Shown here piece by piece: positions 1 through 64,000 of a stretch of 64,000 nucleotides of DNA. The translations under genes and the position numbers were made by a program. This DNA comes from Maribellus sediminis. GTDB lineage: Bacteria; Bacteroidota; Bacteroidia; Bacteroidales; Prolixibacteraceae. Location: NCBI RefSeq assembly GCF_011799805.1, contig NZ_WXUB01000004.1, forward strand, positions 248,001-312,000, written 5' to 3'. Numbering within the stretch: position 1 is the stretch's first letter; every line of letters begins with the position of its first letter. A model generated the notes under the pieces. It worked only from the letters and a program-made list of their open reading frames with translations. It was not told where the DNA came from and did no database searches.

Positions 1-1
1 A

Positions 2-406
2 CAATACAAAGCTGAGACCATACTTAGCCGGATTCTTTTTGCTTTTTCGGCCATCGGAATATTTATAAGTATGATCGGGATAAGTGCCATGGCGCTCTTT
101 ATTTCGCAGCAACGCACCAAGGAAATTGGTATCCGGAAAGTTAACGGAGCAACAGTCTCAGAAATTTTAGGACTGCTCAACCAAAGCTTTGTACGTTGGG
201 TGATAATTGCTTTTGTATTTGCAACGCCGATTGCCTGGTACTCCATGCATGAATGGCTCGAAAACTTTGCCTACAAAACCACTTTAAGCTGGTGGATTTT
301 TGCATTGGCCGGTATGCTGGCTCTGGGAATTGCGCTTCTAACGGTAAGCTGGCAAAGTTGGCGGGCAGCCACAAGAAATCCTGTTGAGGCCTTACGATAC
401 GAGTAA
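2..406 (+). CDS. MacB/FtsX-type ABC transporter permease, 3' end only (5' cut by window edge)
   Basis: The reading frame is open from base 2, the first complete codon, so the gene starts before the window. The 134 visible residues are the last FtsX unit of a long permease: a transmembrane segment ending in SMIGISAMALF, the cytoplasmic QQRTKEIGIRKVNGA loop (the coupling helix expected to touch the ATPase), then two more transmembrane helices. The protein ends NPVEALRYE, the same end as the other permeases of the array. An ATG at base 71 lies inside the conserved unit and is not the true start. It is followed by a palindromic tail repeat and a DUF559 element rather than directly by another permease. 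The transported substrate cannot be told from sequence. Confidence 0.9.
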   Translation, partial: QYKAETILSRILFAFSAIGIFISMIGISAMALFISQQRTKEIGIRKVNGATVSEILGLLNQSFVRWVIIAFVFATPIAWYSMHEWLENFAYKTTLSWWIFALAGMLALGIALLTVSWQSWRAATRNPVEALRYE

Positions 407-413
407 GGGGTAG

Positions 414-457
414 ATCCCGACAGCATCGTCGGGATTGAGGTACTTCGATACGAATAA
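414..457. repeat. Palindrome plus duplicated permease gene end (copy a)
   Basis: Arms ATCCCGA (414-420) and TCGGGAT (429-435) can form a hairpin. They are followed at 437-457 by GAG GTA CTT CGA TAC GAA TAA, which reads E-V-L-R-Y-E-stop. This is a second, out-of-gene version of the permease end (E-A-L-R-Y-E-stop at 386-406). The same layout recurs at 951, 17066, and in decayed form at 11414 and 20730. Confidence 0.8.
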
Positions 458-925
458 TAGTTCACCCCAAACCCCTGAAGGGGTTTAAAGAAAAAGATGA
501 TGGATATAAACGATAATATTTCAATGTTTTACGGCGCAAAGCCTCATATTTTTGAAAAAGCGAAAATGCTGAGAAAGAATATGACTGGGGCAGAAAAGTT
601 ACTATGGGAGCAACTAAAAGGAAAGAAAATATTGGAATTACGGTTTCGTTCGCAACATCCAATTGACATTTTTATCGCTGATTTTTACTGTCATCCATTA
701 AAACTTGTAATTGAAGTTGATGGAGGAATTCATAAATCTAAAGAACAAAATGAATATGATATTGGAAGAACTGCTGAGTTAAATTATTGGGGAATCGAGG
801 TAGTAAGATTCACAAATGAAGAGATTGAAAATGATATAAAAAAAGTAATTAATTCGATAAAGCAGAAATGTTTAAATCGCCAATCGGAGATACAAAAAAG
901 TCCCCTTTAGGGGATTTAGGGGTAA
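458..925 (+). mobile_element. Small putative mobile element carrying a DUF559 nuclease gene, with inverted-repeat ends
   Basis: The left end (about 458-486) reads TAGTTCACCCC followed by an AACCCCTGAAGGGGTT palindrome. The right end (about 899-925) holds a CCCCTTTAGGGG palindrome and then TTTAGGGGTAAA. The reverse complement of the right end starts TTTACCCC, so the two ends are imperfect inverted repeats of about 26 bp, each containing its own small palindrome. A single gene fills the space, and its stop codon lies inside the right repeat. A second copy with the same two ends but no intact gene is at 8040-8179, which supports the boundaries. No clear target-site duplication is visible. The element lies between two copies of the tail palindrome (414-457 and 951-996). 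Confidence 0.6.
497..910 (+). CDS. DUF559 domain protein, predicted PD-(D/E)XK-type endonuclease
   Basis: This 137-residue protein matches the DUF559 family, which is related to very-short-patch-repair-like nucleases. Visible family features are the helix MTGAEKLLWEQL (about 29-40), LRFRSQHPIDIFIADFYC (48-65), the acidic core LVIEVDGGIH with D62, E73 and D75 as likely metal ligands, and a late GIEVVRFTNEEI strand-helix. There is no signal peptide, so it should be cytoplasmic. The start could be base 497 or the adjacent ATG at 500. It stands alone between inverted repeats and is the only gene of the element around it. Whether it cuts DNA to move that element is inference. Confidence 0.85.
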   Translation: MMDINDNISMFYGAKPHIFEKAKMLRKNMTGAEKLLWEQLKGKKILELRFRSQHPIDIFIADFYCHPLKLVIEVDGGIHKSKEQNEYDIGRTAELNYWGIEVVRFTNEEIENDIKKVINSIKQKCLNRQSEIQKSPL

Positions 926-950
926 AAAACTTGGCGGACAGCATCAACAG

Positions 951-996
951 ATCCCGCGATCGAAGCATCGGGATTGAGGTACTTCGATACGCGTAA
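951..996. repeat. Palindrome plus duplicated permease gene end (copy b)
   Basis: ATCCCG at 951-956 and CATCGGGAT at 966-974 form an imperfect hairpin. GAG GTA CTT CGA TAC GCG TAA follows at 976-996 (E-V-L-R-Y-A-stop). No permease lies directly upstream: the preceding gene is the DUF559 gene. This copy therefore appears to have been duplicated or separated from copy a by the element between them. The tail sequence is closer to that of copy a than to any real permease end in the window. Confidence 0.75.
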
Positions 997-1053
997 TGAA
1001 AAATTTGAAACTGGCAATGTTTTTGTTAAATACGAGCCATAATAAAACCGAAA

Positions 1054-2592
1054 ATGATCAAACTAATACTTTCTCTTTTATGTATTGTTGTTTTATTTCA
1101 TTCGTGCAGCAATAAAAACAAACTCAAAACCGATGAGCATTCACTTGTGAAGCAAATCCTCACCGAAGAAGAACAGCTGGCACATGAACAACAGTTGCGT
1201 GCCGAACGTGAAAAGCAACTGGCTGATTCGCTGGCAAAATTACCCAAAGGCTTTCGGTTTAAAGAAGAACGGGGAGTCGACCCTGAACATCCGCCAATGG
1301 TAATCGACATTGCCGGAAGCCTGGAAAACTTCAAATCATTTAAGCTTTCCGACTTTGCTTCTAAAATCGACTACATCCGAATAGAACAGCCTGAGGATTC
1401 TGTCTTCCATCCTAAAATGAAGTTCAATTACCTGATGCTGGACGATTATATCGTCGCATCCAACCTTTACGGAATAGTTCTTTATACCAGGAAAGGTGAA
1501 TTTGTAACCAATGTGGTTTGCAACAAATCGACAGGTATAACCTACCAGCCGGAAAAGAATATGATAACAACCATGTCATCATTTACAAGAATTGGCGCCG
1601 GTTTTAGTTTGTGGAACGAGGGAAATGAGCTGTTCTATACCTATGTGAACAACATAAGCGGACAGCAATTTATTATGAAGCTGGATTGCAGTAATATTCC
1701 TGTTTCAATGTCAACCGTCAATAATCCTGAAACTCCCGATGCGATTATTGGGAAGGGGAACATTGACCTGGATTTTAATCACGGTTTGCCTCCTCCTATG
1801 GTTCTACGTAAAAATGCAACAACGGAATTGCTTGACCGGAGTCGGATGAAACAAACGATGAGTAGTTACAGGCTTGACAACAATACATACATTCAGTTCT
1901 TAAGCGGAGAAAATATGTTTGCAATCTTTGGTAACAGCGGCGATACTTTGGCAACATTTTCGAAAAACGAGCAGGTGAAAAATTATACAAAAAGTATAAT
2001 GCGCGGAGTCGACAGGGGATTCACCTATCAAAAAAACGGGAAGCATTATTTTCGCACCGATTACAACGACACCATATTTCAAATTATTCCACCAAACCGT
2101 TTATTTCCTGTTTATGTGTTAAACCTGGGAGAGCATAAAGTTGAAAAGCAGGATGGAGTTGATCCGGGTGTAAGTCTCGAAGGTAAAATTATTCCAAGCG
2201 GGTTTGCCGTTTTTAACAAGCACATCTTTATCAATTTTCTAAAAGACAATTATGATTGTCCGAATAACCGCAGAAATAAGCTGGTAAAAAAGTTTTATGG
2301 TGTATTCGATATTGCCAATGAGAAATTGGAACTGGTTCCGGCTGATTCACTGGATTATTCGCCAAATATTCTTGAAAATGATATTGACGGAGGACTTCCG
2401 GTGTGGCCATCAACCTATAATTCCGATAAGGGCAACGAAATACTCATTCCTGTGTTCGGACATGAGCTTAAGCAACATGTTAACTCCGATAAATATTTAC
2501 ACTCAAATGCGCCTGAAGAAAAGAAATCCGCTTTGAAAAAGCTTTCGGAGGAGGTAGCGGATCATGAAAGAATTCTGATGGTAATAAAATGA
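1054..2592 (+). CDS. Lipoprotein with predicted 6-bladed beta-propeller, tandem paralog 1
   Basis: This is a 512-residue lipoprotein with a hydrophobic leader and lipobox ending at C18 (LFHSC). After it comes a charged, probably helical stretch of about 45 residues (KLKTDEHSLVKQIL...EEEQ...REKQLADSLAKLPKGFRF) that could act as a stalk. The remainder is beta-rich with repeated short motifs such as YLMLDDYIVASNLYGIVLY and GEFVTNVV, typical of Bacteroidota 6-bladed propeller proteins (DUF4934/DUF5128 type). That fold assignment comes from pattern, not from a search. The next two genes are close paralogs in the same direction with gaps of 6-10 bp, then a permease, so an operon 1054-8037 is likely. 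Function is unknown; a periplasm- or surface-facing partner of the permease is an inference. Confidence 0.75.
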   Translation: MIKLILSLLCIVVLFHSCSNKNKLKTDEHSLVKQILTEEEQLAHEQQLRAEREKQLADSLAKLPKGFRFKEERGVDPEHPPMVIDIAGSLENFKSFKLSDFASKIDYIRIEQPEDSVFHPKMKFNYLMLDDYIVASNLYGIVLYTRKGEFVTNVVCNKSTGITYQPEKNMITTMSSFTRIGAGFSLWNEGNELFYTYVNNISGQQFIMKLDCSNIPVSMSTVNNPETPDAIIGKGNIDLDFNHGLPPPMVLRKNATTELLDRSRMKQTMSSYRLDNNTYIQFLSGENMFAIFGNSGDTLATFSKNEQVKNYTKSIMRGVDRGFTYQKNGKHYFRTDYNDTIFQIIPPNRLFPVYVLNLGEHKVEKQDGVDPGVSLEGKIIPSGFAVFNKHIFINFLKDNYDCPNNRRNKLVKKFYGVFDIANEKLELVPADSLDYSPNILENDIDGGLPVWPSTYNSDKGNEILIPVFGHELKQHVNSDKYLHSNAPEEKKSALKKLSEEVADHERILMVIK

Positions 2593-2602
2593 ATCTATAC
2601 GT

Positions 2603-4141
2603 ATGAAGAACAATAGCAGTATCTATCTTTTGGTGTTTTTGCTGATAGCAGTTTCGTGCAACAGCAACCGCCTGAAGACCGATGAAAAATCGCTGGTAAA
2701 ACAAATCCTCACCGAAGAAGAACAACGGGCACACGAAGAACAACTGCGTATTGAACGAGAACAACAGCTGGCTGACTCCATTGCTAAATTGCCTAAAGGC
2801 TTTCGGTTTAAAGAAGAACGGGGAGTTGACCCTGAGCATCCGCCAATGGTAATCGATATTGCAGGGTCTCTTGACAGTATCCGTCCTTTCAAATTATCAG
2901 ATGTTGCAACAGAAGTAAAATACATCAGGATGGAGGCTTTGCCGGATTCAACGCTACCCAACGACATGAAGTTTAAATATTACCTGATGGATAATTATCT
3001 AGTTGCGGCCAATTTATACGGTATCCATCTCTACTCAAAGCAAGGTGAATTTATTCGATCGGTCGTAAAAAACGAATTAACAGGTGTGAATGTTGACTTG
3101 CCAAAAGACCGGATACACTTCTGGAATGATTACACGCTTGTTGGGGGAGGTACTTCGGTTTGGGGGCGTGGCGATGATTTGTTTTATACCTACTCGAATA
3201 ATATCACAGGGCAACGATACATCATGGAATATAATTGCGCAGCAGCTTCTCTTATGATTGAGAATCAGCCTGGTTCGGAAAACACGGATTCAATTATCGG
3301 GCTTGGGACTGTTTCGGTAGATTTAAGACATGGCGATACGCGAACACCCCCGGCACGAAAACACCAGGGAATGTTTAGTATGAGTCCGGATTATTTATAC
3401 AAGGGAATGGGAGTGTTTTCTCCCGATCGCAATACCTATGTGCAAAACATGCACGGAAAAAATATGCTTGGGATATTGGGAACAGGAGGTGATACGTTGG
3501 CAACTTTTGCAAAAGTAGAACAGCTGGAAAATTATACCAAAAACCTGATGCGGGGTACCGACCGGGGAACACAGTACGAAAAAGACGGTAAGCTCTTTGT
3601 AAGGACGAATTTCAACGATACTATTTTCCAGGTAATTCCTCCCAATAAATTGTTTCCGGTGTATGTGTTTCATCTTGGTGAGTACAAAGTTACCATGCAG
3701 GAGGGAGTGGATCCCGGTTTCGATTTAAACGGGAAAATCATTTTGCAGGATTTTGCCGATACCCGCGACTATCTTTTTATCACATTCACTAAAGACAGTT
3801 ACGATTGTCCGAATAACAGAAGAAATAAAACACTGAAACTTTATCGTGCCATTTATTCAAAGGCCAAACACAAATTGGCCATTGTAGAAGGCTTGCCAAC
3901 CGATTACGAAGCGCCGATATTGGAAAATGATCTCGACGGCGGAGTGCCGGTCTGGCCGCAATCATTTATGGTAGGGCGAAACGGCGAAATCCTGGTTTCT
4001 CTGAAAGGGAGTGAATTGAAAGCACACATAAAAGCTACAGGTTTTGAAAACTCAACTGCTCCGATTGAAAAGAAAAACGAGTTGCGAAATTTTGCGAATA
4101 TGCTTGCCGCTGATGACAATGTTTTAATGATTGTTAAATAA
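2603..4141 (+). CDS. Lipoprotein with predicted 6-bladed beta-propeller, tandem paralog 2
   Basis: This 512-residue protein has exactly the same length as its upstream neighbour. The lipobox ends at C19 (AVSC). Residues about 22-85 are nearly identical to paralog 1 (LKTDEKSLVKQILTEEEQ, LAKLPKGFRFKEERGVDPEH region), while the beta-rich body has diverged. Shared body landmarks include DSYDCPNNRRNK, ILENDLDGGVPVWPQ and FPVYVFHLGEYKV, so all three genes arose by duplication. It starts 10 bp after the previous stop and ends 6 bp before the next start. No catalytic motif is recognised. Confidence 0.75.
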   Translation: MKNNSSIYLLVFLLIAVSCNSNRLKTDEKSLVKQILTEEEQRAHEEQLRIEREQQLADSIAKLPKGFRFKEERGVDPEHPPMVIDIAGSLDSIRPFKLSDVATEVKYIRMEALPDSTLPNDMKFKYYLMDNYLVAANLYGIHLYSKQGEFIRSVVKNELTGVNVDLPKDRIHFWNDYTLVGGGTSVWGRGDDLFYTYSNNITGQRYIMEYNCAAASLMIENQPGSENTDSIIGLGTVSVDLRHGDTRTPPARKHQGMFSMSPDYLYKGMGVFSPDRNTYVQNMHGKNMLGILGTGGDTLATFAKVEQLENYTKNLMRGTDRGTQYEKDGKLFVRTNFNDTIFQVIPPNKLFPVYVFHLGEYKVTMQEGVDPGFDLNGKIILQDFADTRDYLFITFTKDSYDCPNNRRNKTLKLYRAIYSKAKHKLAIVEGLPTDYEAPILENDLDGGVPVWPQSFMVGRNGEILVSLKGSELKAHIKATGFENSTAPIEKKNELRNFANMLAADDNVLMIVK

Positions 4142-4147
4142 CAAAAG

Positions 4148-5626
4148 ATGAAGACATTCGGCTATATTCTGATTTTAATATCGGGTTTGGCAATATATTC
4201 CTGTGGCAGAAATAAGCTGAAAACCGATGAAAAATCACTGGTAAAACAAATCCTTACCGAAGAAGAACAGCGGGCACATGAAGCTGAACTCCTTGCCGAA
4301 AGCGAAAAGCAGTTTGCTGATTCCATTGCAAAATTACCCAAAGGCTTTCGGTTTCCGGAAGATCGCTCGGTGGATTCAAATTATCCTCCTTTGACTATTG
4401 ACATCGCAGGGAACCGCGAGAATCCGCAAAAAATTAAACTTTCGCACCTGTTTAATAAGGTTGAATACATTCTGTTGGAACCCGGCCCGGATAGTATTTT
4501 TAATGCTTCCGGATTTAGAGATATTGTTGTTGGTGAAAAACACATTTATGGTTTTTCTTTTCAGGCAGGTGTTGCTCAATATAATTTGGATGGAAGATTT
4601 CTTGGATTTGTTTGTAGAAATGAATTGAAAGTTACACAAGCTCCCGGTGGCGGCACTATGCTGGCGACTTCCGATCCGGCTACAAAAATGGCATGGCAAA
4701 TATTTTATGCTAATGGCAAATTGTGTTATAAATACCTCGACAGGGAAAACCAGACAACATCGTATTACCAGTTTGATGATGAAACAGATTGTTCTGAAAC
4801 ATTAGTGCTGCCCACACAGGAAGGAGAGCAGACCAAGAATAAACCGAAGGGAATAAAATATGCACAGTTCTCTGATAAGTTTGTTTCGAAGAGTACTACA
4901 CTTTACCCGCTCCCGGGGGGAATGAAAGCCCTGGCACAAAACAGGAAACCCGTATCAGAAGCACTGCCGTTTATTTCGGTATTATCAACAAAAGACGATA
5001 CAATTTGCACTTTCCGCGATAATGATCCGATCGAAAACTTTTCGAAGCATGTATACAGAGGTGTTGATGATGGCAACAACTATTTTTTCAACCAAACTCT
5101 TCACCTTCGGCAATCTTATAACGATACCATTTATTGTTTAATGCCTCCTAATCGTTTAGTCCCCAAATATATTTTTGATTTTGGCGACATGGGTATTCCG
5201 TCGGCTTTTGGAGGTATCGATCCGGGTTTCGACCTGAAAGATAAACTCATACTTCAGTCGTTACTGGAGACCGACCAGTATCTTTTTATTACTTATTCAA
5301 AAGATTATGATTGCCCCAATACTGCAAAATCAGGAACCCTGAAATACAGCCGGTTAATTTATGACAAAAGGAAAGAAGCAACGACGCTTATTTATGTTGA
5401 TGAGGCTCCTTTTGTTCCTGAAGGGAAAATGATCTGGCCGTCACCTCCTGAAATAAATATTGAAAACGATTTGGATGCGATGCCTTTTATATGGCCCAAA
5501 TATGTTAATGCAGTAGGAAAACCTTATTCTGTTTTTTCAGGAGAGGTACTGATGGGGGTAGATACAACCGGGCTTCCGGTAAAAAAATTAAACAAAAACG
5601 ATCGGATAATAGCTATTTACGAATAA
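4148..5626 (+). CDS. Lipoprotein with predicted 6-bladed beta-propeller, tandem paralog 3
   Basis: This 492-residue protein has a lipobox ending at C19 (IYSC). It keeps the N-terminal LKTDEKSLVKQILTEEEQ block, but after residue 60 it is the most diverged of the three, with RFPEDRSVDSNYPPLTIDIA where the others have RFKEERGVDPEHPPMVIDIA. The propeller body retains YDCPN, IENDLDAMPFIWPK and the ending NDRIIAIYE. It lies 11 bp upstream of the permease at 5638, which suggests co-transcription and possibly a joint role with that transporter. Function is unknown. Confidence 0.75.
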   Translation: MKTFGYILILISGLAIYSCGRNKLKTDEKSLVKQILTEEEQRAHEAELLAESEKQFADSIAKLPKGFRFPEDRSVDSNYPPLTIDIAGNRENPQKIKLSHLFNKVEYILLEPGPDSIFNASGFRDIVVGEKHIYGFSFQAGVAQYNLDGRFLGFVCRNELKVTQAPGGGTMLATSDPATKMAWQIFYANGKLCYKYLDRENQTTSYYQFDDETDCSETLVLPTQEGEQTKNKPKGIKYAQFSDKFVSKSTTLYPLPGGMKALAQNRKPVSEALPFISVLSTKDDTICTFRDNDPIENFSKHVYRGVDDGNNYFFNQTLHLRQSYNDTIYCLMPPNRLVPKYIFDFGDMGIPSAFGGIDPGFDLKDKLILQSLLETDQYLFITYSKDYDCPNTAKSGTLKYSRLIYDKRKEATTLIYVDEAPFVPEGKMIWPSPPEINIENDLDAMPFIWPKYVNAVGKPYSVFSGEVLMGVDTTGLPVKKLNKNDRIIAIYE

Positions 5627-5637
5627 AGTATAATCCA

Positions 5638-8037
5638 ATGAATTTCACACTAAAATCAAGCCTTAGAAACCTACGAAGCAAGCCTGTTTATTCACTTATC
5701 ACTTTTGTTGGCTTTACTTTTGGAATTACTTCGGGGCTGTTAATTTACCTGTGGGTGATGAACGAATTGAGCTACGATAAATTCCATATGGACTATGAGC
5801 GCGTTTATCGGGTGTTAACCTTGTCGAAACAAGGCGACGAAATTGTAAAATCATCAGGTTCGTACCGACCGCTGCCTGCTACACTGAAAAAAGATTATCC
5901 GCAGATTGAATACGCCACGTATCTTTATTCCAGCTCGGAAGATTCACCACTTCAAAAAGAAGAAGGGGGCGAAAAAATCGAAGCCCGTGAATCATGGGTT
6001 ACAAATGATTTCTTTTTCATATTCAACGGCTTCCCTTTTATTGAAGGAAATGCGTTCGATGCTATAGAAAATGCATCGGGAATCATTCTTTCCGAAACCG
6101 TGGCTCAAAAACTTTTTGGAAACGAACCCGCTTTAGGTAAAACAATCATCATCGACAAATATGGAAAACAGATGTACACAGTTACCGGAGTGATGCGTTT
6201 TCCTAAAAATTCACACATCGACATTGGTTATATTTTTCCCGAGGTAAACAGCACGGTGGAAGGTTATTCCAATCATTGGGGAGACAAGTCTTTTAATCGT
6301 GTTTATGTGAAATTGCGGGAAGATGCAGTTATTGATGACTCGTTTTTAAGTCAGATTACGAATCACCTGAGCAGATATTCGAATAAAACTGACAAGCTAC
6401 TGTTTCAACCGCTCACTGATATCCATTTGCATTCTGATTATGAACCGAATCGTTTCGATAAAAACATCAGCTCTTACAAATACGTTTGGATTTTCTCTGG
6501 TCTTGCACTTTTAATTATCCTGATGGCCTCGCTTAATTTCTCGATACTCTCTGTTGCGCGGGCTTCAGAACGCTCCACCGAAATTGGAGTCAAGAAAGTA
6601 AATGGGGCAGGGCGATTCCATATTATCCGGCAGTTTATGGGGGAGTCGTTCGTTCATAGTTTTGCGGCCATGCTTGTAGCTCTGCTTGTTTTATGGCTCA
6701 TCTTACCGTGGTTTAACAATTTTGCAGGAAAAGAAATCGCCTTCCGGTTCTCATTTCGGCTGATCCGAAATCTTTTACTTATTTCCTTATTTACCGGATT
6801 GGTTGCAGGACTTTACCCGTCTTTTTACCTGGCATCGTTAAATCCCTCCGGAATATTCAGAGGCGGGAGTATAAGCGGTTCGAGAACACCATTTATCCGT
6901 TTGCTGGTGACCGTTCAGTTTTGTATCGCCATTGTTTTTATTGTTGCAACTTCGATGTTTGTTAAACAGATGAATTACGTGCGTACCAAAGATTTAGGTT
7001 TAACACACGAAAATATGGTTGTGGTGCCTACCGGTTTGTGGTACGGGAATCAATCGTTTAAACAGGAATTAATGCGAAATCCTAATGTTCTTGGTGTAAC
7101 AGCGAGTGTTTATGCCCCGGTGGATTTTGGCTGGACAACTTCGCTTCCGCTGACCAGTCTGGGGCGCACCGATAGTTTAAATGCATCCCTGTTTTGGGCC
7201 GACGAAGATTTTGCCAAAACCTATGAGTTGGAAATAGTTAAAGGAGAATTTCTGAAAATGACTGGCAACGATTACTGGAAGGAAAATGAAAAGGCCAACG
7301 AAAGTAGGAAAGAGGGGAAAAGCTATGCCATTTCCATACCGATTGTTATCAACCAGAAGGCAGAAAAAGTACTTGGTTTTGAAGACCCGGTCGGGCAACG
7401 CATTGGGAATAATGTGATTGTAGGGGTTGTTAAGGATTTTCATTTCCGAACCTTGCATCAGCCCATTGGTCCGTTGGTAATTACAAACGATCCGCAGGCA
7501 ATTCAAACGATGAATATCAGAATAGCTCCGAACAATAAAGCTGAAACCATAAAATATATTCGTGATGTGTACCAGAAATATACCGACAACCGGGGCTTCT
7601 CTTATCACTTTTTCGATGACCTGATGGATGAGAAATACAGGGATGAAACCCGGCTGAAAAACATCACTACCGCATTTTCGTTGCTGGCCATCGTAATTTC
7701 TGTTCTTGGAATATTGGGAATGGCGTATTTCTCAATTGACAGGCGTACCAAAGAAATCGGCATCAGAAAAGTAAACGGCGCCAAAGTTTCTGAAATCCTC
7801 ACAATGCTAAATAAAGACTTCATAAAATGGGTTATCGTAGCATTTATTGTAGCAACGCCGATCGCATTTTTCGCTATGAATAAATGGCTCGAAAACTTTG
7901 CCTACAAAACCAGCCTGAGTTGGTGGGTATTTGCACTGGCCGGAGCAATGGCGCTGGGAATTGCATTACTGACCGTGAGCTGGCAAAGCTGGCGGGCAGC
8001 CACGCGAAATCCTGTTGAAGCCTTACGATATGAATAA
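5638..8037 (+). CDS. MacB/FtsX-type ABC transporter permease, full length (799 aa)
   Basis: This is a double-unit permease: one transmembrane helix near 17-42, a first periplasmic MacB-like core domain to about 280, three helices (YVWIFSGLALLIILMASLNF and following), a fifth helix (LLVTVQFCIAIVFIVATSMF), a second periplasmic domain, and three C-terminal helices. Both FtsX units carry the coupling-loop motif (STEIGVKKVNGA and TKEIGIRKVNGA). It has no ATPase domain and would need the nucleotide-binding protein of the array or another one. It follows the three propeller lipoproteins with only 11 bp between. It ends NPVEALRYE. MacB relatives couple ATP hydrolysis to periplasmic motion or export; the substrate here is unknown. 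Confidence 0.9.
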   Translation: MNFTLKSSLRNLRSKPVYSLITFVGFTFGITSGLLIYLWVMNELSYDKFHMDYERVYRVLTLSKQGDEIVKSSGSYRPLPATLKKDYPQIEYATYLYSSSEDSPLQKEEGGEKIEARESWVTNDFFFIFNGFPFIEGNAFDAIENASGIILSETVAQKLFGNEPALGKTIIIDKYGKQMYTVTGVMRFPKNSHIDIGYIFPEVNSTVEGYSNHWGDKSFNRVYVKLREDAVIDDSFLSQITNHLSRYSNKTDKLLFQPLTDIHLHSDYEPNRFDKNISSYKYVWIFSGLALLIILMASLNFSILSVARASERSTEIGVKKVNGAGRFHIIRQFMGESFVHSFAAMLVALLVLWLILPWFNNFAGKEIAFRFSFRLIRNLLLISLFTGLVAGLYPSFYLASLNPSGIFRGGSISGSRTPFIRLLVTVQFCIAIVFIVATSMFVKQMNYVRTKDLGLTHENMVVVPTGLWYGNQSFKQELMRNPNVLGVTASVYAPVDFGWTTSLPLTSLGRTDSLNASLFWADEDFAKTYELEIVKGEFLKMTGNDYWKENEKANESRKEGKSYAISIPIVINQKAEKVLGFEDPVGQRIGNNVIVGVVKDFHFRTLHQPIGPLVITNDPQAIQTMNIRIAPNNKAETIKYIRDVYQKYTDNRGFSYHFFDDLMDEKYRDETRLKNITTAFSLLAIVISVLGILGMAYFSIDRRTKEIGIRKVNGAKVSEILTMLNKDFIKWVIVAFIVATPIAFFAMNKWLENFAYKTSLSWWVFALAGAMALGIALLTVSWQSWRAATRNPVEALRYE

Positions 8038-8039
8038 CT

Positions 8040-8179
8040 TAGTTTACCCCAAACCCCTAAAGGGGCTTCTGGTAGCGAGCACTGAAAAAGATTTGTGAAG
8101 AAAATGAGCTAGAATATAAAATAGATGATACGTCAATAGGAGATACAAACAAGTCCCCTTCAGGGGATTTAGGGGTAAA
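8040..8179. mobile_element. MITE-like deletion derivative of the DUF559 element
   Basis: The left end TAGTTTACCCC with its AACCCCTAAAGGGG palindrome matches 458-486. The right end (CCCCTTCAGGGG then TTTAGGGGTAAA) matches 899-925. Just inside the right end the sequence still resembles the last codons of the DUF559 gene (CAA TAG GAG ATA CAA against CAA TCG GAG ATA CAA) but with an in-frame stop. The rest of the gene is missing, leaving about 140 bp. It lies 2 bp after the stop codon of the permease that ends at 8037. Confidence 0.6.
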
Positions 8180-8202
8180 GAAAAAGCAGTGTTTTTAACC
8201 CC

Positions 8203-8913
8203 TTATCCGTTTTTTCTACCCGTTAAAAGTTTGGCAGTCACTTCGCGGCGAACACGCGGGTGAAGTTGTTCCCGGTATTTATCCATAAAGTTTTCTACGG
8301 CTTTTTTGTCTGTCTTCGAGAGTTCGCGCAGAGCCCACGATACTGCTTTTACAACCATATCATCGCGGTCGGCAAGCGCTTTCCGGCAAATCATCAGCGT
8401 TCGTTTCGGATCCCCGCTTCCGCCACGCGAACCGATGTTTAAAGGAACCGTGCAGACAACTGCTAAGCGGCGGTACCAGCGGTCGTCGCTGTTTAGCCAG
8501 GCAAGAATCTGGGATTCAGGTAGCGTGCCTTCGCGCCAGTGCCAGCCGGCGATCATTGTGCCGTAAGCATCGGTGGAAGCCCAGTTATCCAGTCTTTCGC
8601 CAAGAATAAGAATTTGTTTGTGGTTCAGGCTTTTTAATACTTTCTTATGTGTCCATAGGATTTCGTAAGCCATGATCTGGCACTCAAAAACACCGTTTTG
8701 TGTCAGTTGAATGCAAAGTTCAATCCACTGTTCGGTAGTAAAATCATGTAAAATTTTGTTCCATTCACTTATTACAGATCTCATTTGGGTAGCATTAACT
8801 CCCAGGCGTTTCATGGACGTGTGAAATCCCGGAACACCAAGCGTATTATGCCTGAATGCAGAAACCTTCAGAAGGTCTTCATACATTGAATCGACGATCT
8901 CCGAAATGTTCAT
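8203..8913 (-). CDS. DNA alkylation repair protein, AlkD-like HEAT-repeat glycosylase
   Basis: This 236-residue, all-helical protein resembles the DNA alkylation repair (AlkD) family, which removes N3/N7-alkylated purines. W111 and D115 (LDNWASTDAYGT) and W193 (VVKAVSWALREL) stand where AlkD has its active-site Trp, Asp and Trp. The WYRRLAVV segment is also typical. The chosen start is the ATG at 8913; an in-frame ATG at 8952 would add 13 residues (YFYCTKKTT...) that look non-coding. It is cytoplasmic, monocistronic and transcribed against the permease array that it interrupts, so it is probably unrelated to transport. Confidence 0.85.
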   Translation of the reverse strand: MNISEIVDSMYEDLLKVSAFRHNTLGVPGFHTSMKRLGVNATQMRSVISEWNKILHDFTTEQWIELCIQLTQNGVFECQIMAYEILWTHKKVLKSLNHKQILILGERLDNWASTDAYGTMIAGWHWREGTLPESQILAWLNSDDRWYRRLAVVCTVPLNIGSRGGSGDPKRTLMICRKALADRDDMVVKAVSWALRELSKTDKKAVENFMDKYREQLHPRVRREVTAKLLTGRKNG

Positions 8914-9027
8914 GGTAGTTTTTTTCGTACAATAAAAATAGAAAACATTCAAAGAAGTGTAACGAATTTCTAAATATAAGGTCTTTATACTATCGATTAA
9001 GAACCATGGATTAAATTAAACCTTATT

Positions 9028-11400
9028 ATGCTATTCAAAAACTTACTGATCGGTTGGAGAAACATCCGAAAAAACGGGATATTCTCGGTAATCAATATTT
9101 TAGGACTTTCGCTTGGCATTGCAGTGGTAACACTCATCCTCTTTTGGGTGGTTGATGAGTTGAACTTCGATCGATTTCATAAAAATATCGATCAGATTTA
9201 CACCGTATACGAGCACCAGCAGTATTCCGAAGGACAGGAATTGTTCACTGCTAGCACTCCATTTCCGCTAGCACAGGAATTTATCAAAGAATTCAGCGAG
9301 GTAGAGCAGGCAACGACTTTTGCTTATGTAGGAGATCACCTGATGCGTTACGGCGATAAGGAAATTAAGGACGGGCCGTTTCTTTGTGTCGATAGTTCGT
9401 TCATGGAAGTCTTTTCCTTTGAAATAAAAGAAGGTGAAAAAGATGCTTTGTCAGCCCCCGATAAAATGATCATCGATGAAGAAGTCGCTGCCAGCCTTTT
9501 TGGCGACGAACCGGCGGTGGGGAAGACGATTAAAATTAACGATGGGCAGTCGCTTACAGTAGGTGCAGTCGCTAAAAAAATTGGTAAAAATTCATCCATC
9601 GGTTTTAAGGTGCTGATTCCGATTCGGTTTCTTCAGAATGAATATGGTGTTGATCCAACCCGCTGGGGAAACAACTGGCCACGAACCAGTTTGGTATTGG
9701 CCGAAAACGCCGATGCAGAAGGACTGAACGCCAAGATCACGAACTTTTTAAAAGAGCGTGGTCAGGACAATACAACGCTCTATCTTTTCCCATTTCAGAA
9801 AGAACGGCTGCATTCTTTCTCCGGAAAAAATAACCGTATTCAATACATCTACCAGTTTTTGGGAATTGCTTTTATCATTATCCTTATTGCCTCCATCAAT
9901 TTTATCAATTTGTCGACTGCCAAAGCTGAGCAGCGTCGCCCCGAAGTTGGGATCAGAAAAGTACTTGGAGCCAATAAATTTTCAATTCTGAACCAGTTTC
10001 TCCAGGAGAAGGGAATGATGATTATACTGAGCTTACTGCTTAGTATTATTCTTGTTTTGTTGTTTATTCCGGCATTTCGGTCGGTTTCTGACAAAACCGT
10101 AAGCATTGGTTTACTGCAAAATAAGTTCATGTTAATGATGCTGCTTGGTGTAGTTGTTACAGTTCTGGTTTTATCGGTAGTTTACCCTGCAGTTTATATA
10201 TCGTCGTTTAGTCCGGCACAGGCCATAAAAAAGGCACATAACGGCCGAAATGGAAAGCTCGGATTGAAGAATGTACTGGTGGTTTTGCAGTTTGTTCTAT
10301 CGGTAGTATTAATAACCGGAACACTGGTGATTTCGCAGCAATTGAGGTTTATAAATAATTACGATCTGGGGTACAACCATGCCAATCTGGTTTATCTTCC
10401 ACTTAGTGGCGAAGCAAAGACCAAACATGAAGTGCTGAAAAAAGAGTTTACCAGGATTTCGGGAGTAATAAATCTCACACGGACAGACCGCGTTCCTTTT
10501 TACGGTGGAAATTCATCGTGGGGCTTCGAGTGGGAAGGAAAAGATCCGGAGAATAAGGTGCTGATTTGTAACATGCAGGCCGACCGGAACTATTTTGAAA
10601 CACTGGGCATTGAAATGGCTGAAGGAAACAACTTCCCGGAATCGTATGAGGAAGTTCAGAATCAGGAAACACTAAAATCGCCAAAAATAATATTGAACCA
10701 GGAAGCTGTGAGACGAATGCAGTTGATGGATCCGGTAGGAAAGTTTTTCGGACGATCGGGTGATGAGGAGAAAGGAACAATTGCAGGCGTAGTTAGCGAT
10801 TTTCATTTTGAATCGTTGCACCGGGGCGTTGAACCGATGGTAATAACACCACTTTTCAGCAACCCTGATTATATTATTGTTCGTATCGATCCCACTGTTT
10901 TCAAACAAACAATTGAAAATATTAAACAAGCCTGGGCCGGCGTATTACCTCAGTCGGTTTGCGAAGTAAAATTCTTCGACGATGAGATTGAAGGACTTTA
11001 CAATTCTGAAGTACGAATCTCTGGCTTATTCCGCTATTTCACCTTTGTTGCCATTTTTATTTCCTGCATTGGTTTGTTTGGTTTATCACTTTTTGTTATC
11101 GAACGAAGAAGAAAGGAAATCGGTGTAAGAAAGGTTAATGGTGCAAAAATTGGCGAAGTGATGTTCCTGCTCAATAAAGATTTTATTCGCTGGGTGATCA
11201 TTGCTTTTGTTATTGCCTGTCCGATTGCCTGGTTTGTCATGCATAAATGGCTCGAAAACTTCGCCACTAAAACCAATCTTAGCTGGTGGATTTTTGCCTT
11301 ATCCGGATTTATGGCTTTGCTGATTGCCATACTTACAGTAAGCTGGCAGAGTTTTAAAGCGGCCACCCGAAATCCTGTCGAGGCACTCAGGTATGAATAG
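9028..11400 (+). CDS. MacB/FtsX-type ABC transporter permease, full length (790 aa)
   Basis: It has the same two-unit layout as the other long permeases: N-terminal helix (IFSVINILGLSLGIAVVTLILFW), a periplasmic core with the FGDEPAVGKTIKIN landmark, coupling loop RPEVGIRKVLGANKF (about 309-323), a second periplasmic domain with FHFESLHRG, and a final unit with RKEIGVRKVNGAKIGEV. The C-terminus (WWIFALSGFMALLIAILTV...SFKAATRNPVEALRYE) differs slightly more from the array consensus than its neighbours do. It begins 114 bp from the divergent alkD-like gene, so its own promoter is expected there. A decayed tail palindrome and a terminator-like hairpin follow it. Confidence 0.9.
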   Translation: MLFKNLLIGWRNIRKNGIFSVINILGLSLGIAVVTLILFWVVDELNFDRFHKNIDQIYTVYEHQQYSEGQELFTASTPFPLAQEFIKEFSEVEQATTFAYVGDHLMRYGDKEIKDGPFLCVDSSFMEVFSFEIKEGEKDALSAPDKMIIDEEVAASLFGDEPAVGKTIKINDGQSLTVGAVAKKIGKNSSIGFKVLIPIRFLQNEYGVDPTRWGNNWPRTSLVLAENADAEGLNAKITNFLKERGQDNTTLYLFPFQKERLHSFSGKNNRIQYIYQFLGIAFIIILIASINFINLSTAKAEQRRPEVGIRKVLGANKFSILNQFLQEKGMMIILSLLLSIILVLLFIPAFRSVSDKTVSIGLLQNKFMLMMLLGVVVTVLVLSVVYPAVYISSFSPAQAIKKAHNGRNGKLGLKNVLVVLQFVLSVVLITGTLVISQQLRFINNYDLGYNHANLVYLPLSGEAKTKHEVLKKEFTRISGVINLTRTDRVPFYGGNSSWGFEWEGKDPENKVLICNMQADRNYFETLGIEMAEGNNFPESYEEVQNQETLKSPKIILNQEAVRRMQLMDPVGKFFGRSGDEEKGTIAGVVSDFHFESLHRGVEPMVITPLFSNPDYIIVRIDPTVFKQTIENIKQAWAGVLPQSVCEVKFFDDEIEGLYNSEVRISGLFRYFTFVAIFISCIGLFGLSLFVIERRRKEIGVRKVNGAKIGEVMFLLNKDFIRWVIIAFVIACPIAWFVMHKWLENFATKTNLSWWIFALSGFMALLIAILTVSWQSFKAATRNPVEALRYE

Positions 11401-11413
11401 GGCGTGAGTAAAG

Positions 11414-11456
11414 ATCCCGTCCGAAACATCGGGTTGGAAACCTCTTTTACATGAAT
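11414..11456. repeat. Decayed palindrome plus duplicated permease gene end (copy c)
   Basis: ATCCCG at 11414-11419 and ATCGGG at 11428-11433 are followed by TTGGAAACCTCTTTTACATGAAT. This aligns with the TTGAAGCTCTTCGGTATGAGTAA tail of the copy at 17066 but no longer reads as LRYE-stop. It lies 13 bp after the stop of the permease that ends at 11400. Confidence 0.55.
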
Positions 11457-11460
11457 CATT

Positions 11461-11500
11461 TAATCCTTCAGGGTTTTAAAATCCTGAAGGATTATTTATT
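11461..11500 (+). terminator. Likely Rho-independent terminator
   Basis: A perfect 12-bp stem, TAATCCTTCAGG (11461-11472) with CCTGAAGGATTA (11483-11494), has a 10-nt loop and is followed by a T-rich run. It would end transcription of the 9028-11400 permease before the ATPase gene. Confidence 0.65.
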
Positions 11501-11653
11501 TAGAAATCGACAAAATATTTTACACAATCTGTAAAAATATTGGACACTTCCGTTTTGTTAGATATATTTAACTCTTTGATTTGTAGTTTTATATGTGAGG
11601 GGCATTGATTTTGGAATACCATACTCATCAACCTGAAATAATTAGAAATAAAT

Positions 11654-12340
11654 ATGATTCAACTTAAGAAAATCGACAAGTATTACGATTCGCGTTTTCA
11701 GCGAACATTTATTTTAAAAGGTGTAAACCTCGAAGTAAAACAAGGCGAGTTTGTTTCAATAATGGGGCCAAGTGGCGCCGGTAAATCCACCTTGCTAAAC
11801 ATTATCGGGCTGCTCGATGAAGCCAGTGCCGGCGAATATTATTTCTGGGACGAGCCTGCCCACCAGATCAAGGAAAAGCAAAAGGTGATGTACCATCGCA
11901 GCCATATCGGTTTCATCTTTCAGGCATTTCACCTGATCGACGAACTGAATGTTTACGAAAACATCGAAACTCCGCTGGTTTACCGAGGCGTTAAAGGCAA
12001 AGAACGCAAAGCACTGGTGGCCGACCTGCTCGACCGCTTTAATATCGTTGCCAAAAAAGATTTGTTCCCCAGTCAGCTTTCTGGCGGGCAGCAGCAACTG
12101 GTTGCAGTAGCGCGTGCCATTATCGGCAGTCCGAAACTGCTGCTGGCCGACGAGCCTACCGGAAACCTGCATTCCGAGCAGGGAGAAATGATCATGTCGT
12201 TACTAAAAAAACTGAACGAAGAAGGCATGACGATTATTCAGGTGACTCACAACGAAAAATTTGCACAGTACGGAACCCGCATTGTAAAGCTGGTTGACGG
12301 ACTGGTGCAGGAAGATTATCCGGTTACTAACAGGTCATAA
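11654..12340 (+). CDS. ABC transporter ATP-binding protein, MacB/LolD class
   Basis: This 228-residue nucleotide-binding protein has Walker A GPSGAGKST (38-46), Q-loop glutamine near Q90 (FIFQAFHL), signature LSGGQ (142-146), Walker B LLLADEP (162-168) with the catalytic Glu, and switch His199 (VTHN). This is the LolD/MacB/FtsE subgroup that pairs with FtsX-fold permeases. It is the only ATPase gene among eight permease genes in the window. It starts the downstream run 12 bp before the permease at 12353, so those two are surely co-transcribed. It could serve several permeases. Confidence 0.95.
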   Translation: MIQLKKIDKYYDSRFQRTFILKGVNLEVKQGEFVSIMGPSGAGKSTLLNIIGLLDEASAGEYYFWDEPAHQIKEKQKVMYHRSHIGFIFQAFHLIDELNVYENIETPLVYRGVKGKERKALVADLLDRFNIVAKKDLFPSQLSGGQQQLVAVARAIIGSPKLLLADEPTGNLHSEQGEMIMSLLKKLNEEGMTIIQVTHNEKFAQYGTRIVKLVDGLVQEDYPVTNRS

Positions 12341-12352
12341 AACCGCATAAAG

Positions 12353-14686
12353 ATGATTCGTTTTAAATTAAAACTTGCCATTCGTAATTTGCTGAAGAAT
12401 AAGCTGTATTCGTCGCTTATTATTGGTGGGTTTGCCATTGGCTTTACAGCCTGTATCTTAATAGCTTTGTTTTACAACGCAGAACACAATGTAAACAAAC
12501 ACTTTGCCCGGCATGAACAGATTTATCGCCTTTATGATGCTAAAAAGAATGAGTCGGGACTGGATTACAAAATCAACGCTGTAATTGCTGAACAATACCC
12601 CGATGTTGAAGAAACCTGTCCGCTTGGCTTCTCCTATTTCCCGATGACGATTAAGGATGCCGAGACTAAAGATTATGCCCGGGTTCAATATATAATTTCT
12701 ACCAACGATCGTTTTTTTGATGTTTTCTCAATACCCATTCTTTCCAGCCTTGAAGATAAACCCTTTAGTCAGCTAAATTCGGCCGTAATAACAGAGTCGG
12801 TGGCTAAGCAACTTTTTGGTGATAAAAATCCTTTAGGGCGTACCATTAAGCAGGAGTTTTTTACTGCTACGGTAACCGCGGTTATGAAAGATCTTCCTGA
12901 CAATTCAAGTTTTAAGGCTGAACTTTTGCTAAACAGCGAAAACAAAGATTTCCAGATGTCGCAAGCTTGTAATAATGGTGTTTGTATTTATCCTGTTGAA
13001 CATTTTCTAATGCTGAGAAATGGGATTGATCCGACGCAGTTTGCTGAAACGCTGAATGCTTCCATTGGGCAGTACAATACGACTGTTGACAGCCTGGCGT
13101 TGCAAAACTTATCCGACATTTATCTTTCCACAATGAATCTTGGATGGACAGACGAACATACCAAAGGCAATTCAAAAATGCTGCTGGTTTTCCTGGCAAT
13201 TGCCATTCTTATAATTCTTTTATCGAGTATCAACTACCTCAGTTACACGGTTTCGATGCAATACGCCAAAATGAAAGAAATTGGTATTAACAAAACAAAC
13301 GGTGCCGGTAAAATGCACTTGTTGGTCGATTCGTTTCTGGAAGTGTCGATTGGGATAGTTATCGCTTTGCTGGTTTCTGTATTATTAGTCTCGTTATTTT
13401 TACCTGCCACTGAAATCCTGTTTGGTAAGGAAATCAATTTTAACAATATCGATTTTTATCAATTGTTGCCTGTTTTCGCGGCTACTATTGCTGGTATTAT
13501 TCTGCTGAATAGTCTGGCCCCCATTTATATTTTGTCGAGGTTTAACATTACCGATTTCCTTTCGGCAGGCAGAAAACGAACCGGCAAACAGCTCGGGAAA
13601 CAGGCGATGCTTACGTTCCAGCTTACGGTATCCATTGCCTTGATTGCTGCTGTGATGCTTATCTACAAACAACTTCAGTATGTAAAACATTATGATTTAG
13701 GTTTTAACGAAGAACATTTGCTAAGAGTAGAACTTCCGTTTTTGTTCGAAAACCAGAAAGCCCTGAAAGATGAGGTTGGCAAACTTCCTTTTGTAACCGG
13801 CAGCACGCTAAGCAACGGATATCCCGGTCATATTAACATGAGTATGGGAAGTGGGGTAGAAGGTGATGAGTTTATGGTAAACTGTATTTATGTTTCCGAC
13901 GACTTCCTCGAAACTTTTGGCCTGAAATTGCTGGACGGAAGGAATTTCCTGTCGGGCGATAAAGACCAGGCTTGCCTGATGAACGAAGCGGCGGTAAAAC
14001 GTTATGGCTGGGAAAATCTGGATGGCAGAAAATATAATAATGGCAGAGAAGGTGGCTACAATGTTATTGGCAAAGTCAATAATTTCAATGTCGAATCGCT
14101 ACATTCAACGTTAACCCCGGTAGCTTTGATGTATAACCCCGACCGCGAATTTAACACGCTTTCGATGCGGCTTCTGCCCGGAAATATCGGCGAGCAAATC
14201 AATCAGATCCGGAAAGTCTGGAAAAGCATGTTACCCACCGATCCAATGGAATTTACCTTTTACAACGACCAGTTTCAGGCGATGTATTCCAAAGAAGAAA
14301 AGCTCGCAAAGTCCATAACTTTCTTCTCGCTGATAGCTATCGTTCTAACTTGTATGGGCATCCTTGGACAGATATTTTTAATCAGTTTAAACCGTACCAA
14401 GGAAATAGGAGTGCGTAAAGTAAATGGCGCTAAAATATCCGAAATACTGGTACTGCTGAACAAAGATTTTGTGGTTTGGGTAGTTGTAGCTTTTGTAATA
14501 GCCACACCAATTGCATACTATGCCATGAATAAATGGCTCGAAAGTTTTGCCTACAAAACCACCCTGAGCTGGTGGATTTTTGCACTGGCAGGCGTGCTGG
14601 CTTTGGGAATTGCACTATTGACTGTCAGCTGGCAAAGCTGGAGAGCAGCAACACGGAACCCGGTTGAAGCACTTCGGTATGAATAA
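12353..14686 (+). CDS. MacB/FtsX-type ABC transporter permease, full length (777 aa)
   Basis: This double-unit permease lies 12 bp after the ATPase gene and is the likeliest direct partner of it. It has the N-terminal helix YSSLIIGGFAIGFTACILIALFY, a first periplasmic domain with FGDKNPLGRTIKQ, the first coupling loop MKEIGINKTNGAGKM, a fifth helix (LTFQLTVSIALIAAVMLIY), a second periplasmic domain with YNVIGKVNNFNVESLH, and the last unit TKEIGVRKVNGAKISEI. The end is the array consensus WRAATRNPVEALRYE. The next permease starts within 20 bp, so the genes from 11654 to about 17053 probably form one transcript. Confidence 0.9.
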   Translation: MIRFKLKLAIRNLLKNKLYSSLIIGGFAIGFTACILIALFYNAEHNVNKHFARHEQIYRLYDAKKNESGLDYKINAVIAEQYPDVEETCPLGFSYFPMTIKDAETKDYARVQYIISTNDRFFDVFSIPILSSLEDKPFSQLNSAVITESVAKQLFGDKNPLGRTIKQEFFTATVTAVMKDLPDNSSFKAELLLNSENKDFQMSQACNNGVCIYPVEHFLMLRNGIDPTQFAETLNASIGQYNTTVDSLALQNLSDIYLSTMNLGWTDEHTKGNSKMLLVFLAIAILIILLSSINYLSYTVSMQYAKMKEIGINKTNGAGKMHLLVDSFLEVSIGIVIALLVSVLLVSLFLPATEILFGKEINFNNIDFYQLLPVFAATIAGIILLNSLAPIYILSRFNITDFLSAGRKRTGKQLGKQAMLTFQLTVSIALIAAVMLIYKQLQYVKHYDLGFNEEHLLRVELPFLFENQKALKDEVGKLPFVTGSTLSNGYPGHINMSMGSGVEGDEFMVNCIYVSDDFLETFGLKLLDGRNFLSGDKDQACLMNEAAVKRYGWENLDGRKYNNGREGGYNVIGKVNNFNVESLHSTLTPVALMYNPDREFNTLSMRLLPGNIGEQINQIRKVWKSMLPTDPMEFTFYNDQFQAMYSKEEKLAKSITFFSLIAIVLTCMGILGQIFLISLNRTKEIGVRKVNGAKISEILVLLNKDFVVWVVVAFVIATPIAYYAMNKWLESFAYKTTLSWWIFALAGVLALGIALLTVSWQSWRAATRNPVEALRYE

Positions 14687-14704
14687 CCTAATATGCATCT
14701 AGCG

Positions 14705-17053
14705 ATGAAAAACACATTAAAACCAATAATCAGAAATTTTATTCGCAAACCAGCGATTAACCTGATCAATTTGTTTGGTTTAGCGATAAGTTTAGTATTC
14801 GTAATCATATTGTCGGTTTATTGCTATAACGAATTAACAACCGATACGCACCATGCAGGTGGAGACCGGATTTACCTGATTGGTAAACCGGGCGCAGGAA
14901 TGAACACTCCGGCCATATTAAAACCACATATCGATATGGAAGTTCCGGGAGTGGAAGCATCCATTCGAGTAGCAGGCACTTGGCAAGCTCCGGTTTTTCA
15001 AACAGAGAACGGGGAGCCGATTACCTCCGACCTTATCTTTTCAGATCCTGATTTTTTCAGCTTTTTTAATTACAAAACCGTTGAAGGAGATTGTGCTGCT
15101 GCGTTGAATAATCCCATGTCGGTGGTAATTACCAAACCGCTGGCGAATAAACTTTTTGGACGTAATTCCGCTCTTGGAGAAACAATAAAATATAACAACG
15201 AAAAACTGTTAACAGTATCGGCAGTTATTGAAAAACCAACCGGAAATTCCTTTCTCAATTTTAGTGCCCTTACTTCAATCGAAACCCGCAAAATCCTTCA
15301 GCCAAGCGAAGGAGAATTTAAAGAATGGGGCTGGTCTAATTTTCAAACCTACTTGCTGTTAGGCGAAAATGCCGATCCGACGCAGGTGGCCAAAACCATT
15401 TTTTCGGTATTTCCTAAAGAATTTCAAAAGTGGGTTGAGGAGATTCATTTGATAAAATTGAAAGATGTCTATTTCTCAAATTTGCAAACATTCGGAGCTC
15501 ATCATGTTAGCATGGGAGACAAAACCAAAGCTTTAATTCTGCTATTCGTAGCCGTACTTATTCTGATTATTGCATTGGTGAACTTTATAAACATCTCGTC
15601 GTCGCAATGGATGGAAAGGATAAAACAAACAGGTGTTTTAAAGGTTATCGGAGCAACGCGGATCATCATTTTCAGGAAAGTGCTGAGCGAAACTTTTCTT
15701 GTGTTTATAGCCGCCGTAATTTTAGCCCTGGTTATAATGGCCGGAATTACTCCAATTATTCAAAGCTATACCGGCATTCAATTCAGTACAAAACTTATTT
15801 CCAGCCCGAAACTATTAAGCATTCTATTTACAGCAACTCTGGTTTTTAGCCTTATTTTAAGTTTGATTCCCGGCTTTAGTATTTCGTCGTCAAAGGCCGT
15901 TAATAATCTTAAAAGATCAGTCGATCAAAATTCAAAAAAAACGTATTTGCGAAACGGATTGATTACGCTGCAATATGTGATTTCGATTGTGTTGATTGCA
16001 TTTACAACGCTTATCTACAAACAAGTTGAATTTGGAAGCAACAATCTTGTTTTCAACCAGGAGAATACCATAGCGGTTAAACTTACTCCGCAGTTGGATA
16101 AAAACATTATCAAAGATGAATTTGAGAAAATACCGGAAGTGCAAAATGTGTCGATGTCTCAGTTTTATCCGGGAAAACAATTGTCGAGTTGGGGAACCAG
16201 GTTAAAGCTGGATGGACAGGAACACGAAGTCCATTTTACAACTTTTAGTGCCGATGCCGAATTCTTTTCGATTATGAACCTTGAAATAGTGCAAGGGCGG
16301 CTTTATTCCGACGCCTCTGAAAAGGATAAGAATAAGGTAATTGTTAACGAAACATTTTTGAAGGAATTTAATATTGAGAATCCCGTTGGCGGAACCTTCG
16401 AAATGAATAATAATTTCGATTATGAAATAATCGGGGTAATGAAGGATTTTCACTTTAAATCAGTTGAAAATGCGATTGGTCCTCTTGCGATTATTAATCA
16501 GGGTTATGCTTCCTATGGTTTGGCAACTATTCAGGCAGGCGATTTTAATTCACTTTCTTCAACACTGAAAAAAATTAACCAAGTTGCCTCACAGATCTCC
16601 CCGGCATTTCCTGTTGAGGTAAGTTTTCTTGATTCAGCAGTTAAAAATATGTACGAATCTGAAGTTCGTTTTCGACGGACGTTTTCATTGTTTTCTATAA
16701 GTGCAGTTATTATTTGTGCGATGGGAATTCTTGCCATGTCGATTTTTGCCAGCCAACGCCGGATAAAAGAAATCGGCATCCGTAAAGTAAACGGAGCTAA
16801 GGTCTCGGAAATCCTTTCAATGTTGAATAAAGACTTTGTGAAATGGGTATTAATTGCTTTTGTAATTGCCACACCTGTTGCGTATTATGCCATGAATCGA
16901 TGGCTTGAAAACTTTGCATACAAAACCAACTTGAGCTGGTGGATTTTTGCACTGGCCGGAAAACTTGCCCTGGGAATAGCCTTGTTAACGGTTAGCTGGC
17001 AAAGCTGGAGAGCGGCTACGCGAAATCCTGTCGAAGCTCTCCGATATGAATAG
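14705..17053 (+). CDS. MacB/FtsX-type ABC transporter permease, full length (about 782 aa)
   Basis: The start at 14705 (MKNTLKPIIRNFIRKP) aligns best with the paralogs' N-termini; an in-frame ATG at 14693 would add four residues. Layout: helix INLINLFGLAISLVFVIILSV, periplasmic domain with FGRNSALGETIKYN, a degenerate first coupling loop (RIKQTGVLKVIGATRI instead of KEIGVRKVNGA), a second periplasmic domain with EIIGVMKDFHFKSVEN, and the conserved last unit RIKEIGIRKVNGAKVSEI. It ends NPVEALRYE. A clear tail palindrome follows it at 17066. Confidence 0.9.
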   Translation: MKNTLKPIIRNFIRKPAINLINLFGLAISLVFVIILSVYCYNELTTDTHHAGGDRIYLIGKPGAGMNTPAILKPHIDMEVPGVEASIRVAGTWQAPVFQTENGEPITSDLIFSDPDFFSFFNYKTVEGDCAAALNNPMSVVITKPLANKLFGRNSALGETIKYNNEKLLTVSAVIEKPTGNSFLNFSALTSIETRKILQPSEGEFKEWGWSNFQTYLLLGENADPTQVAKTIFSVFPKEFQKWVEEIHLIKLKDVYFSNLQTFGAHHVSMGDKTKALILLFVAVLILIIALVNFINISSSQWMERIKQTGVLKVIGATRIIIFRKVLSETFLVFIAAVILALVIMAGITPIIQSYTGIQFSTKLISSPKLLSILFTATLVFSLILSLIPGFSISSSKAVNNLKRSVDQNSKKTYLRNGLITLQYVISIVLIAFTTLIYKQVEFGSNNLVFNQENTIAVKLTPQLDKNIIKDEFEKIPEVQNVSMSQFYPGKQLSSWGTRLKLDGQEHEVHFTTFSADAEFFSIMNLEIVQGRLYSDASEKDKNKVIVNETFLKEFNIENPVGGTFEMNNNFDYEIIGVMKDFHFKSVENAIGPLAIINQGYASYGLATIQAGDFNSLSSTLKKINQVASQISPAFPVEVSFLDSAVKNMYESEVRFRRTFSLFSISAVIICAMGILAMSIFASQRRIKEIGIRKVNGAKVSEILSMLNKDFVKWVLIAFVIATPVAYYAMNRWLENFAYKTNLSWWIFALAGKLALGIALLTVSWQSWRAATRNPVEALRYE

Positions 17054-17065
17054 AGGAGAGCAGAG

Positions 17066-17109
17066 ATCCCGATCGAAGCATCGGGATTGAAGCTCTTCGG
17101 TATGAGTAA
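17066..17109. repeat. Palindrome plus duplicated permease gene end (copy d)
   Basis: ATCCCGA (17066-17072) and TCGGGAT (17081-17087) are followed by GAA GCT CTT CGG TAT GAG TAA (17089-17109), which reads E-A-L-R-Y-E-stop. This is the best preserved tail copy. The real gene end just upstream has different synonymous codons, so the tail is not a simple recent copy of it. Confidence 0.8.
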
Positions 17110-17234
17110 CAAAACTTAAGACTGAGCAACGGAAAGGAAACTTTAAGCAATGAAAATATACTGCGATGTTGCAGCAAACATATACAACTAAATGAGATAG
17201 AATAACAAATTGAGGATTATTAAAACCCAAGACA

Positions 17235-18308
17235 ATGATTAAGCATTTTTTCCTTAACATTCTTCGGAATATCCGTCATAATTTGGTTTTTACGGCGATC
17301 AACCTTACTAATCTAATTATCGGATTCGCGGTGTTCATTTTATTTAGCGTGATGATCAGTTATGAGATCAACTACGATAAATTCAACACCAATTACGATC
17401 GAATCTACCGTGTTCAGACCAAACAGGAAGATTCTTATCCTACGAACTTCTGTACTTACAGCCCTGCGGCTTATCGTTTTCACCTGATGGAAGATGTGCC
17501 GGAGGTTGATAAGGTATTACTGATGCGTGAGGTTTCAGGAGGGGCGAAAGGTTCGGGGCAATTTTTTACGCTTCCCAACGGCAGCCAGTTGTACGAACTT
17601 AACGGTTACTGGAGTGAGAATTCCATCTTCGACATATTTTCAATCGGCAAGCAGGTTACATTAGAGGGAAGATCTTTCCCGGTTATCGGTGTTGTAAAGG
17701 ATTTTCACCCTTATTCGGTTCACAATCCGATACCAACCTACGTGATGTTTCTGAATAGCAATATAATTTCGGGTTCAACCTTGTTAAGTGTACGTTTTAA
17801 CGGCGACGAACAAAAAGCGAGGGCCATAGTAACCAGCGAGCTTGAAACGATCTTTCCAAACGATCCTTTTGAATTCAAGGATTTTAGTGTAGCTTTTTAT
17901 TTGGATGAGGCCATTCCGTTTTGGCAGTCGATGAAGCGCATGTTTTTGTTCTTTGCTGTAGTTACACTGCTTATTTCCACCATTGGTTTGTTCGGATTGA
18001 TCCTGTTCACCATTAAACGCCGGACAAAAGAAATTGGCGTCCGAAAAGTGTTGGGAAGTTCAGTGTCATCCGTTTACTGGCAGCTCTCTACTGAAGTGAT
18101 TGGCATGCTTGGCTTTGCCGTTTTGGTAGGTTGTCCGGCCGCAGTTTACATATACAAAACGATGCCGGGTGCGTATAAAGAACCATTGGGAATAAGCGAA
18201 TTCGTGGTAGCAATTGGTTTGGTAGCTATAATCGCATTCATAACAATTAGTTATCATGTTTTGAAAGTGGCCGTGAGCAATCCGGTTGAAGCACTCCGAT
18301 ACGAATAA
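17235..18308 (+). CDS. Half-size FtsX-type permease, probable in-frame internal deletion (357 aa)
   Basis: It has an N-terminal helix (FTAINLTNLIIGFAVFILFSVM), the start of a first periplasmic domain (INYDKFNTNYDRIYRVQ, then NSIFDIFS near residue 136), and then passes directly to the late part of a second periplasmic domain (VIGVVKDFHPYSVHNP). It finishes with one FtsX unit with three helices and coupling loop TKEIGVRKVLGSSV. About 430 residues found in the long paralogs, covering the first FtsX unit, are missing with no frameshift or stop. The product has four helices around one periplasmic domain, the topology of MacB or LolC. The C-terminal helix region differs from the array consensus although it still ends NPVEALRYE. 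It may be functional as a dimer or may be a decaying gene. Confidence 0.85.
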   Translation: MIKHFFLNILRNIRHNLVFTAINLTNLIIGFAVFILFSVMISYEINYDKFNTNYDRIYRVQTKQEDSYPTNFCTYSPAAYRFHLMEDVPEVDKVLLMREVSGGAKGSGQFFTLPNGSQLYELNGYWSENSIFDIFSIGKQVTLEGRSFPVIGVVKDFHPYSVHNPIPTYVMFLNSNIISGSTLLSVRFNGDEQKARAIVTSELETIFPNDPFEFKDFSVAFYLDEAIPFWQSMKRMFLFFAVVTLLISTIGLFGLILFTIKRRTKEIGVRKVLGSSVSSVYWQLSTEVIGMLGFAVLVGCPAAVYIYKTMPGAYKEPLGISEFVVAIGLVAIIAFITISYHVLKVAVSNPVEALRYE

Positions 18309-18355
18309 TTTTGAGTTGTAAAGTTTAAAAGTGAAACCTAGCAAAATATAGATCG

Positions 18356-20722
18356 ATGAATTTTTTGCATTTTAAAAACAGCATCCGTTTTTTACTAAAA
18401 AAGAAAAGCTATCTCCTGATCAATATTCTGGGGCTTGGAATCGGAATAGCGGCTTTTTTAATTCTTTTCATTTACGTGTATAACGATTTTACTTACAATC
18501 ATTTTAATAAGAATCTCGAGAATATTTATCGTGTACGTGAAGGGAAGGGAGAGCAAACAAAAGGCTTGTTGCTGGCTGAAATGCTTAAGCAGATTCCGGA
18601 AGTTGAGAACGGAACCCGGATTTTTGACTGGGACGGATACCGACTTGCTTACGAAGACGTAGCTTCACCTGAAAACGTTCATTATGTTGATACGGGATTT
18701 TTCTCGGTATTTTCTTTTCCCTTTATTGAAAAGGGTACCGGTGATCATATTAAAGAAAAGTATAACGCAGTTGTAAGTAAAGATTTTGCGGAGCGTTTTT
18801 TCGGGAATGAGTCGGCTATCGGGAAAAAGTTGCAAGTGCAATTCGGCAATAATTACCTGACCGTGAACGGTGTTGTGGATATTCCCGATAATTCTTCGGT
18901 AAAATTCGACATTGTTACATCGTATGAAACCGGGGAATCTATCTCTCCCTGGGTAAAACAGGTGCACGACTGGTACAACACATTCTCAATGACTTATGTT
19001 TTGCTAAAAAGCGGGACAAAGCCGGAAAGTATATACGATAAAATGCAGCAAATTGCCGAAGCAAATTTTTTAACAGGCGAGAATAAGAAACCCGAAATGA
19101 ATTTGCTTGCGTTTAAAAATTATCATTCCGAACAGGAATCAAACCGGACGCTCATTATCATTCTTGGAGTAATTGCAATTGGGATTTTAAGTATTGCAAT
19201 GGTAAACTTCATCAACCTGACAATCACCAATTCGCTGGGGCGAACAAAAGAGATAGGTGTGAAAAAAGTGGTTGGAGCAGGAAAAGGTTTTCTGATTCGC
19301 CAAATCATGACAGAATCGTTAATGGTCAGTTTTATTGCTCTTTTACTCGGAGTGCTTCTCGCTAATATCTTTCTTCCTCAGTTTAACCAGTTGTACGATA
19401 CCCGGCTCCATTTTAGCTTCACACAAAACAGGCTTTTGATGCCGGTTCTTGTTTTTATCTGGCTTTTGGTGGGCTTGCTTTCGGGAACCATACCCGCAGT
19501 GTATTTAGCTCGAATGGGGTCGATGGATAGTTTACGCGGTCAGGCAATTAAAAATGGGAAAGTCGGAATGTCGAAATACTCGCTTGTTGTTGTGCAGTTT
19601 GCAATTGCAATAGCGCTTATTTCAGGTACTTTTTTGGTACAAAAGCAGATTCGGTTTATGATAAACCAGGATCCCAAATTTGATAAGGAAAATGTGGTGG
19701 TGGCCGAATTGAGTGGCTGGGAGTTTAAAGATTTAGAGGCTGCATCGCTAAAATATAAGCGAATTGCCGAGGATTTGGAATCAAGCCCGTTTGTCGAATC
19801 AGTTTGCTTTTCGCAATGCACTCCCGGAAATTACAACCATAACTATAATACCTTTTATACTGAAGGAGGAAGTGATGTTGAAAGTATTCACCTTCGCAAA
19901 GCATATGTAGGAAGAAACTATTTCAAAACCTTTGGAATTAAACTGCTTGATGGAGAAGGATTTTCGGATGAAACACGAAATTACGAGAGAAACCTGGTTT
20001 TAAATAAAAAAGCCATGGAAACTCTGGGCTACGGAAGTGTGGGAGATCAGATTCTTCACGAAAGCGTCAGAACGGGTACTGCAAACAAAATTATCGGAGA
20101 AGTGGAGGATTTTGCTTATCAGGGAGCACAGTATGAAATGCAACCGGTTGCACATATTTTTACCGAACAGGAAAATTATACCAATTGGAGTTACCTGTGT
20201 GTCAAATCGAAACCGGGAACCAGTCTGCAGGTGGTTGAATTACTCAAAAATGAATGGAAAACTACCCAGCCGGAGTCTGCATTATCTTTCTTTTTTGCAG
20301 AGGATAAACTGAATGAACAATACAGGGAATATGAAAAAATTAAACAAATAATTACCTGGTTTTCGCTGGTGGCCATTGTACTTTCCTGTATCGGTTTGTT
20401 TGCCCTCTCATCCTACGCCATCTCGCGTCGGATTAAAGAAATTGGAGTAAGGAAAGTAAACGGTGCAAAAGTAGGCGAAGTAATTGCCTTGCTAAACAGT
20501 GATTTTTTACGTTGGGTAGCCATTTCGTTTGTGATTGCGGTGCCGATTTCGTGGTATGCGTTAAACCGCTGGCTCGAAGGTTTTGCTTTGAAAACCAATT
20601 TAAGCTGGTGGATTTTTGCATTGGCCGGAGTGCTGGCGCTGGGAATTGCTTTACTAACTGTAAGCTGGCAGAGTTGGCGGGCTGCAACACGGAATCCTGT
20701 TGAGGCTTTAAGGTATGAGTAA
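18356..20722 (+). CDS. MacB/FtsX-type ABC transporter permease, full length (788 aa)
   Basis: It has the N-terminal helix YLLINILGLGIGIAAFLILFIYVY, a periplasmic domain with FGNESAIGKKLQVQFG, first coupling loop TKEIGVKKVVGAGKG, fifth helix LVVVQFAIAIALISGTFLV, and a second periplasmic domain with the less typical IIGEVEDFAYQGAQYE where others have GVVKDFHF. The last unit is RIKEIGVRKVNGAKVGEV. The end follows the array consensus (WWIFALAGVLALGIALLTV, NPVEALRYE). It starts 47 bp after the half-size permease and is followed by a decayed tail repeat. Confidence 0.9.
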   Translation: MNFLHFKNSIRFLLKKKSYLLINILGLGIGIAAFLILFIYVYNDFTYNHFNKNLENIYRVREGKGEQTKGLLLAEMLKQIPEVENGTRIFDWDGYRLAYEDVASPENVHYVDTGFFSVFSFPFIEKGTGDHIKEKYNAVVSKDFAERFFGNESAIGKKLQVQFGNNYLTVNGVVDIPDNSSVKFDIVTSYETGESISPWVKQVHDWYNTFSMTYVLLKSGTKPESIYDKMQQIAEANFLTGENKKPEMNLLAFKNYHSEQESNRTLIIILGVIAIGILSIAMVNFINLTITNSLGRTKEIGVKKVVGAGKGFLIRQIMTESLMVSFIALLLGVLLANIFLPQFNQLYDTRLHFSFTQNRLLMPVLVFIWLLVGLLSGTIPAVYLARMGSMDSLRGQAIKNGKVGMSKYSLVVVQFAIAIALISGTFLVQKQIRFMINQDPKFDKENVVVAELSGWEFKDLEAASLKYKRIAEDLESSPFVESVCFSQCTPGNYNHNYNTFYTEGGSDVESIHLRKAYVGRNYFKTFGIKLLDGEGFSDETRNYERNLVLNKKAMETLGYGSVGDQILHESVRTGTANKIIGEVEDFAYQGAQYEMQPVAHIFTEQENYTNWSYLCVKSKPGTSLQVVELLKNEWKTTQPESALSFFFAEDKLNEQYREYEKIKQIITWFSLVAIVLSCIGLFALSSYAISRRIKEIGVRKVNGAKVGEVIALLNSDFLRWVAISFVIAVPISWYALNRWLEGFALKTNLSWWIFALAGVLALGIALLTVSWQSWRAATRNPVEALRYE

Positions 20723-20729
20723 GCCGATA

Positions 20730-20773
20730 ATCCTGACAGAATAGTCTTGTTGGAGACACTCAGATATGAGTGA
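20730..20773. repeat. Decayed palindrome plus duplicated permease gene end (copy e)
   Basis: ATCCTGA at 20730 and a degraded right arm (GTCTTGTT) are followed by GAG ACA CTC AGA TAT GAG TGA (20753-20773), which still reads E-T-L-R-Y-E-stop. The hairpin has decayed while the coding sense of the tail remains. Confidence 0.6.
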
Positions 20774-20834
20774 TAACATGAATTTAAAAACTAAGCAATA
20801 GTTGAAATTAGTCGAACCGAAAACAGAAGAACAA

Positions 20835-23177
20835 ATGATCAGACATTTTTTAACAATAGCATGGCGAAATATCCAAAGGAGGAAAACACTGTCATTTATA
20901 CAGATCATGTGTCTTTCGCTGGGATTGGCAGCCTTTATTTTAGTCACCCGTTATATTCAATACGAGAAAGACTACGACAAATTCAACGAGCATTTCGACC
21001 GTATTTACAGAGTACAGTCGTACCGGATAGGCGACAGGATGGATGACATTAACCAAACTGTTGTACCTTTTGCCAAATACCTGCGCGATAATGTTCCTGA
21101 AGTTGAAAATGCCATAATACTTCGAGAAATCTGGGGCGAATACCTTTCGCCCGATGAGGAGCATGTATATTACGAACCTGACGGTTATTTTGCCCCGTCG
21201 GCCATTTTCGATATGTTTTCTTACGAACTGATCCGTGGTGATAAAAATACTGTACTCGACGATGTTGATGCTGTTGTATTGAGCGAAACAATGGCTCAGA
21301 AATACTTCCCCGGCGAAGATCCCATGGGGAAAATCTTGCTCGATAATCAGAAAAACAAACTTCGGGTAACCGGAATAATGAAGGACATTCCGGAGCAGTC
21401 GTCAATTGAGGCCACTTACTTCCGTTCTAACGAAGCCTTGCTTCGCGATCTGGGCGACAACTGGTACAATTCCTCATTTCGATGCATGGTACTACTTAAA
21501 CCCAATGTTTTGGCTGAAACCGTTAACAGCAAGATTCAAAATGTACTGAATGATTTCGATGAGAATGCCAAACAGGTAGTGTATCTCCGTCCTTTATCGA
21601 AATTGCATTTGAACCAGGGCCCGCGCGACGACCGGGGATCCGTCATTTATTTCTATTCGTTTATCGGAATACTAACCCTGTTGCTAGCTTGCGTAAGTTT
21701 TATGAACCTTACCACATCGTTCTCTACACTTCGCTCTGTTGAGATAGGTGTACGCAAAGTTTCCGGAAGTAACCGTAACATGATACGTCTGCAATTTTTG
21801 GCCGAAGCTATTGTATTGTCAGGTATTGCGTTGGTGGGGGCCATTGCGCTTTCCTACCTTCTTTTGCCTTTGTTTAATAATGTTGTAAATCGTCATATCG
21901 AACTGGAACTGTTTCAGAAACCTTTATTCATACTGTTTCTGTTACTCACTGTTTTACTTACCGGTTTTCTGGGAGGAAGTTATCCCGCTTTGGTGATCTC
22001 TGCCTTTAAACCGGTTGCAGTGCTTAAGAGCCGGACATCGTATCGAATGGGCCGGATTACAGGTTTGCAGGCAATGGTCTATTTCCAGTTCATTTTGTCC
22101 GTTGTGCTTATCTCATCAAGTTTGTGGATGTACCGGCAGGTGGATTATATGAAAAAGAAAGACCTTGGTTTTGTGAAAGATGATCTTTTGTATTGTTCCC
22201 TGCCTGAATTGAAATCGGATATAACTTTTGAGCAGTTCAGGGAAAGAATTTTAAGATACCCGGGAATTGAAGATGTGGCCATTTCTATTAATTCCCCCCT
22301 CCATTCCAACTGGGGAACAGGAATCAAATATGAAGACGGGCCAACGGATGATTTTTCACATGCCCGGTGGAACAGTGCCTCTGCCAGTTACATCAACACC
22401 ATGGGAATGCAAATCCTTCAGGGCCGAAGTTTTTCGGATGATTTTCTTTCCGATCAGAATTCGTGTTTGATAAACGAAGCAGCTGTTCAACGTTACGGCT
22501 GGACTGATCCACTTGGAAAATGGATTGACATTGAGGGGAAAAAACGTACGGTAGTAGGTGTAATCAAGGATTTCAATATTGAAGATGTTCACAACCCCAT
22601 AAGGCCGTATGTTTTAATTAAGCGCGAAGTTGGATTTGGGAGCTATAATGATTTAACTTTTAAAATTAATCCTGCAGCAAAAGAACAGAGTCTGGCTCAG
22701 ATCGATGCTGTTTTAAAGGATATATTTCCGAACATTTTATTCGAAGTGGAAGGTTTTGATGCCGGCGCCGATCGGGTAGCTCTAAGAATCTGGACCAATG
22801 CAAAAAATACCTTTGCCTTTTTTACCATGCTGGCGGTAATCATCGCAGCCATGGGACTGTTTGGCCTGGTTGTTTTTGCCTCGCAACGCAGAATAAAGGA
22901 AATCGGGATAAGAAAAGTACAGGGAGCGCAGGCCGGACAGATCCTTCCGTTGATAACCCGGCAGTTTGTACTTTTTGTAGTAGCAGCCAATATTATTTCT
23001 TTTCCGGTTGGGCGTTTACTCGAGAATGTTACACCAGGGCATTTCAAATACCACTTTCATGTTGTGGATGTGGCTATTGTTCTGGGAATATCGCTGCTGG
23101 TAACTTTGGTGTCGAGTGGTTACCAGGCAATCAGGGCATCGCAACTTAATCCTGTAAAAGCACTCAGGTACGAATAA
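20835..23177 (+). CDS. MacB/FtsX-type ABC transporter permease, full length (780 aa), divergent C-terminus
   Basis: The start chosen is ATG at 20835 (MIRHFLTIAWRNIQRR), which matches the paralogs; a TTG at 20802 would add 11 uncharacteristic residues. Layout: N-terminal helix, periplasmic domain with FPGEDPMGKILLDN, first coupling loop SVEIGVRKVSGSNRN, second periplasmic domain with RTVVGVIKDFNIEDVHNP, and last unit RIKEIGIRKVQGAQAGQI. Unlike most of the array, the last 90 residues are not homogenised (no WWIFALAG; ASQLNPVKALRYE at the end). It has no tail palindrome. It is the last permease of the array and lies about 100 bp before the DUF4097-type gene. Confidence 0.9.
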   Translation: MIRHFLTIAWRNIQRRKTLSFIQIMCLSLGLAAFILVTRYIQYEKDYDKFNEHFDRIYRVQSYRIGDRMDDINQTVVPFAKYLRDNVPEVENAIILREIWGEYLSPDEEHVYYEPDGYFAPSAIFDMFSYELIRGDKNTVLDDVDAVVLSETMAQKYFPGEDPMGKILLDNQKNKLRVTGIMKDIPEQSSIEATYFRSNEALLRDLGDNWYNSSFRCMVLLKPNVLAETVNSKIQNVLNDFDENAKQVVYLRPLSKLHLNQGPRDDRGSVIYFYSFIGILTLLLACVSFMNLTTSFSTLRSVEIGVRKVSGSNRNMIRLQFLAEAIVLSGIALVGAIALSYLLLPLFNNVVNRHIELELFQKPLFILFLLLTVLLTGFLGGSYPALVISAFKPVAVLKSRTSYRMGRITGLQAMVYFQFILSVVLISSSLWMYRQVDYMKKKDLGFVKDDLLYCSLPELKSDITFEQFRERILRYPGIEDVAISINSPLHSNWGTGIKYEDGPTDDFSHARWNSASASYINTMGMQILQGRSFSDDFLSDQNSCLINEAAVQRYGWTDPLGKWIDIEGKKRTVVGVIKDFNIEDVHNPIRPYVLIKREVGFGSYNDLTFKINPAAKEQSLAQIDAVLKDIFPNILFEVEGFDAGADRVALRIWTNAKNTFAFFTMLAVIIAAMGLFGLVVFASQRRIKEIGIRKVQGAQAGQILPLITRQFVLFVVAANIISFPVGRLLENVTPGHFKYHFHVVDVAIVLGISLLVTLVSSGYQAIRASQLNPVKALRYE

Positions 23178-23273
23178 AACACGATAGTCAGTTTTCATAT
23201 ACTCATGCAAATTAATTGTAACTCTTCGGAAACTTAAGCGTCTTATAGCTATCAACTTAATTAACCAAAAGAA

Positions 23274-24275
23274 ATGACTATGAATACCCTGATGAATTTT
23301 AAAAAGTATCCGATGCTGGTAATGCTGATGGCATTGCTTTCATTGAATGTATTTTCGAAAGATGATGAACCTACAATTGTTAAGGTTTTCGATATGAACC
23401 AGCCCGGCACGCTAAAAGCATCTTCGTCGGGTGGTGGAGTAGTTGTAAAAACACACGATGAGCCAAAAGTTGAAATTCAGGCTTTTGTTAGAAAGAATGG
23501 TAAAGTTTTATCGTCGTCCGACGAAATGATGGAGGAGGTACTGGAAGCGTTTGACATCGATTTTTCAAAAAGTGGTTCTGTTGTAACCGCCAAAGTCGAG
23601 CGCAAGTCGCGAATGAATTTCTGGAACAACGTCGGTATTTCATTAACCATACTCGTTCCCCGGGAAATGTCGTGCGATGTTCATTCAAGTGGCGGCGGAG
23701 TGAAAGTATATGGTGTGGAAGGAACACATAAATTCTCGAGTAGTGGCGGCGGCGTAAAGCTGGAAAATGTTAGTGGTTCAACCGAAGCCCGGTCTTCAGG
23801 TGGCGGCGTTACAGCTACCAACCAAAACGGAGATATTCGTTTGAGCTCGAGTGGTGGCGGTGTTACTGTTACCGATGCAAATGGCCGTATTAACGCCCAC
23901 AGTTCGGGCGGAGGAGTAACCGTATCGAATGTTCATGGCGATGTGGATGCTTCAAGCAGCGGCGGTGGCGTGCGTGTTTCCGGTGAGTGTGCCTATGTTA
24001 AGGCGAGTTCCAGTGGTGGTTCGGTGCGTGTTGACATCAGTAATTTATCAAAAGAGTTACACCTTCAATCGAGCGGTGGTGGCGTGGATGCTGTAATTCA
24101 TGGTGGCCGTGATCTGGGCATGGACCTGGATTTACGATCGGACCGTGTAAATATTGAACTTCAGAATTTTTCAGGGAAAGCAGAAAAAAATCGTGTCAAC
24201 GGAACCATGAACAACGGTGGAATTCCTGTTTATATCCATTCATCGGGTGGTAATGTAAACGTAAGCTATGAATAA
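23274..24275 (+). CDS. Exported DUF4097-type repeat protein (18-residue SSGGGV solenoid)
   Basis: This 333-residue protein has a signal peptide (MLVMLMALLSLNVFS) and no lipobox; starts at 23274, 23280 or 23292 are possible. Residues about 135-280 hold about eight consecutive 18-residue repeats, each starting (S)SSGGGV followed by a variable strand such as KVYGVEGTHKF or TVTDANGRINA. This is the pattern of putative adhesins of the DUF4097/DUF2807 kind, expected to fold as a beta-solenoid with the SSGGG turns stacked. Two more SSGG motifs occur near residues 47 and 322. It is periplasmic or surface-located. Position after the permeases suggests the same regulon, but the function is unknown. A strong terminator follows. 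Confidence 0.8.
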   Translation: MTMNTLMNFKKYPMLVMLMALLSLNVFSKDDEPTIVKVFDMNQPGTLKASSSGGGVVVKTHDEPKVEIQAFVRKNGKVLSSSDEMMEEVLEAFDIDFSKSGSVVTAKVERKSRMNFWNNVGISLTILVPREMSCDVHSSGGGVKVYGVEGTHKFSSSGGGVKLENVSGSTEARSSGGGVTATNQNGDIRLSSSGGGVTVTDANGRINAHSSGGGVTVSNVHGDVDASSSGGGVRVSGECAYVKASSSGGSVRVDISNLSKELHLQSSGGGVDAVIHGGRDLGMDLDLRSDRVNIELQNFSGKAEKNRVNGTMNNGGIPVYIHSSGGNVNVSYE

Positions 24276-24312
24276 AATACAATAAATTTATTGATAACAT
24301 TAAAGAGAAGGG

Positions 24313-24350
24313 AAAGCCCGGCAGTATTAAGATTGCCGGGCTTTTATTTT
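24313..24350 (+). terminator. Rho-independent terminator at the end of the permease array
   Basis: The 11-bp stem AAAGCCCGGCA (24313-24323) pairs with TGCCGGGCTTT (24334-24344) across a 10-nt loop and is followed by TTATTTTT. It separates the permease region from the carbohydrate locus. Confidence 0.85.
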
Positions 24351-24764
24351 TGCGAAGCTGGCATATTTTTATCATTGGCCTCCAGCGTTCTGCAACCAGT
24401 TGGTAGATTCTGCAGAAGGCGTGGAGGCTTTATGAAATTTCAATGTTCAGAGTCATTAGAACCATTAACATAAAAATTTCAAATCAGAAAAGTATCTTTA
24501 ATCTTTAGATTATTTGGTGTGGGGAAATATGGGAAGTCGAACGGAAAATTCATATCGGCACATTTGATTTAGTAATTAGAAAAGGCGACGATATAATGAA
24601 AATTGACGATTATTTTTTTACCCCTCATTTGGTTGAGCATCAACATTATTTGGCGCCATGCATTAGTTTGGTAAACAGTAGTGGGAAATAATTTAAGGCT
24701 AAAGTCTGCTAATAAACCACTATTTTAACAGCACATTAAAGTACGGTTCATTAAAGAAAATTAA
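24351..24764. other. Non-coding gap with a compound hairpin (24378-24428)
   Basis: No convincing gene lies here; a 60-codon frame at 24291-24473 runs through the terminator and has no protein-like features. At 24378-24428 there is a stacked inverted repeat: GCCTCCA (24378-24384) with TGGAGGC (24422-24428) outside, and TTCTGCA (24388-24394) with TGCAGAA (24411-24417) inside, enclosing ACCAGTTGGT. The rest, to the GH43 start, is AT-rich and should hold the promoter of the + strand carbohydrate genes, but I could not place a convincing Bacteroidota -33/-7 pair. Confidence 0.5.
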
Positions 24765-25838
24765 ATGTTAAAAGGATTCTTAACCATATTCATTACAGTC
24801 GCATTTTTTGCTTGTAGCAAAAGCCAAGAACTTCCAAAAGATGGAGTTAAAGACACGTTTACCAATCCGGTTTGGAATGGTGCCGATCCGTGGATGGTAA
24901 AACAGGGCGACGATTATATTTACTGCTATTCGAGTAACAATGGAATTGCTGTTTCAAGTTCTAAATTGATGACCAAAAGAGCTGAGGCAAAATTCATTTG
25001 GAAAGCGCCATCAACGGGTTGGAACAGTAACTGTGTATGGGCTCCCGAGATACATTTTATCGACGGGCACTGGTACGTTTATTATGCTGCAGGAGAATCG
25101 GGACCACCTTTTATTCATCAGCGAACAGGGGTTTTGCGCTCGTCAAACGATAATGTTTATAGCGATTATGAAGATATGGGAATGCTGAATACCGGCGACG
25201 ATCCCAGCGACATTTCAAAAAATATCTGGGCCATTGATATGACTGTCTTCAAACACGGCGGGAAATTGTATGCGGTTTGGTCGGGTTGGCTCGAGCAAAT
25301 GGATACCGATGCAACTCCACAACACTTGTATATTCAGGAAATGGAGAATCCTTATACTTTAAAAGGTAAAAGGGTATTGCTTTCGTCGCCCGAAAAAAGC
25401 TGGGAAACCGGAGGCCCGCTTAACCTGAATGAAGGCCCGCAGATTTTAATGCGGAACGATCAGGTTTTTATCGTCTATTCTTGTCGTGAATCGTGGTTAA
25501 AAGAATACCGCCAGGGAATGTTGCAGTTGAAAAGTCAGGATGCCGATCCGCTTGATCCGAAAAGCTGGATAAAAAAAGGCCCGGTTTTCGAAGGAAACAA
25601 CTCGGTAAACGGCGTGGGTCATGTATCGTTTGTAAAATCGCCCGACGGAACCGAGGATTGGATCATTTACCATTCGAAAAAAAGTACCGAACCAGGTTGG
25701 GACAGGGATGTGCGCATGCAGCCCTTTACCTGGAATGCCGATGGAACGCCTGACTTCGGAGAAGCCGTAAAAGCCGGCGAATCTTTGAAACGGCCTTCAG
25801 GAGAAATTGATGTTGAAAAACTAATTAACAGTAACTAA
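24765..25838 (+). CDS. GH43 family lipoprotein (arabinofuranosidase/arabinanase type)
   Basis: This 357-residue lipoprotein has a lipobox ending at C17 (AFFAC). The body is a five-bladed-propeller GH43 hydrolase. The likely catalytic base is D41 in WNGADPWMV, the pKa-modulating Asp is in NIWAIDMTVF, and the acid is the Glu of LNEGPQIL. WAPEIHFIDGHWYVYYAA is the usual blade-2 motif. GH43 enzymes invert alpha-L-arabinofuranosidic or beta-xylosidic bonds, and the neighbouring GH127 genes favour arabinose-containing substrates. It is the first gene of the + strand run and ends 5 bp before the next GH43. Confidence 0.88.
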   Translation: MLKGFLTIFITVAFFACSKSQELPKDGVKDTFTNPVWNGADPWMVKQGDDYIYCYSSNNGIAVSSSKLMTKRAEAKFIWKAPSTGWNSNCVWAPEIHFIDGHWYVYYAAGESGPPFIHQRTGVLRSSNDNVYSDYEDMGMLNTGDDPSDISKNIWAIDMTVFKHGGKLYAVWSGWLEQMDTDATPQHLYIQEMENPYTLKGKRVLLSSPEKSWETGGPLNLNEGPQILMRNDQVFIVYSCRESWLKEYRQGMLQLKSQDADPLDPKSWIKKGPVFEGNNSVNGVGHVSFVKSPDGTEDWIIYHSKKSTEPGWDRDVRMQPFTWNADGTPDFGEAVKAGESLKRPSGEIDVEKLINSN

Positions 25839-25843
25839 TTGAT

Positions 25844-26926
25844 ATGAAAAAGAATTATTTTTTGTTTTTCGTGCTTATGCTTTTCATGGCAGCCTGTACT
25901 CCGAATAAATTTCAGGCTGAAAATCCTATCCCCGTTGAATTTGGTGATCCCTACATTTTGAAAGCATCAGACGGGATTTATTATATGATCGGGACCGGCG
26001 GCGTAAAAGACGGCTTTAAAATGTATTCGTCTTCCGATCTGAAAAACTGGAAAGACGAAGGACGAATTTACCAGGGGAATACCGATGATTCGTGGAATGT
26101 TGCCAATTTCTGGGCTCCTGAATTGTACGAAAAAGATGGTAAGTTTTACCTGCTGTTTAGTGCCGACTGGCGCGAGAATCCCACCAACGAACTCGAAAAC
26201 TTCCGCATCGGTGTGGCTGTTTCCGATAATCCCACCGGGCCATACACCGATCTGATGGATCGTCCGATTTTTGACCCGGGATATCCGGTTATCGACGGAA
26301 ATCTTTGGTTTGAAGATGGGAAAACGTACTTGTATTATTCGCGTTGCTGCTACAAAAATCCGGTTGAAAGTGAAGTGGCCGATTGGGCTCGCGAAAAAGG
26401 AATGTTCAACGAGATTGAAGAAAGCTGGGTGTATGGCGTGGAGCTTCAACCTGATTTTTCAGGAATAATCGGAGAACCGGAATTATTGTTGCGTCCACCG
26501 CTTAAGATGGATGATGAACAAGCCGAGTGGGAGAGTCGTTCAGTAACTTCAGGCGAAGTAAACCGCCGCTGGACAGAAGGTTCGTACATCTTTAAAAACG
26601 AAGATACCTATTACATCATGTATTCAGCCAACTACTTTGGAGGGAAAAACTACGCCGTAGGATATGCAACTTCTGATTCACCGCTCGGGCCTTTCAAAAA
26701 AGCCGATAATAACCCGGTATTACAGAAAAATGTGGAACAGGGCGGTGTTGTAACCGGTACCGGGCATAATTCAGTAACTGTGGCGCCTGATGGTGAAACC
26801 ATGCTCTGTGTGTATCACGGAAGAACTTCAAAAACCGGAGATGAGCGTGTGGTCTTTATCGACCCGATGGAAATCGATGCCAACGGAAAATTGATCGTTC
26901 ATGGGCCAACAACCAAAGAGAATTAG
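25844..26926 (+). CDS. GH43 family lipoprotein
   Basis: This 360-residue protein has a lipobox ending at C18 (FMAAC). GH43 landmarks are FGDPYILKASDGIYYMI (base D35), FWAPELYEKDGKFYLLFSA, GYPVIDGNLWF (modulating Asp) and WTEGSYIFKNEDTYYIMY (acid Glu), then a late GTGHNSVTVAPDGE strand with a metal-site histidine. It differs clearly in sequence from the upstream GH43, so the pair probably has different linkage preferences. It is co-transcribed with its neighbour (5-bp gap). Confidence 0.88.
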   Translation: MKKNYFLFFVLMLFMAACTPNKFQAENPIPVEFGDPYILKASDGIYYMIGTGGVKDGFKMYSSSDLKNWKDEGRIYQGNTDDSWNVANFWAPELYEKDGKFYLLFSADWRENPTNELENFRIGVAVSDNPTGPYTDLMDRPIFDPGYPVIDGNLWFEDGKTYLYYSRCCYKNPVESEVADWAREKGMFNEIEESWVYGVELQPDFSGIIGEPELLLRPPLKMDDEQAEWESRSVTSGEVNRRWTEGSYIFKNEDTYYIMYSANYFGGKNYAVGYATSDSPLGPFKKADNNPVLQKNVEQGGVVTGTGHNSVTVAPDGETMLCVYHGRTSKTGDERVVFIDPMEIDANGKLIVHGPTTKEN

Positions 26927-26986
26927 GTAAAGAGTCAGTTGTAATTTGTAAATTCGACCAACTAAACCATTCAATAAACCTGTAAA

Positions 26987-28849
26987 ATGAAGATATCTAA
27001 TCGTATCACACTTTTATTAGTTGCGCTATTGATGGGTGTGAATGTTTTTGCACAATCCTATTCCACTCAGCCGGTGCCTTTTAACCGGGTGAAGATTACT
27101 GATCAATTCTGGAACGCTCGCTTAAAAGCACATGCAGACGCCACTTTGGAAACCTGTATTGCGCAAACACAGGATTCAACCGAACGCATCAATAATTTTA
27201 TAAAAGCCGCCGGTTTGATGGAAGGCAGGCATGGGGGGATTTATTTTGATGATTCGGATGTGTACAAGGCAATGGAAGGCATTGCTTATTCACTCATCAA
27301 TAATCCAAATCCGGAACATGAAGCTTTACTCGACAGATGGATTAGTTACATTGCCAAAGCTCAGCAGCCTGATGGTTACCTGAATACTTTTTATACCCTG
27401 AACCATCCTGAAGACAGGTGGACCGACATGGAAAAGCATGAGATGTATTGTGGCGGACACATGATTGAAGCTGCCGTGGCTCATCATAAAGCTACCGGGA
27501 AAACTACTTTTTTGAATGTGGCTACCAACTTTGCCGATTACCTCTGTGCAACTTTTGGACCGGGTAAAAAACACTGGGTTCCGGGGCACGAAGAAATTGA
27601 ATTGGCCCTGGTAAAACTTTACCATGAAACCGGTGATAAGAAATACCTCGATCTGTCTTACTGGCTGCTTGAAGAACGTGGTCACGGTTACGGGAAAGGT
27701 GCCATATGGGATAATAAAGACTGGGGCCCTGCATATTGCCAGGATGATGTTCCTGTTTCAGAAATCAAAGATATAAAAGGTCACGCTGTACGCGCTATGT
27801 ACCTGTTTTCGGGAATGGCGGATGTGGCCGCAGAAAAGGATCTGCCGGAATATGTGGCTGGTCTTGAACGAGTTTGGGAAGATGTGGTGGAACGGAATAT
27901 GTACATCACCGGTGGAATCGGAAGTTCGGGGTCGAACGAAGGATTTTCAAACGATTACGACCTGCCGAACAAGGAAGCCTATTGCGAAACCTGTGCATCG
28001 ATCGGAATGGTTTTGTGGAACAATCGCATGAACCTGTTTTCTCAGGATGCCAAATACATCGATGTGATGGAACGCTCAATGTATAACGGGGTGCTGGCAG
28101 GCGTTTCGCTCGAAGGCGACCTGTTTTTCTATGTAAATCCGCTCGAATCCGAGGGTCATCATCATCGCCGTGCCTGGTACGGATGTGCCTGCTGCCCCAG
28201 TAATGTTTCGCGCTTTTTACCCTCTGTTGGAAGTTATATTTACGCCACTTCCTATGAAAAAGGAGTGTTTGTGAACTTGTATGTCGGAAGCACTGCAGAG
28301 ATGGAAGTCGGTACTACAAAACTGAAACTTGTTCAGCACACCAATTATCCCTGGGATGGAAACGTAGAACTGAAAGTTCAGCCTGAAAAGGAAGCTTCTT
28401 TTCCTGTGAATCTGAGAATTCCGGGATGGTGCAAAAGTTTTTCGCTTTCGGTAAACGGTAAAAAACAAAACATAAGCAGGCAAGAGAACGGTTATGTTGC
28501 TTTGGATAGAAGCTGGAAAAAAGGAGATAAACTATCGTTGATTCTTGATATGCCGGTGGAAGTAGTTGCTGCCGATCCACGTGTAGAAGCGAATGTCGGC
28601 AAACGAGCCATACAGCGCGGGCCACTGGTTTATTGTGTTGAAGAAACGGATCAGGCAAACCTTAATTGGAATAAAATTGAATTATCGAAAACCAGCATTT
28701 TCAAAACCGTAAAAGCTTCAGGTAAACTGACCGGAATGTTGGAGATCGAAGGAAAAACCGGTGACACGAATTTTACGCTGATCCCTTATTTTGCCTGGGA
28801 TAATCGTGAAGAGGGAAGGATGAAAGTTTGGATAAATTATGAAGATTAA
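26987..28849 (+). CDS. GH127 beta-L-arabinofuranosidase
   Basis: This 620-residue protein has a signal peptide (to about FAQ, residue 23) and an (alpha/alpha)6 barrel of the former DUF1680 family. It keeps the full GH127 active site known from HypBA1: acid/base Glu at E318, and the zinc/nucleophile group E334, C336 (YCETCAS), C402 and C403 (GCACCPSN). The E318-to-E334 spacing of 16 equals that of E322-E338 in HypBA1. The family cleaves terminal beta-L-arabinofuranose, using a zinc-bound cysteine as nucleophile. Its stop codon lies next to the start of the following GH43 gene, so they are translationally close. Confidence 0.93.
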   Translation: MKISNRITLLLVALLMGVNVFAQSYSTQPVPFNRVKITDQFWNARLKAHADATLETCIAQTQDSTERINNFIKAAGLMEGRHGGIYFDDSDVYKAMEGIAYSLINNPNPEHEALLDRWISYIAKAQQPDGYLNTFYTLNHPEDRWTDMEKHEMYCGGHMIEAAVAHHKATGKTTFLNVATNFADYLCATFGPGKKHWVPGHEEIELALVKLYHETGDKKYLDLSYWLLEERGHGYGKGAIWDNKDWGPAYCQDDVPVSEIKDIKGHAVRAMYLFSGMADVAAEKDLPEYVAGLERVWEDVVERNMYITGGIGSSGSNEGFSNDYDLPNKEAYCETCASIGMVLWNNRMNLFSQDAKYIDVMERSMYNGVLAGVSLEGDLFFYVNPLESEGHHHRRAWYGCACCPSNVSRFLPSVGSYIYATSYEKGVFVNLYVGSTAEMEVGTTKLKLVQHTNYPWDGNVELKVQPEKEASFPVNLRIPGWCKSFSLSVNGKKQNISRQENGYVALDRSWKKGDKLSLILDMPVEVVAADPRVEANVGKRAIQRGPLVYCVEETDQANLNWNKIELSKTSIFKTVKASGKLTGMLEIEGKTGDTNFTLIPYFAWDNREEGRMKVWINYED

Positions 28850-28853
28850 AAAT

Positions 28854-29834
28854 ATGAAGTATCTCGCATTATTGATTTTTGGTTTGAGTTTGTTGTCTGT
28901 AAAAACAGAGGCACAAAAAAGAGTTGGCAATAACCATAATCCGGTTTTTGAAGGCTGGTACGCCGATCCCGAAGGAATCGTTTTTGGCGATGAATACTGG
29001 ATTTACCCGACGTATTCGGCACCCTACAATGACCAGGTTTTTATGGATTGTTTTTCTTCGAAAGATCTGGTGACCTGGGAAAAACACGAACGAATTATTG
29101 ACACAACTGCCGTAAAATGGGCCTGGCGTGCAATGTGGGCTCCGGCCATTGTTCAGAAAGATGGGAAATACTTCCTGTTTTTTGCCGCCAACGATATTCA
29201 AAATGATAACGAAGAAGGCGGAATCGGGATTGGTGTTGCCAATAAACCCGAAGGCCCTTACAAAGATTACCTGGGCAAACCACTGCTCGATAAATTTCAT
29301 AACGGTGCGCAACCTATCGATCAGTTTGTTTTTCACGACAAAGACGGCCAGTATTACATGATTTACGGTGGCTGGCGGCATTGCAATATTGCCAAAATGA
29401 AAGACGATTTTACCGGTTTTGTACCTTTTGATGATGGTATAACTTTTAAAGAGATCACGCCCGAAGGTTATGTGGAAGGCCCGTTTATGTTTATCCGCAA
29501 CGGCAAGTACTATTTTATGTGGAGCGAAGGCGGCTGGACAGGACCGAATTACAGTGTGGCTTATGCCATTGCTGATTCGCCTTTTGGCCCGTTTAAAAGA
29601 ATCGGAAAGATATTGAAACAAGATCCGAATGTGGCGACTGGAGCGGGACACCATTCGGTGATTCATGTTCCCGGAACGGATGAATATTACATTGTTTATC
29701 ATCGCCGTCCATTGGGTGAAACCGATGGAAACCACCGCGAAACCTGTATCGATCGGATGTACTTTGATGAAAACGGTTTGATCAAACCGGTGAAAATCAC
29801 TTTCGAAGGCGTTCAGCCGCGACCACTGGATTAA
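28854..29834 (+). CDS. GH43 family secreted enzyme
   Basis: The start is ATG 28854 (MKYLALLIFGLSLLS), which avoids overlap with the upstream stop; ATG 28839 is in frame and would overlap by 11 bp. After the signal peptide (cleavage near TEAQ) comes HNPVFEGWYADPEGIVFGDE with the base Asp, MWAPAIVQKDGKYFLFFAA, AQPIDQFVF (modulating Asp), GYVEGPFMFIRNGKYYFMW (acid Glu) and GAGHHSVIHVPGTDEYYIVY. It closely resembles the second GH43 domain of the 1453-residue protein at 33548. Arabinofuranosidase activity is likely from context. Confidence 0.88.
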   Translation: MKYLALLIFGLSLLSVKTEAQKRVGNNHNPVFEGWYADPEGIVFGDEYWIYPTYSAPYNDQVFMDCFSSKDLVTWEKHERIIDTTAVKWAWRAMWAPAIVQKDGKYFLFFAANDIQNDNEEGGIGIGVANKPEGPYKDYLGKPLLDKFHNGAQPIDQFVFHDKDGQYYMIYGGWRHCNIAKMKDDFTGFVPFDDGITFKEITPEGYVEGPFMFIRNGKYYFMWSEGGWTGPNYSVAYAIADSPFGPFKRIGKILKQDPNVATGAGHHSVIHVPGTDEYYIVYHRRPLGETDGNHRETCIDRMYFDENGLIKPVKITFEGVQPRPLD

Positions 29835-29859
29835 CTAACTAATAACCAAAACTTAACCA

Positions 29860-31875
29860 ATGAAACAGATTTACCTTAGTTCAGTTCTTCTTTTGTTTGT
29901 TGTTCAGGTTGCCTTTAGCAAAGAGAAAAGAAACGAACATTACATTACCAACCGGGTTCCTTTGGTGGCACAACCTTACACTGCATTACCAATTGGTGCT
30001 ATTCATGCCGAAGGCTTTTTGCAGGAAATGCTGAAGATACAAGCTAATGGTTTAACCGGTCACCTCGACAGTATTTACCAACTGGTGTGTGGCGATAATA
30101 ACGGCTGGCTCGGAGGAACAGGCGATGGTTGGGAACGCGGTCCATACTGGCTCGACGGATTAGTGCCGCTGGCTTATTTACTCGATGATGACGCACTTAA
30201 AGCCAAAGCTCAAAAATGGATCGAGTGGAGCATCAATAATCAGCAGGAAGACGGTTACTTCGGTCCAAAACCGTTACCCGAGAATTACGAACGTATTCCG
30301 GGAACACAACAGGGCATGCGTAACGACTGGTGGCCCAAAATGGTGATGTTGAAAGTGCTGCAGCAATATTACTCAGCTACCGGCGACGAACGTGTTATCA
30401 AATTAATGACAAATTATCTCCAATACCAGTTAAAAATGCTGCCCGAAAATGAGTTGGGCTATGTCACTTTCTGGGCTAACCGAAGGGGAGGAGACAATCT
30501 GGCCGTCGTTTACTGGTTGTATAACATTACCGGCGATAAGTTCCTGTTAGACCTGGCAGAAATAATTCATAAACAAACTTTTGACTGGACCGGAGTTTAT
30601 GCCGGAGACATGATCCGCCGCTTAAATCCGCTTCCCGATCTGCATTGTGTGAATGTGGCTCAGGGATTGAAGGAACCGATTATTTATTACCAGCAACATC
30701 CTGAAGAAAAATATCTGGAATCGGTAAAAAAAGGCCTGACTTCGATTAAGGAAGTGCATGGTTTTGTGAACGGGATGTATGGTGCCGATGAACGTATGCA
30801 CGGAAATGATCCGACACAAGGTTCCGAATTGTGTTCAGCAGTTGAAATGATGTATTGCTTCGAAAGTATTCTGCCGATAACCGGTGATGTTTATTATGCC
30901 GATTATCTTGAAAAAATTGCATACAATGTCTTGCCAACCCAAAGTACCGACGATTACATGCGGAAACAATATTTTCAGCAGGTAAACCAGATAAAGGTTT
31001 CCGATGACGAGCGTAATTTCTTTAACGACAGGGAAGGACGTAACGTTTTCGGAACTACCACTGGCTATCCGTGCTGTCTGACCAACATGCACCAGGGCTG
31101 GCCAAAGTTTGTTCAGAATACCTGGTATGCTACAGCCGACAACGGATTGGCCGCACTGGTTTATGGCCCGACTACTGTAACTGCAAAAGTTGCCAACGGA
31201 GATTTAGTTACAATAAAAGAAGAAACAGGCTATCCGTTTAAAGAACAAATTCAATTTACTATTGAAAGTGAAGATCCGGTAAAATTTCCTTTTCACCTGA
31301 GAATTCCGGAGTGGTGCAGCTCATTCAGTATAAAAGTTAACAATGCAACTCAACAACTTGAAGCACAAAACGGAATTGTAATACTGAATCGCGAATGGAA
31401 ACCCGGTGATAAAGTTGAACTGGATCTGGGAATGGATTTTCGTTTTAGTTACTGGCACGAAATGTCGCTGGGTATCGAGCGCGGACCACTGGTATATGCC
31501 CTCAAAATAAAGGAAGAATGGCGCGAAGTTACGAAAGACGCTTACGACGATACTTTCTGGGAAGTGCTTCCGAAATCGCCCTGGAATTACGCCATTTGGG
31601 AAAAGACTGTTGAAAACACCGACTTTCAAATCGAAATTGCTGATAAGATTCAGCCCAATCCCTGGAACCTCGAGAATGCACCAATTACAGTAAAAACAAA
31701 AGGGAAAAGAATGCCGATCTGGACAGAGGACCGGAACATGGCAGGAAAAACACCTTCTCCGGCGTGGCCATACCGGATTGTGGAAGAGAATGAGGAAGAG
31801 ATCACCTTAATTCCTTATGGTTGTACTACGTTACGCATCGCTCAGTTTCCGGTTTATCAGTTATCGGTTAAATAA
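29860..31875 (+). CDS. GH127-like (former DUF1680) secreted protein, divergent
   Basis: This 671-residue protein has a signal peptide (VVQVAFS). It has an (alpha/alpha)6-barrel pattern with YWLDGLVPLAYLLDD and WWPKMVMLKVLQQYY. The metal/nucleophile group is recognisable as E323, C325 (GSELCSAVE) and C405-C406 (YPCCLTNMHQGW), but the region where the GH127 acid Glu should stand is different (ADERMHG, E311). A C-terminal beta-domain follows (FHLRIPEWCSSF). It is clearly related to, but not the same subfamily as, the upstream GH127. A different arabinose linkage or another furanoside is possible. Confidence 0.85.
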   Translation: MKQIYLSSVLLLFVVQVAFSKEKRNEHYITNRVPLVAQPYTALPIGAIHAEGFLQEMLKIQANGLTGHLDSIYQLVCGDNNGWLGGTGDGWERGPYWLDGLVPLAYLLDDDALKAKAQKWIEWSINNQQEDGYFGPKPLPENYERIPGTQQGMRNDWWPKMVMLKVLQQYYSATGDERVIKLMTNYLQYQLKMLPENELGYVTFWANRRGGDNLAVVYWLYNITGDKFLLDLAEIIHKQTFDWTGVYAGDMIRRLNPLPDLHCVNVAQGLKEPIIYYQQHPEEKYLESVKKGLTSIKEVHGFVNGMYGADERMHGNDPTQGSELCSAVEMMYCFESILPITGDVYYADYLEKIAYNVLPTQSTDDYMRKQYFQQVNQIKVSDDERNFFNDREGRNVFGTTTGYPCCLTNMHQGWPKFVQNTWYATADNGLAALVYGPTTVTAKVANGDLVTIKEETGYPFKEQIQFTIESEDPVKFPFHLRIPEWCSSFSIKVNNATQQLEAQNGIVILNREWKPGDKVELDLGMDFRFSYWHEMSLGIERGPLVYALKIKEEWREVTKDAYDDTFWEVLPKSPWNYAIWEKTVENTDFQIEIADKIQPNPWNLENAPITVKTKGKRMPIWTEDRNMAGKTPSPAWPYRIVEENEEEITLIPYGCTTLRIAQFPVYQLSVK

Positions 31876-31926
31876 CCTGCCTTTAATTTATTTACGCTTA
31901 TAATTTCAACCAACTAATAATCTAAA

Positions 31927-33417
31927 ATGAAACAAAGTTTTATTGTGTTGTTCATCGCACTTTGTGCCTTAACGAGTTTTACCTGGTGGCAGCCTGCGGG
32001 CGATAAAATTAAAACCGCAAGGGCCGAAAAAACGGACGTAAACAATGTACTGCCTGAATTTCCTCAACCGCAAAAGCAGCGCTCGGAACAGAACCTGCAA
32101 CATGCAATTGAAATTGCAGACAAGGCATTTGAAATGCATTTTTCGGGAGAGGGCATGGCAATGGCACGATTTTATAATCCATTCACAGAAGAACGGTCGA
32201 AGGAAACCGGAAGCGTTTGGATGTACACCAGTGTAATTGAGGCTGTCAACGCGATTTTACATGCCATACAGGCACAAAACAAGCTGGGAAAGGCGGAAGT
32301 ATTCAGTCAGGATTTCGACCGCTACAGCAAGCTACTGGAGAACCTTTACAACAATCTTGATTACTACCTCGGCACATTTCAGCTGGTTTCTTATACGCAG
32401 ACTAAAGAATGGTCGGTTTATGGCGTGCACCGTGCTGATAAAATAGGTGCGGCAAAAGTCGCAGGCATCGAAAATGTGTACGACGATCAGATGTGGCTGA
32501 TACGCGAATTGATTGAATCGTACAGAATAACCGGTAATCCGGCCTATCTTGAAAAAGCAGAATACCTCACTGAATATGTTCTGGATGGCTGGGATTGTAC
32601 GCGTGATGAAACGGGCAGGGAAGTAGGCGGAATTACCTGGGGACCGGGCTATGTGACGAAACATTCCTGCAGTAACGGACCGATGATAAGTCCGCTGGTT
32701 TGGCTTTCGGAAATCTATCGTGGTAAAAACGATGTAATAACTCATCATTTCATTGATGCTTCCGACAAACAAACACGAAAAACAGAACAGGTAAAAAAGA
32801 GCGAATATTACCTTAATTTTGCCCGGAAAATTTATGCCTGGCAAAAAGATATGCTTTTGCGTGCCGATGGAGTTTACGACGACATGATGGGTGGTTGTGA
32901 ACCGCCGAAACCACAAAACGAAAGAATAAACGGAAAAACCTATCGCAAAGGAATCGTTTGTCAGGATCGCGTTGGGCCTGCCATTTCTTACAATAGTGGT
33001 ACTATGCTGTCGGGGGCAGCCGACTTGTTTGGAGATACAGCCGAAAATGTCTACCTGTCGGATGCAAGGCAATTAGCCGATTCTGCATTTCAATATTTTG
33101 CAAAGCCAGTGGAAAACTTGCCTGGTTATTTTGAATACAATTCAAGAGGCTTTGGAAACTGGTTCAACGGTGTGTTGTTACGCGCCTATGTTGATGTCTA
33201 TCCTCATATTAAGGCTGTTGATCCGTACATTTCCAGTTTTCAGCAAAACCTTGATTATGGGTACGCACATTTCAGCAAGAATAGCATATTGCCGACCGAC
33301 CTGTTAAAAGGATGGAAAGCTGATACTGCAAAAAACCAAACGGAAGGCATGTTTAGTTTTGCCTACGCAGCAGCTTTTGCCGTTTTATCGAAATACGAAG
33401 CTGAGCTATCAAAATAA
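31927..33417 (+). CDS. GH76 family secreted protein (alpha-1,6-mannanase family)
   Basis: This 496-residue protein has an N-terminal signal segment (IVLFIALCALTSFT). The (alpha/alpha)6 barrel carries the GH76 signature YDDQMWLIRELIESYRITG, with the Asp pair D186-D187 that forms the catalytic centre in characterised endo-alpha-1,6-mannanases. GGITWGPGYVTKHSCSN and AISYNSGTMLSGAADLF are further family-like landmarks. It is the last gene of the + strand run and converges on the 33548 gene. Mannanase activity does not obviously fit an arabinan locus, so the real substrate is uncertain. Confidence 0.82.
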   Translation: MKQSFIVLFIALCALTSFTWWQPAGDKIKTARAEKTDVNNVLPEFPQPQKQRSEQNLQHAIEIADKAFEMHFSGEGMAMARFYNPFTEERSKETGSVWMYTSVIEAVNAILHAIQAQNKLGKAEVFSQDFDRYSKLLENLYNNLDYYLGTFQLVSYTQTKEWSVYGVHRADKIGAAKVAGIENVYDDQMWLIRELIESYRITGNPAYLEKAEYLTEYVLDGWDCTRDETGREVGGITWGPGYVTKHSCSNGPMISPLVWLSEIYRGKNDVITHHFIDASDKQTRKTEQVKKSEYYLNFARKIYAWQKDMLLRADGVYDDMMGGCEPPKPQNERINGKTYRKGIVCQDRVGPAISYNSGTMLSGAADLFGDTAENVYLSDARQLADSAFQYFAKPVENLPGYFEYNSRGFGNWFNGVLLRAYVDVYPHIKAVDPYISSFQQNLDYGYAHFSKNSILPTDLLKGWKADTAKNQTEGMFSFAYAAAFAVLSKYEAELSK

Positions 33418-33547
33418 AATTCGACAATAGCTTAAAAAATACAGGAGGTTTTCTGAAATAAGGGGCAATTTATTTTGTTTCAGCGATTTACTGAGTCATA
33501 TTCTTGCAGGACACTGTTTAATTTATATTTAGGGTGTTTTTATAATC

Positions 33548-36500
33548 TCATTCTGATTTGATGAACTTAGTTGTCAGGGATTTTCCCATTTGATTGATAT
33601 TTAATAAATACATACCGGTCTTCAGATTTGAGCAATCGATACCACTTTCGATAGAAGATAAAGGTTCTACCATAAGAATCCTGCCGGTTAAATCCAGTAT
33701 TCGAACACAACCGCTTTTTTCTTTCTTATCAAAGAAACTAACATACAAACGGTTTTGAACGGGATTAGGATAAATTCGGAATACCTTGTTAGCCTGATTT
33801 ACATCAGCAATACCGACCGTCCCATTTCCCATTACTACGGGGTCAATCCCCTTATGAGTTGGCGTTACCTGTTTGATTGTTCCGTTCGCATTAAACTCCA
33901 ATTTGTCGATACAAACCTCGCGGTGATAACCCGGGCCATTATTTAAATAGTTTTTATTGATGCGGTGATAAACAATGTACCATTCATCTTTGCCCGGAAT
34001 CTGAAGGACGGAGTTGTGCCCAGTTCCGTAGATCTCATTGACAGGATCCTGTTCAATAACGATCGGATCAGATGCTACGGTAATCGGGCCGGTTGGGGAT
34101 GATGAGGTACCATAAGCCACATGATAATTGGGCGACCCGGTATCGTCGACCGACCACATGAAATAATACAAGCCGGCGCGATAAAAAACATAGGCGCCTT
34201 CGCGGTAAGCATAGGTACTTAGGGTGCCTCCCTGTGGTGTAATAAGCTTTGTCGTTCCTTCTTTTAATGAAATCATATCTTCATTTAATTCAGCAACAGC
34301 CATATATCCATTTCCCCAGTAAATGTAGCTTTTGCCCGAAACCGGATCGGTAAATACATCGCTGTCGATTATTTGTCCACCAATGCCGTTCGGATTAGAA
34401 CTGATCATTGGCGAACCTGAATCGACAAAGGGCCCACCCGGAGAACTCGAAACTGCAACACCTGTTTTCTTTCCGTCGCTTTCGCCGCTAAAATAGAAGT
34501 AGTATTTGTAATGGTTTTCATCAATTTTCTTTTCTTCAATACAGGGAGCCCATGCATTGCCACTGGCCCAGCTCACCTGACTGCTACCCAAATCAAGAAA
34601 GGTTCCTTCGTTTTTCCAGTTTACCAGATCGGGTGACGAAAACACATCAAAATACCAGCCTCCCCAACCACTGTATCCATCGCTCGTCGGGTAGATGTAA
34701 AACAATCCGGTTTGCTCGGAGTACATAATCTCCGGATCGGCGCGAAATCCTTCAAGCACCGGATTGGCATTTATTTCAGCATAAACCTTGTAGCTTACTG
34801 AGGTTCCGTTTAGCGTAAAGGTATACGTAACACTTCCATCCGAAAAATCCTGATCACCGGCAGGTGTAATTGTGGTACCCGGCGTCGCGAAAAATTCGGG
34901 ATTGAAAGAGCTTAAATCGATGCCGTAATAAAGCGGAATACGAATCTCTTTTGTCGAGTTATTAATATCGATGCCACTGTTTCTGATGTTTTTATTGCGC
35001 GCTCCAATACCATCAATGGTATTTAAAGCGGTGGATGGAAATGCCTCAATAAGTCTTTGCACTTCTTCGTCGGAAATTGCAATGCTCGTACCGTGACGCG
35101 CATTAATTTCGTAGTTGTCAGAAACATATTGAAATGATTTCAGATCCGATGACAGGCAGTATTGGTAATGTCCTGCTCCGTAGCAATCGTACATTAAAAT
35201 CCATTCATCTTTATCGATTAAGCGGAAAACTCCGGCACCTTCTACAGCTTCGCTGGTTTGATCCACATTATCGATAAGATTGCTCCACTGTGAGCCGGCC
35301 GGTTCACCGTTCTGAGCTGTCAATGTTTTAGCAGTTACTTTGCTGATTCCACCAACGCCTTCGTTTTTAAAGAACATGTGATAAAGATTATCACCTTCGC
35401 TGTAAATAATATCTCCATCGATGGTTGCAGAGCCCCGGTCGAACAGGTATTGTGGTTCACCTTCCAGATCGGTAAAATCTTCGTTTGCATAGCAATAAAA
35501 AATCTTATCGTAGGTCACCTTTCCATCGCTGGTTAACAACGAGAAATAGACCATGTACTTTCCGGCAAGCGGATCGTAAATGGTTTGCGGTGCCCAAACG
35601 CGTAGCACATTGGCCCACTCACCGGGCCATCGGGTAGGGAAGTTTACAGTCGCACTGGTCCAGTTCACAAGGTCGGTCGATTTCAGCAGAACAATTCCCC
35701 GGTTGCTGGTCCAGCCTTCGCTCGATTTCATGTCGGTGACTACCATATAAAAGGTTTTCCCGTCTTCGCAGCGAAGGATGTGCGGATCGCGAACAGCCTG
35801 CTTCATGGCTATATCTGCTGAGTTTATCACCGGATTTCCATTATTGAGTGGCGTGTAATTCAATCCGTCGTTGCTAAGCGCAAATCTAATCTGTTCCTGA
35901 TTCTGAGTATTCCCGGTAAAATAGGTAAACAAATAAGCCGATCGATCTTCTTTTTCAGCAATATAAATGGTAAAATCGCGTGATTCGGTAACAGTCCCTT
36001 TAGTAACGGTGGCTGTTAAGGTTACCTGTTTTTTGCCTTGTCCGAGCGGCGACAATTTCAGTACACGACCGGAGGTATTGATGAATTCAGGAGAATCTGT
36101 ACTCCAGCTTACTTTTGATCCTTCTGCTGTTTTATAAGGTAAATCAACGCTTGAGCGTGCATTGCTGGTATTACCCCCAATGACAAGTCCTGAAAGGTCC
36201 ATCTCCACACTTTCTTCGTCGGAATATTGTGGAAGAACAGTAATCTCAAATTTCGTAGAGTCAGAATAAGTATTACGGGTTAAAGTTGCAGTTAAAGTCA
36301 ATGTTGCAGGATCAGAACCATAAGCAGGGCGGTATACAGTGCCGTCGGGCGTAACAACCGACTCGTTTGAGCTGGACCAGGTTACCAGAATAGCATTACC
36401 CAGGTTATTCGGTAAAGTGATTTCCGAACGAATTGAATCTTTATTTTCTATAGTAAGAGAGTTTAGGGCATCTGCGACGATAATACTGTCGAGTGCGCGA

Positions 36501-37909
36501 TTCAGAACTGAATTTTCAGCACCAATCGTTTCAATTTCAGTTTTATTGACGGCTCCCTGATAGATCCTGAAATTGCTGAATTGTGCCCCTTTCAGATATC
36601 CATCACCTGAGTAACAGGAACGTCCCAGAAAATTGTAGGTGGTTTGGCCAAGTGACTTTGGCAATATCGGAATTGAATTGCTTGCAAGCAGCTCTCCATC
36701 CAGATAAATGTAACCTTTGTTGTTGAGTTGAGTGTAAGTCAGATTTACCCATTTCCCTTTAGTTATCGCCTGGTTGGCATTCACCATCACTTCGTCCCGG
36801 TAACCGGTATTTGAGATAGCGTACCGCGTTGTTCTGGCTGTGAGAAACATATTCCCGTTGGCATCAGCAAGCATATTATCAGAATTGGCAAATGTCCAGA
36901 TAAAGTTACCGGCACCGGAGATGTTTGTTCCTTCCGGAATATACATGTTCGTTGAAATCGAAAAGCTGTCCAACGTAGCGATGATATTCCCCAAAGCTGC
37001 ACTAAAATCGAAATAGCCGTTCTGATCGCCAAGGTCGAGAACAGGAACTGATCCGAATGTGGTAAGTTGGGCTTCGTTCTGCAACGAGCCGGTATAATTC
37101 CCTTTGGTGTCGGATGTGGAAGTAAAATCGTATTCTGCCAGAATTTCCACTGCTGCCGAACTGGTTTTCAAGCCCGATAATGCTTCAACTTGCTCCGAAC
37201 TCAAGGCTCCGTCATATACTCTGAAATCAGCATATTTGGCATCTCTGAGATAGGCGTCGGCAGCGTAGCACGATCTTCCCAGGTAATTAAAGGCTGTTTT
37301 TCCCAATTCTGAAGGTGTCATGGAAATGGCACCGCTTGCGGCTTGCAGACCATCGTAATACAGTGTTCCGGTTCCGTTTTCCTGTACATAGGTTATGGTT
37401 ACCCAGGCCCCTTTTCCTGTGGCTGATCCGGTTTGAATACCCGATTCTCCGGTCCATCTGTCAGGCGAAATGGCATAGCGGCTGTTTTTTGCGCTGAAGA
37501 ACAGGCATCCGTTTGCATCGCTCGCAATATTATTGGAATTGGCAAAAGTCCAGACAAAGTTTCCGTTCGCATTTAAGGAAGTAGAGGAGGGGATAAACAA
37601 CTTACAAAACACCGAAAAATCGCCTAAGGTATTTACCAAATCTCCAAAACCGGCGCCCAGATCAACATAGCCATTGCTGGCGCCCAAATCCATAACTTTT
37701 GTGTTGTCGTACAGTGCAATTTGAGCACCGTTCAATAATTCTCCGGTAAAACCATTTCCCGATGCATCGCTGATCGAGGTTTCATTTATTGTCCCCAGTT
37801 CAGCATTATAATGGAGTTTAAGCGTTTGTGCTTGGCTTATAAAAACTGTTGTCAGTAAGAACAGAAACAGGTAGGTCTTTTTGAATATTGGCTGCTTAAT
37901 AAGTGTCAT
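33548..37909 (-). CDS. Double-GH43 protein with two LamG domains and T9SS sorting domain (1453 aa)
   Basis: In order: signal peptide (1-27); LamG-like domain 1 (about 30-245) and a similar LamG 2 (255-462); two Ig-like repeats (468-650); GH43 domain A (657-955) with base D708 (VRDPHILR), DGDII and acid E890 (AVEGAGVF); an Ig-like linker (985-1045); GH43 domain B (1048-1370) with FRADPE base D1059 and REGAYVF acid region; and a type A T9SS C-terminal domain (about 1380-1453, IYPNPVQNRLYVSF). Secretion by the type IX system to the surface is expected. The domains probably act on neighbouring linkages of one glycan, held by the LamG modules. It may share a transcript with the GH30 gene 44 bp upstream. 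Confidence 0.9.
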   Translation of the reverse strand: MTLIKQPIFKKTYLFLFLLTTVFISQAQTLKLHYNAELGTINETSISDASGNGFTGELLNGAQIALYDNTKVMDLGASNGYVDLGAGFGDLVNTLGDFSVFCKLFIPSSTSLNANGNFVWTFANSNNIASDANGCLFFSAKNSRYAISPDRWTGESGIQTGSATGKGAWVTITYVQENGTGTLYYDGLQAASGAISMTPSELGKTAFNYLGRSCYAADAYLRDAKYADFRVYDGALSSEQVEALSGLKTSSAAVEILAEYDFTSTSDTKGNYTGSLQNEAQLTTFGSVPVLDLGDQNGYFDFSAALGNIIATLDSFSISTNMYIPEGTNISGAGNFIWTFANSDNMLADANGNMFLTARTTRYAISNTGYRDEVMVNANQAITKGKWVNLTYTQLNNKGYIYLDGELLASNSIPILPKSLGQTTYNFLGRSCYSGDGYLKGAQFSNFRIYQGAVNKTEIETIGAENSVLNRALDSIIVADALNSLTIENKDSIRSEITLPNNLGNAILVTWSSSNESVVTPDGTVYRPAYGSDPATLTLTATLTRNTYSDSTKFEITVLPQYSDEESVEMDLSGLVIGGNTSNARSSVDLPYKTAEGSKVSWSTDSPEFINTSGRVLKLSPLGQGKKQVTLTATVTKGTVTESRDFTIYIAEKEDRSAYLFTYFTGNTQNQEQIRFALSNDGLNYTPLNNGNPVINSADIAMKQAVRDPHILRCEDGKTFYMVVTDMKSSEGWTSNRGIVLLKSTDLVNWTSATVNFPTRWPGEWANVLRVWAPQTIYDPLAGKYMVYFSLLTSDGKVTYDKIFYCYANEDFTDLEGEPQYLFDRGSATIDGDIIYSEGDNLYHMFFKNEGVGGISKVTAKTLTAQNGEPAGSQWSNLIDNVDQTSEAVEGAGVFRLIDKDEWILMYDCYGAGHYQYCLSSDLKSFQYVSDNYEINARHGTSIAISDEEVQRLIEAFPSTALNTIDGIGARNKNIRNSGIDINNSTKEIRIPLYYGIDLSSFNPEFFATPGTTITPAGDQDFSDGSVTYTFTLNGTSVSYKVYAEINANPVLEGFRADPEIMYSEQTGLFYIYPTSDGYSGWGGWYFDVFSSPDLVNWKNEGTFLDLGSSQVSWASGNAWAPCIEEKKIDENHYKYYFYFSGESDGKKTGVAVSSSPGGPFVDSGSPMISSNPNGIGGQIIDSDVFTDPVSGKSYIYWGNGYMAVAELNEDMISLKEGTTKLITPQGGTLSTYAYREGAYVFYRAGLYYFMWSVDDTGSPNYHVAYGTSSSPTGPITVASDPIVIEQDPVNEIYGTGHNSVLQIPGKDEWYIVYHRINKNYLNNGPGYHREVCIDKLEFNANGTIKQVTPTHKGIDPVVMGNGTVGIADVNQANKVFRIYPNPVQNRLYVSFFDKKEKSGCVRILDLTGRILMVEPLSSIESGIDCSNLKTGMYLLNINQMGKSLTTKFIKSE

Positions 37910-37953
37910 CTATTGTTTTTGGATTTTAATGGTGATTTCTGGTCAATTGTTTT

Positions 37954-40512
37954 TTACCTAACAAAAACCTTTCGGGCTTCCGTTTTATTTTTTGAATTCG
38001 TTTTGTAACTCACGATATAAATTCCTGAACGAATGGGAATTCGGGTGTAAGTTTCTTCTGTATGCTGTTGCAGTAATTCAGCTCCTGAAATGGAGTAAAC
38101 TTTAAGTTGAGTTGCTGAACCGGGTGTTTGCAGGCAAACTATGGAGTTATCTGCACCAAACAGTCGAATTTGCTCTGTTTTATCTGCCAGGTCCGGTTCC
38201 GTAATACCGTTTGGAATATCGCTTTGTTTTCCGGATGGCGGCAGTACAAACATCCATTGACGATGACTGACCGCAGGACTTGTTCCATACGACCAAAAAC
38301 CAATATAGGTACCTGCGGTATTGTTCTCGCCTTCCAAATCCAGTGATTTTCCTGTACTGTTCGAAAGAATCCTGTAACAATCATCACCCACACTTTCAAT
38401 TTTAAAAGATTGATTTGATGTATTTTCTATTGAGGATGTTTGAGCTCTGTAGGTGCCGGCATCAGTAAGGTATTCTCCGGCGAGGATCATTATCGTATAT
38501 CCATTCCCTGATTTTGTAAGAGTCCACAACTGGGTGGAATCGCCATAGAGATAACTACCGATTGTTACGGAATTGTCGGTCGATTTTATTGGCAAACTGG
38601 CGGTACGTGGCAGAATAAGGTATGGTATTCCTGTCTTAATCTGATTCGCTGCTGTTTCGAATGTCACAGGTAATACTACTGTTGTTACACTGTATCCCGG
38701 AAGCGTAATTACAAATGTTGAATCGTTTAATTCATAATCTGTAATGCTTACGTTATTCTCGGTTTCTGAAGTTCGGGTCGCTTCAATCGAATTGCCGAAC
38801 TGGCTGAATATCTTTAAATCGATCCGGTGACAAACTTCGGTAGAAGAATTATTCAGTAATACTATGGTCAGTGAGTCTTTGGAAGGATTTAGCGCTGCCA
38901 GCATTTGATCGTTTGGAACTGACAGAAATCTCGATCCTGCTTTTATATAACGGCTGAATTGTTGACGCACGTAAAAGTTTTTAACCCTGGCATAGGTTTG
39001 CAAGGCAAAATTACCCTTAACCGTGCACCACTGATCGTTGTTTTCTTCAACATACTGCCAGTCGAGCCACGCTTCGGGACGAATATATCGGATGTCATCA
39101 ATGAGTTTCTGCGCCAGGTTAAGGTTTCCTGCAATTCCGGAACCTCCGGCTCCAACTTCGCTCATCCACAATGTTTTATTGTAGGCTGTTGAAAGCACCC
39201 GCAGGTTTGCCCTGTCTTTGTTGGTAGCTCCATAGGTATGTGTATTCCACTGGTCTACCAGACCAAGTACAGTACCATCCTGAATATAAGCGTTAAAATC
39301 GATTACCGATTGTGCTGTGCTTGTTTCATCCGAAGCTGAAATAATAGTATTCAAACCTGATGCTTGCAAGACAGGGGACAGGACTTTTAAAAAGTTTATT
39401 TGTGCAGCTGTACTGAAATGACAACCTTCCTGTCCGCCATTTGCCGACCAGTAATTGGTGACCGGTTCATTAAATGGTTCAAGGGTTTTGAATTCGATAC
39501 CGAATGAATCTTTGTAAAATTTGCATACATCAACCAGGTAATTGGCAAATTCCTCGTAAAACTCAGGTTTCAGATTGTCGTCCCATGCATTAACGTTGCC
39601 GGCACTGCAACCACTGTATGTCATATAATAAGGAGCAGAATTGCTGAACGCTTCGAAGATAGCATCCGGCCGTTTTTCTTTAATTTTCAGCATAATCTTA
39701 CGCTGGGCAGCATCGTGGCTCCAGTCGTATTCAGCATTTGGCGAATCTTTGAATCCTTCCATTTCGGCTCGAATTCCTTTTCCATTTGCCATGTGATGAG
39801 CTGTACAATTCCGGTTTAGTGGATCGTCGCCACCACCAATGTTGTAACGAAATATATTATAATTCAATCCTTCAGGACTAACCAGCCAGTCAACGATTTC
39901 ATCAATTTTGTCATCGCTCCACTTACCACACATATTGGCCCACCAGCAAAGCGACACCCCCCAACCTTCAAAAGGGTTAGTAAAAGCTGCATTGGGATTT
40001 ATAAGATACCTCATGGTATCAACCGGTGCAGGGCCGTAATGTTCTGAAATGTACCAGTAATGCCTGGTGTCGCTACCGCTTTTATCGGAATAAATCGACG
40101 AGCCGCTTGTTGTATTATCGGTACCAAGGTATTTGTTGTTGGCTTTGCACCTGAGTCGAACAAAAGAGCCGGAAACTTTTTCAATGGCATATTTCGAATT
40201 ATCGGTGGATGAATCAGTAATGAAATAGGTGTTCCAGCTGCCGTTCAGCGCGATATATTTATTCTCACCTGCAAGTTTTATCGAATAATATCCCGATCCG
40301 GCAGAAATAAACTCCAGAAGTTGATTGTCGGCACCTGAATAGTTCTGAAGGACTGCCCGCTCTTCGCTGTTTTCGGCCACTACATTTCCACTCGAATGAA
40401 TCAGGTAATATGTTTTACCGGCATCAGGTTCAGTGATCTGTGCCCTGCTAATTCCCGGAACAAATTCCAGAGACAGGACTATTAAAGCATAAATTATATT
40501 TCGAAGCAGCAT
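37954..40512 (-). CDS. GH30 secreted glycosidase, likely endo-beta-1,6-galactanase, with lectin-like flanking domains
   Basis: This 852-residue protein has a signal peptide (to about residue 24), then a ricin-like trefoil domain (26-155). The GH30 barrel (about 165-520) starts NPFEGWGVSLCWWANMCG; the acid/base is E349 in EPFNEP and the nucleophile E452 in WMSEVG. The GH30 beta-sandwich (to about 615) is followed by a second ricin-like domain (630-760) and a C-terminal segment (about 780-852) resembling a T9SS sorting domain. FEGWGVSLCWWA with NEP is typical of GH30 galactanases acting on beta-1,6-galactan of arabinogalactan. It is 23 bp downstream of the GH2 gene on the same strand, so one operon (40.5-43 kb side) is likely. 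Confidence 0.88.
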   Translation of the reverse strand: MLLRNIIYALIVLSLEFVPGISRAQITEPDAGKTYYLIHSSGNVVAENSEERAVLQNYSGADNQLLEFISAGSGYYSIKLAGENKYIALNGSWNTYFITDSSTDNSKYAIEKVSGSFVRLRCKANNKYLGTDNTTSGSSIYSDKSGSDTRHYWYISEHYGPAPVDTMRYLINPNAAFTNPFEGWGVSLCWWANMCGKWSDDKIDEIVDWLVSPEGLNYNIFRYNIGGGDDPLNRNCTAHHMANGKGIRAEMEGFKDSPNAEYDWSHDAAQRKIMLKIKEKRPDAIFEAFSNSAPYYMTYSGCSAGNVNAWDDNLKPEFYEEFANYLVDVCKFYKDSFGIEFKTLEPFNEPVTNYWSANGGQEGCHFSTAAQINFLKVLSPVLQASGLNTIISASDETSTAQSVIDFNAYIQDGTVLGLVDQWNTHTYGATNKDRANLRVLSTAYNKTLWMSEVGAGGSGIAGNLNLAQKLIDDIRYIRPEAWLDWQYVEENNDQWCTVKGNFALQTYARVKNFYVRQQFSRYIKAGSRFLSVPNDQMLAALNPSKDSLTIVLLNNSSTEVCHRIDLKIFSQFGNSIEATRTSETENNVSITDYELNDSTFVITLPGYSVTTVVLPVTFETAANQIKTGIPYLILPRTASLPIKSTDNSVTIGSYLYGDSTQLWTLTKSGNGYTIMILAGEYLTDAGTYRAQTSSIENTSNQSFKIESVGDDCYRILSNSTGKSLDLEGENNTAGTYIGFWSYGTSPAVSHRQWMFVLPPSGKQSDIPNGITEPDLADKTEQIRLFGADNSIVCLQTPGSATQLKVYSISGAELLQQHTEETYTRIPIRSGIYIVSYKTNSKNKTEARKVFVR

Positions 40513-40535
40513 ATTTATTTGTTGTATTAATCTTT

Positions 40536-42953
40536 TTAATCCAGTGCGGTCAGTTTAAGCTCAGCATCACCTATCGAGGTGTCTTTTACTTTAAGAGTTA
40601 TTGTGCCCGTATTTTTTGTGCTTTTCACTACTACCAATGCCCTTCCGTGAAATGCTTTCCGTGAATTGGCCACGTAAGGATCGGTATCTTTTATATCTCC
40701 GCTGGCTACGCCAATAATTGTTCCCGGGCCTTCAATTTCAAAATGGAGACGGTTTGCGGCATTTGGATCGACGATCCCTGCCTCGTCGGTCATTTCAATT
40801 GTAATAAATGAAAGATCCTGACCATCGGCTTTTAACTCAGTTCTGTCAGCAGTCAATTTTATTTTGGATGCTTGTCCGGCAGTTTTCAAAATGGTACGCT
40901 CTATTTCCTTGTCGCCGTCTACGCCAACTGCAACCAAATCACCAACCTGGTATGCCAGAGTGAAAACGGTTTTAAATTCTTCGTTTCTGCCCGTCGCTTT
41001 TTCTCCAATAAGTTCGTCGTTTAAATACAGCCTCACTTTTTCGTATTTCGAATAAATTTCCACTTCGATGTCTTTCCCTTCCTGACCCGGCCAGGTCCAG
41101 CTTTCCCATGTTGGCCAGGTTCCCCACATCGTTGTAATAATTTTTGAATCTTTCTGTTCAGGTTCACGAACGGCCATATATAATTTTTCGGTTTCATTAT
41201 ACAACATGCTGCGGTAATGCGAAATCGGTTTTCGCCAACCCGTCAGGTCGATATCGCCACAGTAAGAAGCATGCCATGGATAAAGGTCTCTTTCCCAATG
41301 TTCTCCCGGAACATCGCCTTCGTAATACCAGCGTCCAATACCCGATTCTCCCAGGTAATCAATTGCTGTCCATACAAAATCACCGATGATGTATGAATTG
41401 TCCTTCACCAAATCCCAGCAGAAGAAGGCGTCTTTTGGATAAGATTCAGACTGGAAGATGATTCGGTCGGGTACCCGCTTGTGATCCGCTTTTGCCTCGT
41501 GCAACTGGTAATTGTAACCACAAACATCGTGTTCGGCCATCAGCGGATCAAAAATTTCCCAGCCCTGGCCCCAGGTTGTCATGGCTGAAGTAACAGGTCG
41601 GGTTGTATCGATTTCTTTTACGGCCTTGGCCAGTTTACGGGCAGTCTCGACTGCCTCGGGTGAAGTTCGTTCAATGATCTCGTTCCCGATGCTCCACATG
41701 ATGATTGACGGATGGTTATGATCTCTTTTTACCATAGCCTGAACATCAGTTTTATACCATTTGTCGAACAAGGTAGAATAATCATGTTCAATTGGGGTAA
41801 ACGTGCTTTTCATTTCACGCCACCCATCGAAAGCTTCATCGATAACCACTAATCCCAATCGGTCGCAGGCGTCGAGAAAAGCCTCCGAAGGAATGTTGTG
41901 GGAGGTACGTACCGCATTAAATCCGGCCTCTTTCAATAATTCCGCTTTTCGTTCTTCGGCACGGTCGTATGCTGCAGCTCCCAGACATCCATTATCATGA
42001 TGCACACAGCCACCATTCAGGAGTACCTCTTTACCGTTCAGTAAAAAACCTTTTTCTGCACTGAATTCGATGCTTCGAATACCAAATGAATGGTTGGTTT
42101 TATCAATGAGTTGTTCCCCCTTTTTGATGCTAACTGTTGCAGAGTATAAATCAGGCGTTTCGGGTGTCCATAGTTCCGGCTCATCAACAGTAATGTTTTG
42201 AATGATTTCCTGTTCCGAATTCGCTTCTAATTCCACTTTTGCTTCATCACTTCCAAGCGTCTCTTGTTCGTTTCCGGTAAGTTGCGTTGAAAGTGTAATT
42301 TCCTGTTTCGAGGAAGTTTCATTCTTTACAGTCGTTTTAATTTCAACAGTTGCTTCCTGTTCGCTGACTTCAGGAGTCGTTATGGCAACTCCCCATTGTG
42401 CGATGTGGATCGGATCGGTGACGATCAGCGATACATGACGGTATATTCCGGAACCACTGTACCAGCGGCAGTTTTTTTGATGTGAATTATCTACACGAAC
42501 GGCTATTGTATTTTCACTACCAATTTTCAGGTAAGGTGTCAGATCATAATAAAACGACGAATAACCATAGGGATAAACTCCAAGCGATTGCCCGTTTATA
42601 AAAACCTCGGAATTCATATAAACGCCACCGAAATAAACAGTAACCTTTTTCCCTTCCCAATGCTGAGGAACTTCAAAATGTTTTCGGTACCAGCCAATTC
42701 CGGTAGGCAGGTAAGCACCATCGTTTCCTGCCGGATTCGCGGGATCGAAATTCCCTTCAATACTCCAGTCGTGGGGCAGATCGAGTGTTCGCCACGATTC
42801 ATCATTAAAATCGGTTTGCGATGCGTCTGTATCGTCACCAAGATAAAACCTCCAGTTGGTATCGAAGTTTTGTTTGCGATCAGTACTTAGCTGATTTTCG
42901 GTTTGAGTACATCCAAAAATCAATATCAGGAAGATGGCAAGGTATAGTTTCAT
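40536..42953 (-). CDS. GH2 family lipoprotein, beta-galactosidase-like
   Basis: This 805-residue protein has a lipobox ending at C15 (LIFGC). Domains: GH2 sugar-binding (about 28-190, LPHDWSIEG, WYRKHFEVP), Ig-like (190-300), catalytic barrel (300-600) with acid/base E425 (WSIGNEI) and nucleophile E503 (FQSESYP), then a DUF4982-like and a C-terminal Ig-like GH2 domain. Retaining beta-galactosidase or a related exo-activity is the usual role. Lipidation anchors it in the outer membrane or periplasm, where it would finish oligosaccharides from the GH30 enzyme. It is the first gene of the - strand enzyme run. Confidence 0.9.
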   Translation of the reverse strand: MKLYLAIFLILIFGCTQTENQLSTDRKQNFDTNWRFYLGDDTDASQTDFNDESWRTLDLPHDWSIEGNFDPANPAGNDGAYLPTGIGWYRKHFEVPQHWEGKKVTVYFGGVYMNSEVFINGQSLGVYPYGYSSFYYDLTPYLKIGSENTIAVRVDNSHQKNCRWYSGSGIYRHVSLIVTDPIHIAQWGVAITTPEVSEQEATVEIKTTVKNETSSKQEITLSTQLTGNEQETLGSDEAKVELEANSEQEIIQNITVDEPELWTPETPDLYSATVSIKKGEQLIDKTNHSFGIRSIEFSAEKGFLLNGKEVLLNGGCVHHDNGCLGAAAYDRAEERKAELLKEAGFNAVRTSHNIPSEAFLDACDRLGLVVIDEAFDGWREMKSTFTPIEHDYSTLFDKWYKTDVQAMVKRDHNHPSIIMWSIGNEIIERTSPEAVETARKLAKAVKEIDTTRPVTSAMTTWGQGWEIFDPLMAEHDVCGYNYQLHEAKADHKRVPDRIIFQSESYPKDAFFCWDLVKDNSYIIGDFVWTAIDYLGESGIGRWYYEGDVPGEHWERDLYPWHASYCGDIDLTGWRKPISHYRSMLYNETEKLYMAVREPEQKDSKIITTMWGTWPTWESWTWPGQEGKDIEVEIYSKYEKVRLYLNDELIGEKATGRNEEFKTVFTLAYQVGDLVAVGVDGDKEIERTILKTAGQASKIKLTADRTELKADGQDLSFITIEMTDEAGIVDPNAANRLHFEIEGPGTIIGVASGDIKDTDPYVANSRKAFHGRALVVVKSTKNTGTITLKVKDTSIGDAELKLTALD

Positions 42954-43639
42954 TTATTCGATTTTGCTTTAAAAGTTCTGAAACAAGATCGTAAAGGCCA
43001 ATTCAACTTTAAGCCGCATTGAGATTATTAAACGAAAGAGACTTTACTTGAATATTTGATTTCTTTTCGGGTTTAATTGAAGTTTGACTCCAAAAATTTT
43101 CATCGGTACTGGAGGTCCACTGAAATTTTTGTGCATTAACTAAATTGAAGCTTAACTTTAAAAGCACTCGCAGAATTCTTGTTTTCACCAGGTTTATTGA
43201 TTTAAAATATGGATGCAAGATGGGGAATTCTTACAAAAGTGCGGGACTGATATTAGGACACAAGCGTCACAATTTCGTCGTATGTCTGTTTAATCCCATC
43301 TAATTCATATTTGAAAAAAAGATTTCGCAAAGCGAATGAGTATAACCGGAAGTATTTGCTTGGAACGATTTAGCTTAATTAGAAAATCTCTTATGCTGCT
43401 TTTACCCAGTATGAAAAGATTCCTGAGTTTGTGAGTGTTTGTGGATTTCAAACATTTGTACATCCTTTGCTTTGATTGGGTGATCCGCAATTGGGCAATA
43501 CTGTTTTAATCGAAAATGGAAGCGATTCGTTTCTAAAACCTGAGGTTTTTTAACAGGAGGAAGATGGCTTTGGTGCAATGAAAGCTCGCAGAATACCCTC
43601 TTGTTGGAGAACATTCAAAATAGTAAAAAGTAAAAGCTC
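42954..43639. other. Non-coding gap between GH2 gene and regulator
   Basis: These 686 bases hold no frame with recognisable protein features; the longest open frames are about 60-70 codons and of unnatural composition. Since both flanking genes are on the - strand, the part near 42960-43100 should contain the promoter of the GH2-GH30-GH43 run and the target site of a regulator. I see no strong terminator or repeat. Confidence 0.4.
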
Positions 43640-46600
43640 TTAGTTCTCCTTTAGTTTCTGCAGGTATTCGCTCGGATTCATGCCGAATTCATCTTTAAAA
43701 CACTGCCTGAAATAACTGCTGCTGTTAATGCCCACCTGGTACATGATCTCAGAAATATTGTACTGCCCCGTAATTAAAAGCTGTTCGGCAAAATTGATGC
43801 GGACTTTCCGGATGAACTCGTTGGCTGTTAAATTAGTGAGCGCCTTAATTTTTCGGTACAAGGTAGAATGGCTCATGTTCAACTGAGCTGCCACATAAGA
43901 GATGTTCATTTCTTCATCTTCCAGGTTTTCTTCTATAACCGAAGTAAGTTGTCGTAAAAATTCTTTATCCAGCTCACCAATGGAGTCGTTAAGCAACTGT
44001 TGCTTTTGCTTGAATTTTGAAGACGTGGATAATGAATATTTAGTTCTGGCGTCGATAATATTCTTCAGTCGGCTTTTTAATAAGTTACTGCTGAACGGTT
44101 TGGTGAGGTAAGAATCGGCACCGGCATCGTAACCAACTTTTTGATCGTGAATCGATCCTTTTGCAGTCAACAATACAATTGGAATGTGACTGGTTCTAAC
44201 GTCCTTTTTTAAAACCTCGCACATCTCAATCCCATCCATTATTGGCATCATTACATCACTAATAATGATGTCAGGAATTTGTTCTACCGCTGCATCATGA
44301 CCTGCCTCACCGTTTTCTGCAGTAATTACGCTGTACGTATCACTCAACGATTCCTTAATGTATTCCACAATCTCCGGATCGTCGTCAACTACCAGAATTA
44401 CATTCTTCGAATTCTCCTGGGCTTCTTCCATATGAGGCTCTTCAGGTTGATAGTGAACCGCATCCGGATAACTGTTTTTAACCAGGAACCTGACTTTAAA
44501 TTCAGTTCCTTCACCCAATGTACTTGTCACCTTAATTTCAGCTTCGTGCAGCTCAACCATGTTTTTAACCAGAGATAAACCTATTCCGGTTCCCTTGGTT
44601 GGGTGAGTTGCGTGACGAGCCTGGTAGTACCTGTCGAAAATATGTGGAAGATCTTCTTCCGAAATACCGTAGCCAGTGTCGGAAACAAGAATCTCAGCAT
44701 ACTCAATATTGGATTCCTCGAATAACTTTAATTCGAGTTTAATCGTACCGGATTTTGTGTATTTAAATGCATTCGATAAGAGGTTGTCGGTAATTATCGA
44801 AATGATCTCTGTATCGAAGAACATTTCGATCCGTTCAGAAGGAATGGCTATTTGAAGATCGATGTCTTTGTTTTTATTGAGGTCTTTGTACTTTTCTCCA
44901 ATTTCGTAAAGGTATTTGGCAAAGTCGTCCTTGATAACCGTTAATTTGCGGCTTTTATTTTCTGATTTTCTGAATTCCAGAATCTGGGTTACCGTTTGGA
45001 GTAAACGATTAGCCACACGCTGAATCATATGGAGTTTTTTCAGCTGATCAGGTTTTAAATTCTCGTCTGAAATCAGATCTTCCAAAGGTCCTAAAATCAA
45101 CGTCATCGGGCTTCTCAACTCGTGCGTAATATTGGTGAAGAACCGGAGTTTCTCTTCGTTTAATTCATGTTCCTGCTGGCGACTCTTTTTTTCCAGAATC
45201 AAGTCGCTCTCAACCTTCAACTTCCTTTTGTAAAATCGAATGACATACAAAAACATGGATGTAAATAAAACTAAATAGATCGATTTCATCCACCAGGTTA
45301 ACCACAACGGAGGCTCAATTCGAATGGATAAAGAGCTTACCTCTTCCGACTCGCGGTTTTGAATCCGTGTTTTTAGGTTGAACACATAAGATCCTGGTTT
45401 CAGATTTCTGAAAGTTACCTCATTCTCGGTATTTACAAGAAACCATCCATCATCTAAACCTTCCATATGATACACAAATTCAGCCTTGTTAGCCAGCGAA
45501 TAATCCAATACATTAAAATTGATTTCAAAAGAATTTTGATTGTGTTTTAAAGTCATGTTATCATTGAAGGGTACATCGGAAAACTGACTTAGATAGTTGT
45601 TCGTATTTGCAATTGAAAAACCTGTAAATACAGCTGTCGGGATTTCCCGTGATGTTTGTTCAAGAACCTGGTTGAACCAGGTAATTCCATTTTGCGAACC
45701 AAAATAAATTTCTCCGTCATCTGTTTTTGCAACCGATCCGTTGGCATAATCTCCATAAACGATTCCATCACTAACATCGAAATTACTAATGTGCATGGTA
45801 CTAAGGTCGATGTGGCTGATTCCGTTGATGGTGCTCAACCAGATCTCGTTATCCGACCTACCTTCAATTATTGCCCTTACTGTTGATTCTGCCAATCCTG
45901 AACTCTTTCCAATTCGCAAAACTTCATCTTCATTGTAGTTTTTAAAAATAAAGAGATCGTTTTGACTTCCTATCCACATTCTGTTTCTTGAGTCTTTATA
46001 AATGTAACTTACGTTATAAAAATTATGGCTTCTGCCAAAGTCATAAAGCCGTTTGAAATTTTCGTCGTACACTGCAAGACCGCCTCCGAGTGCACCGACC
46101 CATATATTTCCATTTCCATCTTCTGCTATAGCCCTCACGTTATTATCAATCAGTTCAGAATTCCGGGTAGTGTAAATGCCCGACTTTTTAGTTTCGATGT
46201 TATAAAAATAAAGGCCAATGTCTGTACTCATCCAAAGATTTTTCCTCGAATCCTCAAAAAAATTGTAAATGGGAATATTGTTCAGGTTATCAAATACTTT
46301 AAGTAGCTGGTAGCTCTTTTTTTGAACATCGTACTTGTAAATTCGTCCATCGGCTGTGCCTATCCATATATTATTCTCATAGTCTTCGTGTAAACACATT
46401 GCATTGAATTTGGGATCGCCATTGATCGCCTGGATTTGGCCGATTTTTTTGTTTTCGTTGTAAATACATATTCCTCCTAAACCGTTTGCTACCCAAACAT
46501 TGTTTTTATTATCGATGCAAATATCTTCGACTGATTTATAATTCAGGCTGTTTAAATTTCCTATCAATGGTAAATAGTTGATGGTATTAAAAAATGGATC

Positions 46601-47677
46601 TTTTTTAGGGATGAAGTTTACGCCGCTACCATATCCTCCCAACCATATATTCCCAAATGAATCCTGAAAAACGGTTTGTACAGATAGATTGGACAAACCG
46701 TCAGGTGTTTCAGAAGCCAAAATATGTTCAAACTCTACTTCCGAAGGATCAGAATAAAAGGCCAGGTCCTTTAAGTTCAGAATGTTCAATCCACCCCCTT
46801 CGGTGCCGATATATAGTTTGTGTTCAGGAGTTTCGATCATTTTCTGAATAAAATTACTGGATATGGATTGGCTGTTGTTTGGATCATTCTTGAAACTAAT
46901 CATTCGTCCGTTCTCGGGATTAAAAAGATTAAGGCCGTTTCGCGTTCCAATCCAGATACGGTCTTTGGAATCCTTAAGAAAACTGGTAACCGTATTATCA
47001 GTGAGAGAATGAGGATCGTTGGGGTCGTGTTTGAAATTAACTGCCGTTTTTGTTCTCGGATTAATTATGCTGAATCCTTCAGTGACATGGCCTACGTAGA
47101 TTCTGTCGTCAGAATCGTACATCACGCACCAGTTATAATTCGAAATCAAACCATCGACATTTGATTGACTGTAATTGGTAAAATGGCTAGTCTTTCTGTC
47201 TAAGAAATCAATACCGCCATCATAAGTTGCAATCCACAAATTACCTTTGTCGTCAGCATCAATATAGGTAACTCCGTTTGCACTCAGGTCATTTGTCTCA
47301 GGATTGGCATAGTCGTGTTCGAAGTGCGTGAATTCGTGCGTTTTGTAATTGTAGGCATCTAATCCGTTTTTCTCCGAAGCCACCCAAACCACATCATCAA
47401 ATTTATCGGCATAAACAAAATTAAGTACATTACTTTTCAAGGAGTTTGGATTCGTTGAAGATGCTCTAAATACCTGGAATGTATTTGAATCAAACCGATT
47501 TAGTCCATCCTTGGTGCATATCCAAATAAAACCTGCTCTGTCCTGGGTAATACTAACCACGTTGGCATTGGATAATCCTCTTTCTATTCCAAATTTTTCA
47601 ACTTTCGATGCATAGGAATTAATGTAAAGCCCTATTATAATGAGAATCGCAAGTTTAATTGGTTTGCTGGAAATCAT
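43640..47677 (-). CDS. Hybrid two-component system regulator (sensor propellers, kinase, receiver, AraC domain; 1345 aa)
   Basis: Order: N-terminal membrane/signal segment (10-24); about fourteen propeller repeats of the Reg_prop kind (GNLWIATYDGG, DRIWIGTRNGL, NIWVGALGGGL) to about 690; Y_Y_Y domain (700-780); transmembrane helix (about 785-807); HisKA with ITHELRSP near 849; HATPase with DTGYGI and GTGIGL near 1029; receiver (about 1090-1205) with DDDPEI, IISDVMMP phosphoacceptor Asp and LTKPF; and an AraC-type DNA-binding domain (1249-1342). Such proteins bind oligosaccharides in the periplasm and directly activate polysaccharide utilisation genes. It is located between the two carbohydrate gene groups and is the obvious controller of both. 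Confidence 0.96.
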   Translation of the reverse strand: MISSKPIKLAILIIIGLYINSYASKVEKFGIERGLSNANVVSITQDRAGFIWICTKDGLNRFDSNTFQVFRASSTNPNSLKSNVLNFVYADKFDDVVWVASEKNGLDAYNYKTHEFTHFEHDYANPETNDLSANGVTYIDADDKGNLWIATYDGGIDFLDRKTSHFTNYSQSNVDGLISNYNWCVMYDSDDRIYVGHVTEGFSIINPRTKTAVNFKHDPNDPHSLTDNTVTSFLKDSKDRIWIGTRNGLNLFNPENGRMISFKNDPNNSQSISSNFIQKMIETPEHKLYIGTEGGGLNILNLKDLAFYSDPSEVEFEHILASETPDGLSNLSVQTVFQDSFGNIWLGGYGSGVNFIPKKDPFFNTINYLPLIGNLNSLNYKSVEDICIDNKNNVWVANGLGGICIYNENKKIGQIQAINGDPKFNAMCLHEDYENNIWIGTADGRIYKYDVQKKSYQLLKVFDNLNNIPIYNFFEDSRKNLWMSTDIGLYFYNIETKKSGIYTTRNSELIDNNVRAIAEDGNGNIWVGALGGGLAVYDENFKRLYDFGRSHNFYNVSYIYKDSRNRMWIGSQNDLFIFKNYNEDEVLRIGKSSGLAESTVRAIIEGRSDNEIWLSTINGISHIDLSTMHISNFDVSDGIVYGDYANGSVAKTDDGEIYFGSQNGITWFNQVLEQTSREIPTAVFTGFSIANTNNYLSQFSDVPFNDNMTLKHNQNSFEINFNVLDYSLANKAEFVYHMEGLDDGWFLVNTENEVTFRNLKPGSYVFNLKTRIQNRESEEVSSLSIRIEPPLWLTWWMKSIYLVLFTSMFLYVIRFYKRKLKVESDLILEKKSRQQEHELNEEKLRFFTNITHELRSPMTLILGPLEDLISDENLKPDQLKKLHMIQRVANRLLQTVTQILEFRKSENKSRKLTVIKDDFAKYLYEIGEKYKDLNKNKDIDLQIAIPSERIEMFFDTEIISIITDNLLSNAFKYTKSGTIKLELKLFEESNIEYAEILVSDTGYGISEEDLPHIFDRYYQARHATHPTKGTGIGLSLVKNMVELHEAEIKVTSTLGEGTEFKVRFLVKNSYPDAVHYQPEEPHMEEAQENSKNVILVVDDDPEIVEYIKESLSDTYSVITAENGEAGHDAAVEQIPDIIISDVMMPIMDGIEMCEVLKKDVRTSHIPIVLLTAKGSIHDQKVGYDAGADSYLTKPFSSNLLKSRLKNIIDARTKYSLSTSSKFKQKQQLLNDSIGELDKEFLRQLTSVIEENLEDEEMNISYVAAQLNMSHSTLYRKIKALTNLTANEFIRKVRINFAEQLLITGQYNISEIMYQVGINSSSYFRQCFKDEFGMNPSEYLQKLKEN

Positions 47678-47967
47678 ACTTTTTTACTGTTAATTGCTTC
47701 TGCCAGGGGTAAAATTAATCAAAATCTTCAATGCTATTTGGGAATCTTGAAGTGATTTGAGCGATGACTAATTCCTTACATATAAATGACGAATCTATGT
47801 TGCATTCTTTTAATGGACTATAATTAGATTTATGGGGAGTTTAATTCCGGGTGCAAGAATTATTCGGCATTGCAATCAATCTAAAGCAAACAAGGTTAAT
47901 ATTTCTTTAATAGTTGTATTAAGTAAGGATCAAAATAGAACATGATAATCAGACCTGGCCAGATAAG

Positions 47968-48573
47968 TTGAAAAGAAACTTCTTCATATTAAAAACCAAT
48001 ATAAACTCTGCCATAAAACTATTTTTGATGGTATGCTTTTTTGTGAGTTGCAATGTAAAATATACCGGCGATAGTCATAAACAGTTGTTCGATTTAAACT
48101 GGAAATTTAGTCTGGACAATAATTATTCTGCATCACAAGTCGATTACAACGATAAAAACTGGTGTTCCTTTGATTTACCATACGATTTTAGCAAGGATGA
48201 AATGTTTTTTATTCCGGACCCGAAAGCAAATAATGATTCGGCCACATCAGTATTTGTATGGTATCGCAAACATTTCGAGATTCCTCAAAATTGGCTGGAT
48301 AAGGATATTGTAATCGTTTTTGAGGGTATTTCCGATCCAAACGAAATGTTCATTAACGGAGCGAAAATCGACGATCGGAACGTTGATAATAACCTTGTGC
48401 AGACCAATTTAACTCCATATATAAATTTTGAAGGGATGAATGTAATTGCTATTCGTATTGCAATTCCAAAAAAAGAAGATACCGGATGGCAAAATCCCAC
48501 TGGAATTTTTAAGCATGTTTGGTTAGAGGTGAAAGATGTACCGGTTTTGAAAAACAGGCAAATTTTCAAATAA
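47968..48573 (+). CDS. Isolated GH2 sugar-binding domain lipoprotein, no catalytic domain
   Basis: This 201-residue protein matches only the N-terminal jelly roll of GH2 enzymes (LFDLNWKFSLDN, WYRKHFEIPQNW, NEMFINGAKI). The GH2 gene at 40536 has the same WYRKHFE(I/V)PQ(N/H)W stretch. The lipobox ends near C28 (FFVSC). The catalytic barrel is absent, and no continuation is seen in the 200 bases downstream. The only reasonable start in frame is TTG at 47968: there is no upstream ATG before the stop at 47920, and the next ATG cuts the signal peptide. It is either a domain-sized binding lipoprotein or the remains of a truncated GH2 gene. It is divergent from the regulator gene. Confidence 0.65.
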   Translation: MKRNFFILKTNINSAIKLFLMVCFFVSCNVKYTGDSHKQLFDLNWKFSLDNNYSASQVDYNDKNWCSFDLPYDFSKDEMFFIPDPKANNDSATSVFVWYRKHFEIPQNWLDKDIVIVFEGISDPNEMFINGAKIDDRNVDNNLVQTNLTPYINFEGMNVIAIRIAIPKKEDTGWQNPTGIFKHVWLEVKDVPVLKNRQIFK

Positions 48574-48791
48574 TAACATTTAGCCGACAAATGTCCATTT
48601 CTGATTTTCGCAGAAGGGAAATCATTCTTGTGAAAGGTTTTTTAAGTGCTTAATAATGAGTTTTGTATTGGTGCATTAAATAATCTTTTGCTGAAAATGA
48701 TACAGTTATTTGCTGAAAAAATGAGCCTTAATAAAGATTTGACTCAATAATATTGGATTAAAATTTAGCTATTCTTTTAAAAACTAGACTT

Positions 48792-51700
48792 ATGAACAAA
48801 AAGACTCTACTTCAAAAGATTTGGGTTGGTTTTATGCTTTTTGCTTTGGCTGGCATAATCAACAATGGTGCATGGGCACAAACCTGGGAGGCTCCCAGTT
48901 ATTACGGGGAAGTTCCTACCTCAGGAACCGCTTATTATATTTATAATGTGGGTGCTGATGCTTTCCTAAATCGTGGTGGTGAATGGACAGCGGAAGCTGT
49001 TATATCTGCACAACCAAAAGATCTGGCATCGAATGCCATCGTTTCCTGGACTAGTGTGAATTCCGCCGGCGAATGGACATTTCAATATACTAACAACGGG
49101 ACTCCTGCAGGTGGCCGATACCTGTTTCAAGTTGATGATGGAAACGGATGGATTTTTACTGATGGTAGTTCCAATAATAAATGGAATATTACAGAAACAG
49201 ATGGAAGCAATCATGTTTTTGCCATTCAGGTTTCAAGTACTGCATCTTACTATAATTCATCGGTTTTCCTGGGGGCACAAACTTCCTCAAGAACCACAAA
49301 CAAAGGCATCGCAGTTTCGGTAAGGTATAACGAGCCGGCGAGCGATCATACTCAATGGAAATTTGTTTCGCAGGCCAATTACGATTTATACCAAGCAAAA
49401 GTATTGCTGGATAAGTACATGAACTATGCGACGAAAATTACAGGTGGGCCTGATATTACATCTTATATTTCAATCTATAATTCGGATGTGACTGCCAATA
49501 TCGCTACAGCGGCAACAAATCTTCTGGCCGAATTGACGCCAACCGACGTAACCGATTCAATAGTAAATCCAAGTTTTGAAAGCGACCTGGCAGGTTGGAC
49601 AAATGATAATTTTTGGATTCAGTCAACCAGTGGTATTGGCTGGACAAAAGACGGTTCAAAATTTTCTGAACAATGGATAAGCGCTTCAACTTATCTGCCG
49701 GCAAGTTCAATCACGCAAACGCTAAATGGGCTTGACAATGGTATTTATGAACTTGTGTTTAGTGCACATGCCGTTAAACAAAAAGTTGATTCATGGAACA
49801 TTGGTTCTACCAATCCATTGCATTCCGGTGCATTTCTTAAAGCAGGTGTTTCCAGTACCGAAGTAAGTGCAGGAGGCGAATACTCCGTTGATTATATTTC
49901 GGTTACGAACGGCTCATTAACCATTGGATATGAGTTGAAGGCACCTATTGCTGTTAACTGGACAGCCTTTGATAACTTTAGATTGTACTATTATGGTGAA
50001 GGTCCCAGTAACGATGCAACATTATCAGGTATCAGTCTGTCAGCAGGAAGCCTTGTCCAGGATTTTGATCCTGCTGTTACTTCTTATTTTGCTACGTTAC
50101 CTCAGGGAACCACTTCGGTTGATGTTTCTGCAACAAAAACGGATTCAAATGCTTCAATAACTTCGGGAACCGGAACAATTACGTTAACAGATGGTGAAGC
50201 TTCTACCGATATTGAAATCACAGCGGAAGATGGATCAACAAAGAAGACGTATACGATTGTATTTAAAGCAATAGAGCTGATGCATTCCTACACTTTTGAA
50301 GATGGGACCTTTAATTCAGATACAGTGATGGATGTGATCGGCGATGCAGATGGTACTTTAGTGGGTGGTGCTTCGATTTCTGGTGGTCAATTAGTTCTTG
50401 ATAAGGAGGGAGAATATGTAAGCTTTGTTCCTACTGAATTAGGATTAAGCTCCTACAATAGCATGACCATGGAATTTATTTATTCCTCAAAGATTGGAGC
50501 GAATGACGGACACTGGAACTGGGCAGCTTATTTTGGTGGTGACGGGGGTGCAAACAGTTTAATGACTGGATTAAGAACCTGGGGACAATATCGACTATAC
50601 AAAAACAATAATATAAAAATACAAGTAAATAATTCTGATGACGGCGGCTTACATCATGTTGTGGCCATCATGACAGATTCAGAAATTTTATTTTATGCAG
50701 ATGGTGTCAGAATTGGGAAAACGGCTGCACCGGATAATGCAATTGAGGAACTTCACGCCTGGTTAGGGCTGGCACCCTGGGGCGATCCAACCTGGCAGGG
50801 GAAAATTGAAGAGTTTAATATTTATGACGGCGTAATGGATAGTGATACCATTGCTGCCAGGGCTGATTTACTAAAGAACTCGAATGCCAATTTATCATCG
50901 CTGAGTGCAAGTGCTGGAACACTTTTTCCTGCCTTTGATAAAACCTTAACAGATTATGTAATAGTTATCCCCAAAGACCTGAGTTCCATAGATATCAGTG
51001 CTGCTGCGCAAGTAGTGGGCGCAAGCATAAGCGGTACAGGTACAATCAATATGTCCGGTGGATCAAAATCCATTAAGATAACAGTAACTTCCCTCGATGG
51101 AAACTTTAATAAAACATATAACATTGATTTGATTGTTGAAGATCCTTATTGCTATAGAGGGGCATTTGCAAATAATCTTATTGATGATCCCGAGATCACT
51201 GATGATTCTTATTGGGGGGGCTGGGGAAGCAGCAGTATTGTTTATGGTTTGGAAGCTTATTGTGGGACATCAGCTGGCAAAGTAGATGCCAGTGGCTCAT
51301 GTGGAGGTTCTTTGGATACCAAAACAATTAACTGGCTTCCCAATACAACATATATGGTGCGTGCCAAAGTAAAAACGAATGGTACATTTACCATCGGTGC
51401 ACAAAATGTTTATGGTGATCAATGGGGGAATCATAGTAGCGAAAATCTGGTTGTACCAAATACACATGGAGAATGGGAAGATTTTGAGGCTACTTTTACC
51501 ACGAATTCATATCCTGGCTCAGGAGTTGTTTATTTTAATAATTGCGAAGGTGCAAATGGCACGAAAGGGTACATCGATAACTGGGAGCTCTATGACAGAG
51601 AGAGTGACAATACTGATCTAATTTCATTGTCCTCCCCACAAGGAGAGATTACTCCGACTATCATGCCAAGCAGAGATGCTTATTATTTAAAATATTCGTT

Positions 51701-54700
51701 AAGCTCAGTTCAGGATAGCATTATCGAGATAAATGCAGTTCCACGTTTTGAATCTGCCACTGTTATTGGAACCGGTGAATACCGTGTTGATGGCGGTATT
51801 ACAATTGTGCAAATATATGTTACATCGAGAAGTGGTAACCGAAGAGCATACGTGGTGCAGATCGAACCCAACTTTGATGATGCTTCATTACTTTCATTGA
51901 CAACCAGTACCGGATTTCTCGAACCTGATTTTGACAGCGAGATTATGGATTATGAATTGATCGTACCTGTCGGTACCGACTCTGTTGAATTAAGTGCGGA
52001 AAAGGGAGATCCGGAGGCCAGTATGGCGGGAGCGGGAACTTACTATTTGACTAACGACAGTGCGATGGCAGAAATCGTTGTTACTTCAAGGGATGGGAAC
52101 ATTACCCGCACTTATAAAGTTAGTATAGTGGCTAAAGAGTCGTATAGCTTAGCACACTCTTATACTTTTGACGATGGTACCGCCAACGATGTTATTGGCG
52201 GTGCCGACGGTTCTCTTAAAGGCGATGCCGTTGTTGCAAACGGAGAATTAACAATCTCGGGAACCGGTTATGTGGAATTGCCTGCTGAAAAAATTCAGAT
52301 GTCAAAATACAGGGGAGTTACTATTGAATCGGTTTTTAGACAAGCAGAGGGATTAGGAGGTTTTACTACGCTGTTCTCTGCAGGTGATACCCGTAATGGC
52401 TGGATGGGAGCAGATTACATTATTTGGCAGCCTACCCGGAATGATGATGATTACAGCAGGACATCTATTTCATGCGAAAACTATAGCAACCCATGGACTT
52501 CTGAAAGTGCAGTCAATGCCGGAAAAATAGCTGATACAGAAACACATTATGCAGTTACCGTGATTAATAAAACTGAAATCAAATTATACATTGACGGTGA
52601 ACTGATTGGAACTGATTTATTATCAGATGCAAACATGTTGGAAAACGTAAGTAATAATCTTGCCTATATTGGAGCGTCAGTTTACCCCGGAGATCCAAAG
52701 TGGGAAGGATCACTTGATGAACTGAATATTTTTGAGGGCGAACTCGATTCTTCTACCATTGCACAACGTGCAAGCGAATTTTTAGGAGGTGCTTCTCATG
52801 ATGCGACATTGTCTTCATTAACAGTTGATCCTGGTGAATTAACCCCAGTATTCGATGCAAGTACAACAAGTTATTTGGTAGTAATTCCTGAAGGAGCGGA
52901 TACTATAAATGTTGAAGCTATTATAACCGATGAGAATGCTACCGTTGAAGGCCTTGGAGCTGTTGATGTTTCTACGGGTAGCGGTACAGCAACAGTTGTA
53001 GTAACCGCCGAAGATGGAACCACTCAAAAAACTTATACTATTGAGTTCGAAATGCCTTCAGATTTGGAGATGATGCATTCCTATACTTTTGAAGAAGGAA
53101 CTTTTGATGCCACTACGGTCTATGATCAAATCGGATCGGTTGACGGAACATTGGGTGGAAGTAAAATTTCTATTGCCGACGGCAAAGCCACTGTGTCAGG
53201 TGCTACAACAAATAGTGATGGTTGGATTTCCTTAGATGGTGCAGACCTCGCACTGAATACCTATCATAGCGGTATTACCATTGAAGCGTACCTGGAAACA
53301 GGCCAGACACTGAATTCAAGCTTTACCATGTTAGCCTATTTTGGAACTTCAACACCGGGTAATGGTTGTTTCTGGATTCAACCAACCCGATCGGGTACTG
53401 AAACCAGGATTGAAACCAACAATGGCAGTACCACCATTAACGCTATTAAAAGTGGCTACGAAGTGGATGATAATAAAATGCACCACCTGGTGGCTGTTCT
53501 TTCCAGTCATGCACTTATTTATTACCTCGATGGCGTAGTATTGGCTCAGGCATCAACCGGCGGAGCCGATTATATCAGTACAATAGGTACCGATGTTGCA
53601 AATATTTTCAGAGGGGTTGATGGCTGGAACGATCCAAATTATAATGCATCGATTCATGAATTCAATATTTATAATGGTGTTATGGATCCGTCCATGGTGC
53701 AGGAGCACTCTGATGCTTTCCTTAATTCTTCTGATGCCAGACTTTCTGCCTTAACTTCGGATATTGGTACTGTGGCTCCTGAAGTAGACGGTACAACCAC
53801 TCATTTCGCTGTGTTGGTTCCTGAAGGATCAACATCTGTTACATTAACGGCTATACCTTATGTATCCGCTGCTACTGTTTCAGGTGATGGTGAAATTGAC
53901 CTATCCGGAGGTGATACTATTGTACTTATTAAAGTTACTTCAGCTGATGGTACAATTACCAATGAATACACCGTTGACATTATTTTCGATGATGCAACTT
54001 GCGCAGCTTCGCTGCATCCTGATAATATTGTTCCTGATCCGGAAATGACAGATTTGAGTATGTATGCTGGTTGGGGAACAAGAATAATTGCTTACGGCAC
54101 TGAGGCATACTGCGGTGTTTCTTCCATGAAGGTTCAGGGATCTTGTGGAGGATCTTTGGACGTGGATCTTGATGCTACCGGTAAACTTACACCAAATACC
54201 ACTTATCGTATGAGGGCTATGGTATATGTAGGTGGATCAGGAAAATTCAAAATTGGCTGGTTTGGAACAGCAGTGCCTGATCATGTAATCGAATCGAAAC
54301 ACAACGACATGTGGGAAATGCTGGATACAACCTTTACCACCGGGGAAGATATCAGTAATTTTGGAATGTATTTCAACAGTTGCGAAGGTATGAATGGTGA
54401 AGTCGGTTGGATCGATAACTGGGAAGTTTTCCCCGTTTCTTCTGAACTTTCTTCTGATGCGACGCTGGCTGATCTTTCAATCGATGGAACCACAGTTGAT
54501 GGTTTCAATCCTGATACCATGTCATACGATGTTCTTCTCCCTATAGGGACAGAGAGTGCCCTTGTTGATGCCGTTGTAAATAATACCAATGCTACGGTTG
54601 CAGGTACAGGAACAGTAGATATGACTTCAGGATCGGGGAGCGCAACAATTGTTGTTACAGCTGAAGATGGAAGTACTACTTCAACATATAATGTGAATAT

Positions 54701-54968
54701 TACTGTTGATACGAATACGGCAATCGATGATTTTAAAACATCGTTGATTAAAGTTTATCCAACAATCTCTGCAAAGGAATTTAATGTTGCATTTGATGGA
54801 ATTCAGCCAGGTAATATCAAAGTTTATAATATGTACGGACAGGTCGTGCTTGATATAAATGCTACCTCTGCAATTGAGAAAGTTAATGTATCACACGCCG
54901 GAATGTATTTCATAAGAGTGGAAACCGGAGGGTTCAATAAAGTTGTGAAGGTTTTAAAAACCGAATAG
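48792..54968 (+). CDS. Giant non-catalytic surface protein: LamG, cadherin-like and CBM-like modules, T9SS sorting domain (2058 aa)
   Basis: Signal peptide (to about residue 30), an N-terminal beta-rich lectin-like region (31-250), a CBM-like module (255-402), then alternating cadherin-like beta-sandwiches (DATLS(G/S)(I/L)...AEDG(S/T)T(K/Q)KTYTI at about 406-490, 696-785, 940-1118 as two, 1336-1426, 1645-1735, 1885-1975), three LamG modules (495-695, 1118-1335, 1427-1640) and two near-identical CBM-like modules (787-938 and 1735-1881, both with EAYCG and SCGGSLD). It ends with a type A T9SS domain (1978-2058). No hydrolase motif is seen. It probably binds plant polysaccharide at the cell surface or is a secreted scaffold. 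A terminator follows at 54991. Confidence 0.88.
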   Translation: MNKKTLLQKIWVGFMLFALAGIINNGAWAQTWEAPSYYGEVPTSGTAYYIYNVGADAFLNRGGEWTAEAVISAQPKDLASNAIVSWTSVNSAGEWTFQYTNNGTPAGGRYLFQVDDGNGWIFTDGSSNNKWNITETDGSNHVFAIQVSSTASYYNSSVFLGAQTSSRTTNKGIAVSVRYNEPASDHTQWKFVSQANYDLYQAKVLLDKYMNYATKITGGPDITSYISIYNSDVTANIATAATNLLAELTPTDVTDSIVNPSFESDLAGWTNDNFWIQSTSGIGWTKDGSKFSEQWISASTYLPASSITQTLNGLDNGIYELVFSAHAVKQKVDSWNIGSTNPLHSGAFLKAGVSSTEVSAGGEYSVDYISVTNGSLTIGYELKAPIAVNWTAFDNFRLYYYGEGPSNDATLSGISLSAGSLVQDFDPAVTSYFATLPQGTTSVDVSATKTDSNASITSGTGTITLTDGEASTDIEITAEDGSTKKTYTIVFKAIELMHSYTFEDGTFNSDTVMDVIGDADGTLVGGASISGGQLVLDKEGEYVSFVPTELGLSSYNSMTMEFIYSSKIGANDGHWNWAAYFGGDGGANSLMTGLRTWGQYRLYKNNNIKIQVNNSDDGGLHHVVAIMTDSEILFYADGVRIGKTAAPDNAIEELHAWLGLAPWGDPTWQGKIEEFNIYDGVMDSDTIAARADLLKNSNANLSSLSASAGTLFPAFDKTLTDYVIVIPKDLSSIDISAAAQVVGASISGTGTINMSGGSKSIKITVTSLDGNFNKTYNIDLIVEDPYCYRGAFANNLIDDPEITDDSYWGGWGSSSIVYGLEAYCGTSAGKVDASGSCGGSLDTKTINWLPNTTYMVRAKVKTNGTFTIGAQNVYGDQWGNHSSENLVVPNTHGEWEDFEATFTTNSYPGSGVVYFNNCEGANGTKGYIDNWELYDRESDNTDLISLSSPQGEITPTIMPSRDAYYLKYSLSSVQDSIIEINAVPRFESATVIGTGEYRVDGGITIVQIYVTSRSGNRRAYVVQIEPNFDDASLLSLTTSTGFLEPDFDSEIMDYELIVPVGTDSVELSAEKGDPEASMAGAGTYYLTNDSAMAEIVVTSRDGNITRTYKVSIVAKESYSLAHSYTFDDGTANDVIGGADGSLKGDAVVANGELTISGTGYVELPAEKIQMSKYRGVTIESVFRQAEGLGGFTTLFSAGDTRNGWMGADYIIWQPTRNDDDYSRTSISCENYSNPWTSESAVNAGKIADTETHYAVTVINKTEIKLYIDGELIGTDLLSDANMLENVSNNLAYIGASVYPGDPKWEGSLDELNIFEGELDSSTIAQRASEFLGGASHDATLSSLTVDPGELTPVFDASTTSYLVVIPEGADTINVEAIITDENATVEGLGAVDVSTGSGTATVVVTAEDGTTQKTYTIEFEMPSDLEMMHSYTFEEGTFDATTVYDQIGSVDGTLGGSKISIADGKATVSGATTNSDGWISLDGADLALNTYHSGITIEAYLETGQTLNSSFTMLAYFGTSTPGNGCFWIQPTRSGTETRIETNNGSTTINAIKSGYEVDDNKMHHLVAVLSSHALIYYLDGVVLAQASTGGADYISTIGTDVANIFRGVDGWNDPNYNASIHEFNIYNGVMDPSMVQEHSDAFLNSSDARLSALTSDIGTVAPEVDGTTTHFAVLVPEGSTSVTLTAIPYVSAATVSGDGEIDLSGGDTIVLIKVTSADGTITNEYTVDIIFDDATCAASLHPDNIVPDPEMTDLSMYAGWGTRIIAYGTEAYCGVSSMKVQGSCGGSLDVDLDATGKLTPNTTYRMRAMVYVGGSGKFKIGWFGTAVPDHVIESKHNDMWEMLDTTFTTGEDISNFGMYFNSCEGMNGEVGWIDNWEVFPVSSELSSDATLADLSIDGTTVDGFNPDTMSYDVLLPIGTESALVDAVVNNTNATVAGTGTVDMTSGSGSATIVVTAEDGSTTSTYNVNITVDTNTAIDDFKTSLIKVYPTISAKEFNVAFDGIQPGNIKVYNMYGQVVLDINATSAIEKVNVSHAGMYFIRVETGGFNKVVKVLKTE

Positions 54969-54990
54969 TAGTTTTTCAGAATGAATTATA

Positions 54991-55019
54991 AGGGCTATCC
55001 GTTTGGGTAGCCCTTTTTT
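54991..55019 (+). terminator. Rho-independent terminator after the giant surface protein
   Basis: AGGGCTATCC (54991-55000) pairs with GGGTAGCCCT (55004-55013), with one G-T position and a 3-nt loop, followed by a run of six T. Confidence 0.8.
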
Positions 55020-55217
55020 CTGAATTCACAATTACATGAATAAACACTAAAACTTTAAAGTTGAACGTTGCGTGTAATTTTACAAGTGTTTGTCTGGTTT
55101 TTGTATTGCTCATTTATTGATTATTGTTTGACGAGTTTGTTCCAAATCCTGAGGTTGAATAGCATTACTTTTGTCGTGTTATATATGGCTGCCGTAAAAT
55201 AAAGTGTGAATAATTAG

Positions 55218-55388
55218 CTTTTCTATGAAACCTATTCTAACAAACCTGATGAAACGATCCGCAAAGCCATTGATCAAACCGGTATACCTATGGTTTTTAG
55301 AATGTCGCCGGGAACCAATCCAGTAGATGAGCATGAGCAAACTAACCGTCTCGGAGCAAAATTGTACCGAATTTCAGAGTCGAATTAA
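55218..55388 (+). pseudogene. 3' remnant of an unrecognised gene
   Basis: From just after a stop at 55215 a frame of 56 codons reads like the C-terminal end of a soluble protein (KPDETIRKAIDQTGIPMVF, then RMSPGTNPVDEHEQTNRLGA, ending YRISESN and stop). There is no start codon except an internal ATG and no matching upstream part. Composition is protein-like, unlike the competing frames. I could not name the family. It probably marks a deletion joint between the terminator at 54991 and the GH43 gene, and it sits where the promoter of that gene should be. Confidence 0.5.
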
Positions 55389-55407
55389 CCGGGTAAAATA
55401 TGTGAGT

Positions 55408-56406
55408 ATGAATTTGATGAGAAAAACTATGATGAAAGTATTGGCAACTCTGGCAGGCTTGTTTGTAATTTCTGCAGCTTTCGGCCAAACAGAAGACAAT
55501 GAAGTGTTTCATTTCGAAGCTGCCGGCAATCCGGTAATAACACATAAATACTCGGCCGATCCGGCTGCGCTTATTTATAACGATGTTTTCTATGTTTATG
55601 CCGGTGAAGATACGGGCGATGGAAGAGGGTACAACATGCCTAACTGGTTGGTGTTTTCCTCAAAAGATATGAAAAACTGGACCGAGTATCCACTGCCGCT
55701 GAAATGCAGCGATTTTAGCTGGGCTACCGGTAACAGTTCGTGGGCCAGTCAGGTAATCGAGCGAAACGGTAAATTCTACTGGTATACCACTTCAGAACAT
55801 GCTACTATTCATGGTAAAGCCATCGGAGTTGCGGTGTCAGATTCGCCAACAGGGCCATTTACCGATGCAAGGGGCTCGGCATTAGTGACTAACGATATGA
55901 CGACTAAGTGGACCGGAATTTCCTGGGATGATATTGATCCCAGTGTATGGATTGACGATGACGGACAAGCCTACCTTTTCTGGGGCAATACGCAATGCTA
56001 CTATGCCAAACTGAAAGACAATATGATAGAACTCAACAGTCCGATTATGCCGGTTGAATTACCTGCATTTACCGAAGCTCCGTGGATACACAAAAAGGAT
56101 GACTGGTACTACCTTTCCTACGCCTCCGGTTTCCCGGAAAAGACTTGTTATGCCATGAGCAAAAGCATCAACGGCCCCTGGGAGTACAAAGGTATTTTGA
56201 ATGAAATTGCAGGTAACAGCAATACCAACCACCAGGCAATTGTAGAATTTAAAGACAAATGGTACTTCGTGTATCACAACGGAGCCATTCAGACACAAGG
56301 GGGGAGCTATCGTCGGTCGGTTTGTATCGATTACTTGTATTATAACGAGGATGGTTCTCTAAAGCGCGTTCAAATGACCACTGAAGGTGTTGAGCCCGTA
56401 AAATAA
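55408..56406 (+). CDS. GH43 family secreted enzyme
   Basis: The start at 55408 (MNLMRKTMMKVLATLAG) gives a normal signal peptide; 55417 and 55429 are also possible. The open frame extends upstream to 55327, but that part overlaps the gene remnant and is not signal-like. GH43 residues: base D51 (KYSADPAALIYND), modulator D178 (WDDIDPSVW), acid E223 (FTEAPWIHKK). Length is about 332 residues with no accessory domain. The architecture recalls arabinoxylan arabinofuranohydrolases and related arabinofuranosidases. It is followed after 26 bp by a second GH43. Confidence 0.87.
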   Translation: MNLMRKTMMKVLATLAGLFVISAAFGQTEDNEVFHFEAAGNPVITHKYSADPAALIYNDVFYVYAGEDTGDGRGYNMPNWLVFSSKDMKNWTEYPLPLKCSDFSWATGNSSWASQVIERNGKFYWYTTSEHATIHGKAIGVAVSDSPTGPFTDARGSALVTNDMTTKWTGISWDDIDPSVWIDDDGQAYLFWGNTQCYYAKLKDNMIELNSPIMPVELPAFTEAPWIHKKDDWYYLSYASGFPEKTCYAMSKSINGPWEYKGILNEIAGNSNTNHQAIVEFKDKWYFVYHNGAIQTQGGSYRRSVCIDYLYYNEDGSLKRVQMTTEGVEPVK

Positions 56407-56432
56407 ATTTAAAACCATTATTGATAAATAAA

Positions 56433-57434
56433 ATGCAATCTCTTTTAGTACTAAAAAAAATATTTTTTGTCGTATTCTTTGTCAGTGCGGCTGTAGCTGT
56501 AAACGGAAGCAATCAGCCTGAAAATTACGAGGCCTATTTGTTTGCTTATTTTTCAGGAAACGGACCAGGCCAGGAAGCAATACGCTACGCGGTGAGCACC
56601 GATGGTTACAATTATCGGGCACTGAATAACAATCAACCGATATTGGATTCCAAAAAAATCAGCACTTCTGGTGGTGTCCGCGATCCCCATATATTGCGTG
56701 GAAGCGACGATAAAACATTCTACATGGTGGCAACTGATTTGTATGTGCCCGAACAAGGATGGAATAATTACGCGATGATCCTCATGAAATCAAGCGATTT
56801 GATTAACTGGGAAAGTTCGGTAGTAAATATTCCGGAAACTTTCCCGGATGAGTTTGGCGATGTAGACCGGGTTTGGGCTCCGCAAACCATCTATGATGAA
56901 GCTGAAGGAAAGTACATGGTTTACTTTTCGATGAAGCAGGGTCATAATCCCGATATTATCTATTTCGCATATGCAAACAAAGACTTTACAGCCCTGGAAT
57001 CTGCCCCGAAGCAGTTGTTGTACAATCCTACCAATAACGCATGTATCGATGCGGATATAATTGAAAAAGACAACAAGTTCTATATGTTCCATAAATCGGA
57101 AAGTGGTGCACCCGGAATTAAACTGGCTATCTCTGACAAGCTAACCGAAGGGTACACTTATCCAAATTTCAATCGTGTGGACAGGGAAACTGATCGGGTA
57201 GAAGGTTCAGGAGTTTTTAAACTGAATAATTCGGATGAGTGGATACTGATGTACGATGTTTATGGATCGGGTAGATATCAGTTTACAAAAAGTAAAGACC
57301 TTGAGCATTTTGAAGTGATCGATAATGATATCAGTATGAATTTTCACCCACGGCACGGTACTGTCTTGCCCATCACAAAAAAGGAATATCAACGATTAAT
57401 TGATAAATGGGGATTGCCGGAAGGTTTGCGTTAG
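56433..57434 (+). CDS. GH43 family secreted enzyme, like domain A of the double-GH43 protein
   Basis: The start is ATG 56433 (signal peptide ending near AVNGS); a TTG at 56421 is less likely. The 333 residues carry base D84 (VRDPHILRG), the CIDADII modulator Asp and the VEGSGVFKL acid Glu. The sequence tracks domain A of the 33548 protein closely (YLFAYFSGN against YLFTYFTGN; VWAPQTIYDEAEGKYMVYFS against VWAPQTIYDPLAGKYMVYFS; DEWILMYDVYGSG against DEWILMYDCYGAG). It is probably the same activity without LamG anchoring or T9SS export. It is co-transcribed with the neighbouring GH43 and possibly the GH2 at 57493. Confidence 0.88.
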   Translation: MQSLLVLKKIFFVVFFVSAAVAVNGSNQPENYEAYLFAYFSGNGPGQEAIRYAVSTDGYNYRALNNNQPILDSKKISTSGGVRDPHILRGSDDKTFYMVATDLYVPEQGWNNYAMILMKSSDLINWESSVVNIPETFPDEFGDVDRVWAPQTIYDEAEGKYMVYFSMKQGHNPDIIYFAYANKDFTALESAPKQLLYNPTNNACIDADIIEKDNKFYMFHKSESGAPGIKLAISDKLTEGYTYPNFNRVDRETDRVEGSGVFKLNNSDEWILMYDVYGSGRYQFTKSKDLEHFEVIDNDISMNFHPRHGTVLPITKKEYQRLIDKWGLPEGLR

Positions 57435-57492
57435 TTTTTCGGGATGCGATTTATACTAACTTTAACTGCTAATTTTTAACGAATAAAATGAT

Positions 57493-59988
57493 ATGAAACT
57501 AAAAACTGTACTTGTGCTTATTGCAATATGGGCCATTGCGGGCTCATTACAGGCTCAACCTGGTTTTGGCAAAGCTGAAAAAATCAACAATAGCTGGAGT
57601 TTTATCCTGCAGAAAGATAGCAATGAACAACTCAGTGATCTTCGGTACAAGCGGTGGAGGACGGTTGATTTGCCACACGACTGGAGTGTAAAAGGACAGT
57701 TAAGCCCTACCTTGGCAAGTGCAACAGGCTATTTACCCGGAGGTATCGGATGGTACCGGAAGGATCTTATGGTTCCGAAGGAAAAAGAAGGCGAAAAAGT
57801 ATACCTGTATTTTGAAGGTGTTTACAACCGAAGTGAGGTTTTTGTAAACGGACATTCCCTGGGTATACGTCCAAACGGGTACATTTCGTTTATGTACGAT
57901 GCAACGCCATACATCAAATTTGGTGAGGAAAATGAGATTGATGTTCGGGTTGATCATAGCCGCTCAGCTGATTCGCGCTGGTACACCGGTTCGGGCATTT
58001 ATCGCGACGTTTGGCTGGTATATGCCAATCCTGTTCATATTGAGCAATGGGGTGTGTATGCCTGGCCCGAAAAGCAGAAAAAAGGCTACAACCTGAATGT
58101 TGAAGTTGAGGTAGCCAACGAAACCGGACAGTCTTCGGGCTTAGTGGTTAAAAACGAATTGATCTCTGCCTCCGGCGATGTCGTCGCAAAATCATCCGAT
58201 AAAATAAATTTAGAAAGCAATCAGACAGGGAAAGTACAAACCGCGCTTAAAGTTTCGGATCCCGAGCTTTGGTCGGTTGAGTCGCCTGCATTATATACCC
58301 TGAAAACCTCAGTTTTGAAAGATGGGAAACCAGTTGACGAAGCAAGCACTGTTACAGGTTTCCGCGATTTTACATTCGACCCGAATAAAGGTTTTGCACT
58401 CAACGGAGAATGGATGAAGATGAAGGGTGTATGTCTGCATCACGATGGTGGTGTACTTGGATCTGCTGTACCTCGTGAAGTTTGGCAAAGACGATTGCTT
58501 ACTTTAAAAGAAATTGGCGTTAATGCCATCCGTACGAGCCATAATCCGCAGGCACCAGATCTTTATGAGCTATGTGATGAAATTGGCCTGCTGGTGCTTG
58601 ATGAAGCTTTCGACGAATGGGAATTCCCAAAACGGAAATGGCTGGAAGGATGGAACGTAGGTACACCGGGTTATCAGGGATCTTATGATTTCTTTGAAGA
58701 GTGGGGCGAAAAAGATTTGGTAGATCAGGTGAAACGTGACCGCAATCATCCGTCGGTTTTTGCCTGGAGTATTGGCAACGAAGTGGATTACCCGAACGAT
58801 CCGTATTCGCATCCGGTTTTGGATGGTGGCGGAGAAACCGGGTTTACCCAGCCCATTTTTGGAGGATACAAAAAAGACGCTCCCGATGCCAAACGATTGG
58901 GAGATATTGCTGAGCGTCTGGTAAAAGTGGTGAAACAGTACGATCAGTCGCGGCCAACAACAGCAGGATTAGCCGGAGTTGCTATGTCGAACCAGACGGG
59001 ATATCCGTTTGCGTTGGATATTACAGGATATAATTACACCGAAAGTTTATACGACCACGATCATGCCGAATATCCGGAGCGTGTGCTTTTCGGAAGTGAG
59101 AACCGTCACGATATGGCAGCCTGGAAAGCAGTGACTTCACGCGATTTTGTTTTTGGTCAGTTCTTGTGGACAGGTATCGACTACCTGGGAGAATCAGGTC
59201 GCTGGCCATCCCGCGGTTTTTATTCCGGCCTACTCGATTTTGGTGGATTTATTAAACCACGGGGTTACTATCGTCAATCATTATGGTCGGATAAACCAAT
59301 GGCTTACCTGGGAACCTACCCAACACCGGGCCGCGGAAGTATCAGTCAGATGAATGATGTTTGGTCGCAACTGGAAGCTGAAAGCGGCCGTGGAAACCGC
59401 GAAGAAAAAGTGCCTTCGATGGATGCCTGGCCGATCTGGAATTATCAGGATGGACAGTCAATTCGCGTGGTATGCTACACCAATGCTGCTCAGGCCGAAC
59501 TTTTGTTAAATGGCGAAAAAGTTGGGGAGAAAAAGCCGTACGATGAAGAAACCGGTATCATTTATTGGGACATTCCTTATAAGGCCGGCAAACTTGAAGT
59601 GATTGGCCTGAATGAAGCTGGAGATCAGATAAGTAAGTATGCGATTCAATCTTCAGGACGACCATACGCCATTAAAGTAATTTCAGAAGAAAGCACCATT
59701 GAAAAGGGAGGTGTAGCCCAGGTTGTTATTCAGGTTGTGGATGAGCAAGGTGCACCGGTAATGTTGTCGGATGATGAGGTGAAGTGTCAGATTCATGGTG
59801 ACGCTCGTTTACTGGGGCTCGAAGCCAGCAATAATTCCGATATGTCGGATTATACCGACAATAAGCAACGGGTTTTTCATGGTAGAATGATTGCTTATAT
59901 AAAAGCAGGATCAGAAGCCGATAGTATTGAAGTGAGATTTTCAGCAAATTGGCTAAAACCGGCAATTGCAGAAATAGAAGTAAAGTAG
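57493..59988 (+). CDS. GH2 family secreted beta-galactosidase-like enzyme
   Basis: This 831-residue protein has a signal peptide (WAIAGSLQAQ) and no lipobox. It has the sugar-binding domain (LPHDWSVKG, GGIGWYRKDL), an Ig-like domain, and a catalytic barrel with acid/base E430 (WSIGNEVD) and nucleophile E536 (FGSENRHDM). C-terminal domains include WPIWNYQDGQSIRV and a last Ig-like unit. It differs from the lipoprotein GH2 at 40536 in anchoring and in the region before the nucleophile, suggesting a different aglycone. It completes the GH43-GH43-GH2 run. Confidence 0.9.
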   Translation: MKLKTVLVLIAIWAIAGSLQAQPGFGKAEKINNSWSFILQKDSNEQLSDLRYKRWRTVDLPHDWSVKGQLSPTLASATGYLPGGIGWYRKDLMVPKEKEGEKVYLYFEGVYNRSEVFVNGHSLGIRPNGYISFMYDATPYIKFGEENEIDVRVDHSRSADSRWYTGSGIYRDVWLVYANPVHIEQWGVYAWPEKQKKGYNLNVEVEVANETGQSSGLVVKNELISASGDVVAKSSDKINLESNQTGKVQTALKVSDPELWSVESPALYTLKTSVLKDGKPVDEASTVTGFRDFTFDPNKGFALNGEWMKMKGVCLHHDGGVLGSAVPREVWQRRLLTLKEIGVNAIRTSHNPQAPDLYELCDEIGLLVLDEAFDEWEFPKRKWLEGWNVGTPGYQGSYDFFEEWGEKDLVDQVKRDRNHPSVFAWSIGNEVDYPNDPYSHPVLDGGGETGFTQPIFGGYKKDAPDAKRLGDIAERLVKVVKQYDQSRPTTAGLAGVAMSNQTGYPFALDITGYNYTESLYDHDHAEYPERVLFGSENRHDMAAWKAVTSRDFVFGQFLWTGIDYLGESGRWPSRGFYSGLLDFGGFIKPRGYYRQSLWSDKPMAYLGTYPTPGRGSISQMNDVWSQLEAESGRGNREEKVPSMDAWPIWNYQDGQSIRVVCYTNAAQAELLLNGEKVGEKKPYDEETGIIYWDIPYKAGKLEVIGLNEAGDQISKYAIQSSGRPYAIKVISEESTIEKGGVAQVVIQVVDEQGAPVMLSDDEVKCQIHGDARLLGLEASNNSDMSDYTDNKQRVFHGRMIAYIKAGSEADSIEVRFSANWLKPAIAEIEVK

Positions 59989-60206
59989 TGCTCTGTGACT
60001 TTCAGATGAAGACAGAAAGTATCGGTACTAAATAAAAACATTGAAAAATAAAACGATTTAATTTCAATCCTATAATGATTAATTAATTGATAGTGTTGAT
60101 TTTAAGTCTGAACATTTGATGAAACAAGACCTTAGCGTTTTAAATATATTTTATTAACCATTAAATTCAAGAATTGGCAGGTTTAAGTCAATTCGCTTTC
60201 CAACTT

Positions 60207-63200
60207 ATGAAACAAAATTCAGTAAAGTTTTTAAAAATATTTATCCCTGTATTCCTTATTATTTTTAGTTCAAATGTAATGGCTCAGCGTTATATGGAGC
60301 AGCTTAATCATGGATTGGTTGCTGTGAAAAAGACGGGAGGGGTATTTGTAAGTTGGCGCGTACTTGGTTCTGAATGGGATGATGTAGCGTACAACCTTTA
60401 CCGGGACGGTTCAATGATAAATAGTGAACCCATAACCGGAGCCAGTAATTTCTGGGATACACACGGAACGACGAGTGCAACTTATACGATTAAGACCGTG
60501 ATTAAGGGTGTGGAGCAGGAAGGAGAAGAATCTGCCAGCGTTTGGGACAAGAATTACATCGATATTCCGGTTCGTGAAATTAATGGCGGAAGTTCTTCTT
60601 ATATATTGAATGATGCTTCGGTTGGAGACCTTGATGGCGACGGCGAATACGAAATCGTGGTGAAGCGTTTGGCAACCGGTGGTGCAGAATCTTCCGACTA
60701 TCATTACCTGGAAGCCTATAAACTGGATGGAACCTTTCTTTGGGCCGTTAACATGGGACCAAATATCTATAACGATGTTGAATTTAATTTTTTGGTTTGG
60801 GATCTTGACTGTGATGGCAAAGCCGAGGTAACCTTAAGAACATCCGACGGATTTATTGATGGCGAAGGAAATAATATTGGCGATGCCGACAACGATGGCG
60901 TAATTGATTACAGGTATTCAATTTCAGGTGTAGGTTACCGCATGGAAGGCCCCGATTATCTATCGGTTTTAGATGGGCAAACCGGGAAGGAACTTGATCG
61001 GGCATCGTACATTCCGAGAGGTAATATCACCGATTGGGGCAGGGACGATGGAGGTCACAGATCAACTAAGTGTATGTTCACGATCGCCTATCAGGATGGA
61101 AAAACACCGAGCGTGGTGATTAGTCGTGGAATATACGAACGAATTGTGATGGAATCGTGGAAATTTAAAAATGGTAGTTTAAGCAAAAACTGGAATTTCG
61201 ATTCCAATAATCATCCGGATTATGCACAGCAGGGATACCATAACCTTACACAAGGTGATGTTGATTTTGATGGTCGGGATGAAGTTAACTACGGCTCGAT
61301 GGTTATGGATGATAATGGACAAGGGCTATATTCAACGAAACTGGGTCATGGCGATGCACAACATCTAACGGATATTAATCCGGACCGTGACGGACTGGAA
61401 TTTTTTGGCTGTTTGGAAAACTCTGCAGGAGGTAACTACCGAGATGCACGCACCGGCGAAATTTTACATTATACCAATATTGGTCGCGACATGGGGCGGG
61501 CAGGTTGTGCCGACATCACTCCTGATTATCCGGGGATGGAAATGTGGGGACCATCCGGTTTTCCGTTCCTGAGTTCAACGGGCGATGCCATTACAAATTT
61601 AACACCGCCAGCTTCCATGAACTTTTTTATTTGGTGGGATGGTGATTTGTCTCGTGAAATGCTCGATCATGCCTGGTACAGCAATTATGGAGTTGGTACC
61701 ATTACCAAATACAACAATGGCGCCAATACTCAATTACTGTATGCAACGGGTACCTTGTCGGATAACTGGACAAAAGGTAATCCGGCAGTCAGTGCCGATA
61801 TTCTGGGTGACTGGCGTGAGGAAGTAATTTGGCGAACTTCGGATAATAAGGCATTGCGACTGTACACAACAACAGATATTACAAGTCAAAAGATCTATAC
61901 CTTGATGCACGATCCGCAATATCGTGCAGCAATTGGGTGGCAACCAAACTCCTATAATCAGCCACCTCATCCAGGCTTTTTTATCGGAACAGACATGGAC
62001 TCGGTACCGCCCGCACCAATACTTTTCCCCGGTCAGAAAGTGTGGACTTCAGGCAAATGGGATATTGGAACAACCTCAGCCTGGATCTCGAATAGTAATT
62101 CAGCAAACTTTGAAGAAGGTGACAAAGTGCTCTTCGATATTTCTGGCGATAACAATTCGGCTATTACTCTCGAAGGTTCATTAAAACCTGAAGATATAAG
62201 GGTTATCTCGCCGATTGATTATGTTTTTGCCGGCTCTGGAAGTATTGATGGAACAACCGATCTTACCAAATCGGGTAGTGGAAATCTAATCCTTAACAAT
62301 AGCAATGGCTATACGGGCATAACACGTGTTTGGGATGGTCAACTAACCAACAACGGTACTTTGGAAAATAGTAAGGTACTTGTAAAAAGGTTCGCAACAC
62401 TGGCCGGAAACGGTACTTTTAATAAAGGCATTGTTCTGGAAAAACATGCTAATCTGATCGTGAGTAAAGCTACTGTCGAGACCGATACAACGCGCGTGAA
62501 CGGAGTCCTTGAAACAAGGGAGAGTTCAACCATTTATATGGATTTAACTGATGATGTTACCGCGTCATCCAAAACCAACGATATGATTATGGTTGATGGA
62601 GCTCTCGTTATTACTGGCATGACTACCATTTCAATTAATCGTGTGGATGGGAAATTATCTGCAGGTGAGTATGTGTTGATGACCGTGAGCGATACTCTGA
62701 CCGGAAACCTGGAAGATATCGCGATTGAAGGCATTGAAGGAACACCATATACGCTTGAATTTGAGGATCATAAACTCAAACTCGTTGTAGCAGATACACG
62801 TATGCCGGGAACAATTATATGGAGCGGTGCAGTAGATAATAAGTGGGATTTGTTTAACCGGTTAAACTGGTCGAACAAAGGAACTGCTGACTATTTTCTT
62901 GGAGAGGATTCCGTCATTTTTGATGACAGCGGATTACAGACAAACGTTGAAATACTGGATGATTATGCCATTTCAAATTTTCTTTTTGATGCGGAGAAAA
63001 ACTATACGATTAAAGGATCAGGTTCTTTTTCAGGACCTGCAGATCTTATTAAAAAAGGTAGTGGCAGGTTAACAATCCTGACCCAAAATTCTTATACAGG
63101 TGCCACAATAATCGAAGAAGGAACGCTCCGTGTTCAGGAATTGGTAAACGCAGGCTACGCATCTGCTATCGGGGCCGCTTCAGCTGAAGCAGCAAATATA

Positions 63201-64000
63201 ATTATAGATGGTGGTGAGTTGGAAGTGACGAATAACACGGGCATGTCGACCGATAAAAACATTACACTCGGTATTAACGACGGAGCGATCACAATTGCCA
63301 ATACCTACGGTAATTTATTGCTTGCAGGTACTCTTCATGGAAATGGACGACTCATAAAAAACGGCAGTGGAACTTTGTCGTTGAAAAACGGCAACTCGCA
63401 TAAGGGAACAATAATTAATGAAGGTACCTTGCAACTGGCCGACGATCCTGCTAATATTTGGGGTTTGGGAGATACCGTTACCCTAAACGGAGGAACACTT
63501 GCCATGAACGATAATTCATATTCCTATACCGATGGTTGTCGCTGGCATATCGTTGTTCCTGAAGGAAAAACCGGAACGTTGAAGTTAGACAGCAGAAGTT
63601 CACTCACCGGAAAACTTTTTGGTTCAGGAAAACTAATCCTTTATTCCCCATGGATACGAAACGACTTGAATGGCGATTGGTCGAATTTTACCGGAACGAT
63701 TCAGGTAACGGCCGACGGAGACGGTGGCGATTGGCGTATTAATAACAGGTACGGATATGAAAATGCTTCGGTTATTTTAAGCAGTAAAGTTTATGCCTAC
63801 AACCTGATAAATGTTGAAACCAAGCTCGGATCACTTTCAGGAAGCAGTAGTTCCACGCTGGCACCCGGAACCTGGAGCGTCGGATTCAATAATCAGGATG
63901 CAACTTATTCCGGATTAATTACCGGAGTAGCAAACATTAATAAGTACGGAACAGGTAACTGGACACTTACTCACGCCAATGATTACAGCGGTTCAACCAA
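60207..64000 (+). CDS. PL11 rhamnogalacturonan endolyase with autotransporter-type repeats (3' end outside window)
   Basis: The frame from ATG 60207 is open to the last base (at least 1264 residues) and has no stop in the window. After a signal peptide (cleavage near VMAQ, residue 28) comes an FnIII-like domain (RYMEQLNHGLVAVKKTGG, VSWRVLG). The PL11 eight-bladed propeller follows (about 115-600) with calcium-binding loops DLDGDGEYEIV, DLDCDGKAEV, DADNDGVIDY and DVDFDGRDEV. PL11 enzymes cut the rhamnogalacturonan-I backbone by beta-elimination. From about residue 680 there are repeats of the autotransporter-associated strand type (KSGSGNLILNNSNGYTG, KKGSGRLTILTQNSYTG, KNGSGTLSLKNGNSHKG, KYGTGNWTLTHANDYSG). 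A T9SS C-terminal domain would be expected beyond the window. Confidence 0.93.
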   Translation, partial: MKQNSVKFLKIFIPVFLIIFSSNVMAQRYMEQLNHGLVAVKKTGGVFVSWRVLGSEWDDVAYNLYRDGSMINSEPITGASNFWDTHGTTSATYTIKTVIKGVEQEGEESASVWDKNYIDIPVREINGGSSSYILNDASVGDLDGDGEYEIVVKRLATGGAESSDYHYLEAYKLDGTFLWAVNMGPNIYNDVEFNFLVWDLDCDGKAEVTLRTSDGFIDGEGNNIGDADNDGVIDYRYSISGVGYRMEGPDYLSVLDGQTGKELDRASYIPRGNITDWGRDDGGHRSTKCMFTIAYQDGKTPSVVISRGIYERIVMESWKFKNGSLSKNWNFDSNNHPDYAQQGYHNLTQGDVDFDGRDEVNYGSMVMDDNGQGLYSTKLGHGDAQHLTDINPDRDGLEFFGCLENSAGGNYRDARTGEILHYTNIGRDMGRAGCADITPDYPGMEMWGPSGFPFLSSTGDAITNLTPPASMNFFIWWDGDLSREMLDHAWYSNYGVGTITKYNNGANTQLLYATGTLSDNWTKGNPAVSADILGDWREEVIWRTSDNKALRLYTTTDITSQKIYTLMHDPQYRAAIGWQPNSYNQPPHPGFFIGTDMDSVPPAPILFPGQKVWTSGKWDIGTTSAWISNSNSANFEEGDKVLFDISGDNNSAITLEGSLKPEDIRVISPIDYVFAGSGSIDGTTDLTKSGSGNLILNNSNGYTGITRVWDGQLTNNGTLENSKVLVKRFATLAGNGTFNKGIVLEKHANLIVSKATVETDTTRVNGVLETRESSTIYMDLTDDVTASSKTNDMIMVDGALVITGMTTISINRVDGKLSAGEYVLMTVSDTLTGNLEDIAIEGIEGTPYTLEFEDHKLKLVVADTRMPGTIIWSGAVDNKWDLFNRLNWSNKGTADYFLGEDSVIFDDSGLQTNVEILDDYAISNFLFDAEKNYTIKGSGSFSGPADLIKKGSGRLTILTQNSYTGATIIEEGTLRVQELVNAGYASAIGAASAEAANIIIDGGELEVTNNTGMSTDKNITLGINDGAITIANTYGNLLLAGTLHGNGRLIKNGSGTLSLKNGNSHKGTIINEGTLQLADDPANIWGLGDTVTLNGGTLAMNDNSYSYTDGCRWHIVVPEGKTGTLKLDSRSSLTGKLFGSGKLILYSPWIRNDLNGDWSNFTGTIQVTADGDGGDWRINNRYGYENASVILSSKVYAYNLINVETKLGSLSGSSSSTLAPGTWSVGFNNQDATYSGLITGVANINKYGTGNWTLTHANDYSGST

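Follow-up and report, generated by a model that had tools for sequence, protein, structure and literature searches.

The 64,000-nucleotide stretch of Maribellus sediminis DNA analysed here (the window, G000:C8:248001-312000) begins within an array of FtsX/MacB_PCD permease genes recognised by Pfam, and palindromes followed by a further copy of a permease end recur in it outside the genes. The question raised by this locus is which part of the repeat travels, and what its arrival does to the end of the gene. The repeat is real, but the preliminary description of the window placed the travelling part on the wrong side of the palindrome. The unit is a two-hairpin element of ~55 bases (50-65) that starts inside the permease gene, and the sequence behind its second hairpin is the displaced gene end.

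All five sites reported earlier (414-457, 951-996, 11414-11456, 17066-17109 and 20730-20773; copies a to e) are present in the window. Their arms, given as ATCCCGA/TCGGGAT, are exact in copies a (414-435) and d (17066-17087) and altered in the other three: the left arm of copy b has two extra bases, the arms of copy c have changed bases, and the right half of copy e is decayed. The tail pattern E-(A/V/T)-L-R-Y-(E/A)-stop holds for a, b, d and e and fails for c (Table 1), and ATTGAGGTACTTCGATACG is common to the tails of a and b, as had been noted. A chance origin was rejected. The exact arms have 2 matches in the window and 0 in 100 shuffles, copy d used as a query in its own genome retrieves copy b at E 5.9e-7, and a second gene-end-like 24-mer after the stop exceeds the 99.9% shuffle quantile in 82 of 168 unique ends, against 0 of 168 in reversed sequence.

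The whole-genome search that had been proposed revealed a sixth copy upstream of the window (C8:240559-240604) and no further full copy; the model was built from, and hence contained, the five copies, and scoring covered 150 of 694 first-look candidates. A further proposed check was whether every copy lies directly after a gene ending in LRYE. Copy b does not: what precedes it is a 28-base permease-end relic (score 31; the highest score in 60 shuffles was 27) and not an intact permease. It had also been reasoned that a palindrome common in the genome without the tail would speak against the unit. A palindrome common throughout the genome was rejected: in 5.6 Mb, a loosely defined palindrome occurs at 21 places and the exact arms at six, two of them being a and d. 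Tail-less palindromes do exist, at four exact-arm places (C5:1358583, C8:498482, C9:141984 and C10:228663) plus one relative, and are about as frequent in this genome as the six copies of the unit.

In copies a and d the unit starts before the stop codon, and an additional hairpin, missed in the preliminary description, spans the stop (window 390-408 and 17036-17061; DNA folding z -4.2 and -3.93). This hairpin 1 holds the last codons EALRYE and the stop, and hairpin 2 is the palindrome described before. No hairpin 1 was recognised in copy b, which is absent from the R2 matches of the window. The permease that ends within copy d is 84% identical to a gene of Draconibacterium aestuarii (Prolixibacteraceae), its best named match.

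Table 1. Window coordinates of the element copies, their parts and the adjoining permease genes.
Feature	Position	Strand	Basis or detail
Copy a, whole element	383-435	+	cmsearch R2 40.0 bits (a outside the R2 training rows); DNA fold
Copy a, new end VEALRYE-stop	383-406	+	
Copy a, hairpin 1	390-395/403-408	+	
Copy a, hairpin 2	414-421/428-435	+	
Copy a, displaced gene end IEVLRYE-stop	434-457	+	Sequence; tail scan, locus L028
Permease-end relic directly before copy b	927-954	+	23/28 identical to permease end
Copy b	951-996	+	
Copy b, hairpin 2 with 2-base bulge	951-974	+	
Copy b, displaced end IEVLRYA-stop	973-996	+	
Copy c, decayed element, end of permease 9028-11400	11377-11435	+	R2 32.8 bits; R3 36.7 bits
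Copy c, decayed displaced end LETSFT-stop	11434-11454	+	Sequence
Copy d, canonical T1 element	17030-17087	+	R2 73.5 bits (d among the 15 training rows)
Copy d, new end	17030-17053	+	
Copy d, hairpin 1	17036-17042/17055-17061	+	
Copy d, hairpin 2	17066-17073/17080-17087	+	
Copy d, displaced gene end IEALRYE-stop	17086-17109	+	Tail scan
Copy e, decayed element, end of permease 18356-20722	20699-20755	+	R2 11.4 bits, E 0.76 (weak); R1 42 bits, e being an R1 training row
Copy e, displaced end LETLRYE-stop	20750-20773	+	Tail scan
FtsX/MacB_PCD permease, last codons within copy d	14693-17053	+	Pfam MacB_PCD 2.7e-32, FtsX 1e-21
FtsX/MacB_PCD permease before copy c	9028-11400	+	Pfam

In the permease ends of relatives (at least 125 rows), the bases that follow the stop complement the codons that precede it. 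Hairpin 1 exists in several versions, namely T1 (GCTCTCC/GGAGAGC), T2 (GCACTTC/GAAGTGC), T3 (GCCTTAC/GTAAGGC), GCATTAA/TTAATGC and others, and in T4 the hairpin (CACTCA/TGAGTG) lies inside the gene end itself. A Watson-Crick run of at least 6 across the stop was found in 63 of 93 filled and 12 of 107 empty family ends, and, in a wider set, in 67 of 104 ends with a tail and 15 of 271 without. Family-only sets were used for the type, tail, stack, diversity and run counts, and the wider sets include unfilled ends outside the family. When 3' flanks were swapped among filled genes, the mean run of filled ends in the wider set decreased from 5.65 to 4.63, and 707 of 2054 still had runs of at least 6, a consequence of the sharing of types among filled genes. 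Hairpin 2 also varies: among the matches listed, a CTGACAAACGAAGTTTCGTCAG-like hairpin replaces ATCCCGA..TCGGGAT behind the same kind of hairpin 1 at L078, L093, L138, L148 and L127, and some T4 elements (L081 and L232) have a third hairpin, CTGCCTGCGGTAGGCAG or near it, between hairpins 1 and 2.

The tail had been thought to travel with the palindrome, and the variation of the two gene ends does not agree with this. Among 69 typed copies, element type is unlinked to the tail but for 1 of 24 columns (column 5, p 0.002), with flanking columns -6 and -1 likewise associated at p <=0.01. Within the gene, an association with type is seen at 11 columns between -22 and -1 and at none between -25 and -42, and three farther columns (-43, -54 and -64) are also associated at p <=0.01. 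Columns -18 to -12 served to define the types, which builds the association into them, and the remaining columns are the informative ones. Diversity in the tails matches that of ordinary gene ends, and the present ends are poor in variants. In the family, the diversity of LRYE-stop is 4.50 bits in filled ends and 6.09 bits in tails, against a mean of 5.93 bits (minimum 5.78 of 2000) in same-size samples of empty ends; in the wider set, 2000 trials of swapping end and tail within genes never reached the observed difference. The V-E codons are GTCGAA in 43 of 93 filled ends and in 6 of 107 empty ones. The own ends are type-specific and variant-poor, and therefore the present gene end is part of the element and the tail behaves as a former end of the ordinary kind. 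We infer that every tail is the former end of its own gene. Against this, tails still read EALRYE-stop in 54 of 93 cases, more than would survive neutral decay unless the insertions are young; tail detection favours intact tails.

Comparison of orthologous loci with and without the repeat, the check suggested in the preliminary description, gave three filled/empty pairs in which both flanks match and the tail is nearest the empty end. Relative to the empty end G005 L090, mismatches of 24 number 2 in the tail and 8 in the own end of G026 L113 (flank identity 92.7% over 233), and 1 and 5 in those of G030 L094; relative to the empty end G005 L091, G030 L050 has 2 mismatches in the tail and 6 in the own end, with flanks 91.5% identical over 223. 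A stacking step is seen between G030 L138, where T2 precedes T4, and G031 L225, which has T4 only (95.3% over 234, ungapped). In G001, the reciprocal-best orthologue lacks an element at the copy-a site, and T3 stands at the copy-d site where the window has T1. This comparison supports the earlier proposal of an element that brings a copy of the gene's final codons with it on insertion and so keeps the target gene intact, and insertion with end replacement appears well supported by the sequences compared.

Stacks were counted in 213 unique family permease ends, of which 116 lack a tail, 85 carry a single tail, 9 carry two and 3 carry three. Two or more tails are thus present in 12 of the 213, the two-tail case L087 being doubtful with a second tail far off, and the mean tail match score drops outwards from 29.6 to 25.9 and 22.0 (n = 12, 12 and 3, small numbers). 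In a larger set the tail scan classified 105 of 391 ends as having a tail, 271 as lacking one and 15 as ambiguous; the regions were fetched around matches, so the filled-end counts are not prevalence.

The systematic pair analysis consists of 18 looser pairs, each at least 0.75 identical both upstream and downstream, and here the empty end is nearer the tail in 9, nearer the own end in 5 and tied in 4. At least 176 loosely matched rows had been collected earlier, from which clear ones were picked by eye, and in a crude-regex listing 48 of 123 reciprocal pairs differ, many of them with unrelated downstream flanks or misjudged sites that deprive them of any value as evidence. The contrary pairs L028/L096 and L087/L301 match downstream only through dispersed CCCC-type repeats. 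For the contrary pairs L041/L080 (6 and 6) and L080/L090 (tail 9, own end 7), dispersed repeats are no explanation, and these pairs point to repeated events or to exchange at one site.

We favour, with a probability of roughly 0.57, the insertion of a miniature two-hairpin element into the permease end, with the old end displaced as the tail. A gene-less element of about 50-65 bases would insert at the Val codon of a permease ending in N-P-V-E-A-L-R-Y-E-stop. The 5' side and loop of hairpin 1 would read (V)EALRYE-stop, and hairpin 2 would follow the stop. After insertion, the gene would terminate on element codons and its previous end would lie as a non-coding tail behind hairpin 2. The target sequence would be rebuilt at the new end, so that later elements could insert before earlier ones and stack. 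At the level of sequence, the comparisons demonstrate clean end-replacing insertions in three pairs, one stacking event and sharp left and right ends, together with arms that vary in concert and two-hairpin relatives dispersed outside permeases. Carrying EALRYE-stop probably lets the element persist in permease genes. It is also conceivable, at somewhat less than even odds, that a site-seeking element has turned into a mobile gene terminus, whose hairpin serves both as the movement signal and as the codons and stop of the target family. Changes in the arms would then have to keep both the pairing and EALRYE-stop, and repeated insertion would swap ends, so that the former ends could be read as a stack in permease arrays.

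The main rival is short-tract exchange or template switching, in which nothing transposes and short-tract gene conversion or template switching spreads the unit among permease paralogues. A donor's end, hairpins and old end would pair with the single end of the recipient, the hairpins would promote the switch, and tails may be mixtures. That the unit contains the target's own sequence and that the arrays are tandem paralogues would follow naturally, and the weight of this explanation is raised because the 18-pair result is mixed, with the own end nearer the empty end in five pairs. Exchange of this kind would not by itself predict a left boundary that is sharp within the Val codon, with columns -25 to -42 unassociated, or copies of the same plan dispersed where no permease end is seen, and we consider it rather unlikely, although it deserves to be kept in view.

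The distribution of the element bears on both explanations. The long type (R2, E up to 1e-3) was found in 36 and the T4 type (R3) in 37 of 140 family genomes. An order-wide draw (long type, E up to 1e-4, stricter filters) gave 2 positives in 393, the own genome and G465, whose assembly is 82% complete. Among 87 R2 matches, 72 overlap a permease stop under a strict rule and 1 is not readable. The 14 others, inspected by eye, comprise 8 deeper layers, 5 permease ends or relics that the strict rule overlooked, and one ambiguous match (G005:C11:1691811). Long-type elements thus lie almost exclusively at permease ends, and a mechanism based on paralogue homology would give the same pattern, which counts in favour of exchange.

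The T4 type also lies outside permease ends. Of 119 R3 matches, 69 are at permease stops, 6 were not read, and the 44 others were judged by eye to be 30 dispersed intergenic copies and 14 layers, tails or permease ends. The 30 dispersed copies (113 inspected R3 matches) are spread over nine genomes of the genus and have GTTGAG, a variable hairpin 1, CGAAATCC and hairpin 2 in common; the own genome has one (C5:414913-414958), with its hairpin-2 relative at C5:414935. The dispersed copies end no permease, so hairpin 1 looks owned by the element rather than by the gene. In alignment A4, which comprises 21 hand-chosen dispersed copies and excludes near-duplicates and short or irregular forms of hairpin 1 (e.g., L179, L186, L188, L200, L201 and L240-L244), 4 of 4 hairpin-1 pairs change on both sides and 0 of 500 shuffles attained the covariation score; because the rows share ancestry, shuffle counts cannot be read as probabilities. 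The arms also covary in A2, the long-type alignment of 15 chosen rows. It was hand-picked from 13 of 19 long-type rows and two T3 rows, and the six rows left out were one regex-shortened row, two near-duplicates, one with another hairpin 2 and two with an imperfect hairpin 1. Because of this picking the A2 covariation is biased upwards, and the run counts over all filled ends are fairer. A3 (10 of 13 rows) alone gave no covariation, and its outermost hairpin-2 pair was in the wrong register.

A selected functional RNA structure at the stop codon, acting as a terminator, mRNA stabiliser or translation-coupling signal, would agree with hairpins 1 and 2 lying at or just after stops in operon-like arrays, and the similarity in sequence would then reflect function, which is compatible with mobility. 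As an explanation of the unit it is improbable, given that 116 of 213 family permease ends have no tail despite the regions having been fetched around matches, that the unit is gained as a clean insertion between orthologues, and that hairpin 1 is kept in dispersed copies ending no permease. Read by eye, the tail directly follows hairpin 2, with no U-run of the kind expected of an intrinsic terminator. A known RNA family was rejected, since a search of window positions 1-24000 against Rfam gave nothing at E 1 or below.

Tandem duplication of each gene's own end, with secondary palindromes, had been allowed for in the preliminary description and fits the resemblance of tails to gene ends and the 18 of 93 stop-to-tail distances equal to 24, a multiple of three, but it is highly improbable, as tails resemble their own gene's end (0.676) less than other filled ends (0.697) or unfilled ends (0.709), an order that argues against simple duplication, filled ends fall into few types, and the distances divide 43/26/24 by remainder modulo 3 (n = 93). 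Read-through extension of the permease was rejected because the stop-to-tail distance is not frame-preserving.

Insertion of a two-hairpin element, the preferred reading, calls for a mobilising enzyme. Movement would occur in trans through a structure-reading single-strand transposase (Y1/HUH, of REP or IS200/IS605 type); the fixed ends, free stem sequence, two hairpins and dispersed relatives are consistent with a protein that recognises the structure of single strands, as REP and IS200/IS605 transposases are described to do (PMC6006769). Y1 genes are present in at least 35 of 37 genus genomes and, as judged by eye with no statistical test, in or near the arrays of at least about nine genomes. 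In a tree of 40 hand-chosen Y1 proteins, those adjoining arrays fall into three lineages. An R3 scan of 40 Y1 neighbourhoods revealed no convincing flanking copies; its one clear match is a permease end in the G007 array, and L351 is borderline (E 0.0074). In view of the three lineages and the lack of convincing flanking elements by R3, a linked RAYT, at first a promising mobiliser, is not favoured. Among the matches listed, no Y1 gene lies close by in the element-rich genomes G031 and G005, and neither the 40 neighbourhoods nor the Y1 tree singled out a mobilising enzyme.

Certain integrative elements carry a copy of the 3' end of a tRNA or protein gene, restore the gene on insertion, displace the old end and may form tandem arrays; they are kilobases long and encode an integrase. 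The permease-end element is like them in that it contains a copy of the target end and displaces the old one, as judged from three clean pairs and one stack, yet 5 of the 18 looser pairs point the opposite way and 4 are tied. It is unlike them in its length of about 55 bases and its hairpins of free sequence, and the inserted unit of about 50-65 bases is too short for an integrase gene.

The element shares with REP/REPIN sequences and their RAYT (TnpA-REP) the short hairpin repeats, the doublets and a structure that is kept while the sequence drifts, and its copies include dispersed, mainly extragenic, structure-conserved ones (30 of 113 R3 matches; covariation in 21 chosen rows). GTAG REPs are described in the available text as often supplying the TAG stop codon of flanking ORFs (PMC3733652). 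Unlike in REPs, no RAYT is convincingly linked, the target is fixed in one gene family, and six target codons are supplied, not the stop alone. By eye, no GTAG stands at the hairpin feet in A2, A3 or A4, and GAAG/GGAG before both hairpins of the long types is only suggestive as a foot tag. Rickettsia palindromic elements (RPEs), in the available text, are miniature palindromes of about 150 bp inside ORFs that remain translatable, and they fuse a peptide into unrelated genes (PMC10969869). In contrast, the C-terminus is here replaced by an equivalent one in a single family, and there is no in-frame peptide within the ORF, which stops in hairpin 1, and the frame of the tail is not preserved. The permease-end element is assigned neither to the GTAG REPs nor to the RPEs, and the available text of PMC3733652 and PMC10969869 describes neither as carrying the end codons of one target family. 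IS200/IS605 elements are described as having two subterminal hairpins read by Y1 transposases (PMC6006769, text available in part), and the permease-end element shares the left and right end hairpins of their miniature derivatives; no guide tetranucleotide was recognised, and no IS200/IS605-type parent with the same ends and a Y1 gene was found in the 40 Y1 neighbourhoods. The titles and abstract openings searched contained no element bearing the end codons of its target family.

If the favoured reading is true, a selfish element avoids harm by supplying the part of the gene that it interrupts, and the locus is a compact natural case of this, with empty sites, filled sites and stacks on hand in about three dozen genomes. 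The hosts belong to a family of free-living Bacteroidota (Prolixibacteraceae). A hairpin under joint pairing and coding constraint, and site-finding by gene-less miniature repeats, would become testable. As a caution, such permease genes may have final codons and 3' flanks whose history differs from that of the remainder of the gene.

Other mobile-looking features lie near the arrays. A DUF559 gene (497-910, Pfam 2.1e-31) is framed by CCCCAAACCCC and CCCCTTTAGGGGATTTAGGGG (window 458-929), and similar frames follow two other permease stops (window 8040-8182 and G000:C8:243150 onward). The frame motif stands within 40 bases after 9 of 213 family permease ends, and the framed DUF559 unit may be another small mobile unit settling at gene ends. 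At L039:7335-7600, a gene-less set of the same kind, TCGCGTAGCGA and GGGACTTTTGCC, has a permease stop on one side and element copy f on the other, and seems to split that copy. By eye and among the matches listed, the array genes at L079 and L093 seem to differ by gain or loss of whole genes, the breakpoints falling at permease ends, as though recombination in the arrays took place there. A Y1 (IS200-like) transposase gene with its own TCGCRTAGCGA hairpins lies in the permease array at G000:C8:237206-237670 (L039:4206-4670), and close relatives of it sit in the G007 and G026 arrays.
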